A stretch of 64,000 nt of DNA from Rhodoferax fermentans (GTDB taxonomy: Bacteria > Pseudomonadota > Gammaproteobacteria > Burkholderiales > Burkholderiaceae_C): contig NZ_MTJN01000002.1 in NCBI RefSeq assembly GCF_002017865.1, positions 3,162,001 to 3,226,000 of the forward strand, read 5' to 3'. A model generated the notes under the pieces. The model saw nothing but the letters and a program-made list of their open reading frames with translations, was not told where the DNA came from and did no database searches. The position numbers and the translations under genes were made by a program. Of the stretch, positions 1-64,000 are shown in pieces (position 1 is the stretch's first letter; the number at the start of each line of letters is the position of its first letter).

Positions 1-1412
1 GCTTCGTACATGGCGCGATCGGCCCGGTGCAGCGTGACTTCCAGCTGGTCTCCAGCATGGCAGGTGGCGGCGCCGATGGCCATGCTCAGCTTGTGACCCG
101 AGTAGAACTGGTTGTTGAGCTCCAGAATCGACAGGATGCGCTCCACAATGGCCTGTGCGCCACGCTCATCGGCCCCGGGCAGCAACATGGCAAATTCGTC
201 ACCACCAGTACGGGCAACACAGGCGTTGGGGCTGTTGACCTTGCTCAGAACCTCGCCAGCGCGGCGCAGCAAAGCGTCCCCCGCGATGTGGCCCGCTTCG
301 TCGTTGACCCGCTTGAGGCCATTGAGGTCGATCACCAGCACACTCAGCGGCCACGGGCCCTTGCGGGACAAGCGGTTCAACTCGTCCATGTAGAAAGCGC
401 GGTTGCGCAGCTGGGTCAGAGAGTCATGTTTGCCCAGGTACTCCAGATAGGCCTCAGCCTTCTTGCGGGCGGTGATGTCCACCAGCGACACCAGCACCAG
501 GTCCCAGTTCGCCAGATGGTCGGGCAGCACCGCAAATTGCATATGGATGTTGATCAGGTCCCCACTGAGCCGGTAGTTGACCACCTCGCGCATGAGTGTG
601 GTCTTGCCCTGCCACAGCTCGATCAGTTGCTCGGCAAACGAATCCCGCATTTCACCCTGGAAGACATCGCCCAGACGGGCCAGCAGTTCGGACTTGCTCT
701 GTGCACCAAACATGCTCAGCGTTTGTTTGTTCACATCAATGACGCGGATCTCCTGCATACAGCGCGATACAAACTCGGGATGCACATTGATGAAGGTGCG
801 AAAGTCCTCAATACCGCGCTGACGCAGTTCGTCGAGCAGCAGTTTGACCGCGCTGAAATCCTCGACCCACAGGGAGACCGGGGAGTAGTCGAACAGGTCG
901 CGGGCATGCTGTTCGCTGGCCTTGAGCAAACGGGCACGCTCAAGCTCTTGGGTGATGTCTTCCAGGGACACCATGACGCGCGCCCAGCTGTTTTCATGGC
1001 CCTGGAGCACGCGGGCGTGGACCTTCACATCCAGCCGCCGCCCGTCCAGGCTGTAGTTCACCGTTTGCACCGAAAAACCTAAAGCCCCCTCCCACATGGG
1101 CAGGAGCTGCTCCATCAGTTTGCCCAGCATGTCGCCCCGGAACACCTTGTCCAGATTCGCCAGCAGCTCATCCTGACTGCGTGCGCCAAAAATCTCCAGA
1201 CTGCGCTGGTTCACCTGCAGCACCAGCAAACAGGCCGCACACTCGGCCAGGCTGCCCGGATGCGCCTGGACATGTGCCTGCAGATCGGTCACACCCTGGC
1301 TGCGCCAGTTGTCAAACAGTTGTTTGAGTGCGCTGAAATCTTCCAGCCACAAGGAAACGGGAGCCAGATCAAACAGTTGCGCGTAATCGGCCGGAACGGA
1401 AACATGGGACAC
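1..1412 (-). CDS. PAS-containing diguanylate cyclase (GGDEF), 3' end outside the window
   Basis: The protein would make cyclic di-GMP from two GTP. The visible part, about 470 residues, has two successive PAS-like sensor modules, each opening with a similar phrase (LFDLAPVSLWLEDFSA and LFDYSPVSLWVEDFSA), followed by a GGDEF domain with the intact active-site motif ARTGGDEF near position 200. The residues 6-9 before GGDEF are SPNA, so the usual RxxD product-inhibition site is absent. No transmembrane segment is seen, so it is probably cytosolic. I place the start at the GTG at 1412 because GGAGG lies 8 bases upstream and the frame closes at a stop at 1494-1496 without an ATG. The gene runs off the left edge. 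The long plus-strand reading frame over the same DNA is an antisense shadow. Confidence 0.9.
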   Translation of the reverse strand, partial: MSHVSVPADYAQLFDLAPVSLWLEDFSALKQLFDNWRSQGVTDLQAHVQAHPGSLAECAACLLVLQVNQRSLEIFGARSQDELLANLDKVFRGDMLGKLMEQLLPMWEGALGFSVQTVNYSLDGRRLDVKVHARVLQGHENSWARVMVSLEDITQELERARLLKASEQHARDLFDYSPVSLWVEDFSAVKLLLDELRQRGIEDFRTFINVHPEFVSRCMQEIRVIDVNKQTLSMFGAQSKSELLARLGDVFQGEMRDSFAEQLIELWQGKTTLMREVVNYRLSGDLINIHMQFAVLPDHLANWDLVLVSLVDITARKKAEAYLEYLGKHDSLTQLRNRAFYMDELNRLSRKGPWPLSVLVIDLNGLKRVNDEAGHIAGDALLRRAGEVLSKVNSPNACVARTGGDEFAMLLPGADERGAQAIVERILSILELNNQFYSGHKLSMAIGAATCHAGDQLEVTLHRADRAMYE

Positions 1413-1560
1413 AGCAAAAACCTCCAGACGGGTATTGTGCAGGGTCCCATCGGCCGACACCGGCAGGTGCGGCGTGCTGGTGAAAAACCCCGGCTACCCT
1501 GAAGCACCGCAGCAAGAACCGTGCGCAACGCCAGCGCCAGGTCGCGAACCAGCCACCCAC

Positions 1561-2499
1561 TCAGGCCGCAGGTGGCGCCGTGTCCTGGCCAGTCTGGGGG
1601 CCAGCCGCAGGCTGTGCGGAGTCGAGTTGTAAAAAGCGGTCTTCGATAAAGGCTTTTTCAGTTCTTTGCCGCTGAAACTCCAACTCCATCTGCTCAATCT
1701 TGGCCAGCAGCGACTTTTCACGGCCAGCCAACACGTCGATCTGGTCCTGCTGGTCCTGGATCAGCGCAGCCTGATCCATCGGTGCCAAGTCGCCCCCCTC
1801 GACCGATGAATCTGGCAAGCGAGGAGTGGCAAAGTTCTGGGCGTTGACCTGGGCGCGGATTTCGTCAAGCTGAAGAGTGTTCTCTTCAGCCAGTTTTTCC
1901 GCCGCACGTGTGCGCTCACGCGCTTTTTGCAGTTCGGCTTCCAGGTCTGCGGTTTGCTGCATCAGGCTGTCCACCACCGACTGCTTGACACCCTGCACTT
2001 CGCTGATCTCGCTGCGCAACTGATCGTTGCTGGTCGAGTCTTCTTTGAGGTGAAACTGGATCTCTTCGACCTGCTCCTGCAGCATGTGATTTTTGGACAG
2101 CGCGGTGTTGAGTTCAGCCTGCTACTTGGCACGGATGTCTTCCACGTGGGTCTTCTCTTCGGCCGCTGTTGCAGCAGCCCCGGCAGCGGCGGTTACATCG
2201 CCTTGCGCCAAGTTGTCGATCAGGTTTTGCAGCTTGAACGACAACGCACTGATGACACGACCACTTGCGTTATCACGCGTCTGGTGCGCTTGGCTGACAC
2301 GCTCAAGCTCCATGCTTGTGCGATTGGCGGCAATCTTGAGGTGTTTGCTGGCCTCCACCGTCAGGCTGGCGGCCTTGAGCAGATCTACCCGGCTTTGCGT
2401 GATGGTGTTGAGAATGCGGTAGAGCAGATAACCCGCTGCGGCCATAAAGAGCAGGTTGGAAAAGAATAAAAACCCGTAGGCGATGTTCAGCCAGTTCAT
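1561..2499 (-). pseudogene. Membrane-anchored coiled-coil protein split by an in-frame TAG
   Basis: One continuous frame of 312 codons encodes an N-terminal membrane segment (residues about 5-28, hydrophobic, ending LLYRIL) and then a long Glu/Gln/Lys-rich coiled-coil region, ending in a Pro/Ala/Gln-rich tail. It is interrupted at 2122-2124 by TAG, directly before a CAG codon. Coding character continues on both sides in the same frame: DIRAK, stop, QAELNTALSK. A CAG-to-TAG change is the simplest explanation. The start ATG overlaps the stop of the upstream gene (ATGA at 2496-2499), so the two were translationally coupled. I do not recognise the family. Downstream translation could restart at the ATG at 2083-2085, giving a soluble coiled-coil fragment of 174 residues. 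A sequencing error cannot be excluded. Confidence 0.7.
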
Positions 2500-3213
2500 G
2501 ATGTCATCACAAAAAATGCCATCCGCCCCTCACCATATCCTGGAATCGCCAGCCGGAAATCAGAGCGTTGCCCCGGCTGGGCCAGTACCGTGGCCAGCTT
2601 GGCAAAGGAGTTTTTGACCACACTGGCCTTGGCCATGGTGACCTTGGTGACCGGCGACGCTGCCGATTCACTCAGGCCCACCGCAGCGGCACGCAAAAAC
2701 TCATGGGCCTTGTCCATCATCACAGCACTGAGCTGTCCGCTGGCCATCAGGGCCCGCACCTCGTTGGGTAACATACGCGCCGCGCCACCACCCACCATAC
2801 ACACGGCATTGGTGTCCATGACCCCGATGGCATAGACACCTTTGACCTCATTCGCAGAGTAGAGGCCCAGCAAATTCTGGGCGGTCAGTGCCTCCAGCGT
2901 CATTTTTTCATGGGGAGTCAGGCGAAACGGAATGCTGCCCAAGCGGTCCAGCAGCAGCAGTTGCATGGCGGCATGGCATGTTGGTTGCCACGCCAAGGGC
3001 GTCCAGCCGCTCAATGAGCACACCCATGCCGCCTGTGCGCTGGTCCGGCGACAGCCTCAGCGGCATGAAGTAGCTGAATTCGGTAAAGTTCAACTCTGCC
3101 TGCTCGCTCTCACACAGACCAAAACCACGTTCCTGGCCGGACAGAAATTCCCATGCCTTGGCCAAGCCAGCGCACACTTGCTGGATGTTGTTGCAGGGGT
3201 AGGAGCGGGGCAT
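2496..3213 (-). pseudogene. Unrecognised protein disrupted by a frameshift
   Basis: Two overlapping frames look like halves of one gene. The N-terminal half starts at the ATG at 3213 and reads sensibly to about 2985 (phrases FSYFMPLRLSPDQRTGGMG and ERLDALGVATN), then turns into unlikely sequence up to a stop at 2908. The C-terminal half reads in another frame from about 2965 (MQLLLLDRLGSIPF, later VYAIGVMDTNAVCMVGGG) to the stop at 2496. The join region contains ATGCCATGCC, a direct repeat that could cause slippage of one base. Intact length would be about 238 residues. No signal peptide or membrane helix is obvious and I cannot assign a function. It is the first gene of a short operon with the coiled-coil gene and possibly the GGDEF gene. 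Two overlapping intact genes are a less likely alternative. Confidence 0.55.
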
Positions 3214-3518
3214 TGAGCCAGTATCCGGCAATCAGGCGAGGTGCGTCAAATCTCGGCCTGGATCCAGCCTCAAATCAATAGCACACGCAGCAACCCTGGC
3301 CCGCACCGTGCTCCAGATGGCCACACCGGTTTGCCCTTTTGTAGGATCACATGATGCACACCGTGCAAGGTCGTCAAACGCTTGGCATCAACCGCCATCC
3401 CCCCGATACGGTCACCCGCATCGAGGGGGGATGTGTTCCTCGTGCTGGCAGAAAACAATGAGGACCTGTCTGACGCCTATGCGCAATCACTCACAGCAGT
3501 GATCGGAATCTTGGTCTC
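3214..3518. other. Gap without a convincing gene
   Basis: About 300 bases lie between the frameshifted gene and the ABC transporter operon. Short frames exist on both strands (minus strand 3270-3458, plus strand 3382-3570) but neither has a ribosome-binding site or recognisable motifs. The minus-strand phrase DRIGGMAVDAKRL could be a decayed gene remnant, but I cannot show it. Confidence 0.3.
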
Positions 3519-4310
3519 TCAGGCCATCAGGTACTCACGTGGGGGTGATGCGCGCAAGGTGCGTACGTAGGGTTGGCCGTCCTGGTCGTGGTGAACATCC
3601 ACCGGGACGTGGTAGAGGTGGTGGATGAGTTCGCTACTCAGCACCTGGGCCGGCGGGCCAAAGGCCTGCAGGCGACCGTCGCCGAGCACGATCAACTGAT
3701 CGGCAAACTGCGCTGCCAGGTTCAGGTCGTGCAGCACAGCCACGCTGATCCAGCCCTGGGCTGCAGTCTGCATTTGCAGATGCTCCATCAGCTGCATCTG
3801 GTGCTTCAGATCCAGAGCGCTGACGGGTTCGTCCAGCAGCATCAGCTTGGGCTGACGCAGCAGCACTTGCGCAAACAACACCATCTGGCGCTGCCCACCG
3901 CTGAGGGTGTGCACCGGCCGGTCGGCCAGATGGGCGATGTCCAGCGCCTGCAAAGCCTCCAGCGCTGCACCCAGATCGTCGTCCGACAGCCGCATCGACA
4001 GGCGCTGCAGGCGACCCAGCACCACGACTTCGAGGGCACTCAGGTCCAGGTCAAGCTGGGTGTTTTGGGGCATGTAGCCAATGCCCTGGCGCCAGCTTGG
4101 CAAGCTGTGCGGCGTCATCGGTGTGCCATGCAGACGCACAGATCCCTGCGTCAACGGCAACTCGCCAAACAGCGCACGCAGCAGGCTGGTCTTGCCGGTG
4201 CCGTTGGGGCCAATGATCACGTGCAGCTGCCCGGCAGACAGTTGCAGGTTCAACCCTTGGACCAGGGTCAAGTCACCGATTCTCAGGGTCAGGTCAGAAA
4301 TTTCAAGCAC
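3519..4310 (-). CDS. Iron-siderophore/haem ABC transporter ATP-binding protein
   Basis: This is the cytoplasmic ATPase of a FecCDE/HmuTUV/BtuCD-type importer, 263 residues, the usual length. Walker A GPNGTGKT is at residues 34-41, the Q-loop lies near PQNTQ (81-85), the signature LSGGQ is at 136-140 and Walker B with the catalytic Glu (LMLLDEP) is at 156-162, followed by the H-loop in VLHDLNLA. It is the last gene of a three-gene operon and overlaps the permease gene by 8 bases. The ligand cannot be read from the sequence. The Fur box upstream of the operon suggests an iron compound. Cobalamin is the main alternative, but no cobalamin genes or B12 riboswitch are visible. Confidence 0.9.
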   Translation of the reverse strand: MLEISDLTLRIGDLTLVQGLNLQLSAGQLHVIIGPNGTGKTSLLRALFGELPLTQGSVRLHGTPMTPHSLPSWRQGIGYMPQNTQLDLDLSALEVVVLGRLQRLSMRLSDDDLGAALEALQALDIAHLADRPVHTLSGGQRQMVLFAQVLLRQPKLMLLDEPVSALDLKHQMQLMEHLQMQTAAQGWISVAVLHDLNLAAQFADQLIVLGDGRLQAFGPPAQVLSSELIHHLYHVPVDVHHDQDGQPYVRTLRASPPREYLMA

Positions 4311-5370
4311 GGCGACGCTTTCGGTTGCCCAGAATGAGCCAGATCATGAAAGGAACCCCGATCAGCGCCGTCACGATACCGATCGGAAACAGCGCGCCGG
4401 GCACAATGGATTTGGACAGCACCGAGGCCACCGAGAGCATCAGTGCGCCACACAGCGCCGATTGCGGAATCAGGAAGCGCTGGTCTTCGCCAACCTGCAT
4501 GCGCGCAACATGCGGCGACACCAGACCGATGAAACCAATGACACCGACGAAGCTGATGGCGGTCGCGGTCATCAACGCCACCAGCACCAGAGTCTTCAGG
4601 CGCAAGCGCGTGACGTTCACCCCCAGGCTGCGCGCACGCGCCTCACCCAGGCGCAGGCAGGTCAGCTGCCAGGCGTCTCGGTGCAACAACAGCGCACACA
4701 CCAGCGTCACGCCTGCGGTGATCCACAACATCGGCCAGGTGGTGCGCATGAGGCTACCAAACAACCAAAAAATGATCTGCTGGTTCAATTCAGGAGAAGC
4801 CAGAAACTGCAGCAGCGACAAGAGCGACTGGAACAGAAACAACAGTGCGATGCCGGCCAGAATGATGGTCTGGCTGTTGACATGGCGCATCAGCGCCAGC
4901 CCGAACAACAGGCTGGCCGCCAGCATACAAAAGACAAAGGCACCGATCGGGATGGCCACCAGGGGCGGCAAGCCCATGCCACCGGTCACCAGGGCCAGCG
5001 CGGCGCCAAAACCGGCGGCAGCTGCCAGCCCCAGCGTGTAAGGACTGGCCAAGGGGTTGTCCAGCAGGGTTTGCATCTGCACCCCACCCAATCCCAAGGC
5101 AGCTCCCACCACCAGCGCCATGAGCGCAATTGGCAGACGCATGTCCATCACGATGGCGCGCGTCATGGGGTCGGCCGCTGCTGGCGCCAGCAGTGTGCGT
5201 ACCACGTCACCCAGCGCCAGCAAAGAGGGGCCGGTGGCCACATCCAGCATCAAGCTGAACAGGCTCAGGCCCACAAACAGGGCGAGCCAACGCCAGCGCA
5301 GCGTCTCGCGTCGACGCTGACGCTGCAAGACCAGGACGCCCATGTCGGGCGCAGCAGTGATATCTGTCAT
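4303..5370 (-). CDS. FecCD-family ABC transporter permease
   Basis: A 355-residue inner-membrane protein with about ten hydrophobic segments, typical of the BtuC/FecCD permease family. A short cytoplasmic N-terminus rich in Arg (residues 17-28) precedes the first helix. Family signatures are visible: RLPIALMALVVGAALGLGG near residues 98-116, DNPLASPYTLG in the following loop, and GFIGLVSPHVAR near the C-terminal third, which is the segment that contacts the ATPase. The start overlaps the stop of the binding-protein gene by 4 bases and the end overlaps the ATPase gene. The protein would form a homodimeric channel that moves the ligand delivered by the periplasmic binding protein into the cytoplasm. 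Confidence 0.9.
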   Translation of the reverse strand: MTDITAAPDMGVLVLQRQRRRETLRWRWLALFVGLSLFSLMLDVATGPSLLALGDVVRTLLAPAAADPMTRAIVMDMRLPIALMALVVGAALGLGGVQMQTLLDNPLASPYTLGLAAAAGFGAALALVTGGMGLPPLVAIPIGAFVFCMLAASLLFGLALMRHVNSQTIILAGIALLFLFQSLLSLLQFLASPELNQQIIFWLFGSLMRTTWPMLWITAGVTLVCALLLHRDAWQLTCLRLGEARARSLGVNVTRLRLKTLVLVALMTATAISFVGVIGFIGLVSPHVARMQVGEDQRFLIPQSALCGALMLSVASVLSKSIVPGALFPIGIVTALIGVPFMIWLILGNRKRRRA

Positions 5371-6479
5371 TTCCAGCTCAACACAAAGGTGCCCTGTGGC
5401 TGGATCGGCAGGTAGTGGCGATAAAAGTCTTGGTAGGTGGCTTCCGGATGGATGTCGGTGAACAAGGTCGGGTACAAGGCTTTGGCCAGGTACTGCAACT
5501 GCGCCGCATCCAGCAGACTGCGCGTGGCGCCGTGGTAGACCCCGTACAGACGAGCCTCCTGCAGCGCTGGGAGATCAACCCAGCCCTTGCGTTGTGCGAA
5601 GCCTTGCAGACGTCGGCGCGCTTCACCTGCAGGCACACCCACCCCCATCTGCATGGCATCGGGGCTGCTAACACTCTCATACCCTGCGATGAACACCACC
5701 TGCGGCCTCGTGACCAGCAACTGCTCGGGGTTGATCGGCCCCCAGTCCTTGACAAAAGGTACAGCCACGTTGTCACCACCGACCAGATCGACCATGGCAC
5801 CCCACATGTTTTTACCGTAGGTGTAACTGTGTTCGGCTGGCCCTTTGTCACCCAGCTCAATGTACACACGCGGGCGCGGCAGCTTGGCTTTGGCGATGCG
5901 CTGCTGGATCGTCTCCACCACTTGGCGGTACTCATCGGCAATGCGTTGTGCGCGTGCCGTCTCCCCGGTGAGCTGGCCCAGCACCTTGGTGCTGGCCAGA
6001 TGGCGCTCCAGCGTCTGCGCGTTGTAGTCCACCACCACCACCGGGATGCCAGCTGCCTCCAGGCGGGGGACTTCGGACGCCAAGGCCTTGAACTGCCAGT
6101 CGGCCAGGATCACCACATCGGGTTTGGTGGCCAACGCCTTTTCAAGCGAAAAGCTCTGGTCCTGCACATTGCCCACATCGGGCACGTCGCGCAGTGTGGG
6201 CCGTGCGGCGACATACTGAGCCCATACCGCTGGCCGCGACTTGACGAACCAGCCGCGCGACAGTCCCACCAGTCGGTCAAATGCCTTGTCACCACCTACG
6301 GCGAAATAGTCCTCAATGTAGAAGCCCAGCAGCACCCGCTTGGCAGGCAGGTCGACGCGCACGGATCGACCTATCACGTCTTTGATTACCTCGGGGGCCG
6401 CCTGCACGGTCTGGATCAGGCCGACTGTCAGGCCCAGGATGCACAGCCAGCGTGCGGTGGTGGCAAATCGCATGAACAC
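5367..6479 (-). CDS. Periplasmic iron-complex binding protein of the ABC importer
   Basis: A 370-residue class III (BtuF/FhuD-like) substrate-binding protein. Residues 1-27 form a Sec signal peptide ending VQA before APEV. The mature part opens with the usual VIKDVIGRSVRVDLPAKRV strand pattern. The second lobe holds KPDVVILADWQF and a long backbone helix follows near VLGQLTGETARAQRI. It captures a ferric chelate or similar ligand in the periplasm and hands it to the permease encoded next. It is the first gene of the operon and follows a Fur-box-like sequence 43 bases upstream. No TonB-dependent outer-membrane receptor lies in the window, so the cognate receptor must be elsewhere. Confidence 0.85.
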   Translation of the reverse strand: MFMRFATTARWLCILGLTVGLIQTVQAAPEVIKDVIGRSVRVDLPAKRVLLGFYIEDYFAVGGDKAFDRLVGLSRGWFVKSRPAVWAQYVAARPTLRDVPDVGNVQDQSFSLEKALATKPDVVILADWQFKALASEVPRLEAAGIPVVVVDYNAQTLERHLASTKVLGQLTGETARAQRIADEYRQVVETIQQRIAKAKLPRPRVYIELGDKGPAEHSYTYGKNMWGAMVDLVGGDNVAVPFVKDWGPINPEQLLVTRPQVVFIAGYESVSSPDAMQMGVGVPAGEARRRLQGFAQRKGWVDLPALQEARLYGVYHGATRSLLDAAQLQYLAKALYPTLFTDIHPEATYQDFYRHYLPIQPQGTFVLSWK

Positions 6480-6521
6480 TCCTTCAAAAGGCCGGGCTTC
6501 CCGGCGAAGGTCGGCATTCTA

Positions 6522-6543
6522 TATGCGAATGATTCTCAAATTA
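6522..6543 (-). promoter_or_regulatory. Fur-box-like operator upstream of the ABC importer operon
   Basis: The stretch reads TATGCGAATGATTCTCAAAT on the plus strand. On the minus strand it contains GAGAATCATTCGC, very close to the GATAATGATAATCATTATC-type Fur consensus as it appears in betaproteobacteria. It lies about 45-65 bases before the start of the binding-protein gene, a position where iron-loaded Fur would block transcription. This is inferred from pattern only. Confidence 0.6.
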
Positions 6544-6798
6544 ACTTGCGGATATTGGATTTCATGCAAGTACTCCCAGCAATCCATGACTATCTTGGAC
6601 CTCGCAAGCCTCTCTGTCACTGCCTTAGCCGACAGCGGGTCAGAATCGGCGCTAAAGCTATGCTGTCGCCTGCAGGGTGTTGCTGCCTCTCGGCGGCGGC
6701 TTATCAGGCTCCCAGGTTTTGGCAATCAAAGGAAGTCTTGGCGCGTCGAACCGGTGCCATACTTTGCCCCATTCGTTTGAATTCCTTATCCGTCACCC

Positions 6799-8511
6799 AT
6801 GCTTGAGCTTCAGAACATCAATCACCTGGCGTTGGTCGGCAGCCTGCTGCAGCAAATGTGCGTCTATCTGGTGATCGCCTACCTGCTTTCCAAGACGCCG
6901 CTGTTTGCGCCCCTGATGCAGGTCACCGTGCGTCTGCCCGACAAGCTCGTGTGTTATTTGGTTTTTTCGGCCTTCTGCATCATGGGTACCTACCTCGGTT
7001 TCCAGATCGAGGGCGCGATTGCCAACACACGCGCCATTGGCGCGGTTATCGGCGGCATTCTGGGCGGGCCGCTGGTGGGTTTTGCCGTTGGCCTGACCGG
7101 CGGCATGCACCGCTACTCACTGGGCGGCTACACCGATGCCGCCTGCGCGGTATCTACCACCGTCGAGGGCCTGATCGGCGGTTATCTGCACCTGTTGCTG
7201 CTCAAACGCCATCGCGCCGACCGGCTGCTGAGCCCGATGATTGCGCTTGGCGCCACACTTGTGGCCGAGATCTCGCAGATGGCCATCATCCTGCTGATGG
7301 CCCAGCCCTTTGACCAAGCCGCGCGGCTGGTGGCGCACATCGCACTGCCGATGATCGTCACCAACTCGGTGGGTGCCGCACTCTTCATGCGCCTAATTCT
7401 GGACCGCCGAGAAACGCGCGAGAAGTACTCGATTGCCTTTTCGGCCAAGGCGCTGCGCATCGCCGAACGCTCGGTCGGTGTGTTGATGCAGGGCTTCAAC
7501 GAGCAAAACTGCACACGCATGGCGAGCATCATCCGCGAGGAAACCGGTGTTGGTGCGGTGGCTATCACCGATTGCGAAAAACTGCTGGGTTTTGTTGGCA
7601 TCGGCGCCGACCACCATTTGCCGGGAACACCGATCTCGTCACCACACACCTTCTACGCCATCGCGCACAACGAAGTGGTGTATGCCGACGGCGCCACCCT
7701 CACCTACCACTGCTCGCTGTCCAAGGACTGCAAACTCGGCTCCTCGCTGGTCATCCCGCTGCGCGGTGAAGGCAACCGCGTATTCGGCACGATCAAACTC
7801 TACGAGCCCAAGAGCAAATTTTTCTCGTCGCTCAATCGCACACTCGGTGAAGGCATCGCGCGCCTGCTCTCCAACCAGGTGCTGGCGGGAACCATCGAGG
7901 AACAAAAGCGCCTGCTGGCGCAATCGGAAGTCAAGCTGCTGCAGGCCCAGATCAACCCACATTTCCTGTTCAACGCGCTCAACACCTTGGCTGCAGTCAT
8001 CCGCCGCAACCCCGAAGGCGCGCGCCAGATTGTTCAATACCTGTCGACTTTTTTCCGCAAGAGCCTCAAGCGCGCCAGCGATGAGTCAACGCTCAAGGAC
8101 GAGATCGAACACGTTGATGCCTATTTGCACATCGAGTTGGCACGCCTTGCCGGGCGGCTCGACGTCGAGTTTCTGGTGGCCGAAGACTTGATGCACCTGC
8201 GCCTGCCGACTTTCTCCTTGCAGCCTATCGTCGAAAACGCCATCAAATACGGTATTTCCCAGATGCTTGATCCAGGCAAGATCACCATCAGCGCGCAGCG
8301 TAGCGATGATGAGCTGACGATCGTCATCGAAGACAGCGCCGGCCTCTACAAACCCATGCCCAACGGTGACGGTCTGGGCATGAATCTGGTGGATCGGCGC
8401 ATCAAGATCCGTTACGGCGCCGCCTACGGCATCGAGGTGTGTTGCGAACCCGAACACTGGACACGGGTAAGCATACGGGTGCCGGTCGAGAAGGAACTTG
8501 TCACATGCTGA
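6799..8511 (+). CDS. btsS: LytS/BtsS-family sensor histidine kinase
   Basis: A 570-residue membrane kinase of the LytS family. The first 195 residues hold about six hydrophobic segments with the conserved 5TMR-LYT pattern (GGILGGPLVGFAVGLTGG near 95-112). A GAF-like domain covers about 215-360, followed by the His_kinase domain with QINPHFLFNALNTL, whose phosphoacceptor is His388, and the HATPase core (LQPIVENAIKYG). The gene overlaps the response-regulator gene (TGA at 8509-8511 within the next ATG context). Because the pair precedes a CstA/BtsT-type transporter and BtsR-like sites, I infer a BtsS-like sensor of extracellular pyruvate or a related carbon source. The symbol is by analogy with E. 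coli BtsS and is not proven. Confidence 0.85.
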   Translation: MLELQNINHLALVGSLLQQMCVYLVIAYLLSKTPLFAPLMQVTVRLPDKLVCYLVFSAFCIMGTYLGFQIEGAIANTRAIGAVIGGILGGPLVGFAVGLTGGMHRYSLGGYTDAACAVSTTVEGLIGGYLHLLLLKRHRADRLLSPMIALGATLVAEISQMAIILLMAQPFDQAARLVAHIALPMIVTNSVGAALFMRLILDRRETREKYSIAFSAKALRIAERSVGVLMQGFNEQNCTRMASIIREETGVGAVAITDCEKLLGFVGIGADHHLPGTPISSPHTFYAIAHNEVVYADGATLTYHCSLSKDCKLGSSLVIPLRGEGNRVFGTIKLYEPKSKFFSSLNRTLGEGIARLLSNQVLAGTIEEQKRLLAQSEVKLLQAQINPHFLFNALNTLAAVIRRNPEGARQIVQYLSTFFRKSLKRASDESTLKDEIEHVDAYLHIELARLAGRLDVEFLVAEDLMHLRLPTFSLQPIVENAIKYGISQMLDPGKITISAQRSDDELTIVIEDSAGLYKPMPNGDGLGMNLVDRRIKIRYGAAYGIEVCCEPEHWTRVSIRVPVEKELVTC

Positions 8512-9221
8512 GCGCGCTGATCATTGACGACGAGGCGCCCGCGCGCGAAGAACTCAAAGCCTTGCTCGCCGAAGCAAGCGACGTGGAGGTGATTGGCGAA
8601 TGCAGCAACGCCATCGAAGGGCTGGCGGCGATCCACCGTTTGCGCCCCGACGTCGTTTTTCTGGACATCCAGATGCCACGTGTCTCCGGCTTGGAGATGG
8701 TCGGCATGATCGAGCCATCGGCGCTGCCACACATCGTTTTTGTGACCGCCTACGATGAACATGCCCTCAAAGCCTTCGAAGAACACGCCGCCGACTACCT
8801 CTTGAAACCAGTCGACGCGCAGCGCTTAGCCAGAACGCTGGACTGGTTGCGCTCCGGCAAGCGCACACCGGCGACGGCTTTTCCTGGCGCCGACAGCCCC
8901 CTGCGGCAAATTCCGTGCACACTGCGCAACCGCATCCTGCTGATCGCGCTCGAAGACGTCGAATATGTCAACACCACCCTTTGCGGCGTTCAGGTCGTCG
9001 CCTTGAGCAAACAGGGTGTGACCGAACTGACGCTCAAGATCTTGCAGGAGCGCACCGCATTGCTCCGCTGCCACCGGCAATACCTCATCAATCTCGACCA
9101 CATCGCCGAGATCGAACTGCTGGACAACGGCGCGGCGGAAATCATCACCCACAGCGGCAAACGCGTTCCGGCGAGCCGCCGTTATCTGCGTGACATCAAG
9201 GACAAACTGCTCATCGGCTGA
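8505..9221 (+). CDS. btsR: LytTR-family response regulator (BtsR-like)
   Basis: A 238-residue response regulator. The receiver has the acidic pocket IIDDE at residues 6-10, the phosphorylatable Asp54 in VFLDIQMP, the Thr in FVTAYDEHA and the Lys in YLLKPVDA. The C-terminal 110 residues form a LytTR DNA-binding domain, with CHRQYLINLDHI typical of the family. I chose the ATG at 8505 because it starts the receiver directly and overlaps the kinase stop. A longer frame opening at 8439 lies inside the kinase gene. LytTR proteins bind direct repeats. Three matching repeats lie just downstream of this gene, before the transporter, so it probably activates that transporter. Confidence 0.88.
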   Translation: MLSALIIDDEAPAREELKALLAEASDVEVIGECSNAIEGLAAIHRLRPDVVFLDIQMPRVSGLEMVGMIEPSALPHIVFVTAYDEHALKAFEEHAADYLLKPVDAQRLARTLDWLRSGKRTPATAFPGADSPLRQIPCTLRNRILLIALEDVEYVNTTLCGVQVVALSKQGVTELTLKILQERTALLRCHRQYLINLDHIAEIELLDNGAAEIITHSGKRVPASRRYLRDIKDKLLIG

Positions 9222-9232
9222 ATCCGGCTGGC

Positions 9233-9280
9233 ACCGCTCGATGTCGCTGGCGACCTCTGGATCGCTACCCGGACCTCTCG
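9233..9280 (+). promoter_or_regulatory. Three 20-bp-spaced BtsR-like half-sites before the CstA-family gene
   Basis: ACCGCTCG (9233-9240), ACCTCTGG (9253-9260) and ACCTCTCG (9273-9280) lie exactly 20 bases apart, start to start. As I recall it, the E. coli BtsR (YehT) site is two copies of ACC(G/A)CT(C/T)A separated by 13 bases, so the first copy here matches at 7 of 8 positions. The array sits 135-182 bases before the transporter ATG. It is a good candidate operator for the adjacent LytTR regulator. Confidence 0.6.
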
Positions 9281-9414
9281 CCAGATAGTCCCTCCAGGCC
9301 GGGCCCAAACCCACTACATTGCGCCCTGCCCCCGTGCAGGAGCGGTCAATTTCCGCACGCTTGTGCACGTGCAGGAAGCAGTCTGGGGCTGCATACCAAC
9401 AAACGGAGAAACAG

Positions 9415-11226
9415 ATGAATTCATTGACGCTGATATTTGTGGCGGCACTGGTCTTTGCCATTGCCTACCGCTTCTACGGCATTTTCCTGGCCCAAAAGGT
9501 CATGAATCTGCGCGCAGAGCGGGAAACGCCGGCGGTAACCATGGAAGACGGTCACGACTATGTCAAGACCAACAAGTACGTGCTGTTCGGTCACCACTTT
9601 GCGGCCATCGCCGCTGCCGGGCCACTGCTCGGGCCGGTGCTGGCTGCGCAGTTCGGCTATATGCCAGGTGCGCTCTGGATACTGATTGGCTGCGTGTTGG
9701 CCGGTGGCGTGCACGACATGGTGGTGTTGTTCGCCTCGGTCCGCCACAAAGGCCGCAGCCTGTCGGTGATCGCAGAAACCGAGATCGGCAAAGCCGCCGG
9801 CAAAGTGGCGTCGGTGGCCATCCTGTTCATTCTGATCCTGACACTGGCCGGGCTCTCGATTGCGGTTGTGAACGCCATGTTCAACAGCCCATGGGGCACC
9901 TTCACGGTCTTCGCCACGCTGCCGATTGCGATGATCATGGGCGTTTACATGCACTACATTCGCCCCGGTGACATCAAGGGCATGAGCATCATCGGCGTGG
10001 TTCTGCTACTGATCTCGCTGTGGGTTGGCCCTTACGTCGCTGCCGATCCGGAATTGGCCAAGATGTTCACCTTCACCAAGAAAGAACTCTCGGTGATCAT
10101 CCCGGCGTATGGCTTCATCGCCTCGGTGCTGCCGGTCTGGTTCCTGTTGGTGCCACGTGACTACCTGTCGACCTACCTCAAGATCGGTACCATCGCCGCT
10201 CTGGCAATGGGCATCGTGTTTGTCCATCCCGAGCTGCACATGCCAGCGGTCACACCACATTTCTTCGGCGGCGGCCCGGTCATTCCAGGCGCAGCCTTCC
10301 CGTTCCTGTTCATCACCATCGCCTGCGGTGCACTGTCTGGTTTCCACGCCATCATTGGCTCAGGCACCACACCCAAGATGATTGCCAACGAGAAGGACAT
10401 TCTCTTCGTTGGTTACGGCGCGATGCTGACCGAAGGCTTCGTCGCCATCATGGCGCTGATTGCAGCCTGCGTTCTGGTGCCAGCCGACTACTTCGCGATC
10501 AATGCAGCACCCGCAGCGTTTGCCAAACTGGGCATCGCCACGGTCAACCTGCCCGAACTCGCAGCCCAGGTCGGTGAACAGGTTCAGGGTCGCCCGGGCG
10601 GCGCCGTGTCGCTGGCGGTTGGCATGGCCTACATCTTCTCGGCGGTGCCTTTCATGAAAGGCATGATGGCCTACTGGTACCACTTCGCCATCATGTTTGA
10701 AGCGGTTTTCATCCTGACCGCCGTGGACGCCGGTACCCGCGTTGGCCGTTATCTGCTGCAAGAAATGATGGGCAAGGTCTACGCACCGTTTTCCGATAAC
10801 TCCTGGACACCAGGCATCATTGTGACCAGCGCACTGTTTACAGGCTCATGGGGTTACCTGGTCTACACCGGTGACATTTCGACCATCTGGCCGCTGTTCG
10901 GCATGGCCAACCAGCTGCTGGCTGCCACCGCGCTGATCATCGGCACCACCATGCTGATCCGTCTGGGCAAGGCCAAATACGCCTGGGTGACTGCTGTGCC
11001 CGGCTTGCTGGTGTTCCCCATCGTGATGTGGGCTGGTTACCTCAACATCACCGGCAACTACCTGCCCAAACAGCTGTACCTGCTGACCACCATGTCGGGC
11101 ATCCTGATGGTCTTGATCAGCATTGTTTTTGTCGCCGCCTTCAGACGCTGGTATGAACTGCTCCAGATCGAGAAACGTGTGACCGACAAGTTCGGTGACC
11201 AGGTGCTTGACCTCGTAGCCGACTAA
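9415..11226 (+). CDS. cstA: CstA/BtsT-family carbon-starvation (pyruvate or peptide) transporter
   Basis: A 603-residue polytopic inner-membrane protein with about 15-16 hydrophobic segments. The N-terminal CstA pattern is clear (YRFYGIFLAQKV, then FGHHFAAIAAAGPLLGPVLA near residues 60-80, GGVHDM near 100) and GFHAIIGSGTTPKMI marks the conserved central motif. E. coli relatives CstA and BtsT take up pyruvate and are also linked to peptide use. The ATG at 9415 has GGAG six bases upstream; an upstream TTG frame at 9319 lacks one. The gene follows a BtsSR-like pair by 193 bases, which contain three candidate operator repeats, and ends at a strong terminator. I infer substrate-induced pyruvate uptake; whether the true role is CstA-like or BtsT-like cannot be decided here. 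Confidence 0.88.
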   Translation: MNSLTLIFVAALVFAIAYRFYGIFLAQKVMNLRAERETPAVTMEDGHDYVKTNKYVLFGHHFAAIAAAGPLLGPVLAAQFGYMPGALWILIGCVLAGGVHDMVVLFASVRHKGRSLSVIAETEIGKAAGKVASVAILFILILTLAGLSIAVVNAMFNSPWGTFTVFATLPIAMIMGVYMHYIRPGDIKGMSIIGVVLLLISLWVGPYVAADPELAKMFTFTKKELSVIIPAYGFIASVLPVWFLLVPRDYLSTYLKIGTIAALAMGIVFVHPELHMPAVTPHFFGGGPVIPGAAFPFLFITIACGALSGFHAIIGSGTTPKMIANEKDILFVGYGAMLTEGFVAIMALIAACVLVPADYFAINAAPAAFAKLGIATVNLPELAAQVGEQVQGRPGGAVSLAVGMAYIFSAVPFMKGMMAYWYHFAIMFEAVFILTAVDAGTRVGRYLLQEMMGKVYAPFSDNSWTPGIIVTSALFTGSWGYLVYTGDISTIWPLFGMANQLLAATALIIGTTMLIRLGKAKYAWVTAVPGLLVFPIVMWAGYLNITGNYLPKQLYLLTTMSGILMVLISIVFVAAFRRWYELLQIEKRVTDKFGDQVLDLVAD

Positions 11227-11242
11227 ACCAGCCAAACGTCTG

Positions 11243-11302
11243 GACTCGCAACAACGGCGAGTCTCAACAGGCCAGCGCCCCTCGGGGTCGCTGGCCTTTT
11301 TT
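11243..11302 (+). terminator. Rho-independent terminator after the CstA-family gene
   Basis: The stem AGGCCAGCG (11269-11277) pairs with CGCTGGCCT (11289-11297) around an 11-base loop and is followed by a run of T to 11302. A smaller hairpin, GACTCG...CGAGTC, lies just before it at 11243-11263. Confidence 0.85.
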
Positions 11303-11449
11303 GTATCGTGTCGGGTACCACCCACGAGCTTGCCGCGACCACAGGCTTCGAGGGAATCGTCAAGCCGACGTTGGGCAACTCCATCACCCCGGACCGTGGC
11401 CACAGTCATTGCCATGGCGCGGGAGCAGGCCCAGAGGGCCGAAATGGAC

Positions 11450-13090
11450 TCAGGCCATCGTCAGCGGGTAGATGTCCTTGATGTCCAGGATGTTTTTCTT
11501 GCTGCCATCGTCGATCTGGATGTCGCCGTGGATGTAGCCACCCTGCGAGCGAAAGCCCGGCACCAGCTCGGGGCAGCCACGCTCAGTAGCGATCAGGGTC
11601 AACAGGGCGAGTGCATCGGTGTCGTCAAAACGGCAATGGACATGTTTCTCGCTCGGCACAAACATGCCGCGGTGGGCATGTTGCGCCATGATCTGCTCAC
11701 CAATGCTCTTGGCCAACGCCAGGTAGGCCGGGGCCTGCGTTGCGCGGGCAACTTCCAGCGCTGCAAACAGCAGGATGGCGTCTGCCTGGCTGGCCACCAG
11801 AGGTGCCTTGGATGCAGCAGGGTCCGTGGCATGCCATTCACCCAGCCCAAAATGGCGCGCCATCGCTACCACATGCTGCCAGAGTGAGGCACGCCCGGTC
11901 ATGGCCCAGGCTGTCACGGTGGACAGGAAAACGATGGTGTTGATCGGCTTGCGCTCGAAAACCCAGCCCTTTTTGCCGTAGAAGCCCCGACGTGGGAACA
12001 CTTGCCCGGTCAGGTCCTTGCCATCAGCAAACATCGGCTTGATCTCGTTGGTTTCTGGCACATAGGCGTAACGCAACCAGGCTTCCAGGCCGTCGACAGC
12101 CCATTGTTTGAGTTGCTCACCCTTGGCACCGAGCTGGCGGGCCAGTGTGAGCTGGGCCAGGGTGGCGTCACCGTAGATGCCTTCCGGGCCGTTCATGGCG
12201 TCCGGGTCCATCTTGAACAGCACCCAGGCTTCCTGGGCCACGTCGCCATACTCCGGGCCAAACTGGCGCTGGGCGCGATCACCGTAGAAGGAGTAGGTGA
12301 ACTGTGGGTGGTTCTCGTCGGTTGGCGCCTCCTCACGCTTGACCGGGCGGTTGAACTGGTAACACCCCAGACCGGTCGCAGGGTAACGGCTGCGCACATA
12401 CTGCCAGGCCAAAAACTCGGCCCAGTCGAGCGCTTTCTCCTCCCCCGGCACCCGCTGGCCGAGCAAACCGGCGCCGTAGATCAGGTCATTGCCGATGTTC
12501 ACAAAGGAGAGCCCCTTGGCTTCGCGCAGGATCTCCAGATCGCGATGCATCGGTTTGTCCCAGAAGCCTGTTGCGGGCAAGGGCCTGCCGTAGCTGCCGT
12601 GGCGCGTGAGTTCGAGGGTGTCCCAGTTGTCGATGTGGCAGTTCCACTCGGCCTTGATGAGTTTTGCGGTGGCCTGCGGGTCAACCTCGAACATCAGCTC
12701 GTAGAACGGGTAATGGTGCTTGATCTCATGCACCTTGTTTTTGCCTTCGGGGCCGACGGTATCGAGCGTCTTCAGGTCCAGAAAACAATGCCCACCCCAG
12801 GTCAGCAGCCCCGAAGCGTCCGCGTGGTCAAAATGCCAGCGGATCGCGTCCATCGCCGCTTGTTTGTACTTGCCATCACCGCTCAAAGCCGAGAGTGCTG
12901 ACAAAGTGCGAAACAGGTTCTGCTGGGAGGCCAGGTTGGAAGGCTCCCAGTCGGTGCCTTCCATGTTGCGCCACTTCACCGGCTCACCGGTGAAGGTGTT
13001 CATGCCGTCAAAAAACAAGGGTGTGCCGTGATAAGGATCGCGGTAAGTGTTGAGGATGGTGTCAGCGTAGCGGCGGATGTAGTCAAGCAT
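11450..13090 (-). CDS. Family PL2-like (exo)pectate lyase, probably cytoplasmic
   Basis: The protein has 546 residues and no signal peptide. It resembles the enterobacterial cytoplasmic exopolygalacturonate lyase PelW/PelX group (PL2, beta-elimination of oligogalacturonides) through LASQQN, a GGH followed by a VHE-KHH block, DRAQRQFGPEYG, DLTGQVFPR-GFYGKKG, FDDTDALALLT and QGGYIHGD. The residues I recall as catalytic or metal-binding in the Yersinia enzyme (His109, Glu130, Arg171, His172) have counterparts at His101, Glu122, Arg163 and His164 with exactly the same spacing. It stands alone: no uronate uptake or catabolic genes flank it, and it converges on the CstA-family gene. It could act on another oligo-uronide or be a structurally related epimerase-like (alpha/alpha)7 protein, but retention of all four residues favours lyase activity. 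Confidence 0.75.
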   Translation of the reverse strand: MLDYIRRYADTILNTYRDPYHGTPLFFDGMNTFTGEPVKWRNMEGTDWEPSNLASQQNLFRTLSALSALSGDGKYKQAAMDAIRWHFDHADASGLLTWGGHCFLDLKTLDTVGPEGKNKVHEIKHHYPFYELMFEVDPQATAKLIKAEWNCHIDNWDTLELTRHGSYGRPLPATGFWDKPMHRDLEILREAKGLSFVNIGNDLIYGAGLLGQRVPGEEKALDWAEFLAWQYVRSRYPATGLGCYQFNRPVKREEAPTDENHPQFTYSFYGDRAQRQFGPEYGDVAQEAWVLFKMDPDAMNGPEGIYGDATLAQLTLARQLGAKGEQLKQWAVDGLEAWLRYAYVPETNEIKPMFADGKDLTGQVFPRRGFYGKKGWVFERKPINTIVFLSTVTAWAMTGRASLWQHVVAMARHFGLGEWHATDPAASKAPLVASQADAILLFAALEVARATQAPAYLALAKSIGEQIMAQHAHRGMFVPSEKHVHCRFDDTDALALLTLIATERGCPELVPGFRSQGGYIHGDIQIDDGSKKNILDIKDIYPLTMA

Positions 13091-13466
13091 GGTATTCGTG
13101 GCGGTTTTCCTGGAACTGAAATACCGACGAAACGACGGACAGGAATTTCAACCGCATTGGCTGAAGTATGGCATGGGTCTCAGGTATGAAATCAGTGTGG
13201 GTAGCCAGTGTTCGGGCTGGCCTAACCGTGAAGACAACACATAGATCCAGGTCAAGTCTGAAGAATGTCGCGAGCCCGCCAAACCTCGACTAGATCAAAC
13301 AAAGTGCATTCACTGCCCAAAGCGCGGCAAAAACCGCATCAAACCACCCTGTTTTGACACGCCCCGCGATTACCATCGGCGCCCCGCAAACGGCGGCAGG
13401 CCTGTTGCTGTGCGCCAATTTTTAGCCTTTGATCGCCCCGCTTACCGGAGCCCCCACCACCACACT
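13091..13466. other. Divergent promoter region between the lyase and radical SAM genes
   Basis: These 376 bases hold no gene that I can support. They must contain both promoters. The only sites I recognise are an FNR/Anr-like box at 13242-13255 and a related GATCAA core at about 13295. Confidence 0.4.
13242..13255 (+). promoter_or_regulatory. FNR/Anr-like box upstream of the radical SAM gene
   Basis: TAGATCCAGGTCAA differs at two positions from the anaerobox TTGAT-N4-ATCAA. It lies about 215 bases before the start of an oxygen-sensitive type of enzyme, which makes anaerobic control plausible. The distance is rather long and the match is imperfect. Confidence 0.35.
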
Positions 13467-14654
13467 ATGCACACCGAGACACCGATCCACTTCGTCCCCC
13501 AGACCGCCACAACAGAGGTTTCCCAGTCCGACGCCAACCCGATTGTGGGCGGCCGGGTGGAACTGCAATTGCTCACCACCCTCAAATGCAACCTCAAATG
13601 CAGCTATTGTTCGCTGGGGGTTGGCGACATGTTGGGCTCACAAGTCCATGTGGAGTACGACATAAAGCAGCTCAGCGCCTTTGTGGATCGGCACCTGAAG
13701 GGCAAAGAAATTTATGTCACCTTCTACGGCGGTGAACCCACGCTGAACAAGAAGCTGATGCTGGAGGTGATGCAGCGTTTCCCGAGCTTTCGCTTCCAGT
13801 TGCAGACCAATGCCACACTGATCGACAACCTGCCCGAGTGGGCGCTGAACCGCCTGTCCAATGTGCTGGCCTCGATCGACGGTGGCGAGTCCACCACCGA
13901 CGGCTACCGTGGCAAAGGCATCTACCGCCAGGTGGTGAAGAACCTCAAAGAAGTGCGCGACCACATCGGTGGCACGGTCACCGCCCGCGTCACCTGGGGC
14001 AACCCCGACACCTGCTTCGAAGAACTCGACCAGCTGGTGGTCGAGGGCTCCCCGTTTGACTACCTGTACTGGCAGTTTGTGGCCGACGAGATGTACGCCG
14101 GTGACTCGGTGGCCAAGCGCAAGGCGGTGCTGGTGCAGTTGATCGACAAATTTTTCTCGCGCACCGATGTGCTTTACCCGCTGATCCCGCTGATGGGCAT
14201 GGTGCGCAACAAGCTCTTCCCCACACGGGCGCTGGAGCTGTACGCTGGTGCCAGCCAGTGCCGCGTCTCCACCCACTTGCTCAACGTCATGCCCAACGGC
14301 GAGATCTACCCCTGCCCCGACATGATGTACGACCCGGCCATGAAGATGGGCGACATCAAGGGCAACTGGCTCAAGAAAAGCCCGCTGCAACAAGACCCGG
14401 CCATGCCTTGCCACGACTGCGAGGCCTATGCCTGGTGCCGCGGCAACTGCATGAAAAACATGCACCGGGGTTATGTGACGAACGACCTGCAGTACCGCAA
14501 CAACGTGGTCGAACCCATTTGTGAGCTGATCCGTTTCATGGGCCAGGAAATCGACAAGCGCAACCCGCAAGCCTGGTTCGAGCAACTCAGCCTGCCCGTG
14601 CGCAAGCAGATCATGGACTGCGAGGTCTACGAGTACGTTGAGGTCATGCCGTAA
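13467..14654 (+). CDS. Radical SAM/SPASM-domain enzyme of unknown substrate
   Basis: A 395-residue protein. The radical SAM cluster motif CNLKCSYC lies at about residues 40-47, with GGEPTLNK (SAM-binding GGE-like element) near 90. The C-terminal third carries a canonical SPASM layout for auxiliary iron-sulfur clusters: C-x12-G-x4-C (ending IYPC), then C-x2-C-x5-C-x3-C (PCHDCEAYAWCRGNC), then a further Cys about 23 residues on. Such enzymes mature peptides or activate sulfatases and dehydrogenases. I see no sulfatase, no quinohemoprotein and no convincing precursor peptide nearby, so the target is unknown. The ATG at 13467 is chosen because the GTG-started extension to 13410 has no ribosome-binding site; CGGAG lies 16 bases before the ATG, which is weak. 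A long inverted repeat follows the gene. Confidence 0.85.
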   Translation: MHTETPIHFVPQTATTEVSQSDANPIVGGRVELQLLTTLKCNLKCSYCSLGVGDMLGSQVHVEYDIKQLSAFVDRHLKGKEIYVTFYGGEPTLNKKLMLEVMQRFPSFRFQLQTNATLIDNLPEWALNRLSNVLASIDGGESTTDGYRGKGIYRQVVKNLKEVRDHIGGTVTARVTWGNPDTCFEELDQLVVEGSPFDYLYWQFVADEMYAGDSVAKRKAVLVQLIDKFFSRTDVLYPLIPLMGMVRNKLFPTRALELYAGASQCRVSTHLLNVMPNGEIYPCPDMMYDPAMKMGDIKGNWLKKSPLQQDPAMPCHDCEAYAWCRGNCMKNMHRGYVTNDLQYRNNVVEPICELIRFMGQEIDKRNPQAWFEQLSLPVRKQIMDCEVYEYVEVMP

Positions 14655-14671
14655 CGGACGACTCTTCGCGG

Positions 14672-14722
14672 GTGTGGGTTCGGCGTCACTAGCCTGAGAA
14701 GGCGAATGCCGAACCTGCACAC
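14672..14722 (+). terminator. Long inverted repeat after the radical SAM gene
   Basis: GTGTGGGTTCGGC (14672-14684) pairs imperfectly with GCCGAACCTGCACAC (14708-14722). It starts 18 bases after the stop codon and has no T-run, so it may be a weak terminator or an element remnant. Confidence 0.4.
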
Positions 14723-14740
14723 CACATTGGCAACAAATAA

Positions 14741-14868
14741 GCCGCGCAGACCTTACGGAATATGCGCGGCTTGCTACCGAGTCAGTAGCGTTTTCAGGCG
14801 ATCAACTCACTTGTCGCTGGCGGCACATCGGTGCAGCGGCCATGCGCCATCTCCGCCACGCGAATGCT
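14741..14868 (-). repeat. Diverged extra copy of the lpdA 3' end and its terminator
   Basis: This stretch aligns over about 125 bases with 16892-17020, which is the real lpdA end. On the minus strand it still reads SIRVAEMAHGRCTDVPPA, against SIGMAAEIAHGSCTDVPPA in LpdA. It includes the terminator stem AAGCCGCGCA/TGCGCGGCTT (14739-14772, perfect here) and a second hairpin with core GAGTCAGTAGC. Identity is about 80 per cent by eye, so it is not a fresh duplication. It lies on the far side of the 49-residue-repeat protein gene and so brackets that gene together with the true lpdA end. Confidence 0.75.
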
Positions 14869-15000
14869 CTGTCGCCATAAGTTCAACTCGCATTGAACTT
14901 GGCCGCCTACAGCACTTTCCTGATCTGATAATCCAAGACAGCGTTCGCATTTTGCACAGACAAAAGCGATGTCAGACGGCAACTCAATCAGGGATTCACG

Positions 15001-16887
15001 ATGAAAAAATTGCCCAAAGGCCGAACTTTTGCCGAGTTTCAGCCGCTGAAGCCAGGCGAATCAAAGCTGCTAAGCGCCTGTGCCAATGGCGAGGTGGCTG
15101 TGCTGGGGTCTGAACGACCCACCGCTAAGTCTGATACCAACACGGTTCGAGCCAGTTTTATTCGTTTTCTGGCCTTGGGTGGTGATGACGAGGTACCGGT
15201 ACATGAACACGGTGTTCAACTTGTAGGGGCATGGATTGAGGGTCCGCTGATTTTGAGCGGCACAGTCACGCCCACCAACCTGTCACTGCGCCGTTCCCAC
15301 TTTGATTCCATTCCTGTGTTCAACGGTGCAGAAATCCAGGGAAGCCTCAACCTGTCAGGCAGTTTGTTACCTGGACTGCTGGCGGATAACGCAGTGATCA
15401 AAGAGGATGTTTTCCTGAAAGACGGATTCACTGCTACCAGCGAAGTCCGGCTGCTGGGGGCGCAGATTGGCGGTGATTTGGCGTGCAGAGGTGCCAAGCT
15501 GGATGGCCAAGATAGCAACGCTTTGTCAGCAGATGGCGCGATGATTAAGGGCAGTGTTTTCCTTTCCGCTGGGTTCACTGCCTCCGGCAAGGTCCGGCTG
15601 TTGGGGGTACAGATTGGCCGCAATTTGGAATGCCAAGGTGCCAAACTGGACGGCAAAGATGGGGATGCGCTGTCGGCGGATCGCGCGCTGATCAAGGGCG
15701 ACGTTTACCTGGGCAACGGGTTCACTGCTACCGGCGAAGTCCGGCTGCTGGGGGCGCAGATTGGCCGTGATTTGGCATGCAATGGTGCCAAGCTGGATGG
15801 CAAAGATGGCGACGCTCTGTCGGCGGATGGCGCGATCATTAAAGGAGGTGTTTTCCTGTCTAATGGGTTCACATCTACCGGCGAAGTCAGACTGCTGGGA
15901 GCGCAGATTGGCCTTGATTTGACATGCACAGGTGCCAAGCTGGACGGCAAAGATGGCGAGTCTCTGTCTGCCGAAGGCATGAAGGTGAACGGTTCATTTT
16001 TCTTTCGTAACCTGGCAACTCCCGCGAAGGGCGTCAATCTCACGTCCGCGAGCGTGGGCCGTTTGGTGGACGATGAAGCCTCGTGGGGAGATCAACTGAC
16101 TTTGAATGGATTTGTTTATGGTCACCTGGCCGGTGGCGCACCCACCGATGCGCAGACACGGCTAAGCTGGCTCAACAAGCAACATGCAAAGTTCACAGGT
16201 GCTGAGAGTTTTAGGCCACAACCCTGGAAACAGCTGCAGTCGGTGCTGCGCAACATGGGCCATGTAGAAGACGCTAGGCAGGTGGCGATTGCGTTTGAAG
16301 ACCGATTGCGCTCATCCAACCTTGTCGGGCAAACACCAGCAACCTGGCCAACATTAATGCGTGCGGCTTACCGCTATCCTTCCATAGTCTTGCATTTCTC
16401 CTTCAAGGCGCTGATGGGTTATGGCTACCGACCCATGCGTTTGGGCATCTGGATGGTGGCCGTCTGGCTGGTCTGCGCAGGGGTTTATTGGTGGGCGGCC
16501 TTGCAAGGTGTGATGGCACCTAGCAACCCGCTGGTGTTCCAGAACCTGCCGACCTACCAATCTTGCAAAAACAGCCAAGCAAAACCCGAGACCAAGAACG
16601 AAACCAACTGGTATCTGTGTAAAACGTTGCCGGAAGAGTACACGGGCTTCAGCCCATTGGCCTATTCACTCGATGTGCTACTACCGCTGGTGAACCTGCA
16701 GCAAGAGACGGACTGGGCGCCGCTGATCCCCACCCCCAAGGGCAGTTGGTATCAGGAGCTATTTGCACACTGGACGTTCAATCACTTCGTTCGTTTTGTC
16801 GTTTGGTTTGAAATCCTGTTTGGCTGGGTGGCCAGTTTGTTGCTGGTGGCGGTGGTGTCTGGTCTGACCAAGCGCAGCGACGAATAA
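15001..16887 (+). CDS. Membrane protein with four 49-residue repeats, function unknown
   Basis: A 628-residue protein. Residues 1-130 are a soluble region with beta-rich, pentapeptide-like phrases (GAWIEGPLILSG, GAEIQGSLNLSG). Residues 133-328 are four tandem 49-residue units with the core EVRLLGAQIG-DL-C-GAKLDGKDG, probably a right-handed beta-helix. A linker follows (about 330-475), then one membrane helix near 478-500 and another near 596-622, so the repeat domain lies on one side of the membrane and a roughly 95-residue loop on the other. The gene has AGGGA seven bases before the ATG. It is bracketed by two copies of the lpdA 3' end, which suggests acquisition. Beta-helical repeats of this kind occur in many uncharacterised proteins; I do not assign a function. 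Confidence 0.8.
   Translation: MKKLPKGRTFAEFQPLKPGESKLLSACANGEVAVLGSERPTAKSDTNTVRASFIRFLALGGDDEVPVHEHGVQLVGAWIEGPLILSGTVTPTNLSLRRSHFDSIPVFNGAEIQGSLNLSGSLLPGLLADNAVIKEDVFLKDGFTATSEVRLLGAQIGGDLACRGAKLDGQDSNALSADGAMIKGSVFLSAGFTASGKVRLLGVQIGRNLECQGAKLDGKDGDALSADRALIKGDVYLGNGFTATGEVRLLGAQIGRDLACNGAKLDGKDGDALSADGAIIKGGVFLSNGFTSTGEVRLLGAQIGLDLTCTGAKLDGKDGESLSAEGMKVNGSFFFRNLATPAKGVNLTSASVGRLVDDEASWGDQLTLNGFVYGHLAGGAPTDAQTRLSWLNKQHAKFTGAESFRPQPWKQLQSVLRNMGHVEDARQVAIAFEDRLRSSNLVGQTPATWPTLMRAAYRYPSIVLHFSFKALMGYGYRPMRLGIWMVAVWLVCAGVYWWAALQGVMAPSNPLVFQNLPTYQSCKNSQAKPETKNETNWYLCKTLPEEYTGFSPLAYSLDVLLPLVNLQQETDWAPLIPTPKGSWYQELFAHWTFNHFVRFVVWFEILFGWVASLLLVAVVSGLTKRSDE
15397..15984 (+). repeat. Four tandem 147-bp coding repeats
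   Basis: The units are 15397-15543, 15544-15690, 15691-15837 and 15838-15984, each 147 bases and in frame. Units 2-4 are most alike (GAKLDGKDG, EVRLLG-QIG), while unit 1 has drifted. The high DNA identity points to recent expansion by unequal crossover or slippage, and copy number may vary between strains. Confidence 0.85.
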
Positions 16888-16891
16888 AAAA

Positions 16892-17020
16892 GCCGCGCAG
16901 CCCTTTCGGAATCTGCGCAGCTTGCTACTGAGTCAGTAGCATTCTCAGGTGGTCAACTCACTTGCGCGCTGGCGGCACATCGGTGCACGAACCGTGTGCA
17001 ATCTCGGCAGCCATCCCAAT
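16892..17020 (-). repeat. lpdA 3' end with terminator, partner of the upstream copy
   Basis: This is the genuine end of lpdA. The bidirectional hairpin AAGCCGCGCAG...CTGCGCAGCTT (16890-16923) has one mismatch and serves the convergent repeat-protein gene and lpdA. A second palindrome GCTACTGAGTCAGTAGC follows at 16924-16940. The block aligns with 14741-14868. Confidence 0.75.
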
Positions 17021-18820
17021 GGATTCACCCAGTGTGGGATGCGGGTGAATCGTTTTGCCGATGTCCACGGCGTCTGCTCCCATCTCGATCGCCAGGGCGA
17101 TTTCGCCAATCATGTCACCGGCGTGGGTGCCGACCATGCCGCCGCCCAGTATCTTGCCGTGGCCGTGGGCTTCGGGGCTGTCGTCAAACAGCAGTTTGGT
17201 GACACCTTCGTCGCGGCCGTTGGCAATGGCGCGGCCAGAGGCTGTCCAGGGGAACAAGCCCTTCTTGACCTTGATACCCTGCGCCTTGGCCTGGTCTTCG
17301 GTCAGGCCAACCCAGGCCACTTCGGGGTCGGTGTAGGCCACGCTGGGGATCACGCGGGCGTTGAAGGCGGCAGCTGCCAGTTCCTTGTTGCCTTGCAATT
17401 CACCGGCAATGACTTCAGCGGCCACATGCGCTTCATGCACCGCTTTGTGTGCCAGCATCGGCTGGCCGACGATGTCACCGATGGCGAAGATGTGCGGCAC
17501 GTTGGTGCGCATCTGGATGTCGACGTTGATGAACCCACGGTCGGTGACAGCCACACCGGCTTTCTCGGCGCTGAGCTTTTTGCCATTCGGCGTGCGGCCC
17601 ACGGCTTGCAGAACCAGGTCGTAGGTTTGTGGCTCGGGCACTTTCACGCCCTCCTCTGCGGGTGCGAAGCTAACCTTGATGCCTTCTGGGGTTGCCTCGG
17701 CAGCGACGGTTTTTGTCTTCAACATGATGTTGTCAAACCGTGGCGCATTCATCTTTTGCCAGATCTTGACCAGGTCACGGTCAGCGCCCTGCATCAGGCC
17801 GTCCAACATTTCAACCACGTCCAGGCGGGCGCCCAGGGTGCTGTAGACGGTACCCATCTCCAGGCCGATGATGCCGCCGCCCAGGATCAACATGCGTTTG
17901 GGCACGTCTTTCAAAGCCAACGCGCCGGTGGAGTCCACCACGCGTGGGTCTTTAGGCATGAAGGGCAGGTGCACGGCCTGGCTGCCTGCGGCGATGATGG
18001 CGTTTTTGAACGCGACCACTTTTTTGCTACCGGTTTTTTCCTGGCCGCTGCCGGTGGTTTCTTCCACTTCGAGGTGGTTGGGGCCGACAAAGTTGCCGTA
18101 ACCGCGAACAATGGTCACCTTGCGCATCTTGGCCATGGCGGCCAGCCCGCCGGTGAGTTTGCCAATGACCTTTTCCTTGTGGCCACGTAACTTGTCGATG
18201 TTGACCACCGGCTTGCCAAACTCCACGCCCAGGTCGCCCAGGTGGCTCACCTCGTCCATCACCGCCGCCACGTGCAGCAGGGCTTTGGACGGGATACAAC
18301 CGACGTTCAGGCAAACGCCACCCAAGGTGGTGTAACGCTCAACCAGAATGACTTTGAGGCCCAAGTCAGCCGCACGGAAGGCTGCCGAGTAGCCACCAGG
18401 GCCACCACCAAGCACCAGCACATCGCAGTCCAGATCGGCGTTGCCCGCAAAATTGGCGGCTGCGGGTGGGTCCACAGATGCTGCAGCTGCTACCGTTTGC
18501 GTAGCTGCTGGCCCTTGTGTTACCTGGGCTACAGGTGGATTGGGCTTGGATTCTGCGACTGGAGCCGGTGCAGCGCCCTCGCCTGCAGCTTCCAGCGTCA
18601 GCAGCAATGAACCCATGGCGACCTTGTCGCCAAGTTTGATCTTGAGTTCTTTCACCACGCCAGCGTGGCTGCTGGGGATTTCCATTGAGGCTTTGTCAGA
18701 CTCGACGGTGATCAGGCTTTGGTCCGCCTTGATGCTGTCGCCGGGTTTGACCAGCAGTTCAATCACGGTGACTTCCGCGAAGTCGCCGATGTCAGGAACA
18801 TGGATGTCAATGAGTGCCAT
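16958..18820 (-). CDS. lpdA: Dihydrolipoyl dehydrogenase with N-terminal lipoyl domain (E3 of pyruvate dehydrogenase)
   Basis: This FAD enzyme reoxidises the dihydrolipoyl groups of E2 with NAD+. At 620 residues it is longer than the common 470-residue form because it begins with a lipoyl domain (lipoylation site in ESDKASMEIP, about residue 43) and an Ala/Pro-rich linker. The FAD-binding GGGPGGYSAA follows near residue 138, then the redox-active disulfide GGVCLNVGCIPSK, an NAD-binding GGGIIGLEMG near 300, and the C-terminal dimer interface with HPHPTLGES, whose first His is the catalytic base. It is the last gene of aceE-aceF-lpdA. Lipoyl-LpdA is known from several betaproteobacteria and Neisseria. 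Confidence 0.95.
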   Translation of the reverse strand: MALIDIHVPDIGDFAEVTVIELLVKPGDSIKADQSLITVESDKASMEIPSSHAGVVKELKIKLGDKVAMGSLLLTLEAAGEGAAPAPVAESKPNPPVAQVTQGPAATQTVAAAASVDPPAAANFAGNADLDCDVLVLGGGPGGYSAAFRAADLGLKVILVERYTTLGGVCLNVGCIPSKALLHVAAVMDEVSHLGDLGVEFGKPVVNIDKLRGHKEKVIGKLTGGLAAMAKMRKVTIVRGYGNFVGPNHLEVEETTGSGQEKTGSKKVVAFKNAIIAAGSQAVHLPFMPKDPRVVDSTGALALKDVPKRMLILGGGIIGLEMGTVYSTLGARLDVVEMLDGLMQGADRDLVKIWQKMNAPRFDNIMLKTKTVAAEATPEGIKVSFAPAEEGVKVPEPQTYDLVLQAVGRTPNGKKLSAEKAGVAVTDRGFINVDIQMRTNVPHIFAIGDIVGQPMLAHKAVHEAHVAAEVIAGELQGNKELAAAAFNARVIPSVAYTDPEVAWVGLTEDQAKAQGIKVKKGLFPWTASGRAIANGRDEGVTKLLFDDSPEAHGHGKILGGGMVGTHAGDMIGEIALAIEMGADAVDIGKTIHPHPTLGESIGMAAEIAHGSCTDVPPARK

Positions 18821-18841
18821 GTTGTTCTTTCTATTTAGTTG

Positions 18842-18879
18842 GGGTCAGAGCACATGTGCTTCGCAAAGTGGTCTGACCC
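18842..18879. repeat. REP-like hairpin between aceF and lpdA
   Basis: GGGTCAGA (18842-18849) and TCTGACCC (18872-18879) form a stem around a loop that contains GTGCTTCGCAAAGTGG. It occupies nearly all of the 65-base gap between aceF and lpdA. It may stabilise or attenuate the transcript within the operon. I recognise the sequence as an intergenic element that recurs in related genomes, but only one copy is seen here. Confidence 0.55.
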
Positions 18880-18885
18880 ACAAAG

Positions 18886-20583
18886 TTATAACAATACGCG
18901 GCGGAAGTCGCCCAGGATCTGGGCCAGATAGACGTTGAAACGCGCGGCAGCGGCGCCGTCGATCACGCGGTGGTCCCAGGTCAAACTCAGCGGCAACATC
19001 AGACGCGGCTGGAAAGCCTTGCCGTCCCAGACCGGCTCCATGGTGGAGCGGCACACGCCCAAAATCGCCACTTCAGGCGCATTGATGATCGGGGTGAAAT
19101 ACCGCCCGCCAATGCCACCCAGTGACGAAATCGTGAAAGTGGCGCCAGACATTTCGGCTGGGCTCAGTTTGCCGTCACGTGCTTTCTTGGCCAGCTCGCT
19201 CATCTCTTGGCTGATCTGGAAGATGCCCTTTTTGTCGGCGTCCTTGATCACCGGCACCATCAGGCCGTTGGGCGTGTCAGCAGCAAAACCGATGTGGTAA
19301 TACTGCTTGTAGACCAGCGCGTCGCCGTCCAGGCTGCTGTTGAAGTCGGGGAATTTCTTGAGCGCGGCCACGCAGGCCTTGATCAAAAACGCCAGCATGG
19401 TGACCTTGACACCACTCTTCTCGTTTTCCTTGTTGGTGGATACGCGGAAGGCTTCCAGGTCGGTGATGTCGGCATCGTCGTGGTTGGTGACAGCCGGGAT
19501 CATGATGGCGTTGCGCAGCAGGTTGGCGCCGCTGATCTTCTTGATACGGCTCATCTCCTTGCGCTCGATCGGGCCAAACTTGGCAAAGTCGACCTTCGGC
19601 CAGGGGATCAGGCCCAGGCCTTCGCCACCACCAGCGGCTGCGGGTTTTGCGGATTGCTGCGCAGCAATCGCAGCGGTTTGCACCGCGCCACTCATGACCG
19701 AGCGGGTGAAGGATTCGATGTCAGCATCGGTGATGCGGCCTTTGAGGCCGGTGCCTTTGACTTCAGCCAGCGGCACACCGAGCTCACGCGCGAACTTGCG
19801 CACGGACGGAGAGGCATGCGGCAGACCCAGCGCCAGGGCGGTCGGGTTGTGCGCGGGCAGCGCAGGTGCTACTGCCACGGCGGCGGGTGATGCTACAGCA
19901 ACAGGAGCTGCTGACGCTTGTGCTGCGGGGGCTGCAGGCACATTTGGCGTTGCAGCCACGGCAGCAGCAGGTGCGGCACCTGCGGCGCTGCCTTGCAAGA
20001 TCAGCAACAGGTCACCGATGTTGACGGTGTCACCGAGCTTGACCTTGAGTTCTTGCACCACACCGGCGGCGCCAGAGGGAATTTCCATCGACGCTTTGTC
20101 CGACTCGACGGTGACCAGGCTTTGCTCGAGCTTGACGCTGTCACCGACTTGGACCATGACCTCGATCACGGTCACGTCCTTGAAGTCGCCAATGTCGGGC
20201 ACGCGCACTTCGACCGGGCCAGCGGCGGCGGCCACCGGTGCAGCCGGTGTTGGGATAGCAGGTGCGGCGGCAGGTGCGACAGAAGCTGCAGCAGCAGGCG
20301 CTTGTTCCACGGGGGCTTGGGGCTGATTTGGTGCAGAAGCCTCACCCGCCACTTCGAGCAGCAGCACCAGCGAGCCTTGTTTGACCTTGTCGCCCAGCGC
20401 CACCTTGAGTTCCTTGACCACACCGGCGTGGCTCGAAGGGATTTCCATGGAGGCCTTGTCGGACTCCACCGTCAGCAGGGATTGGTCAGCGCGCACGGTG
20501 TCGCCAGGTTTGACCAGCAGCTCGATCACGGTGACTTCGTCGAAGTCGCCAATGTCGGGCACTTTGATGTCCAGAATTGCCAT
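18886..20583 (-). CDS. aceF: Dihydrolipoyllysine acetyltransferase (E2 of pyruvate dehydrogenase)
   Basis: The E2 core enzyme transfers acetyl from lipoyl-lysine to CoA. In 565 residues it has two lipoyl domains (lipoylation motif VESDKASMEIP at about residues 40 and 160), each followed by an Ala/Pro-rich swinging linker, then a peripheral subunit-binding domain (SPSVRKFARELGV with VKGTGLKGRIT) and a C-terminal catalytic domain ending with the active-site motif DHRVIDGAAAARF. The first lipoyl domain is almost identical to that of the downstream LpdA, indicating duplication within the operon. It starts 17 bases downstream of the aceE stop, with a ribosome-binding site GGAG upstream. Confidence 0.96.
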   Translation of the reverse strand: MAILDIKVPDIGDFDEVTVIELLVKPGDTVRADQSLLTVESDKASMEIPSSHAGVVKELKVALGDKVKQGSLVLLLEVAGEASAPNQPQAPVEQAPAAAASVAPAAAPAIPTPAAPVAAAAGPVEVRVPDIGDFKDVTVIEVMVQVGDSVKLEQSLVTVESDKASMEIPSGAAGVVQELKVKLGDTVNIGDLLLILQGSAAGAAPAAAVAATPNVPAAPAAQASAAPVAVASPAAVAVAPALPAHNPTALALGLPHASPSVRKFARELGVPLAEVKGTGLKGRITDADIESFTRSVMSGAVQTAAIAAQQSAKPAAAGGGEGLGLIPWPKVDFAKFGPIERKEMSRIKKISGANLLRNAIMIPAVTNHDDADITDLEAFRVSTNKENEKSGVKVTMLAFLIKACVAALKKFPDFNSSLDGDALVYKQYYHIGFAADTPNGLMVPVIKDADKKGIFQISQEMSELAKKARDGKLSPAEMSGATFTISSLGGIGGRYFTPIINAPEVAILGVCRSTMEPVWDGKAFQPRLMLPLSLTWDHRVIDGAAAARFNVYLAQILGDFRRVLL

Positions 20584-20600
20584 GTTGTGTCTCCGCTCGC

Positions 20601-23303
20601 TCAGGCGTAAAGGGGGTTGACTTTGTTGGTATCGATGCCGTATTTGGCGATGGCTTCCACCACCTTGGCGACGGGCACCTTGCCCTCTTCACTCAATGCC
20701 TTGAGCGCCGCCACCACGATGTAGTAGCGGTTGATCTCGAAGTGTTCACGCAGCTTGCTGCGGAAATCGCTGCGGCCAAAACCGTCGGTGCCCAGCACCT
20801 TGTAGGTGCGGCCCTTGGGGATGTAGGGGCGAATCTGCTCGGCATAGGCCTTGATGTAGTCGGTCGACGCCACCACCGGGCCTTCGCTGCCTTGCAGCTG
20901 CTGCGCCACAAAGGACACCACCGGGGTGTCGGCCGGGTGCAGCAGGTTCTGGCGTTCGGCTTCCTGGCCATCACGCGCCAGTTCATTGAAGCTCGGGCAG
21001 CTCCAGACGTCGGCGGTCACGCCCCAGTCCTGGGCCAGTAGTTTTTGCGCGACAAAACTCTCGCGCAGGATGGTGCCCGAGCCGAGCAACTGCACACGCG
21101 GGTTGTTGACACCTTCGACACCAGGTTTGCACAGGTACATGCCCTTGATGATCTGCTCTTCGGTGCCCGGGGTCAGACCCGGCATCGCGTAGTTTTCGTT
21201 GAGCAAAGTCAGGTAGTAGAAGACGTTGTCTTGCTTCTCGACCATGCGTTTGAGGCCATGGTGCAGGATCACACCGACTTCATGCGCAAAGGTCGGGTCG
21301 TAGCTGATGCAGTTCGGAATGGTGCCCGCCAGGATGTGGCTGTGGCCGTCTTCGTGCTGCAGGCCTTCGCCATTTAGCGTGGTGCGCCCGGAGGTGCCAC
21401 CCAACAAGAAGCCGCGCGCTTGCATGTCACCCGCAGCCCAAGCCAAGTCGCCAATGCGCTGGAAGCCGAACATCGAGTAGTACACGTAGAACGGCACCAT
21501 GATGCGGTTGCTGGTGGAGTAGCTGGTGGCTGCGGCAATCCAGCTGCTCATACCGCCGGCTTCGTTGATGCCTTCTTGCAGGATCTGGCCCTTGGTGTCT
21601 TCCTTGTAATACATCACCTGGTCTTTGTCGACCGGGGTGTACTGCTGACCTGCCGGGTTGTAGATACCAATCTGACGGAACAGGCCTTCCATACCAAAGG
21701 TACGAGCCTCATCGACCAAGATCGGCACCACACGCGGGCCCAGCGCCTGGTCACGCAGCAGCTGGGTGAGGAAGCGCACATAGGCTTGGGTCGTCGAAAT
21801 TTCGCGGCCCGGCGCGGTGGGTTCCATCACCGACTTGAAAGTCTCGATGGACGGCACGGTGAAGGACTCATCGGCCTTGGTGCGACGGTGCGGCAGGTAG
21901 CCACCGAGCGCCTGACGGCGCGCGTGCAGGTACTGCATCTCGGGGGTGTCGTCGGCCGGTTTGTAGAACGGCAGGTCAGCCAGCTGGCTGTCGGGAATCG
22001 GGATATTGAAGCGGTCACGGAAGGCACGGATGTCGTCATCACCAAGCTTTTTGGTCTGGTGCACGTTGTTCTTGCCCTCACCGATCTTGCCCATGCCATA
22101 ACCTTTGACGGTCTTGATCAGCAGAACCGAAGGCTGGCCGGTGTGGTTGACGGCCTTGTGGTAAGCCGCGTAGACCTTTTGCGGGTCGTGACCGCCGCGC
22201 TGCAGGCCGAAGATCTCTTCATCACTCATCTTCTCGACCATCTTCGCGGTCTCGGGTGAGCGGCCGAAGAAGTGTTTGCGCACAAACGCGCCGTCGTTGG
22301 CCTTGAAGGCCTGGTAGTCGCCGTCAAGCGTGTCCATCATGACCTTGCGCAGGGCGCCGTCCTTGTCGCGCGCCAGCAGCGGGTCCCAGTTGCCACCCCA
22401 GATCAGCTTGATCACATTCCAGCCCGCACCGCGGAAGGTGCCTTCCAGTTCCTGGATGATCTTGCCGTTGCCACGCACCGGGCCGTCCAGGCGCTGCAGG
22501 TTGCAATTGATGACAAACACCAGGTTGTCGAGTTTTTCACGGGCAGCCAAGCCAATCGCGCCCAGGCTTTCGACCTCGTCCATTTCGCCGTCGCCACAGA
22601 ACACCCAGACCTTGCGCTTGCTGGTGTCGGCAATGCCACGGGCATGCAGGTACTTCAGGAAACGCGCCTGGTAAATCGCCATCAGCGGGCCCAGACCCAT
22701 CGACACCGTGGGGAACTGCCAGAACTCGGGCATCAGCTTCGGATGCGGGTAGCTCGACAAGCCCTTGCCAGCGGTTTCTTGACGGAAATTGAGCAGTTGC
22801 TCTTCGGTCAAGCGACCTTCCAAAAAGGCGCGGGCATACACACCAGGCGCCACGTGGCCCTGGACATACAGGCAGTCACCGCCGTGGTCTTGGCTCTCGG
22901 CATGCCAGAAATGGTTGAAGCCCGCACCAAACAGGCTGGCCAATGAGGCAAAGGAGCCGATGTGGCCACCCAAGTCCCCACCGTCTTCAGGGTGATGGCG
23001 GTTGGCTTTGACCACCATGGCCATGGCGTTCCAGCGCATGTAGGCGCGCAGGCGCTCTTCGATCTCGATGTTGCCCGGGCAGCGTTCTTCCTGGTCGGGC
23101 TCGATGGTGTTGACGTAACCGGTGTTGGCCGAAAACGGCATGTCCAGGCTGTTTTGCCGGGCGTGTTCCAGCAGTTGCTCTAATAGATAGTGCGCGCGCT
23201 CTGGGCCTTCTTTTTCAATAACGGCGCTCAGTGCGTCCATCCACTCGCGGGTTTCCTGGGCATCCGCATCAATGGCGGTATGGTTATCGGGTGCTACTGA
23301 CAT
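20601..23303 (-). CDS. aceE: Pyruvate dehydrogenase E1 component, homodimeric type
   Basis: A thiamin-diphosphate enzyme that decarboxylates pyruvate and acetylates the lipoyl arm of E2. At 900 residues it has the size of the gammaproteobacterial AceE. The ThDP motif begins with GDGEMDE and ends with NCNLQRLDGPV, and DLGGHIGSFAS near residue 100 and HEDGHSH in the C-terminal half are typical. I chose the ATG at 23303 because AGGAG lies seven bases upstream and the product begins like other AceE; the frame extends to 23408 without support. It is the first gene of the PDH operon, divergent from a two-component system, with an inverted repeat in the shared promoter region. Confidence 0.96.
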   Translation of the reverse strand: MSVAPDNHTAIDADAQETREWMDALSAVIEKEGPERAHYLLEQLLEHARQNSLDMPFSANTGYVNTIEPDQEERCPGNIEIEERLRAYMRWNAMAMVVKANRHHPEDGGDLGGHIGSFASLASLFGAGFNHFWHAESQDHGGDCLYVQGHVAPGVYARAFLEGRLTEEQLLNFRQETAGKGLSSYPHPKLMPEFWQFPTVSMGLGPLMAIYQARFLKYLHARGIADTSKRKVWVFCGDGEMDEVESLGAIGLAAREKLDNLVFVINCNLQRLDGPVRGNGKIIQELEGTFRGAGWNVIKLIWGGNWDPLLARDKDGALRKVMMDTLDGDYQAFKANDGAFVRKHFFGRSPETAKMVEKMSDEEIFGLQRGGHDPQKVYAAYHKAVNHTGQPSVLLIKTVKGYGMGKIGEGKNNVHQTKKLGDDDIRAFRDRFNIPIPDSQLADLPFYKPADDTPEMQYLHARRQALGGYLPHRRTKADESFTVPSIETFKSVMEPTAPGREISTTQAYVRFLTQLLRDQALGPRVVPILVDEARTFGMEGLFRQIGIYNPAGQQYTPVDKDQVMYYKEDTKGQILQEGINEAGGMSSWIAAATSYSTSNRIMVPFYVYYSMFGFQRIGDLAWAAGDMQARGFLLGGTSGRTTLNGEGLQHEDGHSHILAGTIPNCISYDPTFAHEVGVILHHGLKRMVEKQDNVFYYLTLLNENYAMPGLTPGTEEQIIKGMYLCKPGVEGVNNPRVQLLGSGTILRESFVAQKLLAQDWGVTADVWSCPSFNELARDGQEAERQNLLHPADTPVVSFVAQQLQGSEGPVVASTDYIKAYAEQIRPYIPKGRTYKVLGTDGFGRSDFRSKLREHFEINRYYIVVAALKALSEEGKVPVAKVVEAIAKYGIDTNKVNPLYA

Positions 23304-23384
23304 GCATGTCTCCTGTGTGGTGGCCGGGAATGGTAGTGGGTTTGGCCATTTTTGTCGCGAGCGGGATTCTAGGGGCATTTCAAA

Positions 23385-23425
23385 ATATTTCAAATTGCGT
23401 AGGGTCAATTCGCATTATGAAATAT
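23385..23425. promoter_or_regulatory. Inverted repeat between aceE and the sensor kinase gene
   Basis: ATATTTCAAATTGCG (23385-23399) and CGCATTATGAAATAT (23411-23425) are inverted copies matching at 13 of 15 positions, with 11 bases between. A further half-site ATTTCAAA precedes them at 23377. The dyad sits in the 160-base divergent region and is a likely operator or control point for aceE, the kinase gene, or both. Confidence 0.55.
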
Positions 23426-23467
23426 GACAAGCAACAACAAGGCCTCAAGCCGCCTACACTTCAAGCC

Positions 23468-26023
23468 ATGTCTCTGCCCCTTTCCTCGCCTGCCGACAGC
23501 CCGGATACGCTCAACCCACGCGCCAGATTGCGCCGCTGGTGGAAGGGTCAAACGGCCCACCGCCAGGACCGGCTGGCCATGCTGGCACCGCTGGCGGCGG
23601 TGCTGCTGTTTCTGGCCGCCATCCTGTCGGCGTTTGCCTACCTGCGTTTTGAAGAAATCGCGCGCGAGCGCGAGGCCATCCACCGCGATGTCGAGTACTC
23701 CCAGCAGCGGGTACGCCTGCGCCTGCTCGAGCAGCAGGAGCAGCTGATGCGTTTCGCCCGCGAAATGGCCGGGCGCGAGGTCTCAGAGGACAGTTTTCTC
23801 AGCCGTGCAGAAGCCTTCAGCAACCAGTTTCCAGAGATCCAAAGCATGACCTGGATGGACGACGGCTTTCGGGAACGTGGCAGTTTTGACGCCAGCGGTG
23901 TGCTGGCGCGCTCCTCCAAACAAAGCGCCCAGATCCGCCGCCGGGTGGAGGAAACCGTGCAGAACTACCTGCTGGTGCGCGACGTGTTGTTGCCGGTGTA
24001 TTCCACCCCGCGCAAGCAGGACAACGGCCCCACCCTGGTGCAATTGCACCTGCCCCTGATCGACAAAACCCGCTTCAAGGGCGACCTGATCGTGACCTAC
24101 TCGGTCGATGCGATCTTCCGCTACGGTGTGCCGTCCGAGGTCACCTCCAAATACGCCATCGCTTTTCTGGACGCCGACAGCAAGGTTCTGGCAGGCACCA
24201 GCCTGGTCGAGAAAACCCTTACCCGCAGCATCTTGCCCTGGGCCAATCCGGTCAACGCTTACCAGCTGCCGGTGTCACCCATCGGCAATGGGTTGTCGCT
24301 GCGTGGCCAGGCCTACCGCACCTCGCTGGGAGTGATCGGCAGTGGCCTGTTTTGGCTGGTGATGGTGCTCAGTGCGGTGACGGCCTGGCTGCTGCTGGCC
24401 AATTGGCGCCACACCCGAAGGCGCATCCAGGCGCAAGAGGCACTGATCCGCGAAACCGCTTTTCGCCGGGCCATGGAGAACTCGATGCTCACCGGCATGC
24501 GCGCGCTCGATATGCACGGGCGCATCACCTATGTGAACACCGCTTTTTGCCAGATGACAGGCTGGAGCGAGGCGGAACTGGTGAACCAGACCGCGCCCTT
24601 CCCCTATTGGCCTGAGAGTGACCACGAAGCGCTGCGGGCCAGGCTGCGCGAGGAACTCGCTGGCCTGATCCAGCCCAGCGGTATCCAGTTCCGGGTCAAA
24701 CGCAAAAACGGTGAGATCTTTGAGGCGCACCTGTATGTCTCGCCGCTGATTGATGCCTTTGGCCAGCAAACCGGCTGGATGACCTCGATGACCGACATCA
24801 CCGAGCCGACCCGGGTGCGTGAACAACTCGCCGCCTCGCACGAGCGTTTCACCGCCGTGCTTGAAGCGTTGGATGCGTCCATTTCGGTGGCGCCGCTGGG
24901 CAGCCACGAGCTGCTGTTTGCCAACAAGTTGTACCGCCTGTGGTTTGGCACCGAGGCTCAGGGACACCTGCAACTGGTGGCCGAGGCCGGTGTACCAGCG
25001 CTGAACCACAGTGACGAGGCGCAGGACATGGTGGACGCCTTTGCCGGTCTGCCCACCAGCCAGCTCTCTGACAAGGAGGCTGAGAGCGCCGAGGTGTATC
25101 TGGGCAGCCTGGGCCGCTGGCTGGAGGTGCGCACCCGCTACCTGAGCTGGGTGGATGGTCGCCTGGCGCAGATGGTGATTGCCACCGACATCACCGCACG
25201 CCGTATGGCCGAAGAGCAGGCCGAGATCCAGGCCGAACGCGCCCAGGCGTCGAGTCGTTTGATCACCATGGGCGAGATGGCCTCCAGCGTGGCGCATGAA
25301 CTCAACCAGCCACTCACCGCGATCAACAACTACTGCAACGGCATGCTCTCGCGCATCAAAGGCAACCAGATCACCCAAAACGAGCTGCTCGGCGCGTTGG
25401 AGAAAACCGGTCGCCAGGCGCACCGGGCCGGGCAGATCATCCAGCGCATCCGCTCGTTTGTGCGGCGCAGTGAGCCCAACCGCAGCATTGCCAATGTGAG
25501 CACCCTGGTGTCCGAAGCGGTGGAACTGGCCGAAATCGAGCTGCGTCGGCGCAACGTCAAGCTCAACCAGTACGTCGCCCCCAACCTGCCCAACATCCTG
25601 GTGGACCCGATCCTGATCGAACAGGTGCTGCTGAACCTGCTGAAAAACGCCGCCGAATCCATCGACACCGCCCAGAAGCCCACCGCACAGCGTCTGGTGA
25701 AACTACGGGTGGCCACGACCTGGGTCGATGACAAGTCGGTGGTCGAGTTCAAGGTGTCCGACTCGGGCCAGGGCATTGCGCCGGAAGTCATGGCGCGGCT
25801 GTACGAGGCCTTCTACTCGACCAAGCCCGAAGGCATGGGCATTGGCCTGTCTTTGTGCCGCTCAATTGTTGAATCCCATCTGGGCAGAATGAAAGCGGAG
25901 AACCTCTACAATGGCGAGGCTGTCGTTGGTTGCTGTTTCACGTTCTGGATACCCAACCCGGACCCCCTCTCAGCGCCGCCCGCGAAGCGTTCTGAACAAC
26001 CAGGATTTCAGGTACCGTCATGA
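23468..26023 (+). CDS. Membrane PAS-domain sensor histidine kinase (FixL-like core)
   Basis: An 851-residue kinase. One membrane helix lies near residues 35-60 and another near 285-310, enclosing a roughly 225-residue periplasmic sensor. Two PAS domains follow (first with RITYVNTAFCQMTGWSEAEL). The HisKA box SVAHELNQPLTA has the phosphoacceptor at His610. The HATPase has the N box NLLKNAAES and the G boxes DSGQGIAPE and GMGIGLSLCRSIV. The overlapping downstream gene is its FixJ-type regulator. The start is uncertain: an ATG at 23417 lies inside the divergent inverted repeat, so I prefer the ATG at 23468, although it lacks a clear Shine-Dalgarno sequence. The position opposite aceE suggests a role linked to carbon or pyruvate metabolism, which is inference. 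Confidence 0.85.
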   Translation: MSLPLSSPADSPDTLNPRARLRRWWKGQTAHRQDRLAMLAPLAAVLLFLAAILSAFAYLRFEEIAREREAIHRDVEYSQQRVRLRLLEQQEQLMRFAREMAGREVSEDSFLSRAEAFSNQFPEIQSMTWMDDGFRERGSFDASGVLARSSKQSAQIRRRVEETVQNYLLVRDVLLPVYSTPRKQDNGPTLVQLHLPLIDKTRFKGDLIVTYSVDAIFRYGVPSEVTSKYAIAFLDADSKVLAGTSLVEKTLTRSILPWANPVNAYQLPVSPIGNGLSLRGQAYRTSLGVIGSGLFWLVMVLSAVTAWLLLANWRHTRRRIQAQEALIRETAFRRAMENSMLTGMRALDMHGRITYVNTAFCQMTGWSEAELVNQTAPFPYWPESDHEALRARLREELAGLIQPSGIQFRVKRKNGEIFEAHLYVSPLIDAFGQQTGWMTSMTDITEPTRVREQLAASHERFTAVLEALDASISVAPLGSHELLFANKLYRLWFGTEAQGHLQLVAEAGVPALNHSDEAQDMVDAFAGLPTSQLSDKEAESAEVYLGSLGRWLEVRTRYLSWVDGRLAQMVIATDITARRMAEEQAEIQAERAQASSRLITMGEMASSVAHELNQPLTAINNYCNGMLSRIKGNQITQNELLGALEKTGRQAHRAGQIIQRIRSFVRRSEPNRSIANVSTLVSEAVELAEIELRRRNVKLNQYVAPNLPNILVDPILIEQVLLNLLKNAAESIDTAQKPTAQRLVKLRVATTWVDDKSVVEFKVSDSGQGIAPEVMARLYEAFYSTKPEGMGIGLSLCRSIVESHLGRMKAENLYNGEAVVGCCFTFWIPNPDPLSAPPAKRSEQPGFQVPS

Positions 26024-26646
26024 GTTTGATCCCCAAAAAAGGCACCGTGTATGTCGTTGATGACGATGAAGCCGTGCGAGATTCCTTGCAGTGGATGTTG
26101 GAGGGCAAAGATTACCGGGTCAGGTGTTTCGACTCCGCCGAATCCTTCTTGAGCCGCTACGACCCGCGCGAAGTGGCCTGCCTGATCATCGACATCCGTA
26201 TGCCGGGCATGACCGGCCTGGAACTGCAGTCCCGTCTGATGGAAGCCCATTCCCCCCTGCCCCTGTCTTTCATCACCGGCCACGGTGATGTGCCGATGGC
26301 GGTGGACACCATGAAAAAGGGCGCAATGGACTTCATCCAGAAGCCATTCCAGGAAGAACAACTGGTGCCGCTGGTGGAGCGCATGCTGGAGCAGGCCAAA
26401 GGGGCTTTTGCCGAATACCAAAGCACCGCCGCCCGCGACGCCCTGATGGCACGCCTGACCCTGCGCGAATCCCAGGTGCTGGAACGCATTGTGGCGGGCC
26501 GTTTAAATAAGCAGATCGCCGACGACCTGGGCATCAGCATCAAGACGGTGGAGGCGCACCGCGCCAACATCATGGAAAAGCTCAACGCCAACACCGTGGC
26601 CGACCTGCTGAAAGTGGCCCTGGGACCCAATGCGGTCAAAGCCTGA
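26020..26646 (+). CDS. FixJ/NarL-type response regulator
   Basis: A 208-residue regulator with an N-terminal receiver (VVDDDEAV at 12-19, phosphoacceptor Asp58 in IIDIRMPGMTG, Lys in FIQKPFQEEQL near 109) and a C-terminal LuxR-type helix-turn-helix (LTLRESQVLERIVAG and NKQIADDLGISIKTVEAHR). The ATG overlaps the kinase stop as ATGA, so the pair is translationally coupled. It is a strong candidate to bind the inverted repeat between aceE and the kinase gene. A terminator follows 45 bases after the stop. Confidence 0.9.
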   Translation: MSLIPKKGTVYVVDDDEAVRDSLQWMLEGKDYRVRCFDSAESFLSRYDPREVACLIIDIRMPGMTGLELQSRLMEAHSPLPLSFITGHGDVPMAVDTMKKGAMDFIQKPFQEEQLVPLVERMLEQAKGAFAEYQSTAARDALMARLTLRESQVLERIVAGRLNKQIADDLGISIKTVEAHRANIMEKLNANTVADLLKVALGPNAVKA

Positions 26647-26667
26647 GCCAAAACCTGCTTCTTTTGC

Positions 26668-26723
26668 GCTATTTTTAGAATAGCTATCAACGCCCGCCCC
26701 GTAAGGATTAGCGGGCTTTTTTT
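26668..26723 (+). terminator. Terminator after the response regulator, within a dispersed repeat copy
   Basis: GCCCGC (26692-26697) pairs with GCGGGC (26711-26716) and is followed by seven T. The preceding bases (TAGCTATCAA, 26681-26690) belong to the dispersed family described below, so the repeat appears to provide the terminator. Confidence 0.75.
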
Positions 26724-26737
26724 ATGATGGATTTGCG

Positions 26738-27604
26738 ATGAACACACCCACCCCCAGCGCCCAACTCATTGACGGCGTGGCACTGTCCAAACAATTGCGC
26801 CTGGATGTGACCGAGCGCGCCCGCGCCCTCAAGGCCCGTGGCATCACCCCCGGCCTGGCGGTGATCCTGGTCGGTGACAACCCGGCCAGCCAGGTCTATG
26901 TGCGCAACAAGGTCAAGGGTTGTGAAGACTGCGGTTTTCACTCGGTGCTCGAAAAATACGAGGCCAGCCTCAGTGAAGTCGAGTTGCTGGCCCACATTGC
27001 CCGGCTCAATGCCGACCCGAGCATCCACGGCATCCTGGTGCAGCTGCCGGTGCCCAAACACATCGACGCCAGCAAGGTGATCGAGGCGATTTCGCCCCTC
27101 AAGGATGTCGATGGTTTCCACATCGCCAGCGCCGGTGCGTTGATGACCGGTATGCCGGGTTTCTGGCCCTGCACCCCTTATGGCTGCATGAAGATGCTGG
27201 AGTCCATTGGTTACGACCTGCGTGGCAAACACGCGGTGGTGATTGGCCGCTCCAACATCGTGGGCAAACCCATGGCCATGATGCTGCTGCAGAAAAACGC
27301 CACCGTCACCATCTGCCACAGTGCCACGGCTGATCTCAAGGCCATGACGCTGCAGGCCGATGTGATCGTGGCGGCGGTGGGCAAACGCAATGTATTGACC
27401 GCCGACATGGTCAAACCCGGTGCGGTGGTGCTCGATGTGGGCATGAACCGCAACGATGAGGGCAAGCTTTGCGGTGATGTTGATTTTGATGGCGTGCGCC
27501 AGGTCGCAGGCTTCATTACCCCGGTACCGGGTGGTGTTGGCCCGATGACCATTACCATGTTGCTGGTCAACACCCTTGAAGCCGCCGAACGCAGCACCAT
27601 CTGA
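26738..27604 (+). CDS. folD: Bifunctional methylenetetrahydrofolate dehydrogenase/cyclohydrolase
   Basis: FolD interconverts methylene- and formyl-tetrahydrofolate in cytosolic one-carbon metabolism. The 288-residue length is normal. Visible signatures are [14 protein letters not shown] with the catalytic Lys near residue 60, [16 protein letters not shown] and the NADP-binding [14 protein letters not shown], closing with [12 protein letters not shown]. It begins 92 bases after the response-regulator stop, beyond a terminator, and is followed five bases later by prlC, so these two are probably cotranscribed. Confidence 0.96.
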
Positions 27605-27609
27605 ACACC

Positions 27610-29673
27610 ATGACCAATCCCCTACTCTCTTTTGACGACCTGCCCGCGTTTGACCAGATTCGCCCGGAGCATATCGAACCGGCGCTCGAACAACTGCTGA
27701 CCCAGGCCAACCAGGCGCTGGATGCCGTCACCGCACCAGCTTTCGAGGCCAAGTGGGACAACATGGCCCGTGTGCTCGATGTGGCCACCGAGCAGTTGTC
27801 ACGCGCCTGGGGCGCCGTCAGTCACCTCAACAGCGTGGCCGACAGCCCCGAGTTACGCGCCGCCTTCAATGCCGCCCTGCCCAAGGTCACCGAGTTCTAC
27901 ACCCGCCTGGGCGCCGATGAACGCCTCTACGCCAAGTACAAAGCCATTGACCCCAGCACCCTGACAGCCGAGCAGCGCCAGGCGCACAAAAACGCCTTGC
28001 GCAACTTTGTGCTCGGTGGTGCGGAGTTGCAAGGTGCAGCGCGCGAACGTTTTGCCGCCATCCAGGAGTTGCAGGCCGCAGCCAGCCAGAAATTCAGCGA
28101 AAACGCGCTCGACGCGACCGACGCCTTTGCCTACTACGCCACGCTGGACGAGCTAAACGGTGTGCCCCACGACATTCTGCAAGCCGCCCAATCGGCCGCA
28201 CAGGCAGATGGCAAAGAGGGCTACAAACTCACGCTCAAAATGCCGTGTTACCTGCCCATCATGCAGTTTGCCAAAAGCAGCGCACTGCGTGAAAAGCTGT
28301 ACCGCGCCTATGTGACGCGCGCTTCCAACCAGGCCGATGAGGCCAGCCAGAAGTTTGACAACTCCGAGCTGATCAAAGAGTTGCTGGCGCTGCGCCTCGA
28401 AGAAGCCCAGCTGCTGGGCTACGCCAACTTTGCCACCCTCTCGGTGGTGCCCAAGATGGCTGAGTCGCCCGACAAAGTCATCCACTTCCTGCGTGACCTG
28501 GCAACACGTGCCAAACCCTTTGCCGAACAAGACCTGGCCGACATGCGCAGCTTTGCTGCGGAGCAGCTGGGCCTGAGTGACCCGCAAGCCTGGGACTGGC
28601 CTTATGTCAGTGAAAAACTCAAGGAAGCCCGTTACGCCTTCAACGAGCAGGAAGTCAAACAGTACTTCCCGCTGCCCAAGGTGCTGGCCGGTCTGTTCCA
28701 GATTGTGGAGACCTTGTTTGAAGTGCAGATCCGCGAGGACCATGCCCCGGTCTGGCACGAAGATGTGCGCTTTTACCGCATCGAGCGCCCCGCCACACAG
28801 GCTGGTGACACGGCCAACACCCTGGTCGGCCAGTTTTACCTGGACCCGACCGCTCGCAACGGCAAACGCGGCGGCGCCTGGATGGACGATGTGCGTGCCC
28901 GCTGGTTGCGCCCCGACACCCACACCCTGCAAACCCCGGTGGCGCACTTGGTGTGCAACTTTGCCGCCAGTGTGGCAGGCCGCCCGGCCTTGCTGACACA
29001 CGACGATGTCACCACCCTGTTCCACGAGTTTGGCCACGGCCTGCACCACCTGCTGACCCAGGTGAACGAGCGCGATGTGTCGGGCATCAGCGGTGTGGAA
29101 TGGGATGCGGTGGAGTTGCCCAGCCAGTTCATGGAGAACTTCTGCTGGGAGTGGGAGGTGCTCAAGAACATGACCTCGCATGTCGACACCGACGAGCCGC
29201 TGCCGCGCGCCCTGTTCGACAAAATGCTGGCGGCCAAGAACTTCCAGAGTGGTATGCAGACCCTGCGCCAGATCGAGTTTTCGCTGTTTGACATGTTGTT
29301 GCACAGCGCCCACGACCCGGCCCAGGACATCATGCCCTTGCTACAGCAGGTGCGTGATGAAGTGGCCGTGTTGCAGCCCCCGAGCTGGAGCCGCACCGCC
29401 CACACCTTCAGCCACATCTTTGCCGGTGGGTATGCGGCGGGTTATTACAGCTACAAATGGGCCGAGGTGCTCAGTGCGGATGCCTATGCCGCCTTTGAGG
29501 AAACCATGGGCGCTGAAGGCCAGCCCAGTCTGGACACCGGTCGGCGTTACCGCCAGGCAATCCTGGAGGCGGGCGGTAGCCGCCCGGCGATAGAGTCTTT
29601 CAAGGCGTTTCGCGGTCGCGAGCCGCTGCTGGACGCCTTGTTGCGGCACCAGGGCATGGTCCAAACGCGTTAA
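27610..29673 (+). CDS. prlC: Oligopeptidase A, M3-family zinc metallopeptidase
   Basis: A cytosolic M3 peptidase of 687 residues, the usual size for PrlC, which degrades signal peptides and other short peptides. The zinc motif HEFGH lies at residues 472-476, preceded by DDVTTLF and followed about 25 residues later by the third-ligand Glu region (SGVEWDAVELPSQFMENF). The C-terminal GYAAGYYSYKWAEVLSADA is highly typical of the family. It starts five bases after folD stops and is followed by a periplasmic redox protein gene 13 bases downstream, with an AAAGGAGG Shine-Dalgarno sequence in that gap. Confidence 0.95.
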   Translation: MTNPLLSFDDLPAFDQIRPEHIEPALEQLLTQANQALDAVTAPAFEAKWDNMARVLDVATEQLSRAWGAVSHLNSVADSPELRAAFNAALPKVTEFYTRLGADERLYAKYKAIDPSTLTAEQRQAHKNALRNFVLGGAELQGAARERFAAIQELQAAASQKFSENALDATDAFAYYATLDELNGVPHDILQAAQSAAQADGKEGYKLTLKMPCYLPIMQFAKSSALREKLYRAYVTRASNQADEASQKFDNSELIKELLALRLEEAQLLGYANFATLSVVPKMAESPDKVIHFLRDLATRAKPFAEQDLADMRSFAAEQLGLSDPQAWDWPYVSEKLKEARYAFNEQEVKQYFPLPKVLAGLFQIVETLFEVQIREDHAPVWHEDVRFYRIERPATQAGDTANTLVGQFYLDPTARNGKRGGAWMDDVRARWLRPDTHTLQTPVAHLVCNFAASVAGRPALLTHDDVTTLFHEFGHGLHHLLTQVNERDVSGISGVEWDAVELPSQFMENFCWEWEVLKNMTSHVDTDEPLPRALFDKMLAAKNFQSGMQTLRQIEFSLFDMLLHSAHDPAQDIMPLLQQVRDEVAVLQPPSWSRTAHTFSHIFAGGYAAGYYSYKWAEVLSADAYAAFEETMGAEGQPSLDTGRRYRQAILEAGGSRPAIESFKAFRGREPLLDALLRHQGMVQTR

Positions 29674-29686
29674 AGGAGGTCTGCAA

Positions 29687-30382
29687 ATGGCACATCGTCA
29701 GCTTCATATTCGTGCTATCAGAGCACGCAAGCCCTTATCTATATTGGGTGGGCTGCTATGTTTTTGCACGGTTGCCATCTTGACCCAGCCCTTGGCACAA
29801 GCACAGACGCTCTACCGCATCGTCGGGCCGGACGGGCGTGTCACCTTTTCAGACAAACCGCCAGCCGCTGCGGCCAAAGTCACACCCCTGAGTGCAGATG
29901 GCAAAGACGCTGGCGGCGCAGCCAGCGCGCTGCCCTACGAGTTGCGCCAGGTGGCCGCGAAATACCCGGTGACTCTTTTCAGCGCCAAGGAATGTATGCC
30001 CTGTGACGAGGGCCGCACCTTGCTGCGCAGCCGTGGCATCCCTTTCACGGAGAAAACCGTCGAGAGCAATGACGACGCCGAATCGCTCAAACGCCTGGCC
30101 AACACCAGCTCGGTGCCGCTGCTCACCGTGGGTGGCCAGCAAATCAAGGGTTATTCCGCGCCCGAATGGACACAGTACCTCAACGCCGCTGGTTACCCTG
30201 AAAAAAACAAGCTGCCCGCTGGCTACCGTTATGCCGAGCCCAGCCCACTGGTGGCGGCCAAACCCACGGAGTTGGCCCCCAGTGCGGCCAAGGCGCCCGA
30301 AGCACCCGCCAGAACCAGCGCACCAGCTCCCGCTGCGGCAACGCGGGTGTCACCCAGCAATCCGGCGGGCATCCAGTTCTGA
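29687..30382 (+). CDS. Exported DUF4124/glutaredoxin-fold protein
   Basis: A 231-residue protein with a signal peptide (residues 1-39, ending AQA), a DUF4124 segment (TLYRIVGPDGRVTFSDKPP), a glutaredoxin-like domain with the redox motif ECMPCDEG (Cys at about 103 and 106) and a cis-Pro phrase SSVPLLTVGG, and an Ala/Pro-rich tail. It probably acts in periplasmic thiol chemistry, but the partner is unknown. Its ATG has AAAGGAGG seven bases upstream. The signal-peptide coding region (29713-29760) coincides with a copy of the dispersed repeat, so the repeat supplies part of the n- and h-regions. Confidence 0.82.
   Translation: MAHRQLHIRAIRARKPLSILGGLLCFCTVAILTQPLAQAQTLYRIVGPDGRVTFSDKPPAAAAKVTPLSADGKDAGGAASALPYELRQVAAKYPVTLFSAKECMPCDEGRTLLRSRGIPFTEKTVESNDDAESLKRLANTSSVPLLTVGGQQIKGYSAPEWTQYLNAAGYPEKNKLPAGYRYAEPSPLVAAKPTELAPSAAKAPEAPARTSAPAPAAATRVSPSNPAGIQF
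29713..29760 (+). repeat. Dispersed hairpin repeat copy inside the signal-peptide coding region
   Basis: TGCTATCAGAGCACGCAAGC followed by CCTTATCTATATTGGGTGGG matches the dispersed family (GATAGC...GCCCTTAT...GGGCT). It is in frame and is translated. Confidence 0.55.
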
Positions 30383-30575
30383 ATTTGCATCTGCTTACAA
30401 AAGACCGTGTCAGGTTCACATAGCTGACACACGAGCCCAGGCGGCAAGCTGGACAATCAGCGGCTGTTTCAAACACATGCAGACCGACCTCAGCCACCTG
30501 CCCAGCGCACCACGCGGCGCCTTGGCACCAATCCCCACCCCATCAGCCGTTCTGGCCACCTGATCTAACTTGAAG

Positions 30576-32828
30576 ATGTCCATTTCACACATTTCCCGTG
30601 CGCTGTTGTTGCTGTGGGTGCTGGTCGGGCCCGGTGTCTATGCCGCCTCTCCCCTGGATTTGCCCAGCCTGGAGTCCATGACCGACTACCGGCCCAAGAT
30701 CCCCCTGCGCGTATACACCAGCGACAACGTGTTGATTGGCGAGTTTGGCCAGGAGCGGCGGGACTTTGTTGCTATCAAAGACATCCCTCTGGTGCAAAAG
30801 CAGGCACTGTTGGCAATCGAAGATTCGCGCTTCTACGAACACGGTGGGGTGGACTACAAAGGTGTGGTGCGTGCGGTGTTGGCGGACCTGAGCGGCGGGC
30901 TCAAACAAGGGGCCTCCACCATCACCATGCAGGTCGCGCGCGACTTTTACCTGACCAAGGAGAAGCTGTTCTCGCGCAAACTCACCGAGGTGATGTTGGC
31001 CTACAAGATCGAGGCGGAACTCAGCAAGGACCAGATCCTGGAGCTCTACATGAACCAGGTCTACCTGGGTCAACGTGCCTACGGTTTCAGCAGTGCAGCA
31101 CGCATCTATTTTGGCAAGCCGCTCAAGGACCTGAGCCTGGCCCAAGCCGCGATGCTGGCCGGTCTGCCACAGGCGCCGTCCAGCATCAACCCGATCACCA
31201 ACCCGCAGCGGGCTAAAGCACGCCAACAATTGGTGCTCAAACGCATGCTCGACCTGAAGTACGTCACCGAAGCGCAGTACCAGGCCGCACTCAAAGAGAA
31301 CATCCATGTGCTGGCCGAGGGCCAGTCCATCAACAACCACGCACCCTACGCCGCCGAAATGGTGCGCCAGGCGATTTTTGGCCAGTTCAAGGACGAAACC
31401 TACACCCGCGGCATCAACGTCTACACCACCCTGGTCAGCACCGACCAGGACGCCGCCTACGCCGCGGTGCGCCGCTCGGTGCTGGCCTATGACCAACGGC
31501 GCGGATACCGGGGTCCACAAGCCCAGATCGACCTGCCACGAGACGCCACCGAGCGCCAAAAGTTGATAGAGGCCACGCTGCAAAAGTACCCGGCCAGCGA
31601 CACACTGCTGTCTGCCGTGGTGCTGTCGGCCACACCCAAAAGTGTGCGGGCGGTCCTGGCCAACGGCAACAGCATCGAGTTGTTGCCTGAAGGTTTGCGT
31701 TTTGCGGGCAATGCTTTGAAAGACAAAGCCCCGGCGGCACTCAAGATCAAGCCCGGCTCGGTGATCCGCGTCGAGCAGGACAACAAAGGCCGCTGGCGCA
31801 TCAGCCAGATACCCAATGTGGGTGCAGCCCTGGTGGCGCTGAACAACCAGACCGGTGCCATGCGCGCCCTGGTGGGTGGTTTTGACTTCTACAGCAGCGA
31901 GTTCAACCACGTCACCCAGGCCTGGCGCCAACCCGGCTCGGCGATGAAACCCTTCATCTATTCCGCTGCGCTCGACAAAGGTTACACACCGGGCACCCTG
32001 GTCAACGACGCACCATTGACACTCACCAGCGAAGAAACCGGCGGCCAGCCCTGGCAGCCGCAGAACGACGACAACCAGTTTGACGGTGCCATCACCCTGC
32101 GCACCGCGCTGGCCAAGTCCAAAAACGTGGCCGCAGTGCGTTTGCTGCGCGCCATCACACCGGCCTATGCCCACGATTTTTTGCCCCGTTTTGGCCTGGA
32201 CCCCAGCAAACAGCCGGTGAACTACACGCTGGCCCTGGGCACCGGTGCGGTCACCCCCTTGCAGCTGGCCGGGGCCTATTCGGTGTTTGCCAATGGCGGC
32301 TTTCAGGTCAACCCCTACCTGATCCAGAAAATCACCGACATCCGGGGCAATGTCTTGTTTGAAGCCGCCCCGGTGCTGCCCGCACAGGAAGCCAACCGGG
32401 TGCTCGATGCCCGCAACGCCTTCATCACCGACAGTTTGTTGCGCGAAGTCACCAGCTCGGGCACCGCAGCCAGCGCCTCACAAAAACTGGCGCGGCACGA
32501 CCTGGCCGGCAAAACCGGCACCAGCAGTGACGCGGTGGACGGCTGGTTTGCGGGCTACAGCGGCAGCACGACCGCGGTGGCCTGGATGGGTTTTGATGAA
32601 CCGCGCAGCCTGGGCAGCCATGAGTTTGGCGCCACCGTGGCGCTGCCCATCTGGATCGACTACATGCGTGTGAACCTGGCCAAACAACCCGTCAGCATGC
32701 CAACACCTCCGGCGGGTGTGTCGATGTCACAAGGTGACTGGGTCATGGATGCGCTCTCAGACAACACGGCAACCCGCTCGATTGACCTGGACCCGCTGCA
32801 AAAACTCATCGATCTGTTCAGCTTTTAG
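30576..32828 (+). CDS. mrcA: Bifunctional penicillin-binding protein, class A (PBP1A type)
   Basis: An inner-membrane peptidoglycan synthase of 750 residues, at the short end for the class. A hydrophobic segment at residues 6-24 anchors it. The GT51 glycosyltransferase domain has IEDSRFYEHGG with catalytic Glu82, then QGASTITMQVAR and ELYMNQVYLGQRAYG. The transpeptidase domain has the SxxK motif GSAMKP with Ser455, SKN, and KTGTSSD near residue 645. I start at the ATG at 30576; a TTG two codons earlier is possible. It lies 193 bases after the glutaredoxin-like gene. It converges on the nitronate monooxygenase gene, with a small hairpin (ACCAGG...CCTGGT, 32850-32868) between them. Confidence 0.92.
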   Translation: MSISHISRALLLLWVLVGPGVYAASPLDLPSLESMTDYRPKIPLRVYTSDNVLIGEFGQERRDFVAIKDIPLVQKQALLAIEDSRFYEHGGVDYKGVVRAVLADLSGGLKQGASTITMQVARDFYLTKEKLFSRKLTEVMLAYKIEAELSKDQILELYMNQVYLGQRAYGFSSAARIYFGKPLKDLSLAQAAMLAGLPQAPSSINPITNPQRAKARQQLVLKRMLDLKYVTEAQYQAALKENIHVLAEGQSINNHAPYAAEMVRQAIFGQFKDETYTRGINVYTTLVSTDQDAAYAAVRRSVLAYDQRRGYRGPQAQIDLPRDATERQKLIEATLQKYPASDTLLSAVVLSATPKSVRAVLANGNSIELLPEGLRFAGNALKDKAPAALKIKPGSVIRVEQDNKGRWRISQIPNVGAALVALNNQTGAMRALVGGFDFYSSEFNHVTQAWRQPGSAMKPFIYSAALDKGYTPGTLVNDAPLTLTSEETGGQPWQPQNDDNQFDGAITLRTALAKSKNVAAVRLLRAITPAYAHDFLPRFGLDPSKQPVNYTLALGTGAVTPLQLAGAYSVFANGGFQVNPYLIQKITDIRGNVLFEAAPVLPAQEANRVLDARNAFITDSLLREVTSSGTAASASQKLARHDLAGKTGTSSDAVDGWFAGYSGSTTAVAWMGFDEPRSLGSHEFGATVALPIWIDYMRVNLAKQPVSMPTPPAGVSMSQGDWVMDALSDNTATRSIDLDPLQKLIDLFSF

Positions 32829-32881
32829 CGCTGACAGCGAGGTCCCCCAACCAGGGCAGACGCCTGGTCAGGACCGAACTG

Positions 32882-34132
32882 TCAAACCCCGGGTGGCAGC
32901 GCAATCTGGTGGTCAACGCTGTAGAGGTAGTCGTTGAAGATATGTTCTGCTGTCAACAGCTGGTATTTGCCGTCCGGCCCACGGCGTGTGGTGTCTTTCA
33001 GGCGGTAGGTGTAGTGCCCACAGGTCCACAGCTTGAAGTTGCGCATCTGGGTGCACAAACAGGTTTTGTCCATCACCGAGATGTTTTTGCCACTCGGGTG
33101 CAGCGCCAGTTCACGGTTGTACGAGGTGATGTAGGCGCAGTTGCCATTGCCATCAAGCAGGTAACCATAAGACTCGCAATTGGGCCGGATGCCGTCACCA
33201 ATCGCCGGGGAGCCCTTGAGCATACGCATCGGGTAACCGGTGGGCGAAATGGTGTTGACCACGATGTCTTCTTCGTTGGCCATGTAGTAATCCTGCTTGA
33301 CGTCGGCAGGCAGACCACACTCCTCGGCCACGGTGAAACGGGTGGCCACCTGCACAGCGGCCGAGCCACCCTCCAGGAACGAGACCGCATCGCTGCCGGT
33401 GAAGATGCCACCTGCGGCAATCACCGGGATGTTGAGCTCCTCGTCCTTCACAAACTTGATCACCTCGGCAATGATGGTGGCCAGGTCGTACTGCGCCCAG
33501 TCCAGGCCAAAACCCAGGTGACCACCGGCCAGCGGGCCTTCGACCACCACAAAGTCGGGCTTGCGGTCCAGCCGCGCGTTTTTGCGCAAAAACAGCTGCA
33601 ACGCACGCACGCTGCTGACAATGATGCCGAGCTTGGCATCGCGAAAACGTGGGTGATCAGCAATCAGGCCAAAGGAACCCAAGTGCAAACCCGCGCTGAG
33701 CGTGATGCCATCAATGCCCGCGTCCAGCGCGGACGCCATACGCACCTGCAGGGTTTCGCGCGGACCGTTCATGGTCAGCTTTTCCATGCAGTTCACAAAA
33801 ATCAGGCCATCCCCCTTTTTGGCTTCCATGGTGGCGCCCACGTGGCGGCGCGTGGCCTCGGCCAGAATGTCCAGGTCAAATTTGACGTCGGACTTGTCGG
33901 CATTGAGGATGTTGTGTTTGTAGAGTTTGGTTTTGTCTTTGACAAAACTGGTGTCAAAACGGCGGTCAGACACATCGTTGACCATGGCATCCGAGATGTG
34001 ACCAATGCCACCCAAGCGGGCGGTCTCCAATGCCAGTTCTGCTGTCGAAATATCGACGCCCATACCACCCACCATGATCGGCACATACTCTTTTTGGCCG
34101 AATTTCAGGCGAAAGTCATCAACACGTTTCAT
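32882..34132 (-). CDS. Nitronate monooxygenase-family FMN flavoprotein
   Basis: A 416-residue TIM-barrel flavoprotein of the 2-nitropropane dioxygenase/nitronate monooxygenase family. Visible signatures are PIMVGGMGVDIST at the N-terminus, EGPLAGGHLGFG (the catalytic-His region), IPVIAAGGIFTGSDAV (phosphate-binding) and GGSAAVQVATRF. It has a longer Cys-containing C-terminal part (CLCTQMRN) than the minimal family. It oxidises nitronates, or in some relatives reduces quinones or fatty-acyl intermediates; the substrate is not known. The ATG at 34132 is supported by AAGGA five bases upstream; the frame extends to 34432 without support. It is divergent from the CoA-transferase gene across 287 bases in which I recognise nothing specific. 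Confidence 0.85.
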   Translation of the reverse strand: MKRVDDFRLKFGQKEYVPIMVGGMGVDISTAELALETARLGGIGHISDAMVNDVSDRRFDTSFVKDKTKLYKHNILNADKSDVKFDLDILAEATRRHVGATMEAKKGDGLIFVNCMEKLTMNGPRETLQVRMASALDAGIDGITLSAGLHLGSFGLIADHPRFRDAKLGIIVSSVRALQLFLRKNARLDRKPDFVVVEGPLAGGHLGFGLDWAQYDLATIIAEVIKFVKDEELNIPVIAAGGIFTGSDAVSFLEGGSAAVQVATRFTVAEECGLPADVKQDYYMANEEDIVVNTISPTGYPMRMLKGSPAIGDGIRPNCESYGYLLDGNGNCAYITSYNRELALHPSGKNISVMDKTCLCTQMRNFKLWTCGHYTYRLKDTTRRGPDGKYQLLTAEHIFNDYLYSVDHQIALPPGV

Positions 34133-34419
34133 GAAAATCCTTGAGGCAACGGGCGTCTTCGGCGAGGAAACATCCTGGCAGACAAACGAGGAAGAGGCCC
34201 AAAATAACAGCTGGGTGAGATGACCCAAGCGACTCCCGAATTCTACCCGCCCACCCTGGCCCCTCCAGCGCCAGCCCAATACCCATGATGCGTTTATATG
34301 CTTGCCCGCCGTCATGTGAATGACACTTTGCTGCGCTTGGCACAGGAGGCATGCAGACCATGTGCTGGTCCTGAGCCACTGCGTCAAAATGGGCCATCTA
34401 AGCGCCCTCCCCCATATCC

Positions 34420-35340
34420 ATGCTAACCACACCCACCCACATGCCCCAGGCCCTGACGGGGGTTCAGATCCTGAGCCTGAGCCTCAATTTGCCAGGACCT
34501 GCGGCGCTGCAACGCTGCCGCCAGATGGGCGCACGTTGTCGCAAACTGGAGCCACCCGCGCCACAGTCCAAAGATGACACCGATGTAGCGACCGGCCTCA
34601 CCGGCGACCCGATGAGCCACTACAGCCCGGCTGCCTACCGGGACTTGCATGAGGGCATTGAGGTTCAGGTGGTCAACCTCAAAACCGAGCTTGGCCAGGC
34701 GGCCCTGCACACCGAGCTGGCGCAGGCTGATGTGCTGCTGACCTCGTTTCGCCCGAGCGCCCTGCGCAAACTGGGTCTGGACTGGACCAGCCTGCAACCG
34801 CGTTACCCAAAACTGTCCATGGTCAGCATCGTCGGTGCACCCGGTGTGAACGCCGACCTGCCGGGCCATGATCTGACCTACCTGGCCGATAACGGCCTGA
34901 TCACCGGTCTGGACCTGCCAACCACCCTCTACGCCGACATGGGTGGTGCGCTGATGGCCAGCGAGGCGGTGTTACAGGCTGTGCTGTTGCAGCGCCAAAG
35001 CGGCGCGGGTAGCTGGATCGAAGTGGCCTTGTCCGACGCCGCCGCTCACCTGGCCCTGCCCCGCCGATGGGGCGCCACCGGGCCCGGCACCCTGCTGGGT
35101 GGAGGCCATGCCGGTTACCAGGTTTACCCCTGCCTGGACGGCCGCGTGGCCCTGGCCGCGCTGGAACCGCACTTTGCCCAGACCCTGTGTATGGCAGTTG
35201 GCCTGCCCTGGCGCGGCCAAGCCATGATGCAGGATGTCAGCACCCACCAGACCATTGCCAGTTTTGTCGCCGGACTCAGCCGTGAGGCGCTGGAGGCACT
35301 GGCGGCTGAGCATGATATCCCTCTGAAAACGCTCTGCTAA
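34420..35340 (+). CDS. Short CaiB/BaiF-family (class III) CoA-transferase
   Basis: A 306-residue member of the class III CoA-transferases, shorter than the common 380-400 residues. The N-terminal LTGVQILSLSLNLPGP, the LLTSFRPSALRKLGLDW block and YADMGGALMASEAVLQA, with the likely catalytic Asp in ADMGG, are family features. The C-terminal small domain is reduced. It may be an alpha-methylacyl-CoA racemase-like or CoA-moving enzyme; the substrate is unknown. Its stop codon lies inside a dispersed repeat copy, so the repeat may have set the present C-terminus. Confidence 0.75.
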   Translation: MLTTPTHMPQALTGVQILSLSLNLPGPAALQRCRQMGARCRKLEPPAPQSKDDTDVATGLTGDPMSHYSPAAYRDLHEGIEVQVVNLKTELGQAALHTELAQADVLLTSFRPSALRKLGLDWTSLQPRYPKLSMVSIVGAPGVNADLPGHDLTYLADNGLITGLDLPTTLYADMGGALMASEAVLQAVLLQRQSGAGSWIEVALSDAAAHLALPRRWGATGPGTLLGGGHAGYQVYPCLDGRVALAALEPHFAQTLCMAVGLPWRGQAMMQDVSTHQTIASFVAGLSREALEALAAEHDIPLKTLC

Positions 35341-35385
35341 TCAGAGCTACCAACCCTTGTAGATAAAGGGCTTGAGGCCAATTTT
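35331..35385. repeat. Dispersed hairpin repeat copy between convergent genes
   Basis: The copy contains GCTCTG...CAGAGC (35331-35347) and CCCTTGTAGATAAAGGG (35354-35370), followed by CTTGAGGCCAATTTT. The second hairpin with its T-run may end transcription from the CoA-transferase gene. Confidence 0.65.
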
Positions 35386-35416
35386 CCTCAAAAGGAAAAC
35401 TTCTGGCGGAGACCGA

Positions 35417-35776
35417 TCACTCCTCGCTGCGCATCCGGCTGGTGATCCAGCAGGCCACGGCAATCAGCAAAATCGCGCCAGCCTCGTACAACAGAACAAT
35501 CGGGTCGGAATCTTTGCCCTGCAACACAATCAGGCGGCTCAGCGCCGTCATCGCGATGAACAGGGGCAAGATGATCAGGTTGCGCTGGCGCACATAAAAC
35601 GCGCCGAGCATGCCCAGCACCTCGGCGTAGATGAACATCAGCAGAAGGTCCTGCAAGGCCACCCGGCGGTTTTCGATCAGCACCCAGATCTCCTGGCCCA
35701 TCGCCACCACGGTGAAACAGGCGATCAAAGCCAGGAAAATTTTCTCAACCGCATCGATCAAACGTTTGATGCTCAT
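35417..35776 (-). CDS. psiE: PsiE-family small membrane protein
   Basis: A 119-residue inner-membrane protein with four hydrophobic segments (near residues 10-30, 45-65, 70-88 and 95-113), matching the phosphate-starvation-inducible PsiE family in size and layout (LQDLLLMFIYAEVLGML, VRQRNLIILPLFI). The biochemical role of the family is unknown. I start at the ATG at 35776; the 30 extra residues of the longer frame to 35866 have low-complexity, non-membrane character. No Pho box was recognised. Confidence 0.75.
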   Translation of the reverse strand: MSIKRLIDAVEKIFLALIACFTVVAMGQEIWVLIENRRVALQDLLLMFIYAEVLGMLGAFYVRQRNLIILPLFIAMTALSRLIVLQGKDSDPIVLLYEAGAILLIAVACWITSRMRSEE

Positions 35777-35890
35777 GGCTCTCCCATCACTTGGGTTGTC
35801 AGAACGGGCTGTGGAATGACCCACACTCCCAGTGGGTCGGGATCCAATTATTGAAGCAAGTGACAAACCCTCAAAACCTGTGGCGCATTC

Positions 35891-36748
35891 TCAGCTCAGC
35901 GCCTGTGCGTGGTGCGCCAGATGGTCGGCCATGAAGCTGGCAATGAAGTAGTAACCATGGTCATACCCCGCGTGGCGGCGCAAGGTGAGCGGCTGGCCCA
36001 CACGGGCGCAGGCGGCCTCAAACAGCTCGGGGTGGAGTTGGTCTGCCAGGAATTTGTCGGCCAGTCCCTGGTCGATCAGGATGCCATCGGGGAAAGGCGC
36101 TGTGCTCAGGCTGTTCATCAGCACGCTGGCATCGTGCGCGGCCCAGGTGGCCTGGTCGGCACCAAGGTAATTGCCAAAGGCTTTCTGGCCCCACGGGCAC
36201 AGGCTGGGCGCACAGATCGGCGCAAAGGCTGACAGCGATTTGAAGCGCTCCGGGTATTTAAGCGCCAGTGTCAACGCACCGTGCCCGCCCATGGAGTGGC
36301 CGGTGATGCCCAGGCGTTGCATATCCAGCGGCAAGCTCTGGCCCAGCAAGGGCAACAGCTCTTGCATCAGGTAACTCTCCATGCGCCAGTTTGTGGCCCA
36401 AGGCGCTTGTGTGGCATCCAGGTAAAAACCAGCGCCCACACCCAAGTCCCAGGCATCAGCCTCACCCGGCACACCGGCGCCGCGTGGGCTGGTGTCGGGC
36501 GCAATCAGGGCCAGCCCCAGTTCGGCCGCCACACGCTGGGCACCGGCTTTGACCATGAAGGTTTCTTCGGTGCAGGTCAGGCCTGCCAGGTACAACACCG
36601 CAGGCACCGTGCCACGTGCTGCCTGCGGCGGCAGGTAGACCGATAACTTCATGGGCAAGCCGATTTCACGCGAGTCATGCTGGTAAAAGCACTGCAGACC
36701 ACCAAAGCAGCCATGTTCACTAAGGAGTTGCAAGGGAGACAGGTTCAT
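35891..36748 (-). CDS. fghA: S-formylglutathione hydrolase
   Basis: A 285-residue esterase-D-type alpha/beta hydrolase that converts S-formylglutathione to formate and glutathione, the second step of glutathione-dependent formaldehyde detoxification. The nucleophile elbow GHSMGGHGAL is near residue 150. Other family phrases are PAVLYLAGLTCTEETF and DTSPRG, and the His of the triad lies in YDHGYYFIASF near the end. It lies 58 bases downstream of the glutathione-dependent formaldehyde dehydrogenase gene, with a dispersed repeat copy in the gap. Confidence 0.93.
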   Translation of the reverse strand: MNLSPLQLLSEHGCFGGLQCFYQHDSREIGLPMKLSVYLPPQAARGTVPAVLYLAGLTCTEETFMVKAGAQRVAAELGLALIAPDTSPRGAGVPGEADAWDLGVGAGFYLDATQAPWATNWRMESYLMQELLPLLGQSLPLDMQRLGITGHSMGGHGALTLALKYPERFKSLSAFAPICAPSLCPWGQKAFGNYLGADQATWAAHDASVLMNSLSTAPFPDGILIDQGLADKFLADQLHPELFEAACARVGQPLTLRRHAGYDHGYYFIASFMADHLAHHAQALS

Positions 36749-36760
36749 TTGATATCTGAT

Positions 36761-36804
36761 TGATAGCTGCTCGCCCTTGATGGATAAGGGTGAGCGCCTG
36801 TTTT
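36761..36804. repeat. Dispersed hairpin repeat copy inside the formaldehyde operon
   Basis: TGATAGCTGCTCGCCCTTGA then TGGATAAGGGTGAGCGCCTG. The stem GCCCTT...AAGGGT is intact. It fills most of the gap between the dehydrogenase and hydrolase genes. Confidence 0.65.
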
Positions 36805-36806
36805 GA

Positions 36807-37913
36807 TCAATAAATCACGACACCGCGGATGGACTCGCCGCTTTTCATCAAGTCGAAGCCTTTGTTGATGTCTTTGAGCGGCATGGTGTGGGTGATCAGG
36901 TCGTCGATGTTGATCTTGCCTTCCATGTACCAGTCGACAATTTTGGGCACGTCGGTGCGGCCACGGGCACCACCAAAGGCCGAGCCCTCCCATTTGCGAC
37001 CAGTCACCAGCTGGAACGGGCGGGTGCTGATTTCGGCCCCGGCTTCTGCCACACCAATGATGATGCTGCGGCCCCAACCCTTGTGGGTGCACTCCAGCGC
37101 CTGGCGCATGACCTGGGTGTTGCCGATGCACTCAAAGCTGTAGTCGGCGCCGCCATCGGTGAGCTGCACGATGGCATCCACCACGTTGGCAACTTCCTTG
37201 GGGTTGATGAAATGGGTCATGCCAAACTTGCGCGCCATCTCCTGGCGGGCCGGGTTGATGTCCACGCCAATGATTTTGTCGGCCCCGACCATCTTGGCGC
37301 CCTGGATCACGTTCAGGCCAATACCACCCAGGCCAAAAACAACCACGTTGGCACCGGCTTCCACCTTGGCGGTGAAGATCACCGCGCCAATGCCGGTGGT
37401 CACGCCGCAGCCGATGTAACAGACCTTGTCAAACGGCGCGTCTTCGCGGATTTTGGCCAGCGAAATTTCGGGGGCGACGGTGTAGTTGCTGAAGGTGGAC
37501 GTGCCCATGTAGTGGAAGATCGGCTCACCGTCCAGGCTGAAACGGCTGGTGGCGTCGGGCATCAGGCCCTTACCCTGGGTGCCACGAATTAACTGGCACA
37601 AATTGGTTTTGCGCGACAGGCAAAACTTGCACTGGCGGCATTCGGGGGTGTAGAGCGGGATGACGTGGTCGCCCTTTTTGAGCGTGGTCACGCCCGGGCC
37701 AACGTCTACCACAATGCCCGCGCCTTCGTGACCCAGGATGGCCGGAAAGATGCCTTCGGGGTCGGCGCCGCTCAAGGTGTAGTAATCGGTGTGGCAGATG
37801 CCGGTGGCTTTGATTTCGACCAGCACTTCGCCGAATTTGGGGCCTTGCAGGTCCACGGTTTCAATGGTCAGAGGCTGGCCTGCTTTCCAGGCGACGGCGG
37901 CTTGTGTTTTCAT
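36807..37913 (-). CDS. frmA: S-(hydroxymethyl)glutathione dehydrogenase, class III alcohol dehydrogenase
   Basis: A 368-residue zinc NAD-dependent enzyme that oxidises the spontaneous adduct of formaldehyde and glutathione. The catalytic-zinc region (GICHTDYYT and LGHEGAGIV), the structural-zinc cysteines ([16 protein letters not shown] near 97-112) and the class III phrase [11 protein letters not shown], with the nucleotide-binding [10 protein letters not shown], are all present. It is the first gene of a two-gene formaldehyde detoxification operon with fghA. No FrmR repressor gene is adjacent. Confidence 0.95.
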
Positions 37914-38101
37914 GGGGGGACTCTTGGTGGTTGAGCAGGATCAGACAGCGCCTGAGCGTAGCGGAATGTCCGGCCCGGTGTCGGGATGGGGGCATCGTGC
38001 CAGGCATGTGGATGCCTGACGACCCGGCCCGGCAACTGACCCAGCGCATGCTTGTTGAACCCTGCCGCAGAGGACGGTGCGCAAGGATCTGAGGTTGCAG
38101 A

Positions 38102-38157
38102 TGCTCTATTAAAAAGAGCTGTAAACCCTTGTAATCTAAGGTCTAGAGGCTGATTTG
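38102..38157. repeat. Dispersed hairpin repeat copy
   Basis: GCTCTATTAAAAAGAGC and ACCCTTGTAATCTAAGGTCT are followed by AGAGGCTGATTT. The copy lies after the end of ispF, in the 270-base gap that separates it from the dehydrogenase gene upstream region. I see nothing else in that gap. Confidence 0.55.
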
Positions 38158-38183
38158 TTGCACAAGGCAGCGTGTGAGCAGCG

Positions 38184-38666
38184 TCAGGCTGTCTTGTAGA
38201 GCAGCGCCACCGCCCGCGCTTCCATCGCGTGCCCCAGGCCGACCGGTCCCATTTTTTCAGCGGTTTTGGCTTTGACGTTGACCTGATCGGGCTGCAGTCC
38301 CAAGGTCTGCGCGATGTGGGCGCGCATGGCCGGAATGAATGGCATCAGCTTGGGCGCCTGGGCGATCACGGTGCTGTCGATGTTGCCAATCTCCAAGCCT
38401 GTGGCACGCACCCGGCGCGCCGCCTCGGCCAGCAGCACACTGGAATCCGCGCCTTTGAAAGCCGCGTCGGTGTCGGGAAAATGCGTGCCAATGTCACCCA
38501 GAGCGGCAGCGCCCAAGAGCGCATCGGTGATCGCATGCAAGAGCGCATCGGCATCCGAGTGGCCCCACAAACCGAGGTGAAACGGCACCTCCACCCCACC
38601 CAGGATCAGTTTGCGCCCAGCCACCAGGGCATGGGTGTCCCAGCCTTCGCCAATTCTGAAATTCAT
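38184..38666 (-). CDS. ispF: 2-C-methyl-D-erythritol 2,4-cyclodiphosphate synthase
   Basis: A 160-residue trimeric zinc enzyme of the MEP isoprenoid pathway. The metal ligands lie in GWDTHAL (Asp10, His12) and the family blocks [26 protein letters not shown] and the C-terminal [12 protein letters not shown] are intact. Its start overlaps the end of ispD by 4 bases, giving the usual ispD-ispF pair with coupled translation. Confidence 0.96.
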
Positions 38667-39412
38667 TGTGTTGACCTTGTTTGTGTATCAGGGGTGCGCG
38701 ACAACAGCACCGCCTGCGCCAGCGCAAAGTCTTCCGGGTAGGTCACCTTGAAGTTCTGGGCGCTGCCCGGCACCAGCTTGGGGGCCATCCCCATGGCTTC
38801 AATCGCGCTGGATTCGTCGGTGACGGCGTCACCTGCCAGCTCCAGCGCTTCGAGCAGGCTGCCAATGCGGAACATCTGCGGCGTTTGCGCCAGCCATTTG
38901 TCGACGCGTGGCAAGGTGCTGGCAACCCGGCCAGCTTGGCCAGATTTGAGGGTGTCGGGCAGCGGCAGGGCCAGCAGACCACCCACTTCGTCGCTCAGGC
39001 AAGCATCGAGCAACTGGTTGATCTGCGCCGGGGTGATCAGGCAGCGTGCCGCGTCATGCACCAGCACCCAGTCGTGTGGGACTGCACCCTCTGCCAGCAG
39101 CGCATTCAAACCATTAAATACGCTTGAAGCCCTTGTAGAACCTCCGCAAGACGCTATCAAAAAAGATGAATCCTTCCACTGCGGTGTCTGAAAAAACGCG
39201 TCATCTGAAGACACCACCACCAGCGTCTGGTCAATACGCGGCACCTCGGCAAACGCCGCCAGGGTGTGCATCACCATCGGTTGGCCCGCCAGCACCTGGT
39301 ACTGCTTGGGGCCAGCGGCGCCCGCACGTGAGCCGTTGCCAGCGCAGGGAATCAGGGCCCAGCAGCGTGGCGTGGTGCTGGGTGTAAGGGTGATATCGGT
39401 GAGTTCAGTCAT
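38663..39412 (-). CDS. ispD: 2-C-methyl-D-erythritol 4-phosphate cytidylyltransferase
   Basis: A 249-residue nucleotidyltransferase of the MEP pathway. The CTP-binding [17 protein letters not shown] replaces the common P-G-x-G-x-R-x-x-x-x-P-K-Q motif with small changes, and [24 protein letters not shown] and the C-terminal DFALAQAVL are recognisable. The DNA encoding [15 protein letters not shown] (39114-39166) is also a recognisable copy of the dispersed repeat family, which is unusual for a conserved catalytic segment. The gene is divergent from mfd. Confidence 0.93.
39114..39166 (-). repeat. Dispersed repeat copy inside ispD
   Basis: On the minus strand the segment reads TTTTTTGATAGCGTCTTGCG, then GAGGTTCTACAAGGGCTTCA, then AGCGTATTT, matching the family at both ends. 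It is translated in frame. Confidence 0.5.
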
Positions 39413-39499
39413 GGTGTGGGCTGCATTCTAGAATCCGTCACAACACACCCTGCCAATCTTTGCGCAGGGTTTTGGCGTTTCTACCTGACACACTTTCGC

Positions 39500-42400
39500 A
39501 TGGAATTACCCAAACTCAACCCCGGCAAGCGCTACACCCTGCCCCGCCCCACCGGTTCGGCCGACGCGCTGCTGCTGGCCCAACTGGCCTTGCGCGACAA
39601 GGCCAGCGGCAAGGTGACCGCCATCGTCACCGCCGATGCACCCGACGCTCAGCGCCTGATCGACGAGATGGCGTTTTTTGCACCCGAGCTGCGTTGTGTG
39701 TTGTTCCCGGACTGGGAGACGCTGCCGTTTGACACCTTCTCACCGCACCAGGATTTGATCAGTGAACGCTTGGCCACCCTGTGGCGCATCAGCCAGCACG
39801 ACAAGGACACCGGCGCCGATGTGGTGGTGGTGCCAGCCACCACCGCGCTGTACCGCTTGGCGCCGCCAAGTTTTCTGGCGGGCACCACCTTTCACTTCAA
39901 GGTCAAACAAAAGCTCAACGAATCCAAACTCAAGGCGCAGCTCACCCTGGCCGGGTACAGCCATGTGACGCAGGTCGTCAGCCCCGGTGAATATGCAGTG
40001 CGCGGCGGCTTGATCGACTTGTTTCCGATGGGCAGCCCGGTGCCGTTCCGGGTGGATTTGTTTGACGATGAGATCGACTCGATCCGCACCTTTGACCCCG
40101 ACAGCCAGCGCAGCCTGTACCCGGTACCCGAGGTGCGCCTCTTGCCCGGGCGCGAGTTTCCGATGGACGAGGACGCACGTGCACGGTTTCGCAGCCGCTG
40201 GCGTGAGCTGCTCGAAGGCGACCCCACGCGCAGCCGCATTTACAAGGACATCGGCAATGGTGTGGCCACCGCAGGCATCGAGTACTACCTGCCGCTGTTT
40301 TTTGAGGACACCGCCACCGTGTTTGACTACCTCGGTGACGCTGCCACCGTGGTCCTGCATGGTGACCTGGAGCCCGCGTTTGCCCACTTCTGGCAAGACA
40401 CCCGCGAACGTTACCGCCTGGTGCAAGGTGACCCGGAACACCCGGTCTTGCCGCCCGAAACACTGTTCCTGAGCGCCGAGCAGTTTTACGGCCGGGTCAA
40501 CCAGCATGCCCAGCTGGCCATCAAAGCCCGCCCTCACCCTAGCCCTCTCCCTGGGGGAGAGGGAACTGATGCACCAAACGCCCTGGTTTTGCCCCCTCTC
40601 CCCCCGGGAGAGGGCGGGGGTGAGGGCCAGTCGCCTTACGCCGAATTTGAAGCCCTGCCACCCATGACCGTGGTGCGGGGCGCCGAAGACCCCTTGGCCC
40701 GTCTCAAGAGCCACATCCGCAACACCCAACAGCGCGTGCTGGTGCTGGCCGAGAGTGAAGGTCGACGCGCCAGCCTGCTCGACTTTTTGCATGCCAGCAG
40801 CTTTGACCCGCCTGCGTTTGACTCGCTGCAGGAGTTCCTGGCCAGTGACGAAAAGATCGGCATCGCCACCAGCAGCCTGGCCACCGGTTTCAGCTGGCTG
40901 GAAAGTGGTGTCGACTTTGTCACCGAGACCGAGCTGTTTGCCGCCAGCCCAACCACCCGCAAACGCAAAAAACAGGAGCAGGTCAGCGATGTCGAAGCGC
41001 TGATCAAGGACCTGAGTGAACTCAAGGTGGGTGACCCGGTGGTGCACAGCGCCCACGGCATTGGCCGTTACCGGGGTCTGATCAATCTGGACCTGGGCAA
41101 CAAATTACCCAATGGTGATGCGGAGATACAAGAGTTTCTTCATCTGGAATATGCCGACAAGGCCACCCTTTATGTGCCGGTGAGCCAGCTGCAGCTGATC
41201 AGCCGTTACACCGGCGTGAGCCCGGACGAGGCGCCCTTGCACAAACTCGGCAGCGGCCAGTGGGACAAAGCCAAACGCCGCGCCGCCGAGCAGGTGCGCG
41301 ACAGCGCCGCCGAGTTGCTCAACATCTACGCCCGCCGCGCCGCACGTGAAGGCCATGCCTTCCGTTACAGCCCCAACGACTACGAGACCTTTGCCAATGA
41401 CTTTGGTTTTGAGGAAACCGCTGACCAGAAAGCCGCCATCCATGCGGTGATCCAGGACATGATCAGCCCGCGCCCGATGGACCGGCTGGTGTGTGGTGAC
41501 GTGGGTTTCGGCAAGACCGAGGTGGCACTGCGCGCCGCCTTCATTGCCATCACAGGTGGCAAACAGGTGGCCTTTCTGGCACCCACCACGCTGCTGGCCG
41601 AACAGCATTACCAGACCCTGGTCGACCGATTTGCCAAATGGCCGGTGAAAGTGGCCGAGATGAGCCGATTCCGCTCGACCAAGGAAATCACCGCCGCACT
41701 CAAAGGTGTAGCGGACGGAACCATCGACATCGTGGTCGGCACCCACAAGCTGCTGTCAGAGTCCACCAAGTTCAAGGACCTGGGCCTGCTGATCATCGAC
41801 GAGGAACACCGCTTTGGGGTGCGCCACAAGGAACAGATGAAAGCCCTGCGTGCCGAGGTGGACGTGCTCACCCTCACCGCGACACCCATCCCGCGTACCC
41901 TCGGCATGGCACTTGAAGGCCTGCGTGATTTGAGTGTGATCGCCACCGCACCACAACGTCGGCTGGCGATCAAAACCTTTGTGCGCACCGAAGGCGCAGG
42001 CGTGATCCGTGAGGCGGTGCTGCGTGAACTCAAACGTGGCGGCCAGGTCTACTTCCTGCACAACGAGGTCGAAACGATTGAAAACCGCCGCGCCAAGCTC
42101 GAAGAGTTGCTGCCCGAGGCGCGTATCAGCGTGGCCCACGGCCAGATGCCCGAGCGCCAACTGGAGGCGGTGATGCGTGACTTTGTGGCACAACGCAGCA
42201 ATCTGTTGTTGTGCTCCACCATCATCGAGACCGGCATCGACGTGCCCACCGCCAACACCATCGTGATGGCCCGCGCCGACAAGTTTGGTCTGGCCCAGTT
42301 GCACCAGCTGCGTGGCCGGGTTGGCCGCAGCCACCACCAGGCCTACGCGTACCTGATGGTGCCCGATCTGGAAGGCCTGACCAAACAGGCGCAACAACGC

Positions 42401-43072
42401 CTGGACGCGATCCAGGCCATGGAAGAACTGGGCAGCGGTTTTTACCTGGCGATGCACGACCTGGAAATCCGGGGTGCCGGCGAGGTGCTCGGTGAAAACC
42501 AGAGCGGCAACATGCTCGAAGTGGGTTTTCAACTCTACAACGAGATGCTGTCAGAGGCCGTGCGCTGCCTCAAGGCCGGTATCGAGCCCGATCTGCTCAA
42601 CCCGCTGAACGTGGCCACCGACATCAACTTACACGCCCCGGCGCTGTTGCCAGACGACTATTGTGGCGACGTGCACCTGCGCCTGTCGTTCTACAAAAAG
42701 TTGGCCACCGCCAAAACCACGAACCAGATTGATGGCCTGCTGGAGGAAATCATCGACAGGTTTGGCAAACTGCCAACACAGGCGCAAACCCTGATCGACG
42801 TGCACCGGCTACGGGTGCTGAGCCAGCCCTATGGTGTGACCAAGGTGGATGCCGCGCCCGGTGTGATCAGCATCACCTTCAAGAAAAACCCGCCGATTGA
42901 CTCGATGAAGATCATTGCCATGATCCAGAAAAACAAACACATCAAACTGGCGGGCAATGAAAAATTACGCATCGAGCGCGAACTGCCCGAGGCCAAGGAC
43001 CGGGCCCAGATGGTGCGTGACATTCTCAAGAATTTGGGACAACCGATGGCGCAGGAGAAAGCCACTGCGTGA
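39500..43072 (+). CDS. mfd: Transcription-repair coupling factor
   Basis: Mfd removes stalled RNA polymerase and recruits UvrA. The 1190-residue protein has the UvrB-homology N-terminus (ALRDKASG, FPDWETLPFDTFSPHQD), the CarD-like RNA-polymerase interaction domain (GDPVVHSAHGIGRYRG near residue 515), and the RecG-like translocase (Walker A CGDVGFGKTE near 665, DEEH box IIDEEHRFGVRHKE, motif VI QLRGRVGRS), ending with the TRCF domain. I start at the ATG at 39500; the longer frame begins with a GTG near the divergent ispD start. Residues 344-376 are encoded by an inserted palindromic repeat, an insertion I do not expect in Mfd. Confidence 0.95.
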   Translation: MELPKLNPGKRYTLPRPTGSADALLLAQLALRDKASGKVTAIVTADAPDAQRLIDEMAFFAPELRCVLFPDWETLPFDTFSPHQDLISERLATLWRISQHDKDTGADVVVVPATTALYRLAPPSFLAGTTFHFKVKQKLNESKLKAQLTLAGYSHVTQVVSPGEYAVRGGLIDLFPMGSPVPFRVDLFDDEIDSIRTFDPDSQRSLYPVPEVRLLPGREFPMDEDARARFRSRWRELLEGDPTRSRIYKDIGNGVATAGIEYYLPLFFEDTATVFDYLGDAATVVLHGDLEPAFAHFWQDTRERYRLVQGDPEHPVLPPETLFLSAEQFYGRVNQHAQLAIKARPHPSPLPGGEGTDAPNALVLPPLPPGEGGGEGQSPYAEFEALPPMTVVRGAEDPLARLKSHIRNTQQRVLVLAESEGRRASLLDFLHASSFDPPAFDSLQEFLASDEKIGIATSSLATGFSWLESGVDFVTETELFAASPTTRKRKKQEQVSDVEALIKDLSELKVGDPVVHSAHGIGRYRGLINLDLGNKLPNGDAEIQEFLHLEYADKATLYVPVSQLQLISRYTGVSPDEAPLHKLGSGQWDKAKRRAAEQVRDSAAELLNIYARRAAREGHAFRYSPNDYETFANDFGFEETADQKAAIHAVIQDMISPRPMDRLVCGDVGFGKTEVALRAAFIAITGGKQVAFLAPTTLLAEQHYQTLVDRFAKWPVKVAEMSRFRSTKEITAALKGVADGTIDIVVGTHKLLSESTKFKDLGLLIIDEEHRFGVRHKEQMKALRAEVDVLTLTATPIPRTLGMALEGLRDLSVIATAPQRRLAIKTFVRTEGAGVIREAVLRELKRGGQVYFLHNEVETIENRRAKLEELLPEARISVAHGQMPERQLEAVMRDFVAQRSNLLLCSTIIETGIDVPTANTIVMARADKFGLAQLHQLRGRVGRSHHQAYAYLMVPDLEGLTKQAQQRLDAIQAMEELGSGFYLAMHDLEIRGAGEVLGENQSGNMLEVGFQLYNEMLSEAVRCLKAGIEPDLLNPLNVATDINLHAPALLPDDYCGDVHLRLSFYKKLATAKTTNQIDGLLEEIIDRFGKLPTQAQTLIDVHRLRVLSQPYGVTKVDAAPGVISITFKKNPPIDSMKIIAMIQKNKHIKLAGNEKLRIERELPEAKDRAQMVRDILKNLGQPMAQEKATA
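40528..40628. repeat. Palindromic 'HPSPLP' repeat pair inserted in mfd
   Basis: Two inverted half-elements, CCCTCACCCTAGCCCTCTCC (from 40531) and the mirror block ending GAGAGGGCGGGGGTGAGGG (to 40626), face each other. The insert is a multiple of three and is translated as HPSPLPGGEG and PPLPPGEGGGEG. Confidence 0.85.
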
Positions 43073-43091
43073 GTGTTAGCCACCAAAACAC

Positions 43092-43123
43092 TGCGCCCCT
43101 GGGTTTGAAGCCAGGGGCGCAGT
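43092..43123. terminator. Bidirectional hairpin between mfd and cphA
   Basis: CTGCGCCCCTGG (43092-43103) pairs perfectly with CCAGGGGCGCAG (43112-43123) over an 8-base loop. It lies between convergent genes. There is no long T-run, so termination is inferred from stem strength and position. Confidence 0.7.
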
Positions 43124-43145
43124 CTCTGAACACACCGAAAAAGCT

Positions 43146-45716
43146 TTAGCCTGCCGCGATCTTGGCGCGAATGTGCGCCAATGCTTCTTCCACCTGGTCC
43201 ACCAGGATCAGGCACAAATCGCCCTCACCGAGCTTGTCCATGGCAGTGTCAATCGCCAGAAACTCACCGGTGATCTCCTGCACCAAGCGTGTGCGGGCGG
43301 CGCCGTTGAGGCCTTCACGCAGCAGCGCAATCACCTCACCGTCAGCGCGGCCGCGTTGGCATTGGTCCTGGTACAACACCACGTCATCAAACGCCTGACC
43401 CAGGATCTGGGTCTGCTGGCGGATGTCTTCGTCGCGCCGGTCACCCGCACCACTGATCACCACCGAACGCTTACGGGCAGGCATGGACTGGACCGCCTGG
43501 ACCAAGGCCGACATGGCATCAGGGTTGTGGCCGTAGTCCGCAATCACGGTGGCACCGCGGTAGGAGAACAGGTTAAAGCGCCCCAAGGCGTTGTCACTGT
43601 CATTGGAAAAACTGGCCAAACCGGCGCGGACCACGTCCCAATCCAGACCCAGTCCCCAGGCTGCAGCCACTGCGGCCATGACGTTTTCAACCTGGAAATC
43701 GATGCTGCCATTGAGGGTGATGGGCACCTCGGACAAGGCCAGCCTGTGCTGGACCTCACCTTGGCAAGCCACCAGCCAGCCGTCTTCCACAAACACCGAC
43801 CGGTTGCCTTGTGCCAGATGGGTGGCCATCACCGGGTGATCCCGGTCGGCGGCAAAAAAGGTGACCGAGCCAGAACAGTGTTTGGCCATGCCCGCCACGA
43901 TCGGGTCGGCCGCGTTCAACACCGCCACACCGTGGGTGCCGATGTTTTGCACAATCACCCGTTTGAGCACCGCCAGGTCTTCCACCGTGGTGATGTAGTT
44001 CAAACCGAGGTGGTCACCACTGCCCACATTGGTGACCACGGCCACGTCGCAGCGGTCAAAAGCCAGACCTTCACGCAGCATGCCACCCCGCGCTGTCTCC
44101 AGCACGGCAGCATCCACATCGGGGTGAGCCAGCACATTGCGGGCGCTCTTGGGGCCGCTGCAATCACCGGTGTCGATACGCTGACCAGCCACAAACACAC
44201 CATCGGTATTGGTCATGCCCACACGCAGGCCACTTTGGGCCAGCAGATGCGAGATCAGGCGCACGGTGGTGGTTTTGCCATTGGTGCCGGTCACCGCCAC
44301 CAGCGGGATCCGACCGTTGTCATGGGGACCAAACATGTGGTTGATGACCGCCTCACCAACCGGGCGGCCTTTGCCAAACGAGGGCGACACATGCATACGC
44401 AAACCGGGTGCGGCATTGACCTCCACCACACCACCGCCTTTTTCCTCCAGGCTGTGGTGGATGCTCTCGGTCATCATGTCCACACCACAGATGTCCAGAC
44501 CAACCATCTGCGCTGCCGCCACAGCGCGCGCAGCGACTTCCGGATGGACATCGTCGGTGACATCGGTCGCGGAGCCACCGGTGGACAGGTTGGCATTGCG
44601 TCGCAACACAACACGTTGCCCGTTGGTCGGCACCGAGTCCGCCTGCAGGCCCTGCCCGGCCAGGCACGCCAGGGCGATGTCGTCAAAACGGATTTTGGTC
44701 AGCGAGGTGGCGTGGCCTGAACCACGGCGCGGGTCCTTGTTGACCTCGTCGACCAGCGCCCGCACGCTGTGGATGCCGTCACCCACCACATGGGGGGCTT
44801 CACGTCGAGCTGCGGCCACCAGCTTGTCACCCACCACCAACAGGCGAAAGTCGTGGCCCGGCAAAAACTTTTCCACCAAAATTTTGCGGCTGAACTCGGC
44901 GGCCGTCTGGTAGGCGGCCAGCAACTGCTCTTTGGAGGCGATGTTGACAGTGACACCTTTGCCCTGGTTGCCATCTTTGGGCTTGACCACCACCGGCAAA
45001 CCAATCTCCAGCGCGGCGGTCCAGGCATCATCGGTGTTGCTGACCTCACGCCCCTGCGGCACCGGCACACCTGCCGCATGCAAGAGCTTCTTGGTGAGCT
45101 GTTTATCCTGCGCAATCGCCTCGGCAATGGCACTGGTGCGGTCCACCTCGGCGGCCTGAATGCGGCGCTGCCGACTGCCCCAGCCAAACATGATCATGCT
45201 GCCCTCGGTCATGCGCCGAAACGGGATCTGTCTGGCCACCGCCGCATCCACAATGGTGCCGGTGCTGGGGCCCAGGCGCACGTCTTCGTCGAGATCACGC
45301 AGCTGCGCCAAGGCCTGCTGCAAATCAAAAGACCGCCCCTCCAGCACCGCCAGACACAGCTCCTGCGCCAACTCCAGTGCCAGTCGCCCCACCTCTTCCT
45401 GGGTGTACTCCACGATGACCTGGAACACACCGGTCTCCAGCGTCTGTGTGGTGCGCCGGTAGGTCACCGGGCAACCCGCCTGGGCCTGCAAACCAAGTGC
45501 AGCCACGCCCAGCACATGGGCCAGGCTCAGTGGGCTGTCCTGTCCGCCCGTATGCACCACACCAATGGCCGGAAAACAGGCATGGAGTCGGGCATCAAAA
45601 CCGGGGTCTGCGGTCACTGTGCACTCGGCAGGGGTGCAGCTGACCACCACCTCAATGGCGGTGCGGTGCGTCCAAAGGTTGGGGCCGCGAAGGGCTCGAA
45701 TACGGGATAACTTCAT
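43146..45716 (-). CDS. cphA: Cyanophycin synthetase (complete ATP-grasp plus Mur-ligase type)
   Basis: An 856-residue cytosolic polymerase that builds multi-L-arginyl-poly-L-aspartate. An N-terminal domain (about 1-160) precedes an ATP-grasp domain that adds Asp (VVKPKDGNQGKGVTVNI, VEVNAAPGLRMH) and a C-terminal Mur-ligase-like domain that adds Arg (P-loop VTGTNGKTTTVRLI near residue 477, later DYGHNPDAM). All key motifs are intact. It is the second gene of a two-gene operon and overlaps its paralogue by 4 bases. Cyanophycin stores nitrogen and carbon. No cyanophycinase gene is visible in the window. Confidence 0.93.
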   Translation of the reverse strand: MKLSRIRALRGPNLWTHRTAIEVVVSCTPAECTVTADPGFDARLHACFPAIGVVHTGGQDSPLSLAHVLGVAALGLQAQAGCPVTYRRTTQTLETGVFQVIVEYTQEEVGRLALELAQELCLAVLEGRSFDLQQALAQLRDLDEDVRLGPSTGTIVDAAVARQIPFRRMTEGSMIMFGWGSRQRRIQAAEVDRTSAIAEAIAQDKQLTKKLLHAAGVPVPQGREVSNTDDAWTAALEIGLPVVVKPKDGNQGKGVTVNIASKEQLLAAYQTAAEFSRKILVEKFLPGHDFRLLVVGDKLVAAARREAPHVVGDGIHSVRALVDEVNKDPRRGSGHATSLTKIRFDDIALACLAGQGLQADSVPTNGQRVVLRRNANLSTGGSATDVTDDVHPEVAARAVAAAQMVGLDICGVDMMTESIHHSLEEKGGGVVEVNAAPGLRMHVSPSFGKGRPVGEAVINHMFGPHDNGRIPLVAVTGTNGKTTTVRLISHLLAQSGLRVGMTNTDGVFVAGQRIDTGDCSGPKSARNVLAHPDVDAAVLETARGGMLREGLAFDRCDVAVVTNVGSGDHLGLNYITTVEDLAVLKRVIVQNIGTHGVAVLNAADPIVAGMAKHCSGSVTFFAADRDHPVMATHLAQGNRSVFVEDGWLVACQGEVQHRLALSEVPITLNGSIDFQVENVMAAVAAAWGLGLDWDVVRAGLASFSNDSDNALGRFNLFSYRGATVIADYGHNPDAMSALVQAVQSMPARKRSVVISGAGDRRDEDIRQQTQILGQAFDDVVLYQDQCQRGRADGEVIALLREGLNGAARTRLVQEITGEFLAIDTAMDKLGEGDLCLILVDQVEEALAHIRAKIAAG

Positions 45717-47902
45717 GGCTCAATGTGTTTTTTGGTGGGTGTCAACCCGAAGGTGCGCAAACCGGCACCAATCAATTCTGCGGTGATGCCCAGCGCCCAG
45801 GCAGCCGCAGTGGCGGCCAGCACCGCACCTGGCAAAGCCTGGATGTCGGCACCCAACGCATTCAGTGCAATACGCGCCACGGTGGTCTGGCCTTTGGCCA
45901 GCACCAGCTGCCCCCCCTCGACAAACACCACCGCCTCACCTCTGTCGCGGTGTGCAATAAGCACCTCCGACGCTGGGTCGAGGGCATAAAAAATGACTTT
46001 GCCGTCGCACAAAGCCGCCAGATCCACGACCTGGGCGTCATCTGCGTTGAGCACGGCTGTGCCGTGTGACAGGATCACATCAACCTGGGTGCGCACGACG
46101 TTGAACAGTTTGTCCTGGTCATCGATGTAGAACTCAGCCAGTGCAGCGATGTCACCGATGTCGGTCACCACACCCACATCACATCGGTCGTAGGCCAAGC
46201 CTTCACTGAGGATACGGTGGCTGTTGTGTTCAAAGACGGCTGTGTCCAGAGAACGGTTGATCAGCAGGTTCTGGCCAGCATCCCAGCTCGTGCTGTCACC
46301 CGCATGGACACGACGTGCGCCCAGGTAAAAACCATCACGACAGGCCAGGCCCACCTTGTGGCCCTTGTTGTGCAGCAGCCAGGCGATCAAACGCGCCACG
46401 GGGGTGGCATGGCTGCGGCCAGTGACACCGACCACCGAGATGCGACCCAGCTTGTCGGTGTTGTGTGCCACACCAAACAGATGGTCCATGATGGCGGCCC
46501 CAATCGGGCGCGGCTGGCCACTGGCCGGTTTCAGATGGGCTAACAAGCCCGGGCTGGCATTGACCTCGATCACCGCGCCGCGTTGCTCGGACAGAGGGCG
46601 CGAAGCATCCTCCAGCACCATGTCCACACCGGCAATGTCGAGCCCGACCACGCGTGCGGCCAAGGCCGCCACAGCAGCGACGCTGGGATGCACATCGTCC
46701 GTCACATCAAAGGCCACATTGCCATTGCGTTGAATCAGCACCTTGACGCCCGCAGCAGGCACCGAGTAGGCTGTAAAGCCCTGGCGTTCGAGCTCCAGAA
46801 TGATCTCGCCAGACTCATGCGGTTTCACCACACCGAGCGGAAAGTCCTCTGTTTCACCACGCCGAGGGTCGGTGTTGAGCTGCTGGTTCACCAAGGTCAG
46901 GATGTTGGAGACACCGTCACCGGTGACCCAGGCGGTTTCACCCCGAGCGGCCGCCACCACACGCCGCCCCACCACCAGCAAACGGTGTTCGTTGCCTGGA
47001 ATGAACTGCTCCACAATCACTTTGCTCTCGCCCCGTTGCAGCGCCAGCACAAAAGCGGTTTCAACATCTGCTTGTGTGCTCAGGTCCAGCGAGACCCCAC
47101 GCCCGTGGTTGCCGTTGTAAGGTTTCACCGCCACCGGTAACCCCACATCCTGGGCGGCCTCCCAGGCTTCTTGCACGGTAGTGACCACCCGGCCTTCGGG
47201 CACCGGGACACCACTGCACTGCAGCAAGGCCTTGGTCATGTCTTTGTCACTGGCAATTTCTTCAGCGATGGCCGAAGTCTGGTCAGTCTCAGCGGTCCAT
47301 ATGCGCCGTTGCGCAGCCCCAAAACCGAGCTGCACCAGATTGCCCTCGTTGAGCCGCAGGTGGGGAATGCCCCGGTCGGTGGCCGCCTCGACAATGTGTG
47401 AGGTGCTGGGCCCCAGGCAATGCCTGTCCACCAGTTCACGCAGCTGGGTCAGCACCGCAGCCAGGTCAAACGGGGTGTCATGAATAGCGGCATGGACCAG
47501 CTCCAGCCCGCTGGCCAGCGCCGCGCGTCCCACCAGCTCCTGCCGGGTACGAAACGCCATCTTGTAGATGCCACGCTGCGAGGTTTGCCGGGTTTTGCCG
47601 AAACCGGTGCGCATGCCAGCCAGGTTTTGCAACTCCAGCACCACATGTTCCAGGATATGTCCAGCCCAGGTGCCTTCACGCAGCCGCTGCAGGAATCCGC
47701 CGGGTTCACCAATGCCGCAGCGGTGCACGATCAGACCGGGCAGCATGGCCGTTAAACGCTCATAAAATCCGGGCAAGGTGTTGGAGGGGTAGTCTTCCAG
47801 ATCGCCAAGATCAATCCAGGCTTCGATGACGGGACGGTAGGTCCAGATGTTGGGGCCCCTCAGGTGGGTTACCCGAAGCAATTGCATGGTCTTCGTCGTC
47901 AT
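45713..47902 (-). CDS. Cyanophycin synthetase paralogue with degenerate Mur-ligase P-loop
   Basis: A 729-residue paralogue of the next gene, shorter at the C-terminus. The N-terminal domain (LRGPNIWTYRPVIEAW) and ATP-grasp domain (AVKPYNGNHGRGVSLDL, IEVNASPGLLAHL) look functional. In the Mur-like part, however, the P-loop reads VTGRSHATPVAR near residue 490 instead of VTGTNGKTTTVR, so the ATP-binding Gly-Lys-Thr is gone, and about 130 C-terminal residues are missing. This parallels cyanobacterial CphA2, which joins ready-made beta-Asp-Arg dipeptides using only the ATP-grasp site. It may therefore recycle dipeptide, or partner the complete enzyme. It is first in the operon, divergent from the ABC exporter gene. 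Confidence 0.85.
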   Translation of the reverse strand: MTTKTMQLLRVTHLRGPNIWTYRPVIEAWIDLGDLEDYPSNTLPGFYERLTAMLPGLIVHRCGIGEPGGFLQRLREGTWAGHILEHVVLELQNLAGMRTGFGKTRQTSQRGIYKMAFRTRQELVGRAALASGLELVHAAIHDTPFDLAAVLTQLRELVDRHCLGPSTSHIVEAATDRGIPHLRLNEGNLVQLGFGAAQRRIWTAETDQTSAIAEEIASDKDMTKALLQCSGVPVPEGRVVTTVQEAWEAAQDVGLPVAVKPYNGNHGRGVSLDLSTQADVETAFVLALQRGESKVIVEQFIPGNEHRLLVVGRRVVAAARGETAWVTGDGVSNILTLVNQQLNTDPRRGETEDFPLGVVKPHESGEIILELERQGFTAYSVPAAGVKVLIQRNGNVAFDVTDDVHPSVAAVAALAARVVGLDIAGVDMVLEDASRPLSEQRGAVIEVNASPGLLAHLKPASGQPRPIGAAIMDHLFGVAHNTDKLGRISVVGVTGRSHATPVARLIAWLLHNKGHKVGLACRDGFYLGARRVHAGDSTSWDAGQNLLINRSLDTAVFEHNSHRILSEGLAYDRCDVGVVTDIGDIAALAEFYIDDQDKLFNVVRTQVDVILSHGTAVLNADDAQVVDLAALCDGKVIFYALDPASEVLIAHRDRGEAVVFVEGGQLVLAKGQTTVARIALNALGADIQALPGAVLAATAAAWALGITAELIGAGLRTFGLTPTKKHIEP

Positions 47903-47985
47903 GAATTTTTAAAGGTGTTCATTTAAGCAACAGCCCCGAATTTTCAGTTCATTTGGTCCCCTGCCATCATCCGCAAGGTACAAAA

Positions 47986-48003
47986 GTTACAAATATTTGT
48001 AAC
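47986..48003. promoter_or_regulatory. 18-bp perfect palindrome in the cyanophycin divergent promoter region
   Basis: GTTACAAATATTTGTAAC is a perfect inverted repeat. It lies 84 bases from the synthetase start and 95 bases from the ABC gene start, in the only shared intergenic region. It is AT-rich within GC-rich surroundings, as expected for an operator. The cognate regulator is unknown. Confidence 0.6.
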
Positions 48004-48097
48004 AAACCAGCCTGCCCGGACTATCCTCAGGCCATTCATAGGCCCCAAACCGACCCGATCCGGCCTTGGGCTGCCACACCGCTAACCTCTGTTTCCC

Positions 48098-50392
48098 ATG
48101 ACCCACGACCCCTCTTTTTCTGATCTTTCTGCACAAAACATACCGGCGGATTGGCGGGCCGATGTGTCGGCGCAACTTCAAAATGGCGAGGCCATTCTGG
48201 CCGAACTGGTGTTTGACCTGGACCACCAACTGCATTTTGTCCAAGGCCTGGTGCTGGTGACCAACCGCCGGGTGTTGAGCCGCGCGCCTGATGCCAGCTG
48301 GCGTTCCTGGGCCTACCAGCCCGGCCTGGCCATGCACCTGTACGACCACGCCGGTGTGGGTCATCTGGAGTTGCTCGACAGCCAGGGACGCCTGGCCCAC
48401 TGGTGCTTTACCCTGGCGTGTAACCTGCATGCGATCCGCGTTGTTGACCAGTTCCAGATCCACCAGACCAGTTGTGTCAGCGGCGAGCCACCGGTGCTGC
48501 CCGAAGGCCATGTCTGCCCAAGCTGCAAAGCACCGCTGGCGCCCGACCAGGACGAATGCCCGATCTGCACCAAGGTGATCCACACCCCGCCTTCGACCTG
48601 GACCCTGTTCAGGTTGTGGCGTTTTGCCAAGCCCTACCGGGGCCAGTTGTTCGCGGGTCTGGTGCTGACCCTGCTGGGCACGGCCGCCAGCTTGGTGCCG
48701 CCTTACCTGGCCATGCCGCTGATGGACGAGGTGCTGATCCCGTTCCAGAACGGCCAACACATCGAACCCATGGTGGTTGCGGGTTATCTGGCCGGATTGT
48801 TTGGTGCCGCTTTGCTGGCCTGGGGCCTGTCCTGGGCCAAAACCTACATCCTGGCGCTGGTGTCCGAACGGATTGGTGCGGATTTGCGCACCACCACCTA
48901 CGACCACCTGCTGCGCATGTCGCTCGAGTACTTTGGTGGCAAACGCACGGGTGACCTGATGTCGCGTATTGGCAGCGAGAGTGACCGCATCTGTGTGTTC
49001 TTGTCATTGCACCTGCTGGACTTTGCCTCGGATGTGCTGATGCTGGTCATGACGGCGGTGATCCTGATCTCGATCAACCCCTGGCTGGCCCTGGTCACCC
49101 TGGTGCCGCTGCCTTTTATTGTGTGGATGATCCGCTCGGTGCGCTTTCGCTTGCAAACCGGCTTTGAGAAGATCGACCGGGTCTGGTCGGCGGTGACCAG
49201 TGTGCTGGCCGACACCATTCCGGGTGTGCGGGTGGTCAAGGCCTTTGCCCAGGAAGACCGCGAATCGGCCCGTTTTCGCGAGGCCAACAAACAAAACCTG
49301 GCGGTCAACGACCGCATCAACAAAATCTGGTCGGTGTTTGCACCCAGCATCTCGCTGATGACCGAACTCGGCCTGCTGGTGGTCTGGGGTTTTGGCATCT
49401 GGCTGGTGTCCAAGTCCGAAATCACCGTCGGTGTGCTGATGGCCTTCATCTCCTACATCAGCCGCTTTTATGGCCGACTGGACTCGATGAGCCGCATTGT
49501 CTCAGTGACCGAAAAATCAGCCTCGGCGGCCAAACGCATTTTTGACATCCTGGACCATGTCTCGAGCGTGCCGGAACCCACCCAGCCGGTGAAACTGACC
49601 CATGTGCAGGGCCGCATCGAACTCAGCGACGTGAGCTTCCGCTACGGCAACCGCGAGGTCAACAAAGGCATCAACCTGACGATCAACCCGGGTGAAATGA
49701 TTGGCCTGGTCGGCCACAGCGGCTCGGGCAAAAGCACTTTGGTCAACTTGATCTGCCGCTTCTATGACGTGTCCGAAGGTTCGATCAAGGTCGACGGTGT
49801 GGACGTGCGCGCCTTGCCGGTGGCCGACTACCGGCGACACATCGGGCTGGTGTTACAGGAGCCCTTCCTGTTTTTTGGCACGATTGCCGAAAACATTGCC
49901 TACGGCAAACCGCATGCCACCCGGGCCGAAATCATTGCCGCTGCCCGCGCCGCCCATGCGCATGAGTTCATCCTGCGCCTGGCACAAGGTTACGACTCGA
50001 TGGTGGGTGAACGCGGCCAAGGCCTGTCGGGCGGTGAACGCCAGCGCATCTCGATTGCACGCGCGTTACTGATCGACCCACGCATCCTGATCCTGGACGA
50101 AGCCACCTCCTCGGTGGACTCCGAGACCGAAAAGGAAATCCAGAACGCGCTGGAAAACTTGGTCAAAGGCCGCACCACCATCGCGATTGCGCACCGGCTC
50201 TCGACCCTGCACCGCGCCGACCGTCTGGTGGTGCTGGACCGCGGCCAGGTGGTCGAGGTCGGCACCCACGACGCCCTGATGGCAGCACAAGGTGCCTACT
50301 TCAACCTCTACGAAGCCCAGGCGCGCAACATGGATGTCGACATGGATGACCGCTCGCAAGTCCGCTTGAACGACAGGAAGAACGACAAATGA
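48098..50392 (+). CDS. Cyanophycin-locus ABC exporter-type protein with N-terminal zinc ribbon
   Basis: A 764-residue fused ABC transporter half. Residues 1-130 form a soluble beta-rich domain (LVLVTNRRVLSR resembles a PH-like fold), then a zinc ribbon with Cys140, Cys143, Cys154 and Cys157 (CPSC and CPIC). Six membrane helices (about 170-470) and a nucleotide-binding domain follow: Walker A GHSGSGKST, signature LSGGERQRIS, Walker B ILILDEATSS, H-loop IAHRLST. The core is of the MsbA/lipid-exporter type. The gene diverges from the two cyanophycin synthetase genes and overlaps a DUF1854 gene by 4 bases. As I recall, this pair recurs at cyanophycin loci in Burkholderiales. Its substrate is unknown; export of a cyanophycin-related or competing metabolite is conjecture. 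Confidence 0.85.
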   Translation: MTHDPSFSDLSAQNIPADWRADVSAQLQNGEAILAELVFDLDHQLHFVQGLVLVTNRRVLSRAPDASWRSWAYQPGLAMHLYDHAGVGHLELLDSQGRLAHWCFTLACNLHAIRVVDQFQIHQTSCVSGEPPVLPEGHVCPSCKAPLAPDQDECPICTKVIHTPPSTWTLFRLWRFAKPYRGQLFAGLVLTLLGTAASLVPPYLAMPLMDEVLIPFQNGQHIEPMVVAGYLAGLFGAALLAWGLSWAKTYILALVSERIGADLRTTTYDHLLRMSLEYFGGKRTGDLMSRIGSESDRICVFLSLHLLDFASDVLMLVMTAVILISINPWLALVTLVPLPFIVWMIRSVRFRLQTGFEKIDRVWSAVTSVLADTIPGVRVVKAFAQEDRESARFREANKQNLAVNDRINKIWSVFAPSISLMTELGLLVVWGFGIWLVSKSEITVGVLMAFISYISRFYGRLDSMSRIVSVTEKSASAAKRIFDILDHVSSVPEPTQPVKLTHVQGRIELSDVSFRYGNREVNKGINLTINPGEMIGLVGHSGSGKSTLVNLICRFYDVSEGSIKVDGVDVRALPVADYRRHIGLVLQEPFLFFGTIAENIAYGKPHATRAEIIAAARAAHAHEFILRLAQGYDSMVGERGQGLSGGERQRISIARALLIDPRILILDEATSSVDSETEKEIQNALENLVKGRTTIAIAHRLSTLHRADRLVVLDRGQVVEVGTHDALMAAQGAYFNLYEAQARNMDVDMDDRSQVRLNDRKNDK

Positions 50393-50862
50393 CCACCAGC
50401 CCCCCTTTTACCCTGGTCCGCAACCCTTTTGGGCGGCTGACTCTGACGACCTCTATGGGTGAGGTTGTCGAAGCTGTGGTGCCTGTGCGCGCGTTTCCGA
50501 TCCAGTCGCCCGAGGTCGGTATTTCGCTGGTGCACACCGATGGCCACGAGGTGGCCTGGATTGAGCAACTGGCCGATGTGCCGGAGCCCGCACAAAGCCT
50601 GATCCGCGAGGAGCTGCAACTCCGCGAGTTCATGCCCACCATCCTGAGCATCGAGAGCGTCACGAGTTTTTCCACCCCCTGCACCTGGCGTGTCAAAACC
50701 GACCGTGGCCACACCAGTTTTGTGCTGCGCGGGGACGAAGACATCCGCCGTGTCGGCACCAGCATGTTGCTGGTGACCGATTCACACGGCATCCAGTTCC
50801 TGATCCGTGATGCCAGCGACCTGGGCCGCGACAGCCGCAAGATCCTGGACCGGTTCTTGTAG
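50389..50862 (+). CDS. DUF1854 protein, cyanophycin-associated
   Basis: A 157-residue soluble protein with no signal peptide and no membrane helix. It matches the DUF1854 pattern: an early NPFGRLTL, a central GHEVAWIEQLADVP, FMPTILSIESVTSFSTPCTW, and a beta-rich end with FVLRGDEDIRRV and IQFLIRDASDLGR. It overlaps the ABC gene as ATGA, so the products are probably made in fixed ratio and may form a complex. No function has been established, to my knowledge. Its constant company is the ABC protein and the cyanophycin synthetases. Confidence 0.85.
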   Translation: MTTSPPFTLVRNPFGRLTLTTSMGEVVEAVVPVRAFPIQSPEVGISLVHTDGHEVAWIEQLADVPEPAQSLIREELQLREFMPTILSIESVTSFSTPCTWRVKTDRGHTSFVLRGDEDIRRVGTSMLLVTDSHGIQFLIRDASDLGRDSRKILDRFL

Positions 50863-50868
50863 GCAAAA

Positions 50869-51633
50869 ATGTGCCTGATCGCCTGGCACTGGCAGCCAAA
50901 CAGCGCCAACAAGCTGCTGCTGGTAGCCAACCGTGACGAGTTTTACGCCCGCCCCACTGCCGCGCTGCGCTGGTGGGAGGACGCGGACATCCTGGCCGGG
51001 CGTGATCTACAGGCCGGTGGCACCTGGCTGGGGGTCAGCCGCTCTGGCCGGCTGGCCGCACTGACCAACCACCGCGACCCGACCCAACAACGCGCTGACG
51101 CCCCCTCACGGGGTGAACTGGTCAGCGGTTTTTTGCGCAGTGATCTCAGCGCCGAGGCTTATCTGAGCGAACTGCGTCCACACGCCAACAACTACAACCC
51201 GTTCAACCTGCTGGTCTACGACGGCAGCAATTTGATGGGATTGGAGAGCCGCCACGCCCGGGTGCTGGACCTGCCCGACGGTATGGGCGCGGTATCCAAC
51301 GCCGATTTTCAAACGCCCTGGCCCAAGCTGAACGGTTTGACCAAGAGCCTGCAACAACAGCTCACACAAGGCCAGACCAGCGACGCCGCATTGCTGGCAC
51401 TGTTGCAGGACCGGCGCACCGCCGCCGATGCCGATTTGCCCACCACCGGTGTGCCGCTGCCGCTGGAGCGCGCCCTGTCCGCCGTTTTTGTGGCCCTGCC
51501 CGACTACGGCACGCGCGCTTGCAGTGTGGTGCGTCTGGGCGTCGACCACGTCGACTTCACCGAACAGGGTTTTGACGCCAAGGGGCCACTGCAGGTGCGA
51601 CACCTGCGAGCGAAACTCGCACCCAGAGTCTGA
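50869..51633 (+). CDS. NRDE/TANGO2-family protein
   Basis: A 254-residue Ntn-hydrolase-like protein of the TANGO2 family. It begins with Cys2, the possible N-terminal nucleophile after Met removal, and carries the diagnostic ANRDEFYARPTAAL, the GGTWLGVSRSGRLAALTN block and HANNYNPFNLLV. Animal TANGO2 is linked to lipid and haem handling; the bacterial role is open. It follows the DUF1854 gene by six bases and is likely to be cotranscribed, although TANGO2 genes are widespread and this may simply be chance adjacency. Confidence 0.88.
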   Translation: MCLIAWHWQPNSANKLLLVANRDEFYARPTAALRWWEDADILAGRDLQAGGTWLGVSRSGRLAALTNHRDPTQQRADAPSRGELVSGFLRSDLSAEAYLSELRPHANNYNPFNLLVYDGSNLMGLESRHARVLDLPDGMGAVSNADFQTPWPKLNGLTKSLQQQLTQGQTSDAALLALLQDRRTAADADLPTTGVPLPLERALSAVFVALPDYGTRACSVVRLGVDHVDFTEQGFDAKGPLQVRHLRAKLAPRV

Positions 51634-51637
51634 TAAC

Positions 51638-51682
51638 AAATGTGGCTCCAGCCCTTATTCAATAAGCCCAAGTCGCTACAAC
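51638..51682. repeat. Dispersed hairpin repeat copy
   Basis: TGGCTCCAGCCCTTATTCAA followed by TAAGCCCAAGTCGCTAC. It is an inverted, shortened copy in the gap after the TANGO2-like gene. A related partial copy may lie at 52350-52391 before serB. Confidence 0.5.
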
Positions 51683-51691
51683 GTCTGTAGT

Positions 51692-52318
51692 ATGTCGGCC
51701 ACATCCATCAACCTTGTCCTGTTGTTGCTGTGCCTGAGCGCTGCGCTGCTGCTGCGCCCATGGCAGCTGCTCAAAGGCGCCACCCGCTTGACACCAATGC
51801 TCGCGGCATTCACCCTGCTGCCCTGGCTATGGGCGCTGCCCAGCCTGCACCAGATGCCGCTGCAGTTGCAGGGCTCGGGCGCCTGCCTGCTGGTGCTGAT
51901 GCTGGGTTGGCCGCTGGCAGTGCCGGTCTTGTGTGGTGTGGGTGTGCTGGCTGCGCTGATCTCACCGATGGGCTGGGACACCGCGCTGGACCTGATCGTC
52001 TGGCTGGGCCTGGTGCCGGCCACGCTGGCCTTGGGCCTGGGTCTGGCCGTGCGCCGCTGGATCGGGCACCACCTGTTTGTCTACATTCTGGGGCGGGCGT
52101 TTCTGGGCACAGTGGTGAGTGTGTTTATCGCCGGTGTGCTGGGCCAGTGGGCGGGTCACAGCCTGCCGGGTGTGGACAACGACCTGAGCCTGGTGGCGCA
52201 TTGGCTCATTGCCTGGGGTGACGCGTTTTTGACCGGCCTAGTCACCGCGATCCTGGTCGCTTACAAACCCGATTGGCTGGCCACCTGGTCGGACCGGCTC
52301 TACCTGAAAAAGCCGTGA
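51692..52318 (+). CDS. Multi-pass membrane protein, CbiM-like ECF permease type (COG3235-like)
   Basis: A 208-residue very hydrophobic protein with six predicted membrane segments. The late motif LIAWGDAFLTGLVTAILVAYKPDWLATWSDRLY resembles that of the CbiM-like energy-coupling-factor membrane proteins, which move cobalt or nickel, but no ATPase or partner genes are nearby. I assign the family from this pattern alone. The ATG at 51692 begins the first helix; the longer frame to 51428 overlaps the upstream gene and is low-quality sequence. Confidence 0.6.
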   Translation: MSATSINLVLLLLCLSAALLLRPWQLLKGATRLTPMLAAFTLLPWLWALPSLHQMPLQLQGSGACLLVLMLGWPLAVPVLCGVGVLAALISPMGWDTALDLIVWLGLVPATLALGLGLAVRRWIGHHLFVYILGRAFLGTVVSVFIAGVLGQWAGHSLPGVDNDLSLVAHWLIAWGDAFLTGLVTAILVAYKPDWLATWSDRLYLKKP

Positions 52319-52412
52319 CACACACGACGCTGCGTTATTTCAAGGAAAATCGGTACCTAACCCTTTGATACACGGCGCTGTTAGCTACTTTATTCATAGT
52401 ATTTTCCATTCC

Positions 52413-53126
52413 ATGACCTCCACCGAATTTGCTCCTGGCCTGCGCATCGCAGGTATCACCCCGCCGCTGCGCCTGACTGACTACAAGCTCATTGCTTTTG
52501 ACATGGACTCGACCCTGATCAACATCGAGTGTGTTGACGAAATCGCCGACGCGGTCGGCCGCAAGGCTGAGGTGGCCGCCATCACCGAGGCCGCCATGCA
52601 AGGCCATATCAGCGACTACAAGGAGAGCCTGCGCCAGCGCGTGGCCCTGCTCAAGGGCGTGACGTTGGCGCAGATGGACCAGATTTACCAGGAGCGCTTG
52701 CGCCTGAACCCCGGCGCGGCCGAGCTGGTGGCCGCCTGCAAGGCCGCTGGGCTCAAGGTGCTGCTGGTCTCAGGCGGCTTCACCCATTTCACTGACCGCA
52801 TCCGCGACCGCCTGGGCATCGACTTCACCCGTGCCAACCAGCTGGAGGTGGCCAACGGCGCCCTCACCGGTCGCATGGTGGACCAGGCCTGGGGCGACAT
52901 CTGCGACGGCGCAGAAAAACGCACCATGCTGTTGCACACCTGCGCCCAGCTCGGGATCGACCCGAGCCAGGCGATTGCCATGGGCGACGGTGCCAACGAC
53001 CTGCCGATGATGGGTGTGGCTGGCCTGTCGGTGGCTTACCACGCCAAACCCGCCGTGCGGGAGCAGGCCAAGGTCTCGATCGAGTCCGGCGGACTCGACC
53101 GGCTGCTGGAGGTGATGCAGGCTTAA
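52413..53126 (+). CDS. serB: Phosphoserine phosphatase
   Basis: The last enzyme of serine synthesis, a HAD-family phosphatase of 237 residues. The nucleophile motif DMDSTL has Asp30 and Asp32, the Ser motif is in LLVSGGFTHF, and the Mg-binding MGDGANDLPMM lies near the end. It lacks the N-terminal ACT-like region of the long form. The ATG at 52413 precedes the conserved start; the frame extends to 52365 without a better site. Its last four bases overlap the convergent trpB-type gene. Confidence 0.93.
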   Translation: MTSTEFAPGLRIAGITPPLRLTDYKLIAFDMDSTLINIECVDEIADAVGRKAEVAAITEAAMQGHISDYKESLRQRVALLKGVTLAQMDQIYQERLRLNPGAAELVAACKAAGLKVLLVSGGFTHFTDRIRDRLGIDFTRANQLEVANGALTGRMVDQAWGDICDGAEKRTMLLHTCAQLGIDPSQAIAMGDGANDLPMMGVAGLSVAYHAKPAVREQAKVSIESGGLDRLLEVMQA

Positions 53127-54493
53127 GCGGGTTCGGGCACGCTGGGCAAACCGGCCAGTGCCATGGCCAGCTCGGCCTCGTCGTAACTCTCGTCGCTGAG
53201 TTGCCCGGCAAAGTACTTCTGGTAGGACGCCATGTCAAAGTGGCCATGGCCCGACAGGCAAAACAAAATCGTCTCAGCCTTGCCTTCACGCTTGCAGCGC
53301 AATGCCTCCACAATGGCGCCGCGCACCGCGTGGTTGGCCTCGGGCGCCGGCACGATCCCTTCGGTGCGGGCAAACAACACCCCGGCCTCAAAACACTCCA
53401 CCTGTTTGTAGGCCACCGCTTCAAGCAGACCCAGCTCCCTGGCGTGCGACACCATCGGTGCCATGCCGTGGTAACGCAGACCACCGGCGTGGAAACCTGG
53501 CGGTGTGAACTGGCTGCCCAGGGTGTGCATCTTGGTCAGCGGCGTCATGCCCGCCGTGTCGCCAAAGTCATAGGCGTATTTGCCACGTGTGAGCGACGGG
53601 CAAGCGGCCGGTTCCACCGCCACGATGCGTGGTTTGGGTCCACCACGCAGACCATGGCCAATGAACGGAAAAACCATCCCGGCAAAGTTGGAGCCGCCGC
53701 CGGTGCAGCCCACCACCACATCGGGCCAGGTGTCGGCCATCTCCATCTGCTGCATGGCTTCCAGGCCAATGACGGTCTGGTGCAACAACACATGATTGAG
53801 CACCGAACCGAGTGCGTATTTGGTGTCGTCACGCTGCACCGCCAGTTCCACCGCTTCAGAGATCGCAATACCCAGGCTGCCCGGATGGTCCGGGTGTTTG
53901 GCCAGGACTGATCGGCCATAAACCGTTTCATTCGAGGGTGAGGCCACACAACGTGCGCCGTAGGTCTCCATCACCGCGCGGCGGTAGGGTTTCTGGTCAA
54001 AGGACACGCGCACCTGGAACACCTCGACCTGCAAGCCGTAGTGCCCGCCCGCAAAAGCCAGCGAGGTACCCCACTGCCCGGCGCCGGTTTCGGTCACCAG
54101 GCGTTTGACTCCAGCCTCTTTGTTGAAAAAGGCCTGCGGCACCGCGGTGTTGGGTTTGTGGCTGCCCGCCGGGCTCACACCTTCGTACTTGTAATAAATT
54201 TTGGCGCAGGTGCCCAGGGCTTTTTCCAGCCCATGGGCGCGGTACAGCGGCGCCGGGCGCCACAAGCGGTACACCTCACGCACCGGTTCGGGGATCTCGA
54301 TCTCGCGCTCGGTGCTGACCTCTTGCAGGATCAAGGACATCGGAAACAGCGGCGCCAAGTCGTCCGGACCCACCGGCTGCATCGTGCCGGGGTGCAGCAC
54401 CACAGGCAGCGGCTTGGGCAGATCCGCCTGCAGGTTGTACCAGGCCTTGGGCATCTGGTCTTCGTTGAGGAGAAACTTGGTCTGCTTGCTCAT
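53123..54493 (-). CDS. trpB2: TrpB2-type tryptophan synthase beta-like PLP enzyme
   Basis: A 456-residue fold-type II PLP enzyme. The Schiff-base Lys is Lys113 in GSHKPNTA, the phosphate-binding loop GCTGGGSNF and the ETGAGQWGTSLA block are intact, and the N-terminal LQADLPKPLPP-like extension marks the TrpB2 subgroup, which works without a TrpA partner. No trpA is adjacent. It condenses indole with serine, or with O-phosphoserine in some archaeal relatives. I start at the ATG at 54493; the frame extends to 54538. Convergent overlap with serB is noted as context only. Confidence 0.92.
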   Translation of the reverse strand: MSKQTKFLLNEDQMPKAWYNLQADLPKPLPVVLHPGTMQPVGPDDLAPLFPMSLILQEVSTEREIEIPEPVREVYRLWRPAPLYRAHGLEKALGTCAKIYYKYEGVSPAGSHKPNTAVPQAFFNKEAGVKRLVTETGAGQWGTSLAFAGGHYGLQVEVFQVRVSFDQKPYRRAVMETYGARCVASPSNETVYGRSVLAKHPDHPGSLGIAISEAVELAVQRDDTKYALGSVLNHVLLHQTVIGLEAMQQMEMADTWPDVVVGCTGGGSNFAGMVFPFIGHGLRGGPKPRIVAVEPAACPSLTRGKYAYDFGDTAGMTPLTKMHTLGSQFTPPGFHAGGLRYHGMAPMVSHARELGLLEAVAYKQVECFEAGVLFARTEGIVPAPEANHAVRGAIVEALRCKREGKAETILFCLSGHGHFDMASYQKYFAGQLSDESYDEAELAMALAGLPSVPEPA

Positions 54494-54590
54494 GACGGGT
54501 CCTTCAGGTTCAGAGGGTGACAAAAAGGCGCTGGACAACAGGGTCCGAATCGCACAAATTGTGCCCCAGCCTGGGGCAGAAACCCTTGAC

Positions 54591-55628
54591 TCAAAGGGGT
54601 TGTCGGTTGAAATAGTCCCACATCACCTCATTGGCCGACAAGGCTTGAGAAGGTGGCTCACCACCACGTGGCTTGTGACCTCCAGGCCAGGAGTGCCCAC
54701 CGGTGTCGGTCACACACAGCTGCACCTGTGCGCCACCTTGGCACGGTGCATAAGACTCACACAGGGCACCGGCCTGCTCCAGCATCCGCTTCGGGGCCTG
54801 GCTACAAGCATTGAGTCCGGTCCACTTGCTTACTGTGGCTGGCACCGATGTGTATTCGGTCTCGGCCGATTTGATGGCTGCAGCGGGCCCGACACCGCCA
54901 TGGAACAAGACATGGTCATCATTTTTGGCATGGATGTGCAACACCGACACCGGCTTGCCCGGCTGGCACACACGGGTGTTGTCGGTGCCCGCCACAGCGG
55001 CAATCGCGCTGAACACATCGGGCGCCTCACAGGCCAGGCGGTAAGCCATCATGGCACCGTTGGACATGCCGGTGGCATACACACGGCGTGGATTGATCGG
55101 CAGCTGGGCGCTGATCTGGCTGACCATCTGGCGGATGAAACCCACATCGTCCACCTGCCCGTCACGGGCCGCACCACAGCAGTTGCCAGCGTTCCATGTC
55201 GCCAGCTTGCCCCCCGCAAACCGGCTGTACCCGTTGGGGAACGCCACCACAAAACCTTCACGTTCCGAGGCACTGATCAGCCCGTAACGGCTGTCGTCTG
55301 CCTGGAAGTCCATGTTGCCACCACCACCATGCATCGCCACCAGCAGCGGCAGCGCTTGGCTGGTCAGATCACGTTGGGGCACATGCACCAGGTAACTGCG
55401 CAACAGGCCCTGATGCACCAGGCTCAGGCGGTAGTCACCCGGCTGGGTGATGGTGGTCGGGCTGGTCGGCGCGGGGGCACGCTCGGCCTGGCGTTGCTGC
55501 AGCCGCTCTTTGAGGCGCTGGCGCAGCACGCCGTCCTGTGCCACGGCGGATGAGGACAACAACACACTGGCGCACAGCAACCAGAACATCCGCTTGAGCG
55601 GCGACAGCTTGGGCGGGCAGCAAAACAT
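54591..55628 (-). CDS. Secreted alpha/beta-hydrolase, PHB-depolymerase/feruloyl-esterase family
   Basis: A 345-residue exported esterase of the PHB depolymerase/LpqC family. A signal peptide covers residues 1-30 (ending AVA). The mature part has the oxyanion-hole HGGGGN, then the nucleophile elbow TGMSNGAMMA, an Asp in a HAKNDDHV-type loop and His in GGHSWPGG. Substrates could be short polyhydroxyalkanoates, feruloyl or acetyl esters; the sequence does not decide. The ATG at 55628 has GGAGG seven bases upstream, which settles the start against the longer frame to 55673. It is divergent from the DUF4405-type membrane gene. Confidence 0.85.
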   Translation of the reverse strand: MFCCPPKLSPLKRMFWLLCASVLLSSSAVAQDGVLRQRLKERLQQRQAERAPAPTSPTTITQPGDYRLSLVHQGLLRSYLVHVPQRDLTSQALPLLVAMHGGGGNMDFQADDSRYGLISASEREGFVVAFPNGYSRFAGGKLATWNAGNCCGAARDGQVDDVGFIRQMVSQISAQLPINPRRVYATGMSNGAMMAYRLACEAPDVFSAIAAVAGTDNTRVCQPGKPVSVLHIHAKNDDHVLFHGGVGPAAAIKSAETEYTSVPATVSKWTGLNACSQAPKRMLEQAGALCESYAPCQGGAQVQLCVTDTGGHSWPGGHKPRGGEPPSQALSANEVMWDYFNRQPL

Positions 55629-55800
55629 GGGCAAACCTCCACAGCGGCATAAAAGCCGCATTCTGCCCATCACCTGCTGACAGATGGCCCTGTTTTGAGC
55701 GGCTTTACCGCAGGTTCACACGCACTTGATGCAACTTCAAACCCGGCTTGGACAATCCTTCCCAAGCCCTCTTGACCCTTTTTACACACAAGGAAATACC

Positions 55801-56319
55801 ATGACTCTGAACGCACAACGCCCCTGGATCACCCCGCTGGTGACCGGCATTTTTCTGCTCATGGCTGTCACGGGCAGCCTGATGTTTTTCCACATAGACA
55901 TCGGCCTTAACAAAACCGCGCACGAATGGCTGGGCTGGGCCATGGTGGTGGGGGTGTTGTTGCACGTGGCGCTGAACATCAATGCCTTCAAGCGGCACCT
56001 GGCCAACACCACCGGTCGCTGGGTGCTGGGGGCCAGTGCTCTGCTGCTGGTACTGAGTTTTGTGCCACTGGGAGGAGCTGCCGGTGGCAAACCACCCTTT
56101 GTGGCACCGGTGCAGGCCTTGGCCAGAAGCTCCCTGACCACGGTGGCCGACGTGGCGGGCATCCCCGTGACCGAGCTGCGCGCACGCCTCGCCGCTGCCG
56201 GTGTGGCCAGCCAGAGCGACGAACAAAGCATCCAGGACCTGGTGGGCAAGGACATGGGTCAGCAGATGCGTACCCTGGGCCAGGTGTTCGCCAGCAACAC
56301 CAACGGGGCCGCGCGTTGA
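55801..56319 (+). CDS. DUF4405-like membrane protein with histidine-bearing helices
   Basis: A 172-residue protein with three membrane segments (near 12-32, 42-60 and 78-95) that carry His in FFHIDIG, THEWLGW and LLHVALNI, as expected for a DUF4405/cytochrome-b-like four-helix haem unit. A C-terminal soluble tail (about 100-172) contains an ELRARLAAAGV-like helical region resembling proteins with a short helix-hairpin-like domain. Its role in electron transfer is inferred. It starts with AAGGAA five bases before the ATG and lies upstream of a ferredoxin gene, separated by 107 bases. Confidence 0.65.
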   Translation: MTLNAQRPWITPLVTGIFLLMAVTGSLMFFHIDIGLNKTAHEWLGWAMVVGVLLHVALNINAFKRHLANTTGRWVLGASALLLVLSFVPLGGAAGGKPPFVAPVQALARSSLTTVADVAGIPVTELRARLAAAGVASQSDEQSIQDLVGKDMGQQMRTLGQVFASNTNGAAR

Positions 56320-56426
56320 CTTGATACATCTCAATGTGTCTTGGCGGCATAACTTCTATGCTTGCGGCAGGCCTTGCGCAAGCATTTAAAATCCCGTCCT
56401 TTTAATACAACCGTAGACCACTCAAC

Positions 56427-56756
56427 ATGACCCATGTCGTCACCGAAGCCTGTATCAAGTGCAAATACACCGATTGCGTCGACGTGTGCCCCGTGGACTG
56501 TTTCCGCGAAGGCCCGAACTTTTTGACGATCGACCCGGACGAGTGCATCGACTGTGCTGTCTGTATCCCGGAATGCCCAGCCAACGCCATCTACGCCGAA
56601 GAAGATGTGCCCAAAGACCAGCGCCACATGACCCAGCTCAACGCTGAGCTGGCGCAATTGCCCAGCTGGAAAACCATCACCAAGCGCAAGGCACCACTGC
56701 CTGACGCTGACGATTGGAAAAACAAGACCGGCAAGCTCTCCGAGCTGCAACGCTGA
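56427..56756 (+). CDS. fdxA: 7Fe-8S type ferredoxin
   Basis: A 109-residue ferredoxin FdxA. The N-terminal [17 protein letters not shown] and the second motif [12 protein letters not shown] hold the cysteines for a [3Fe-4S]-plus-[4Fe-4S] pair, with the atypical first motif (CxxC-x4-C-x3-C) characteristic of the azotobacter-type seven-iron ferredoxin. It carries electrons in the cytosol. It is followed 23 bases later by its probable NADPH partner, the flavoprotein reductase, and the two are likely cotranscribed. Confidence 0.95.
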
Positions 56757-56779
56757 TTCTTCACGTCTGACACCCCACC

Positions 56780-57826
56780 GTGATCCAAACCGACGCACTG
56801 GTCATCGGCGCCGGACCCGTTGGTTTGTTCACGGTGTTTCAACTGGGGCTGCAAGGCCTCCAGGCCCAGGTGGTGGACGTGCTCGACGCGCCGGGTGGCC
56901 AATGTGCCGCGTTGTACCCGGACAAACCCATTTACGACATCCCCGGTGTGCCGGTGTGCAGCGGGCGTGAGCTGACGCAAAACCTGCTGCGGCAGATCGC
57001 ACCGTTTTCACCCGGTTGTCATTGGGACCAGCTTGTGAGCAGTCTGGAAGTACAAGCCGACGGCCGCTGGCTGGTGAGCACCGAGCGCAAGCACCAACCT
57101 TGCCAGCAGTTCCTGGCGCGCACCGTGGTGGTGGCAGCCGGTGTGGGTGCGTTTGTGCCCAAAGAGCTCAAGCTCGACGGCCTGGGTCCGTTTCTGGGCC
57201 AGCAGCTGTTTTACAAAGCGCCCCCGCCCGAGCTGGTCAGCGACAAAGACATCGTGATAGTGGGTGGTGAAGACGAGGCCGTGGCCCAGGCTGTCCATCT
57301 GGCCCAAGCTTGCCAAGCACGCAGCATCACCCTGGTCTACCGGCGTGAGGTCTTGCAGGCCAGCGAAGACACCCTGGCTGAATTTGCCGTTTTGCGCGAC
57401 GCTGGTCGCATCCACTTTCAAGCCGGGCAAATCACCGGTATCCAGACAAACGACCAGCGATTGACCGGTGTGACGGTGAGCACCCCGGACGACCAGACCC
57501 TGAACCTGCCGCTGGACTTGTTGCTGGTGTTCCAGGGCATCAGCCCCAAACTCGGCCCGGTGGCGCAATGGGGTCTGGCCATGGAGCGCAAACAGCTCAC
57601 CGTGGACACCGCCAGCTTTGCCACCAGCGCACCGGGGATTTTTGCGGTGGGGGATGTGATCACCTACCCTGGCAAAAAGAAGCTGATCGTCTGCGGTTTC
57701 CATGAGGCCACCTTGGCCGCGTTTGGCGCGGCCGCGCTGGTCCACCCGGAAGCCTCGACGGTGCTGCAGTACACCACCAGCAGCGCACTGCTGCAGCAGC
57801 GGCTTGGGGTTTTGCCAGCGCCCTGA
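56780..57826 (+). CDS. Ferredoxin-NADP+ reductase, thioredoxin-reductase-like type
   Basis: A 348-residue FAD flavoprotein of the TrxR-like ferredoxin-NADP reductase family, dimeric and lacking the CxxC disulfide of true thioredoxin reductases. The FAD-binding VIGAGPVGLFTVFQLG is at the start, APGGQCAALYPDKPIYDIPGVP follows, and FAVGDVITYPGKKKLI is in the C-terminal FAD-binding block. The NADP-binding region has VGGEDEAVAQAV in place of GxGxxA. It starts with GTG at 56780, where the first GAGPVG domain begins. It is paired with fdxA and would pass electrons from NADPH to the ferredoxin. Confidence 0.9.
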   Translation: MIQTDALVIGAGPVGLFTVFQLGLQGLQAQVVDVLDAPGGQCAALYPDKPIYDIPGVPVCSGRELTQNLLRQIAPFSPGCHWDQLVSSLEVQADGRWLVSTERKHQPCQQFLARTVVVAAGVGAFVPKELKLDGLGPFLGQQLFYKAPPPELVSDKDIVIVGGEDEAVAQAVHLAQACQARSITLVYRREVLQASEDTLAEFAVLRDAGRIHFQAGQITGIQTNDQRLTGVTVSTPDDQTLNLPLDLLLVFQGISPKLGPVAQWGLAMERKQLTVDTASFATSAPGIFAVGDVITYPGKKKLIVCGFHEATLAAFGAAALVHPEASTVLQYTTSSALLQQRLGVLPAP

Positions 57827-57902
57827 GAACGGCTCGGGCACCACCCAGCTGGATGCCCAACACCCTCGAGTCAACACAGCGGCCCTTGGCCAGAGTTATC
57901 AC

Positions 57903-57949
57903 TTTTGATAGCTATCTGCCCAGATACCATAAGGGCAAGAGGCCAATTT
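57903..57949. repeat. Dispersed hairpin repeat copy
   Basis: TTTTGATAGCTATCTGCCC, then CATAAGGGCAAGAGGCCAAT. It preserves both the GATAGC start and the AGAGGCCAATTT end, so it is a good type copy, in the gap after the reductase gene. Confidence 0.7.
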
Positions 57950-58024
57950 GGCATCCAACACGGGATGTCAGCCTGGTGCAGGGTCACGCAGGCTAGAATC
58001 CGCCACGCGCCAGTCACCTGGTGC

Positions 58025-58120
58025 ACACGCTAGGGGTGTTGGCCCGCAGCACACGCTGTGGGCCGACTGAGAGAGTCCCTTTGAACCTGATTGAGGTAAT
58101 CCTCGCGCAGGGAAGCTGGT
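58025..58120 (+). ncRNA. TPP (THI-box) riboswitch
   Basis: The leader contains the conserved TAGGGGTG (from 58031), CTGAGAGA (58067-58074) with the pyrophosphate-helix loop, TTGAACCTGAT (58081-58091), GAGGTAATCCTCGCG and GCAGGGAAGC (58107-58116). This is the classical THI-box order. The aptamer ends about 88 bases before the cytX ATG, leaving room for an expression platform that hides the ribosome-binding site. A -10-like TAGAAT lies at 57994-57999, placing the start of transcription just upstream of the aptamer. Confidence 0.95.
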
Positions 58121-58207
58121 CCAAGCACGGGGGTTGCCGCCTTCTCAGACAACGTTTACCCGTCACGATCTACGCTGACCTGCCAACTTTTTGCATGGAG
58201 CAAACGG

Positions 58208-59518
58208 ATGGCAAACAAACCTATTTCACCCAACCCGGCGTCGAATTCGGCGCTCTCACCCATCGCCGTCAGCGAGCGGGTTTTCAGCTGGAGTGACCAC
58301 ACCGCCCTGTGGTTCAGCCTGGGTGTGGGCCTGCTGGTGATGCAGATCGGCGCCTACCTGGTGCCTGCCGTGGGCAGCCGCGACGCGGCGGTGGCCATTG
58401 TGCTGGGCTCGCTGGTCGGCGCCGGCCTGCTGGCCTGGACCGCGCGGCTGGGCTGCAGCACCGGCCTGTCGAGTGCGGGCCTGATGCACGCCGGCTTTGG
58501 CAGCCAGTTTGCACGCCTGCCGGTACTTTTGAACATGGTGCAGCTGATCGGCTGGACCACGTTTGAGCTGGTGATCATGCGCGACGGCACCCGCGCGATC
58601 AGCCTGCAGTCCTTCGGGCTGGACCTGGGTGACACCTCAGGCCTGCTTGTCAGCACCCTGCTCTGGGGGAGCGTGCTGGTGGCGCTGCTGGCGGGTTCCA
58701 TGACCCGTTTGGTGCGCCAACTCATCAGCCACATCGCCTTGCCGCTGGTGATTGCCTCGCTGCTGTGGCTGAGCTGGCAGTTTGGCAGCCAGTTGCAGGC
58801 GCAAGGGCTCGCCGCATTCTGGGCACGCCAGGGTGACGGCAGCATGGGCCTGTTGTCAGCGATGGATCTGGTGATTGCGATGCCGGTGTCCTGGTTGCCG
58901 CTGGTGGCCGACTACGCGCGCCACGGCAAAAACGGCCGTAGCGCGATGAGTGGCACCTGGCTCGGTTACGCGCTGGCCAACATCTGGTGTTACGCCTTGG
59001 GGGTGATGGTGGTGAGTGTGGCGCAGCCGGGCACCGACCTGGTCACCGCGCTGCTGCTGGCACAAGGGGGTTTGCTCGCGTTGAGCCTGATTCTGGTGGA
59101 CGAAATCGACAACGCTTATGGCGATGTGTACTCCGCTTCGGTGTCGGGCCAAAGCCTGCGCGGCAGCTGGAGCATCCGCCAATGGGGCCTGGTGCTGGCG
59201 GTGCTGTGTACCGCACTGGCGCTGGTGTTGCCAATGCACAGTCTGGAGCCGTTTTTGCTGCTGCTCAGCTCGGTGTTCGTACCGCTGTATGGGGTGATTC
59301 TGGGGCGGCTGGCGCTGGGTTCACCCAGCCTGGCCGTCTCCAACAAAGCCGTGGACTGGATGGCCGCTGGCCTGTGGCTGCTGGGCATTGTTTGTTATCA
59401 CCTGTTGGCCAACTACGCGCCGCAGTGGGGTTCTGCCCTGCCCACGCTGGCCCTGACCTTCACCCTGGCCTGGCTGACACGCCCCACGACCGCTGCCTTG
59501 CGTGAGGTGCACGCATGA
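58208..59518 (+). CDS. cytX: CytX-type hydroxymethylpyrimidine (thiamin precursor) permease
   Basis: A 436-residue NCS1-family transporter with about 12 membrane segments. It is the first gene behind the TPP riboswitch and so probably imports the hydroxymethylpyrimidine precursor. Family features include WSDHTALWFSLGVGLLVMQIGAYLV at the N-terminus, MPVSWLPLVADYARH in the middle and DEIDNAYGDVYSASVSGQS late in the protein. The ATG has GGAG seven bases upstream. It overlaps thiO by 4 bases. The assignment to CytX rather than to a cytosine or purine permease rests on the riboswitch and operon context. Confidence 0.85.
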   Translation: MANKPISPNPASNSALSPIAVSERVFSWSDHTALWFSLGVGLLVMQIGAYLVPAVGSRDAAVAIVLGSLVGAGLLAWTARLGCSTGLSSAGLMHAGFGSQFARLPVLLNMVQLIGWTTFELVIMRDGTRAISLQSFGLDLGDTSGLLVSTLLWGSVLVALLAGSMTRLVRQLISHIALPLVIASLLWLSWQFGSQLQAQGLAAFWARQGDGSMGLLSAMDLVIAMPVSWLPLVADYARHGKNGRSAMSGTWLGYALANIWCYALGVMVVSVAQPGTDLVTALLLAQGGLLALSLILVDEIDNAYGDVYSASVSGQSLRGSWSIRQWGLVLAVLCTALALVLPMHSLEPFLLLLSSVFVPLYGVILGRLALGSPSLAVSNKAVDWMAAGLWLLGIVCYHLLANYAPQWGSALPTLALTFTLAWLTRPTTAALREVHA

Positions 59519-60681
59519 ACATCACGATTTTGGGTGCCGGCCTGATGGGCCGACTGCTGGCGTGTTCACTGGCACGCGCAGGCCACACACTGACTGTTTT
59601 TGAGGAACGTGCGGCCGATTCGCGCGGTGCCGCCGCGTTTGCCGCGGCCGCCATGCTGGCGCCACTGGCCGAGTCGGCGGTAGCCGAGGACGAGGTGGTG
59701 CGCCTGGGCCAACACAGCCTGACGCGCTGGCCCGAGCTGATCGCCGCACTCGACACCCCGGTGTTTTTCCAGCGCGAAGGCACACTGGTGGTCTGGCACC
59801 GCCAAGACGCGCCCGATGCCCAACGATTTGGCCAGCTGCTGGCCGCCACCGGCGCACGCCTGCCCGATCTGCCGCAGCCACAAACGCTGGACTCAGCAGC
59901 GCTAGAGGTGTTGGAACCCGGCATGGGCAGCCGTTTTGCCCACGGCCTGTACCTGCCCGGTGAAGGCCAGCTCGACAACCACCAACTGATGGACGCGCTG
60001 CTGTTCCAGATGCTGCGCCTGGGTGTGGACTTGCACTGGGCCAGCCCGCGTAGCCCGCTCGACTTCAGCCCTGGCCAAGCCGGTGAGCCCGACTGGCTGC
60101 TCGATTGCCGTGGCCTGGGTGCGCAGCCGCAGTGGCCTGAGTTACGCGGTGTGCGTGGCGAGATCGTCACCTTGCACGCGCCCCAGGTGCGCCTGTCGCG
60201 CCCGACCCGGCTGATCCACCCGCGTTACCCGATCTACATCGCGCCTAAACAAGAGGGCTACTTTTTGGTCGGCGCCACCGAAATCGAGTCGGACGACACC
60301 TCACCGATGAGCCTGCGCTCGGCACTTGAGCTGCTCAGCGCTGCCTACACCGTGGACAGCGGTTTTGGCGAGGCCCGCATTGTGGAGCTGGTGGCGCAGT
60401 GCCGCCCGGCCCTGCCCAACAACCTGCCCACGGTGCGCTGGCTCGGCACACGTTGTTTGCAGGTCAACGGCTTCTACCGGCACGGCTATTTGATCGCCCC
60501 CGCGATGCACGATGTGGTGCTGGAGCTGATGGCCAGCGGCAGCTCGCCCCTGGCACAAGGCCTGGGGCTAACCGGTTTGGTCCAAACCAGTGCCCCCTCA
60601 CCCCGGCCCTCTCCCGAGGCGGGAGAGGGTGACAACAGTCGCGGCGCGATGCTCTCGGCCTGCCTGGAGGCCGCGCCATGA
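59515..60681 (+). CDS. thiO: Glycine oxidase of thiazole synthesis
   Basis: ThiO oxidises glycine to dehydroglycine, a precursor of the thiamin thiazole. It is a 388-residue FAD protein with the ITILGAGLMGRLLACSLAR dinucleotide-binding motif at the N-terminus, a VRGEIVTLHAP block near residue 220 and a C-terminal GFYRHGYLIAPA FAD contact. Its last 30 residues are encoded by a palindromic repeat and contain the translated phrase PSPRPSPEAGEGD, so the natural C-terminus has been extended. It overlaps cytX and thiS by 4 bases each. Confidence 0.92.
   Translation: MNITILGAGLMGRLLACSLARAGHTLTVFEERAADSRGAAAFAAAAMLAPLAESAVAEDEVVRLGQHSLTRWPELIAALDTPVFFQREGTLVVWHRQDAPDAQRFGQLLAATGARLPDLPQPQTLDSAALEVLEPGMGSRFAHGLYLPGEGQLDNHQLMDALLFQMLRLGVDLHWASPRSPLDFSPGQAGEPDWLLDCRGLGAQPQWPELRGVRGEIVTLHAPQVRLSRPTRLIHPRYPIYIAPKQEGYFLVGATEIESDDTSPMSLRSALELLSAAYTVDSGFGEARIVELVAQCRPALPNNLPTVRWLGTRCLQVNGFYRHGYLIAPAMHDVVLELMASGSSPLAQGLGLTGLVQTSAPSPRPSPEAGEGDNSRGAMLSACLEAAP
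60593..60630. repeat. Palindromic repeat copy in the thiO 3' end
   Basis: CCCCTCACCCCGGCCCTCTC then CCGAGGCGGGAGAGGG. This is one half of the element inserted in mfd. It adds an in-frame tail to ThiO. Confidence 0.8.
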
Positions 60682-60875
60682 AGGTGTTCCTCAACCAACA
60701 ACCCTGTGAGTTGCCCGCCGGGGCCACACTGGCCCAGGCGGTGGCAACCAGCCAGTTAACACCGCCTTTTGCGGCCGCGCTGAACCGGCAATTTGTGCCC
60801 AACACCCAGTATGCACAGACCCCGCTGCAAGAGGGTGACCAGATTGAATTGATCGCCCCAGTGGTGGGCGGCTGA
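60678..60875 (+). CDS. thiS: Sulfur carrier protein ThiS
   Basis: A 65-residue ubiquitin-fold sulfur carrier. It starts with MKVFLNQQPCELPAG and ends with the essential Gly-Gly (PVVGG), which becomes a thiocarboxylate used by ThiG for the thiazole ring. It overlaps thiO by 4 bases and precedes thiG by 16 bases. No thiF homologue is present in the window, so activation of the Gly-Gly end must come from another locus. Confidence 0.95.
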   Translation: MKVFLNQQPCELPAGATLAQAVATSQLTPPFAAALNRQFVPNTQYAQTPLQEGDQIELIAPVVGG

Positions 60876-60891
60876 ACCCATCGTTACATCC

Positions 60892-61713
60892 ATGAACACA
60901 GATCACATCTCCCCTGACACCCCACCGAACGACCCGCTGATTTTGTACGGTGAGTCCTTCGCCAGCCGCCTGATGCTGGGCACCGCGCGTTACCCGTCTC
61001 CCGGCATCCTGCAGGCGGCGGTGCAACGCGCCCAACCCGCGATGTTGACCGCCTCGCTGCGTCGGCAAAACCTGGACAGCAGCCAAAGCCCCAACCGCTT
61101 CTGGCAACTGCTGGCCGAGCTGGGTGTGCCGGTGTTGCCCAACACCGCCGGTTGCCACACGGTGGCCGAACTGATCACCACCGCGCAGATGGCGCGTGAG
61201 GTGTTTAACACCCCGTGGCTCAAGCTCGAACTCATTGGCGACGACTACACGCTGCAGCCCGACACGCTGAACATGGTCGACGCCGCCCGCCAGCTGATCC
61301 AGGACGGCTTCAAGGTGCTGCCCTACTGCACCGACGACCTGGTGTTATGCCAGCGGCTGGTCGATGTGGGTTGCCAGGCGCTGATGCCCTGGGCCGCGCC
61401 GATTGGCACCGGCAAAGGCCCGATCAACCCGTATGCCTTGAAGACCCTGCGCGCCCGCCTGAAAGTGCCGATGCTGGTGGACGCGGGCCTGGGCCGACCG
61501 TCACACGCGGCGCAGGTGATGGAATGGGGCTTTGACGGCGTCTTGCTCAACACCGCGGTGGCGCTGGCCAACGACCCGGTGCGTATGGCTGGTGCTTTTG
61601 CCGCCGCCACCCAGGCCGGGCGTGATGCTTTTCTGGCCGGCACCATGGCCGAAAAAGCCTCCGCCGTGCCCAGCACACCGGTGTTAGGCACCCCGTTCTG
61701 GCACCAGACCTGA
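60892..61713 (+). CDS. thiG: Thiazole synthase
   Basis: A 273-residue TIM-barrel enzyme that makes the thiazole phosphate from DXP, dehydroglycine and ThiS-thiocarboxylate. Visible signatures are YGESFASRLMLGTARYPSP, NTAGCHTVAELI, WLKLELIGDD with the Schiff-base Lys, and VDAGLGRPSHAAQVMEWGFDGVLLNTA. It is in the middle of the cytX-thiO-thiS-thiG-thiE operon and is followed 10 bases later by thiE. Confidence 0.96.
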   Translation: MNTDHISPDTPPNDPLILYGESFASRLMLGTARYPSPGILQAAVQRAQPAMLTASLRRQNLDSSQSPNRFWQLLAELGVPVLPNTAGCHTVAELITTAQMAREVFNTPWLKLELIGDDYTLQPDTLNMVDAARQLIQDGFKVLPYCTDDLVLCQRLVDVGCQALMPWAAPIGTGKGPINPYALKTLRARLKVPMLVDAGLGRPSHAAQVMEWGFDGVLLNTAVALANDPVRMAGAFAAATQAGRDAFLAGTMAEKASAVPSTPVLGTPFWHQT

Positions 61714-61723
61714 TACCCGCTCT

Positions 61724-62686
61724 ATGACCCACACCGTGAGCCACCTGGCGCAAGCCATAGTTAATGCCCATGCCGCGCTGGCACTTGGCGCCTCCAAGAC
61801 TTCTAAGCTTTTTGAGCCTCCAGCCCTTATCCATCAAGGGCCAACAGCTATCAAAGATGAGGCAAGCACCGAGGTTTACCAGGCCGCCCACCAAGCCTGC
61901 CTGGCGCTGGACTTTGACGAGGCCGACGCCCAGTTAATAGCCCGCGCCTGGCAAGCCCAAACCCAGCGCACCGGCCAGTTTGACACCGACCAGTGGCCCA
62001 CCGAGCCCGAGGACTTTGGCCTGCGCCCCCGGACGGACACCGAGGTCTTTGCCCCCTGCCCGCAGAAATTGGGCCTGTACGCGGTGTTGCCTAACGCGGC
62101 ATGGGTGGGTCGAATGGCGCGCGCCGGGGTGCCCACGGTACAACTGCGTTTTAAATCCGACGACGCACAAACCATCACCCAGGAGGTGCGTGCAGCGGTC
62201 GAGGCGGTGCGCGGCACCGAGGCGCTGCTGTTCATCAACGACCATTGGCAGGCCGCCATCGAGGCCGGGGCTTACGGTGTGCATCTGGGGCAGGAAGACC
62301 TGGACAGCCTGAGCGAGGCCGACCTGGGCGCCGTCCGCAGCGCCGGGCTGCGCCTGGGCATCAGCAGCCACGGATATGCCGAGATGCTGCGCGCCGCCCA
62401 CCATGGCCCCAGCTACATCGCGATGGGCGCGGTGTTTGCCACCACCCTCAAACGCATGGCCACCCCACCCCAAGGTCTGGCGCGTCTGCAGGTCTACAGC
62501 CGCTTGCTGCGCCACTACCCCACCGTGGCCATTGGCGGCATCGACCTGGATCGCTTGGGCGCTGTGCTGGCGTGTGGGGTCGGGTCTGTAGGGGTGGTGC
62601 GGGCGCTGGTGGCGGCAGACCAGCCAGAGGCGGCGGCAAATGCATTGCTGGCGCGAATGGAACAACTCGGTCCGCCAGCCTATTGA
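61724..62686 (+). CDS. thiE: Thiamine-phosphate synthase with extra N-terminal domain
   Basis: A 320-residue protein whose C-terminal 200 residues are ThiE-like: KLGLYAVLPN, VPTVQLRFKS, LLFINDHWQAAIEAGAYGVHLGQEDL, GISSHGYAEML and VAIGGIDLDRLGAVL with VGVVRALV. It joins HMP-pyrophosphate and thiazole-phosphate. About 105 extra residues precede it (DFDEADAQLIARAWQA is the most regular part), whose role I do not know. Residues 29-45 are encoded by a dispersed repeat copy (61807-61857) and look like recent insertion sequence (PALIHQGPTAIKDEA). It is the last gene of the thi operon. Confidence 0.88.
   Translation: MTHTVSHLAQAIVNAHAALALGASKTSKLFEPPALIHQGPTAIKDEASTEVYQAAHQACLALDFDEADAQLIARAWQAQTQRTGQFDTDQWPTEPEDFGLRPRTDTEVFAPCPQKLGLYAVLPNAAWVGRMARAGVPTVQLRFKSDDAQTITQEVRAAVEAVRGTEALLFINDHWQAAIEAGAYGVHLGQEDLDSLSEADLGAVRSAGLRLGISSHGYAEMLRAAHHGPSYIAMGAVFATTLKRMATPPQGLARLQVYSRLLRHYPTVAIGGIDLDRLGAVLACGVGSVGVVRALVAADQPEAAANALLARMEQLGPPAY
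61807..61857 (-). repeat. Dispersed hairpin repeat copy inside thiE
   Basis: In the reverse direction it reads TTTGATAGCTGTTGGCCCTT, then GATGGATAAGGGCTGGAGGC, then TCAAAAAGCTT, a clear copy of the family. It is in frame and is translated. Confidence 0.7.
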
Positions 62687-62706
62687 TCTGGCCTCATCAA
62701 GTCAGA

Positions 62707-62755
62707 ACCTTTCGCCCTGAACTTGTCGAAGGGCTTCGACAGGCTCAGCCTGAAT
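62707..62755. repeat. REP-like palindrome between convergent thiE and thiD
   Basis: CCCTGAACTTGTCGAAGGGC and TTCGACAGGCTCAGCCTGAA form an imperfect inverted repeat. It is a widely recurring extragenic palindrome and may terminate both convergent genes. Confidence 0.75.
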
Positions 62756-62796
62756 GACAACAGTAACGGATGGCGCAATAACTAATGACGGCCTTG

Positions 62797-63753
62797 TCAG
62801 TGCTCGTTGGGCCGCCCAAGGTCCCGCAAGCGCGGAGTCTCACCATCAAGACCATCCGTGTCTGGCATCACCAGCAAATCGGCAATCTTTGCGCGTGGTG
62901 CAGGCGAACTCTCTGAGCACGGACAGACCCGCATCACCACCGGCGCAAAGCCGTGGTTCAGCGGGCCGCTGCCTTGGCCGGTTTTGACGGTGGCGCCGGC
63001 GGCCATGGCTTGGCGCACAAATTCTCGGGCCTGTTGCACCGCGTCTGGCAGGGTGTGGCCCAGCGCCAGATAGGCGGCCACGGCGCTCGACAAGGTGCAG
63101 CCGGTGCCGTGGGTGTTGGGGCTGTGGATGCGTGGGCCATGCATCCAGACGGGTTCGGCGCCCGATGCCAGCAGCAGGTCCACCACCTCTTCGCCGGGCA
63201 AATGGCCACCTTTGAGCAACACCGCCCGCGCGCCCTGGCCCAGCAACGCCTGGGCGGCGGGCAACATGTCTTGCACGCTGCTGAGCGGTTTGCCCACCAG
63301 CAAACCGGCCTCGTCCAGGTTGGGGGTGATCAGCGCCACCCGGGCAAACAGCTCGGCCACCAGCACATGGATGGCCTCCGCGTCGATCAGTACCGCGCCG
63401 CTGGTGGCCACCATCACCGGGTCAAACACCACATGCGGTGGCTGGTGTTTGTCCAGCGCCTGGGCCACGGTGCGCACAATGTCTGGCGCGTGCAACATGC
63501 CGATCTTGACCGCGTCCACGCCAATGTCTTCCATCACCGCGTCGATCTGGTCACGCAGTATGTCGGGCGGCACACCGTGGATGCTGCGCACCCCACAGGT
63601 GTTTTGTGCGGTGAGTGCGGTGATAGCCGTCATGCCAAAACAACCCAAAGCGGCAAAGGTCTTCAAATCCGCCTGGATGCCCGCGCCACCACCGCTGTCC
63701 GAACCCGCAATCGACAAAACATGGGGGTAACGCTGTGTCAGTTCAAAAGTCAT
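62797..63753 (-). CDS. thiD: Hydroxymethylpyrimidine/phosphomethylpyrimidine kinase
   Basis: A 318-residue ribokinase-fold enzyme that phosphorylates HMP twice. The N-terminal IAGSDSGGGAGIQADLK, TALTAQNTCGV, the DPVMVATSGA loop, the GALVTPNLDEAGLL-like ALITPNLDEAGLL and the C-terminal catalytic THGTGCTLSSAVAA are intact. It is about 45 residues longer than the usual 270 because of a poorly conserved tail (RVCPCSESSPAPRAK onward). It runs opposite to the thi operon and ends in the gap that holds the REP-like palindrome. It could be regulated together with the neighbouring thiE-like gene. Confidence 0.93.
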   Translation of the reverse strand: MTFELTQRYPHVLSIAGSDSGGGAGIQADLKTFAALGCFGMTAITALTAQNTCGVRSIHGVPPDILRDQIDAVMEDIGVDAVKIGMLHAPDIVRTVAQALDKHQPPHVVFDPVMVATSGAVLIDAEAIHVLVAELFARVALITPNLDEAGLLVGKPLSSVQDMLPAAQALLGQGARAVLLKGGHLPGEEVVDLLLASGAEPVWMHGPRIHSPNTHGTGCTLSSAVAAYLALGHTLPDAVQQAREFVRQAMAAGATVKTGQGSGPLNHGFAPVVMRVCPCSESSPAPRAKIADLLVMPDTDGLDGETPRLRDLGRPNEH

Positions 63754-63825
63754 AACAAACTGTCCTTATGCCACAAGTGCTAGAGGCCAAAAAGGCTTGA
63801 AAAAATAGAAGAAGCCTGGGCTTCA

Positions 63826-63861
63826 CTCCCTCTCCCTCTGGGAGAGGGCTGGGGTGAGGGG
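63826..63861. repeat. Palindromic repeat copy between thiD and the last gene
   Basis: CTCCCTCTCCCTCTGGGAGA followed by GGGCTGGGGTGAGGGG. It is the third copy of the element seen in mfd and thiO, here intergenic. A partial copy of the other family (GCTAGAGGCCAAAAAGG) precedes it at 63778-63794. Confidence 0.8.
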
Positions 63862-63914
63862 AAACTGGTCTAGACACTTTTTGCTTGAGAGTGGCATTTA
63901 CCAAACCAGTCGGC

Positions 63915-64000
63915 TCAAAACAGCGCCCGAAAAGCCCGTGCCGCCGCTGCCGGGTCGTCTGCCGAACATAACGCACTGACCACCGCCAGCCCGTTGGCCC
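63915..64000 (-). CDS. C-terminal end of a ThiE-like protein, cut by the window edge
   Basis: On the minus strand the last 27 codons before the stop at 63915-63917 read ANGLAVVSALCSADDPAAAA followed by RAFRALF. This matches the usual C-terminus of thiamine-phosphate synthase (GVAVVSA...DPAAAAR). The rest lies beyond the window. Its stop is 161 bases upstream of the thiD start, on the same strand, so a thiE-thiD transcription unit is likely. It would be a second ThiE-type gene, in addition to the operon copy. Confidence 0.7.
   Translation of the reverse strand, partial: ANGLAVVSALCSADDPAAAARAFRALF

Follow-up and report, generated by a model that had tools for sequence, protein, structure and literature searches.

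Chromosomal integrons hold small cassettes in series, rich in toxin-antitoxin genes, with the newest cassette beside the entry point. Site-specific integration at a gene end usually leaves an intact gene end on one side of the insert and a truncated copy on the other. Further systems come close to the locus described here. In the Vibrio cholerae T6SS effector-immunity arrays, entry occurs at a conserved anchor and older parts are pushed downstream in series, with no integrase known (Kirchberger 2017, PMC5361080); both serial displacement next to the anchor and one-sided (homology-facilitated illegitimate) recombination have been proposed there. Restriction-modification (RM) genes of Helicobacter pylori have been reported with long target duplications (Nobusato 2000, as cited in PMC1643837). 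Hotspots that lack mobile elements and whose flanking genes recombine are also documented (PMC5635113). Finally, single crossovers of trimmed, recircularised DNA in E. coli gave gene-end duplications of 109-950 bp with variable starts among 14 sequenced clones (Amarir-Bouhram 2011, PMC3240628).

The arrays that we describe at the 3' end of lpdA share features with each of these systems. As in the Vibrio arrays, material appears to enter serially at a conserved anchor; in Vibrio, however, the anchor belongs to a secretion cluster and it is immunity genes that are displaced, whereas lpdA is a housekeeping anchor and its dead ends lie between unrelated toxin-antitoxin and defence genes. Unlike the H. 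pylori RM case, lpdA has many unrelated cargos and serial tails, and these tails are often nearer to the lpdA of another species. The lpdA locus resembles integrase-free hotspots in its fast cargo turnover, in having no recognised mobile element and, possibly, in recombination of the core gene at its flank, but differs from those hotspots as described in that its insertions are marked by truncated gene-end scars. The variable-start duplications recall the E. coli clones, which come from a laboratory assay at lacZ, whereas lpdA is a natural hotspot. Serial small cassettes rich in toxin-antitoxin genes are shared with chromosomal integrons, from which the arrays differ by having pieces of lpdA as repeats and no integrase near them among the matches listed. 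The process is known in kind; what is new, as far as we could see, is that the anchor is a housekeeping gene and that its ends form serial scars around toxin-antitoxin and defence genes. Our search of the open-licence literature returned no published account of lpdA as a hotspot, nor one for Limnohabitans.

We propose, with moderate confidence, that foreign DNA has repeatedly entered the genomes of this genus at the lpdA 3' end and that recombination at lpdA brings in a new gene end together with its cargo and displaces the previous one. If this is true, insertions made without an integrase leave an oriented scar of a housekeeping gene, so that order, donor and breakpoint could be read from sequence, and the scars would allow one-sided recombination, single crossover of circles and hidden transposition to be compared as spreaders of defence and toxin-antitoxin genes. 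The scars also suggest a cheap search rule for new defence genes, namely to look directly behind core genes for incomplete copies of their 3' ends; the beta-solenoid protein described below may be the product of such a gene.

A second lpdA 3' end in Rhodoferax fermentans

The window analysed here is a stretch of 64,000 nucleotides from Rhodoferax fermentans. In it, lpdA encodes dihydrolipoamide dehydrogenase with an N-terminal lipoyl domain (open reading frame at 16958..18820, minus strand; Pfam Pyr_redox_2, Pyr_redox_dim and Biotin_lipoyl), and the array is anchored at the 3' end of this gene. The neighbour upstream of lpdA, presumably pdhB/aceF (open reading frame at 18886..20583, minus strand), provided a 3' tail that we used as a control. 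The first-pass annotation had proposed that the lpdA tail and terminator are copied downstream and that a repeat-protein gene lies between the two copies, and both proposals hold. Repeat search, alignment and folding placed the intact, proximal lpdA 3' end with its stop codon, palindrome and terminator at 16883..17008 (minus strand), and a 5'-truncated, frame-broken distal tail with a terminator at 14732..14857 in the same orientation, with a spacing of 2151-2152 nt in the repeat search of the window. Identity in that search was 87% for 14732-14813 against 16883-16964 and 81% for 14815-14856 against 16967-17008; alignment of the proximal and distal ends gave 84% over 124 nt.

The repeat spans the end of the lpdA coding sequence (approximately 15 codons, AHG-CTDVPPA), the region of the stop codon, the palindrome GCTACTGACTCAGTAGC and the terminator hairpin, and the same two hairpins are predicted in both ends (z of -3.5 and -3.6). 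The distal tail has a 1-nt deletion directly before the stop in the alignment and is therefore a broken remnant. Past 14857 (lpdA position -48), the likeness of the two ends fades, although it may extend with small gaps as far as 14868. The stretch between them has a G+C content of 55.1%, compared with 61.0% for the window, and a whole-genome search of the same genome matched the lpdA tail at two sites only. The distal tail is 90% identical to the intact end of the sister species G084 and 84% identical to the window's own, a slight difference over only 124 nt.

We rejected chance likeness and likeness confined to the hairpin, the latter a doubt that had been attached to the original observation, because the alignment takes in lpdA codons and the stop region and the distal tail gave an E value of 2.9e-30 in the search of genus genomes. 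A tRNA-type integration site was rejected as well, there being no tRNA at 11000-21000, as was an assembly artefact, since extra tails are also present in G000 and G082, which are assemblies of one or two contigs.

Between the two ends, at 15001..16887 on the plus strand, is an open reading frame with repeats 147 nt apart that encodes a protein of 628 aa, modelled by AlphaFold as a beta-solenoid of 49-aa repeats with a C-terminal helical region that is probably membrane-associated. This gene and lpdA are convergent; the stop codon of the cargo gene directly adjoins the lpdA terminator, its start lies ~130 nt from the distal tail, and its upstream region (14858..15000) reaches that tail. The mean pLDDT of the model is 80, with most of the solenoid above 90 and the helical C-terminus poorly modelled. 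The protein matched no Pfam family above cut-off and none in PADLOC or NCBIfam, and a fold search of the model against the PDB gave no match at E<=0.001, the loose matches including pentapeptide-repeat and lyase solenoids. It was found in one of the 89 genus genomes and in six of 399 genomes of the order (its own included), and its relatives, which are 31-53% identical, vary in the number of repeats. The place of the gene suggests a possible defence role.

Cargo turnover in the window's clade

The layout of the window recurs in three sister species (G084, G078 and G004), where lpdA is followed by cargo, by a truncated lpdA tail and by the radical-SAM gene that is also found in the window. This gene encodes a radical SAM/SPASM protein of 414 aa (13410..14654, plus strand; Pfam Radical_SAM) and directly follows the distal tail in each of the four genomes; the G078 protein is 96.6% identical to that of the window, 97.6% to that of G084 and 96.1% to that of G004. 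The flank also includes a pectate lyase family protein (11450..13090, minus strand; Pfam PF06917), which is found in G078 and G004 too. On the left, the likeness extends 75-77 nt past the stop, to where the terminator ends, and on the right, likeness between the window and each sister begins at lpdA position -48, which corresponds to 14857 in the window; more of the distal tail is kept in G084 and G004. The cargo in between differs in each species, comprising AbiLi/AbiLii in G084, the Wadjet genes JetABCD in G004, HTH/ImmA-IrrE and DUF4411 in G078 and the 628-aa protein in the window. Relatives were thus found with different cargo between the two tails, as the first-pass annotation had anticipated, and also without a detected second tail (G005, G024 and, outside the comparison with G084, G112). 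Past lpdA, G005 and G024 have a region with a 956-aa gene, which we take for sucA and which is located further downstream in G084.

Because the right-hand block that the window shares with each sister starts at the distal tail, our preferred reading is that this tail is a single older scar, common to the four species, and that the cargo between it and lpdA has been exchanged. It had been considered that close relatives might all carry both tails in the same arrangement; this is so for the three sisters with regard to the tails and the right flank, but their cargos differ, and G005 and G024 have no detected second tail. The distal tail is therefore older than the present cargo. With four cargos between the same flanks in four sisters, and no integrase near among the matches listed, the locus behaves as a hotspot does. 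Within this clade, the last 40 codons of lpdA are 82-88% identical, compared with 92-98% just before them.

Homologous exchange by two crossovers in fixed core genes on either side, the process proposed for integrase-free hotspots, might by itself explain the locus, with no tail-making step of its own. It accounts for the cargo swaps in the window's clade and for the absence of an integrase among the matches listed, and the described hotspots without mobile elements are a precedent (PMC5635113). However, two perfect crossovers make no truncated tail, so the varied tail starts reported below need another step, and we regard exchange as the sole process as improbable.

Extra lpdA tails across the genus

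To survey the genus, we searched 89 genomes, one per species, using a 437-nt lpdA tail as the query (E<=1e-10). The query matched in 74 genomes, and 24 of the 89 contained one or more extra partial tails. This count excludes rows that represent full-length paralogs (G029:C61 and G071:C296) or weak matches (G076 and G021), and includes G064 and G095, in which full-length lpdA was not matched, on the basis of at least two separate pieces. For the control pdhB tail, only one of 89 genomes had an extra piece, or three of 89 if two diverged probable paralogs are counted. Wherever the extra tails and lpdA were on one contig, the tails lay downstream and in lpdA orientation (12/12 genomes), and the longest arrays had four lpdA ends in a row. 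As there is one genome per species and many are MAGs with broken contigs, arrays may be undercounted and some cargo unseen (as in G026 and G068); the contigs of G107 and G094 start inside lpdA, that of G107 at aa 467.

We also inspected 80 named loci, covering 8 kb downstream or the distance to the contig end, and found lpdA pieces of at least 50 nt in 13 of them, with just 50 nt in L147. These include Rhodoferax sp. OV413 and Limnohabitans sp. WS1, two records not marked as MAGs. No lpdA piece was found in the loci of Acidovorax, Comamonas testosteroni, Hydrogenophaga, Variovorax or Ramlibacter, some of which have little downstream sequence. The Comamonas testosteroni locus has a terminator match of 28 nt only.

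The starts of the tails range from lpdA aa 274 to ~605, with several in the 405-440 region and inner deletions in many, which speaks against one attachment core. The first-pass annotation had offered two origins for the second tail, import by recombination or an old integration by an element that targets 3' gene ends; recombination at the lpdA end is the part that is supported, and the site-specific element is disfavoured by these variable starts and by the lack of an integrase nearby among the matches listed. In its full form, this second origin involves integration by a tyrosine recombinase at an attachment site in the lpdA 3' end, with the gene being restored, and it would fit the pairing of intact and truncated lpdA ends and the palindrome that follows the stop in both copies. 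PF00589 gave 182 matches in 16 genomes, and among the matches listed, which exclude the weakest, none was closer than 25 kb to an array, the nearest being at ~27 kb (G082) and that of the window genome at 169 kb, and Pfam identified no phage integrase in the chosen cargo proteins, which were taken from outside the large G107 and G082 slots. We therefore consider site-specific integration very improbable.

The variable-start duplications of E. coli (PMC3240628), together with the displacement model for Vibrio (PMC5361080), lead us to prefer a mechanism in which homologous recombination at lpdA leaves one joint imprecise and is followed by ordinary exchange. In this mechanism, incoming DNA carrying an lpdA 3' end joined to cargo, perhaps taken up by natural transformation, would recombine with the chromosomal lpdA, either through a RecA-type single crossover of a recircularised, end-trimmed fragment or through one-sided homology and illegitimate joining. 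The product would be a complete lpdA, its last part possibly the donor's, followed by the cargo, a 5'-truncated lpdA end as a scar and the old neighbour genes. Repeated entry would yield arrays in which newer cargo, which may benefit the cell, lies nearer to lpdA, and once two tails surround a slot, the cargo could be swapped by ordinary homologous exchange. The beta-solenoid gene of the window probably replaced the first cargo of the older distal tail in such an exchange.

Genes found between lpdA ends

Next, we characterized the cargo of 19 tail-bounded slots in 14 genomes (the window's, G084, G092, G004, G078, G071, G019, G014, G094, G075, G107, G082, G015 and G023), with genes called by longest open reading frame and codon use. 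Only the first slot was counted for G082 and G023, and we omitted a distant, weakly matching piece in G078 as well as a match in G014 that is confined to the terminator. Toxin-antitoxin or defence-type genes were present in 10 of the 19 slots, namely AbiL (two slots), Wadjet, ImmA/DUF4411, HicB, PIN, HigB, HTH/Gp49, BrnT/CopG and nucleotidyltransferase/Phd; the HTH of the HTH/Gp49 slot scored below cut-off, and the AbiL of G092 was assigned by its likeness to that of G084. An eleventh slot, in G019, holds a lone nucleotidyltransferase (NTase), with such families scoring only at about cut-off. Other genes occupy the remaining eight slots, including that of the 628-aa protein in the window. Three of these slots contain small open reading frames without a family, one frame being common to G019 and G107 and another present in G075, and there is a GMC oxidoreductase in the G071 slot and a beta-lactamase-fold hydrolase in the G023 slot. 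Judging from sequence, the large slots of G107 and G082 are probably made up of metabolic genes. The cargo was convergent with lpdA in 14 of the 19 slots.

Among the named loci, the OV413 slot encodes an HD-CE/HATPase protein, the L152 slot a Fic protein and the Limnohabitans WS1 slot an FMN oxidoreductase with a weak amidohydrolase match, and the L195 slot encodes proteins without a family. Cassettes of the NTase, PIN, HigBA-like and AbiL types recur at the lpdA loci of different species. The family scans also gave a remnant of a DDE integrase core in the L169 slot (Pfam rve_3) and an excisionase-type HTH that adjoins a PIN-like protein in G085 (NCBIfam).

History inside the arrays

Intact ends and tails differ in their terminators, and those of 58 lpdA ends fell into 12 of type A, 23 of type B and 23 others. 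Mapped on a tree built from the 5' part of lpdA, types A and B by themselves required six changes, and 20 changes were required when the others were included as one type, compared with a mean of 26.1 for shuffled labels; a number as low was reached in 2 of 200 shuffles. As the types are clustered beyond shuffled labels, part of the pattern, and possibly much of it, is inherited. Terminator types can also be mixed within an array, with B then A in G071 and B, A, B in G075.

Inheritance is central to an account in which the lpdA end was duplicated locally in an ancestor, through slippage or unequal crossover, then passed on vertically while ordinary genes were inserted in the gap. The distal tail does sit at the same place in all four sister species, and when tail pieces were compared with intact genes, the host's own lpdA was the best match for 11 of 32, which is what plain duplication would be expected to produce. 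For the other 21 of 32, the lpdA of another species scored above the host's, with many of the margins being small. Up to four lpdA ends per array with differing starts, terminator types and cargo, and almost no extra copies of the neighbouring pdhB tail, speak against local duplication, to which we assign very little probability.

Some arrays may record the serial entry that our preferred explanation predicts. The first tail and second slot of G019 correspond to the lpdA end and first slot of G107, at 95% identity over 1008 nt. If the G107 copy is the intact gene, a newer cassette in G019 separates lpdA from the older end. However, the G107 contig starts within lpdA, at aa 467, and what appears as its first copy might also be a tail. 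The displaced tail of G019 differs from the G074 end at 9 of 211 positions and from its own at 12. Before the same block, a tail was detected in G026, whose contig breaks inside, and none in G112. Similarly, G092 has AbiL and a tail where G021, with the same block beyond, has only a remnant of the NTase cassette; G021 has no second tail by the thresholds used and, given this remnant beside lpdA, is therefore not an empty site. The far tail of G068 resembles the lpdA end of its sister G033.

Corresponding signals within lpdA itself gave partial support. Third-position distances for aa 541-620, the last 80 codons, correlated with those of the 5' part at r 0.24, compared with 0.41-0.47 for aa 201-440. 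The last 40 codons ranked third of 30 windows inside the clade of R. fermentans and tenth of 30 in 13 disjoint close pairs outside it. The tree of the rest of lpdA was rejected in AU tests for every segment, the 3' one included, and with all segments rejecting, this test was dropped as proof of 3' replacement. No clear donor switch was seen inside the lpdA of G028 or G014.

A nucleotidyltransferase cassette with defined ends

The NTase cassette (~790 nt) matched in 15 of 89 genomes, over 26 nt only in G091 and with five copies nearly full length. Setting G091 aside, an lpdA piece or end was beside the cassette or on its contig in 10 of 14 genomes, and no adjoining lpdA piece was detected for G017, G106:C6, G109 and G013. 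The end at the gene start falls at the same place within a few nt in six genomes, and the other end is sharp in most. A short inverted repeat, GCGGACGC, is present at both ends of full-length copies. The adjoining position in lpdA differs, being aa 433 in G019 and G111, 421 in G072 and ~595 in G023; in G072, the lpdA sequence on the left side extends to aa 537 and that on the right side begins again at aa 421. In these respects, the NTase cassette rather resembles a unit that brings its own ends, and a transposition-like step may be involved. Its sharp ends and short inverted repeat are not predicted by our preferred model.

These features are what would be expected if cassettes with defined ends had inserted by a transposition-like process that copied ~0.1-1 kb of lpdA to the far side as a long target duplication. 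The near-constant ends in six genomes, the inverted repeat, the variable lpdA position and the overlapping lpdA pieces in G072 all agree with this, as do the long direct lpdA repeats around the insert with no second tail detected in G005, G024 and G112, and the H. pylori RM genes are a precedent (Nobusato 2000, as cited in PMC1643837). However, no transposase was seen in the small cassettes scanned, and sharp ends are a property of the NTase cassette only, and even this cassette is shortened on the left in G019 and G023; the ends of the HigBA-like cassette are less exact, and the AbiL joint is alike in two species. A simple copy would not be expected to yield tails that are closer to the lpdA of other species than to that of the host, and the NTase unit also occurs in the four settings without a detected lpdA piece. 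We judge insertion with a long target duplication to be unlikely, though far from negligible, and retain recombination at lpdA with one imprecise joint as the preferred explanation.

More speculatively, and with only a modest chance of being right, the lpdA 3' end may serve as a port of entry that resembles an integron but involves none. Small cassettes of toxin-antitoxin and defence genes, of which at least one has inverted-repeat ends of its own, would circulate among Rhodoferax, Limnohabitans and their relatives with a stub of lpdA attached, enter beside lpdA and be stored serially, with the dead lpdA ends as spacers. The end motif of the NTase cassette was rejected as a general cassette mark, occurring at 7 sites over 733 kb compared with 1.6 expected. 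Four of these sites are in NTase cassettes, and one is in the window, probably by chance.

A nucleotidyltransferase cassette and other cargo at lpdA ends

One unit found beside lpdA, the dihydrolipoamide dehydrogenase gene, was a nucleotidyltransferase cassette of approximately 790 nt (locus L135, contig G034:C128, 9254-10046), with matches in 14 further genomes of the 89-genome genus set, in one of them (G091) over 26 nt only. The ends of this cassette are rather sharp, with the inverted repeat GCGGACGC at each end. Across the 15 genomes with matches, pieces of lpdA often adjoin the cassette; no adjoining lpdA piece was detected for the copies in G017, G106:C6, G109, and G013. Six contigs start or end inside or just beyond an lpdA end or a tail, an extra partial copy of the lpdA 3′ end (G034:C128, G068:C73, G026:C55, G095:C40, G064:C186, and G077:C59). 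Such breaks are expected of repeats beyond the resolution of short-read assemblies, and lpdA-tail arrays may be undercounted in MAGs.

In Rhodoferax sp. OV413, a gene for an 855-aa HD-CE/HATPase protein (L173 10133-12697), possibly a defence gene, is flanked by lpdA on one side and by a truncated lpdA tail on the other. G019 and G107 share a 138-aa ORF in an lpdA-tail slot (L070 3487-4258 and L074 474-1246; coordinates are given with lpdA on the plus strand); the two copies are 98% alike, and a Pfam scan of this ORF returned no family. A stretch of approximately 214 nt (L071 2738-2957) recurs 3′ of lpdA in G071, G082 (twice), G110, G108, and G074 at 70-78% identity. Finally, the flanking radical SAM/SPASM protein of the window (13410-14654), which scored 157.6 bits against NCBIfam TIGR04084, below the cut-off of 225, was confined, across the lpdA loci compared, to the window's clade (R. 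fermentans and its sister species G084, G078, and G004).
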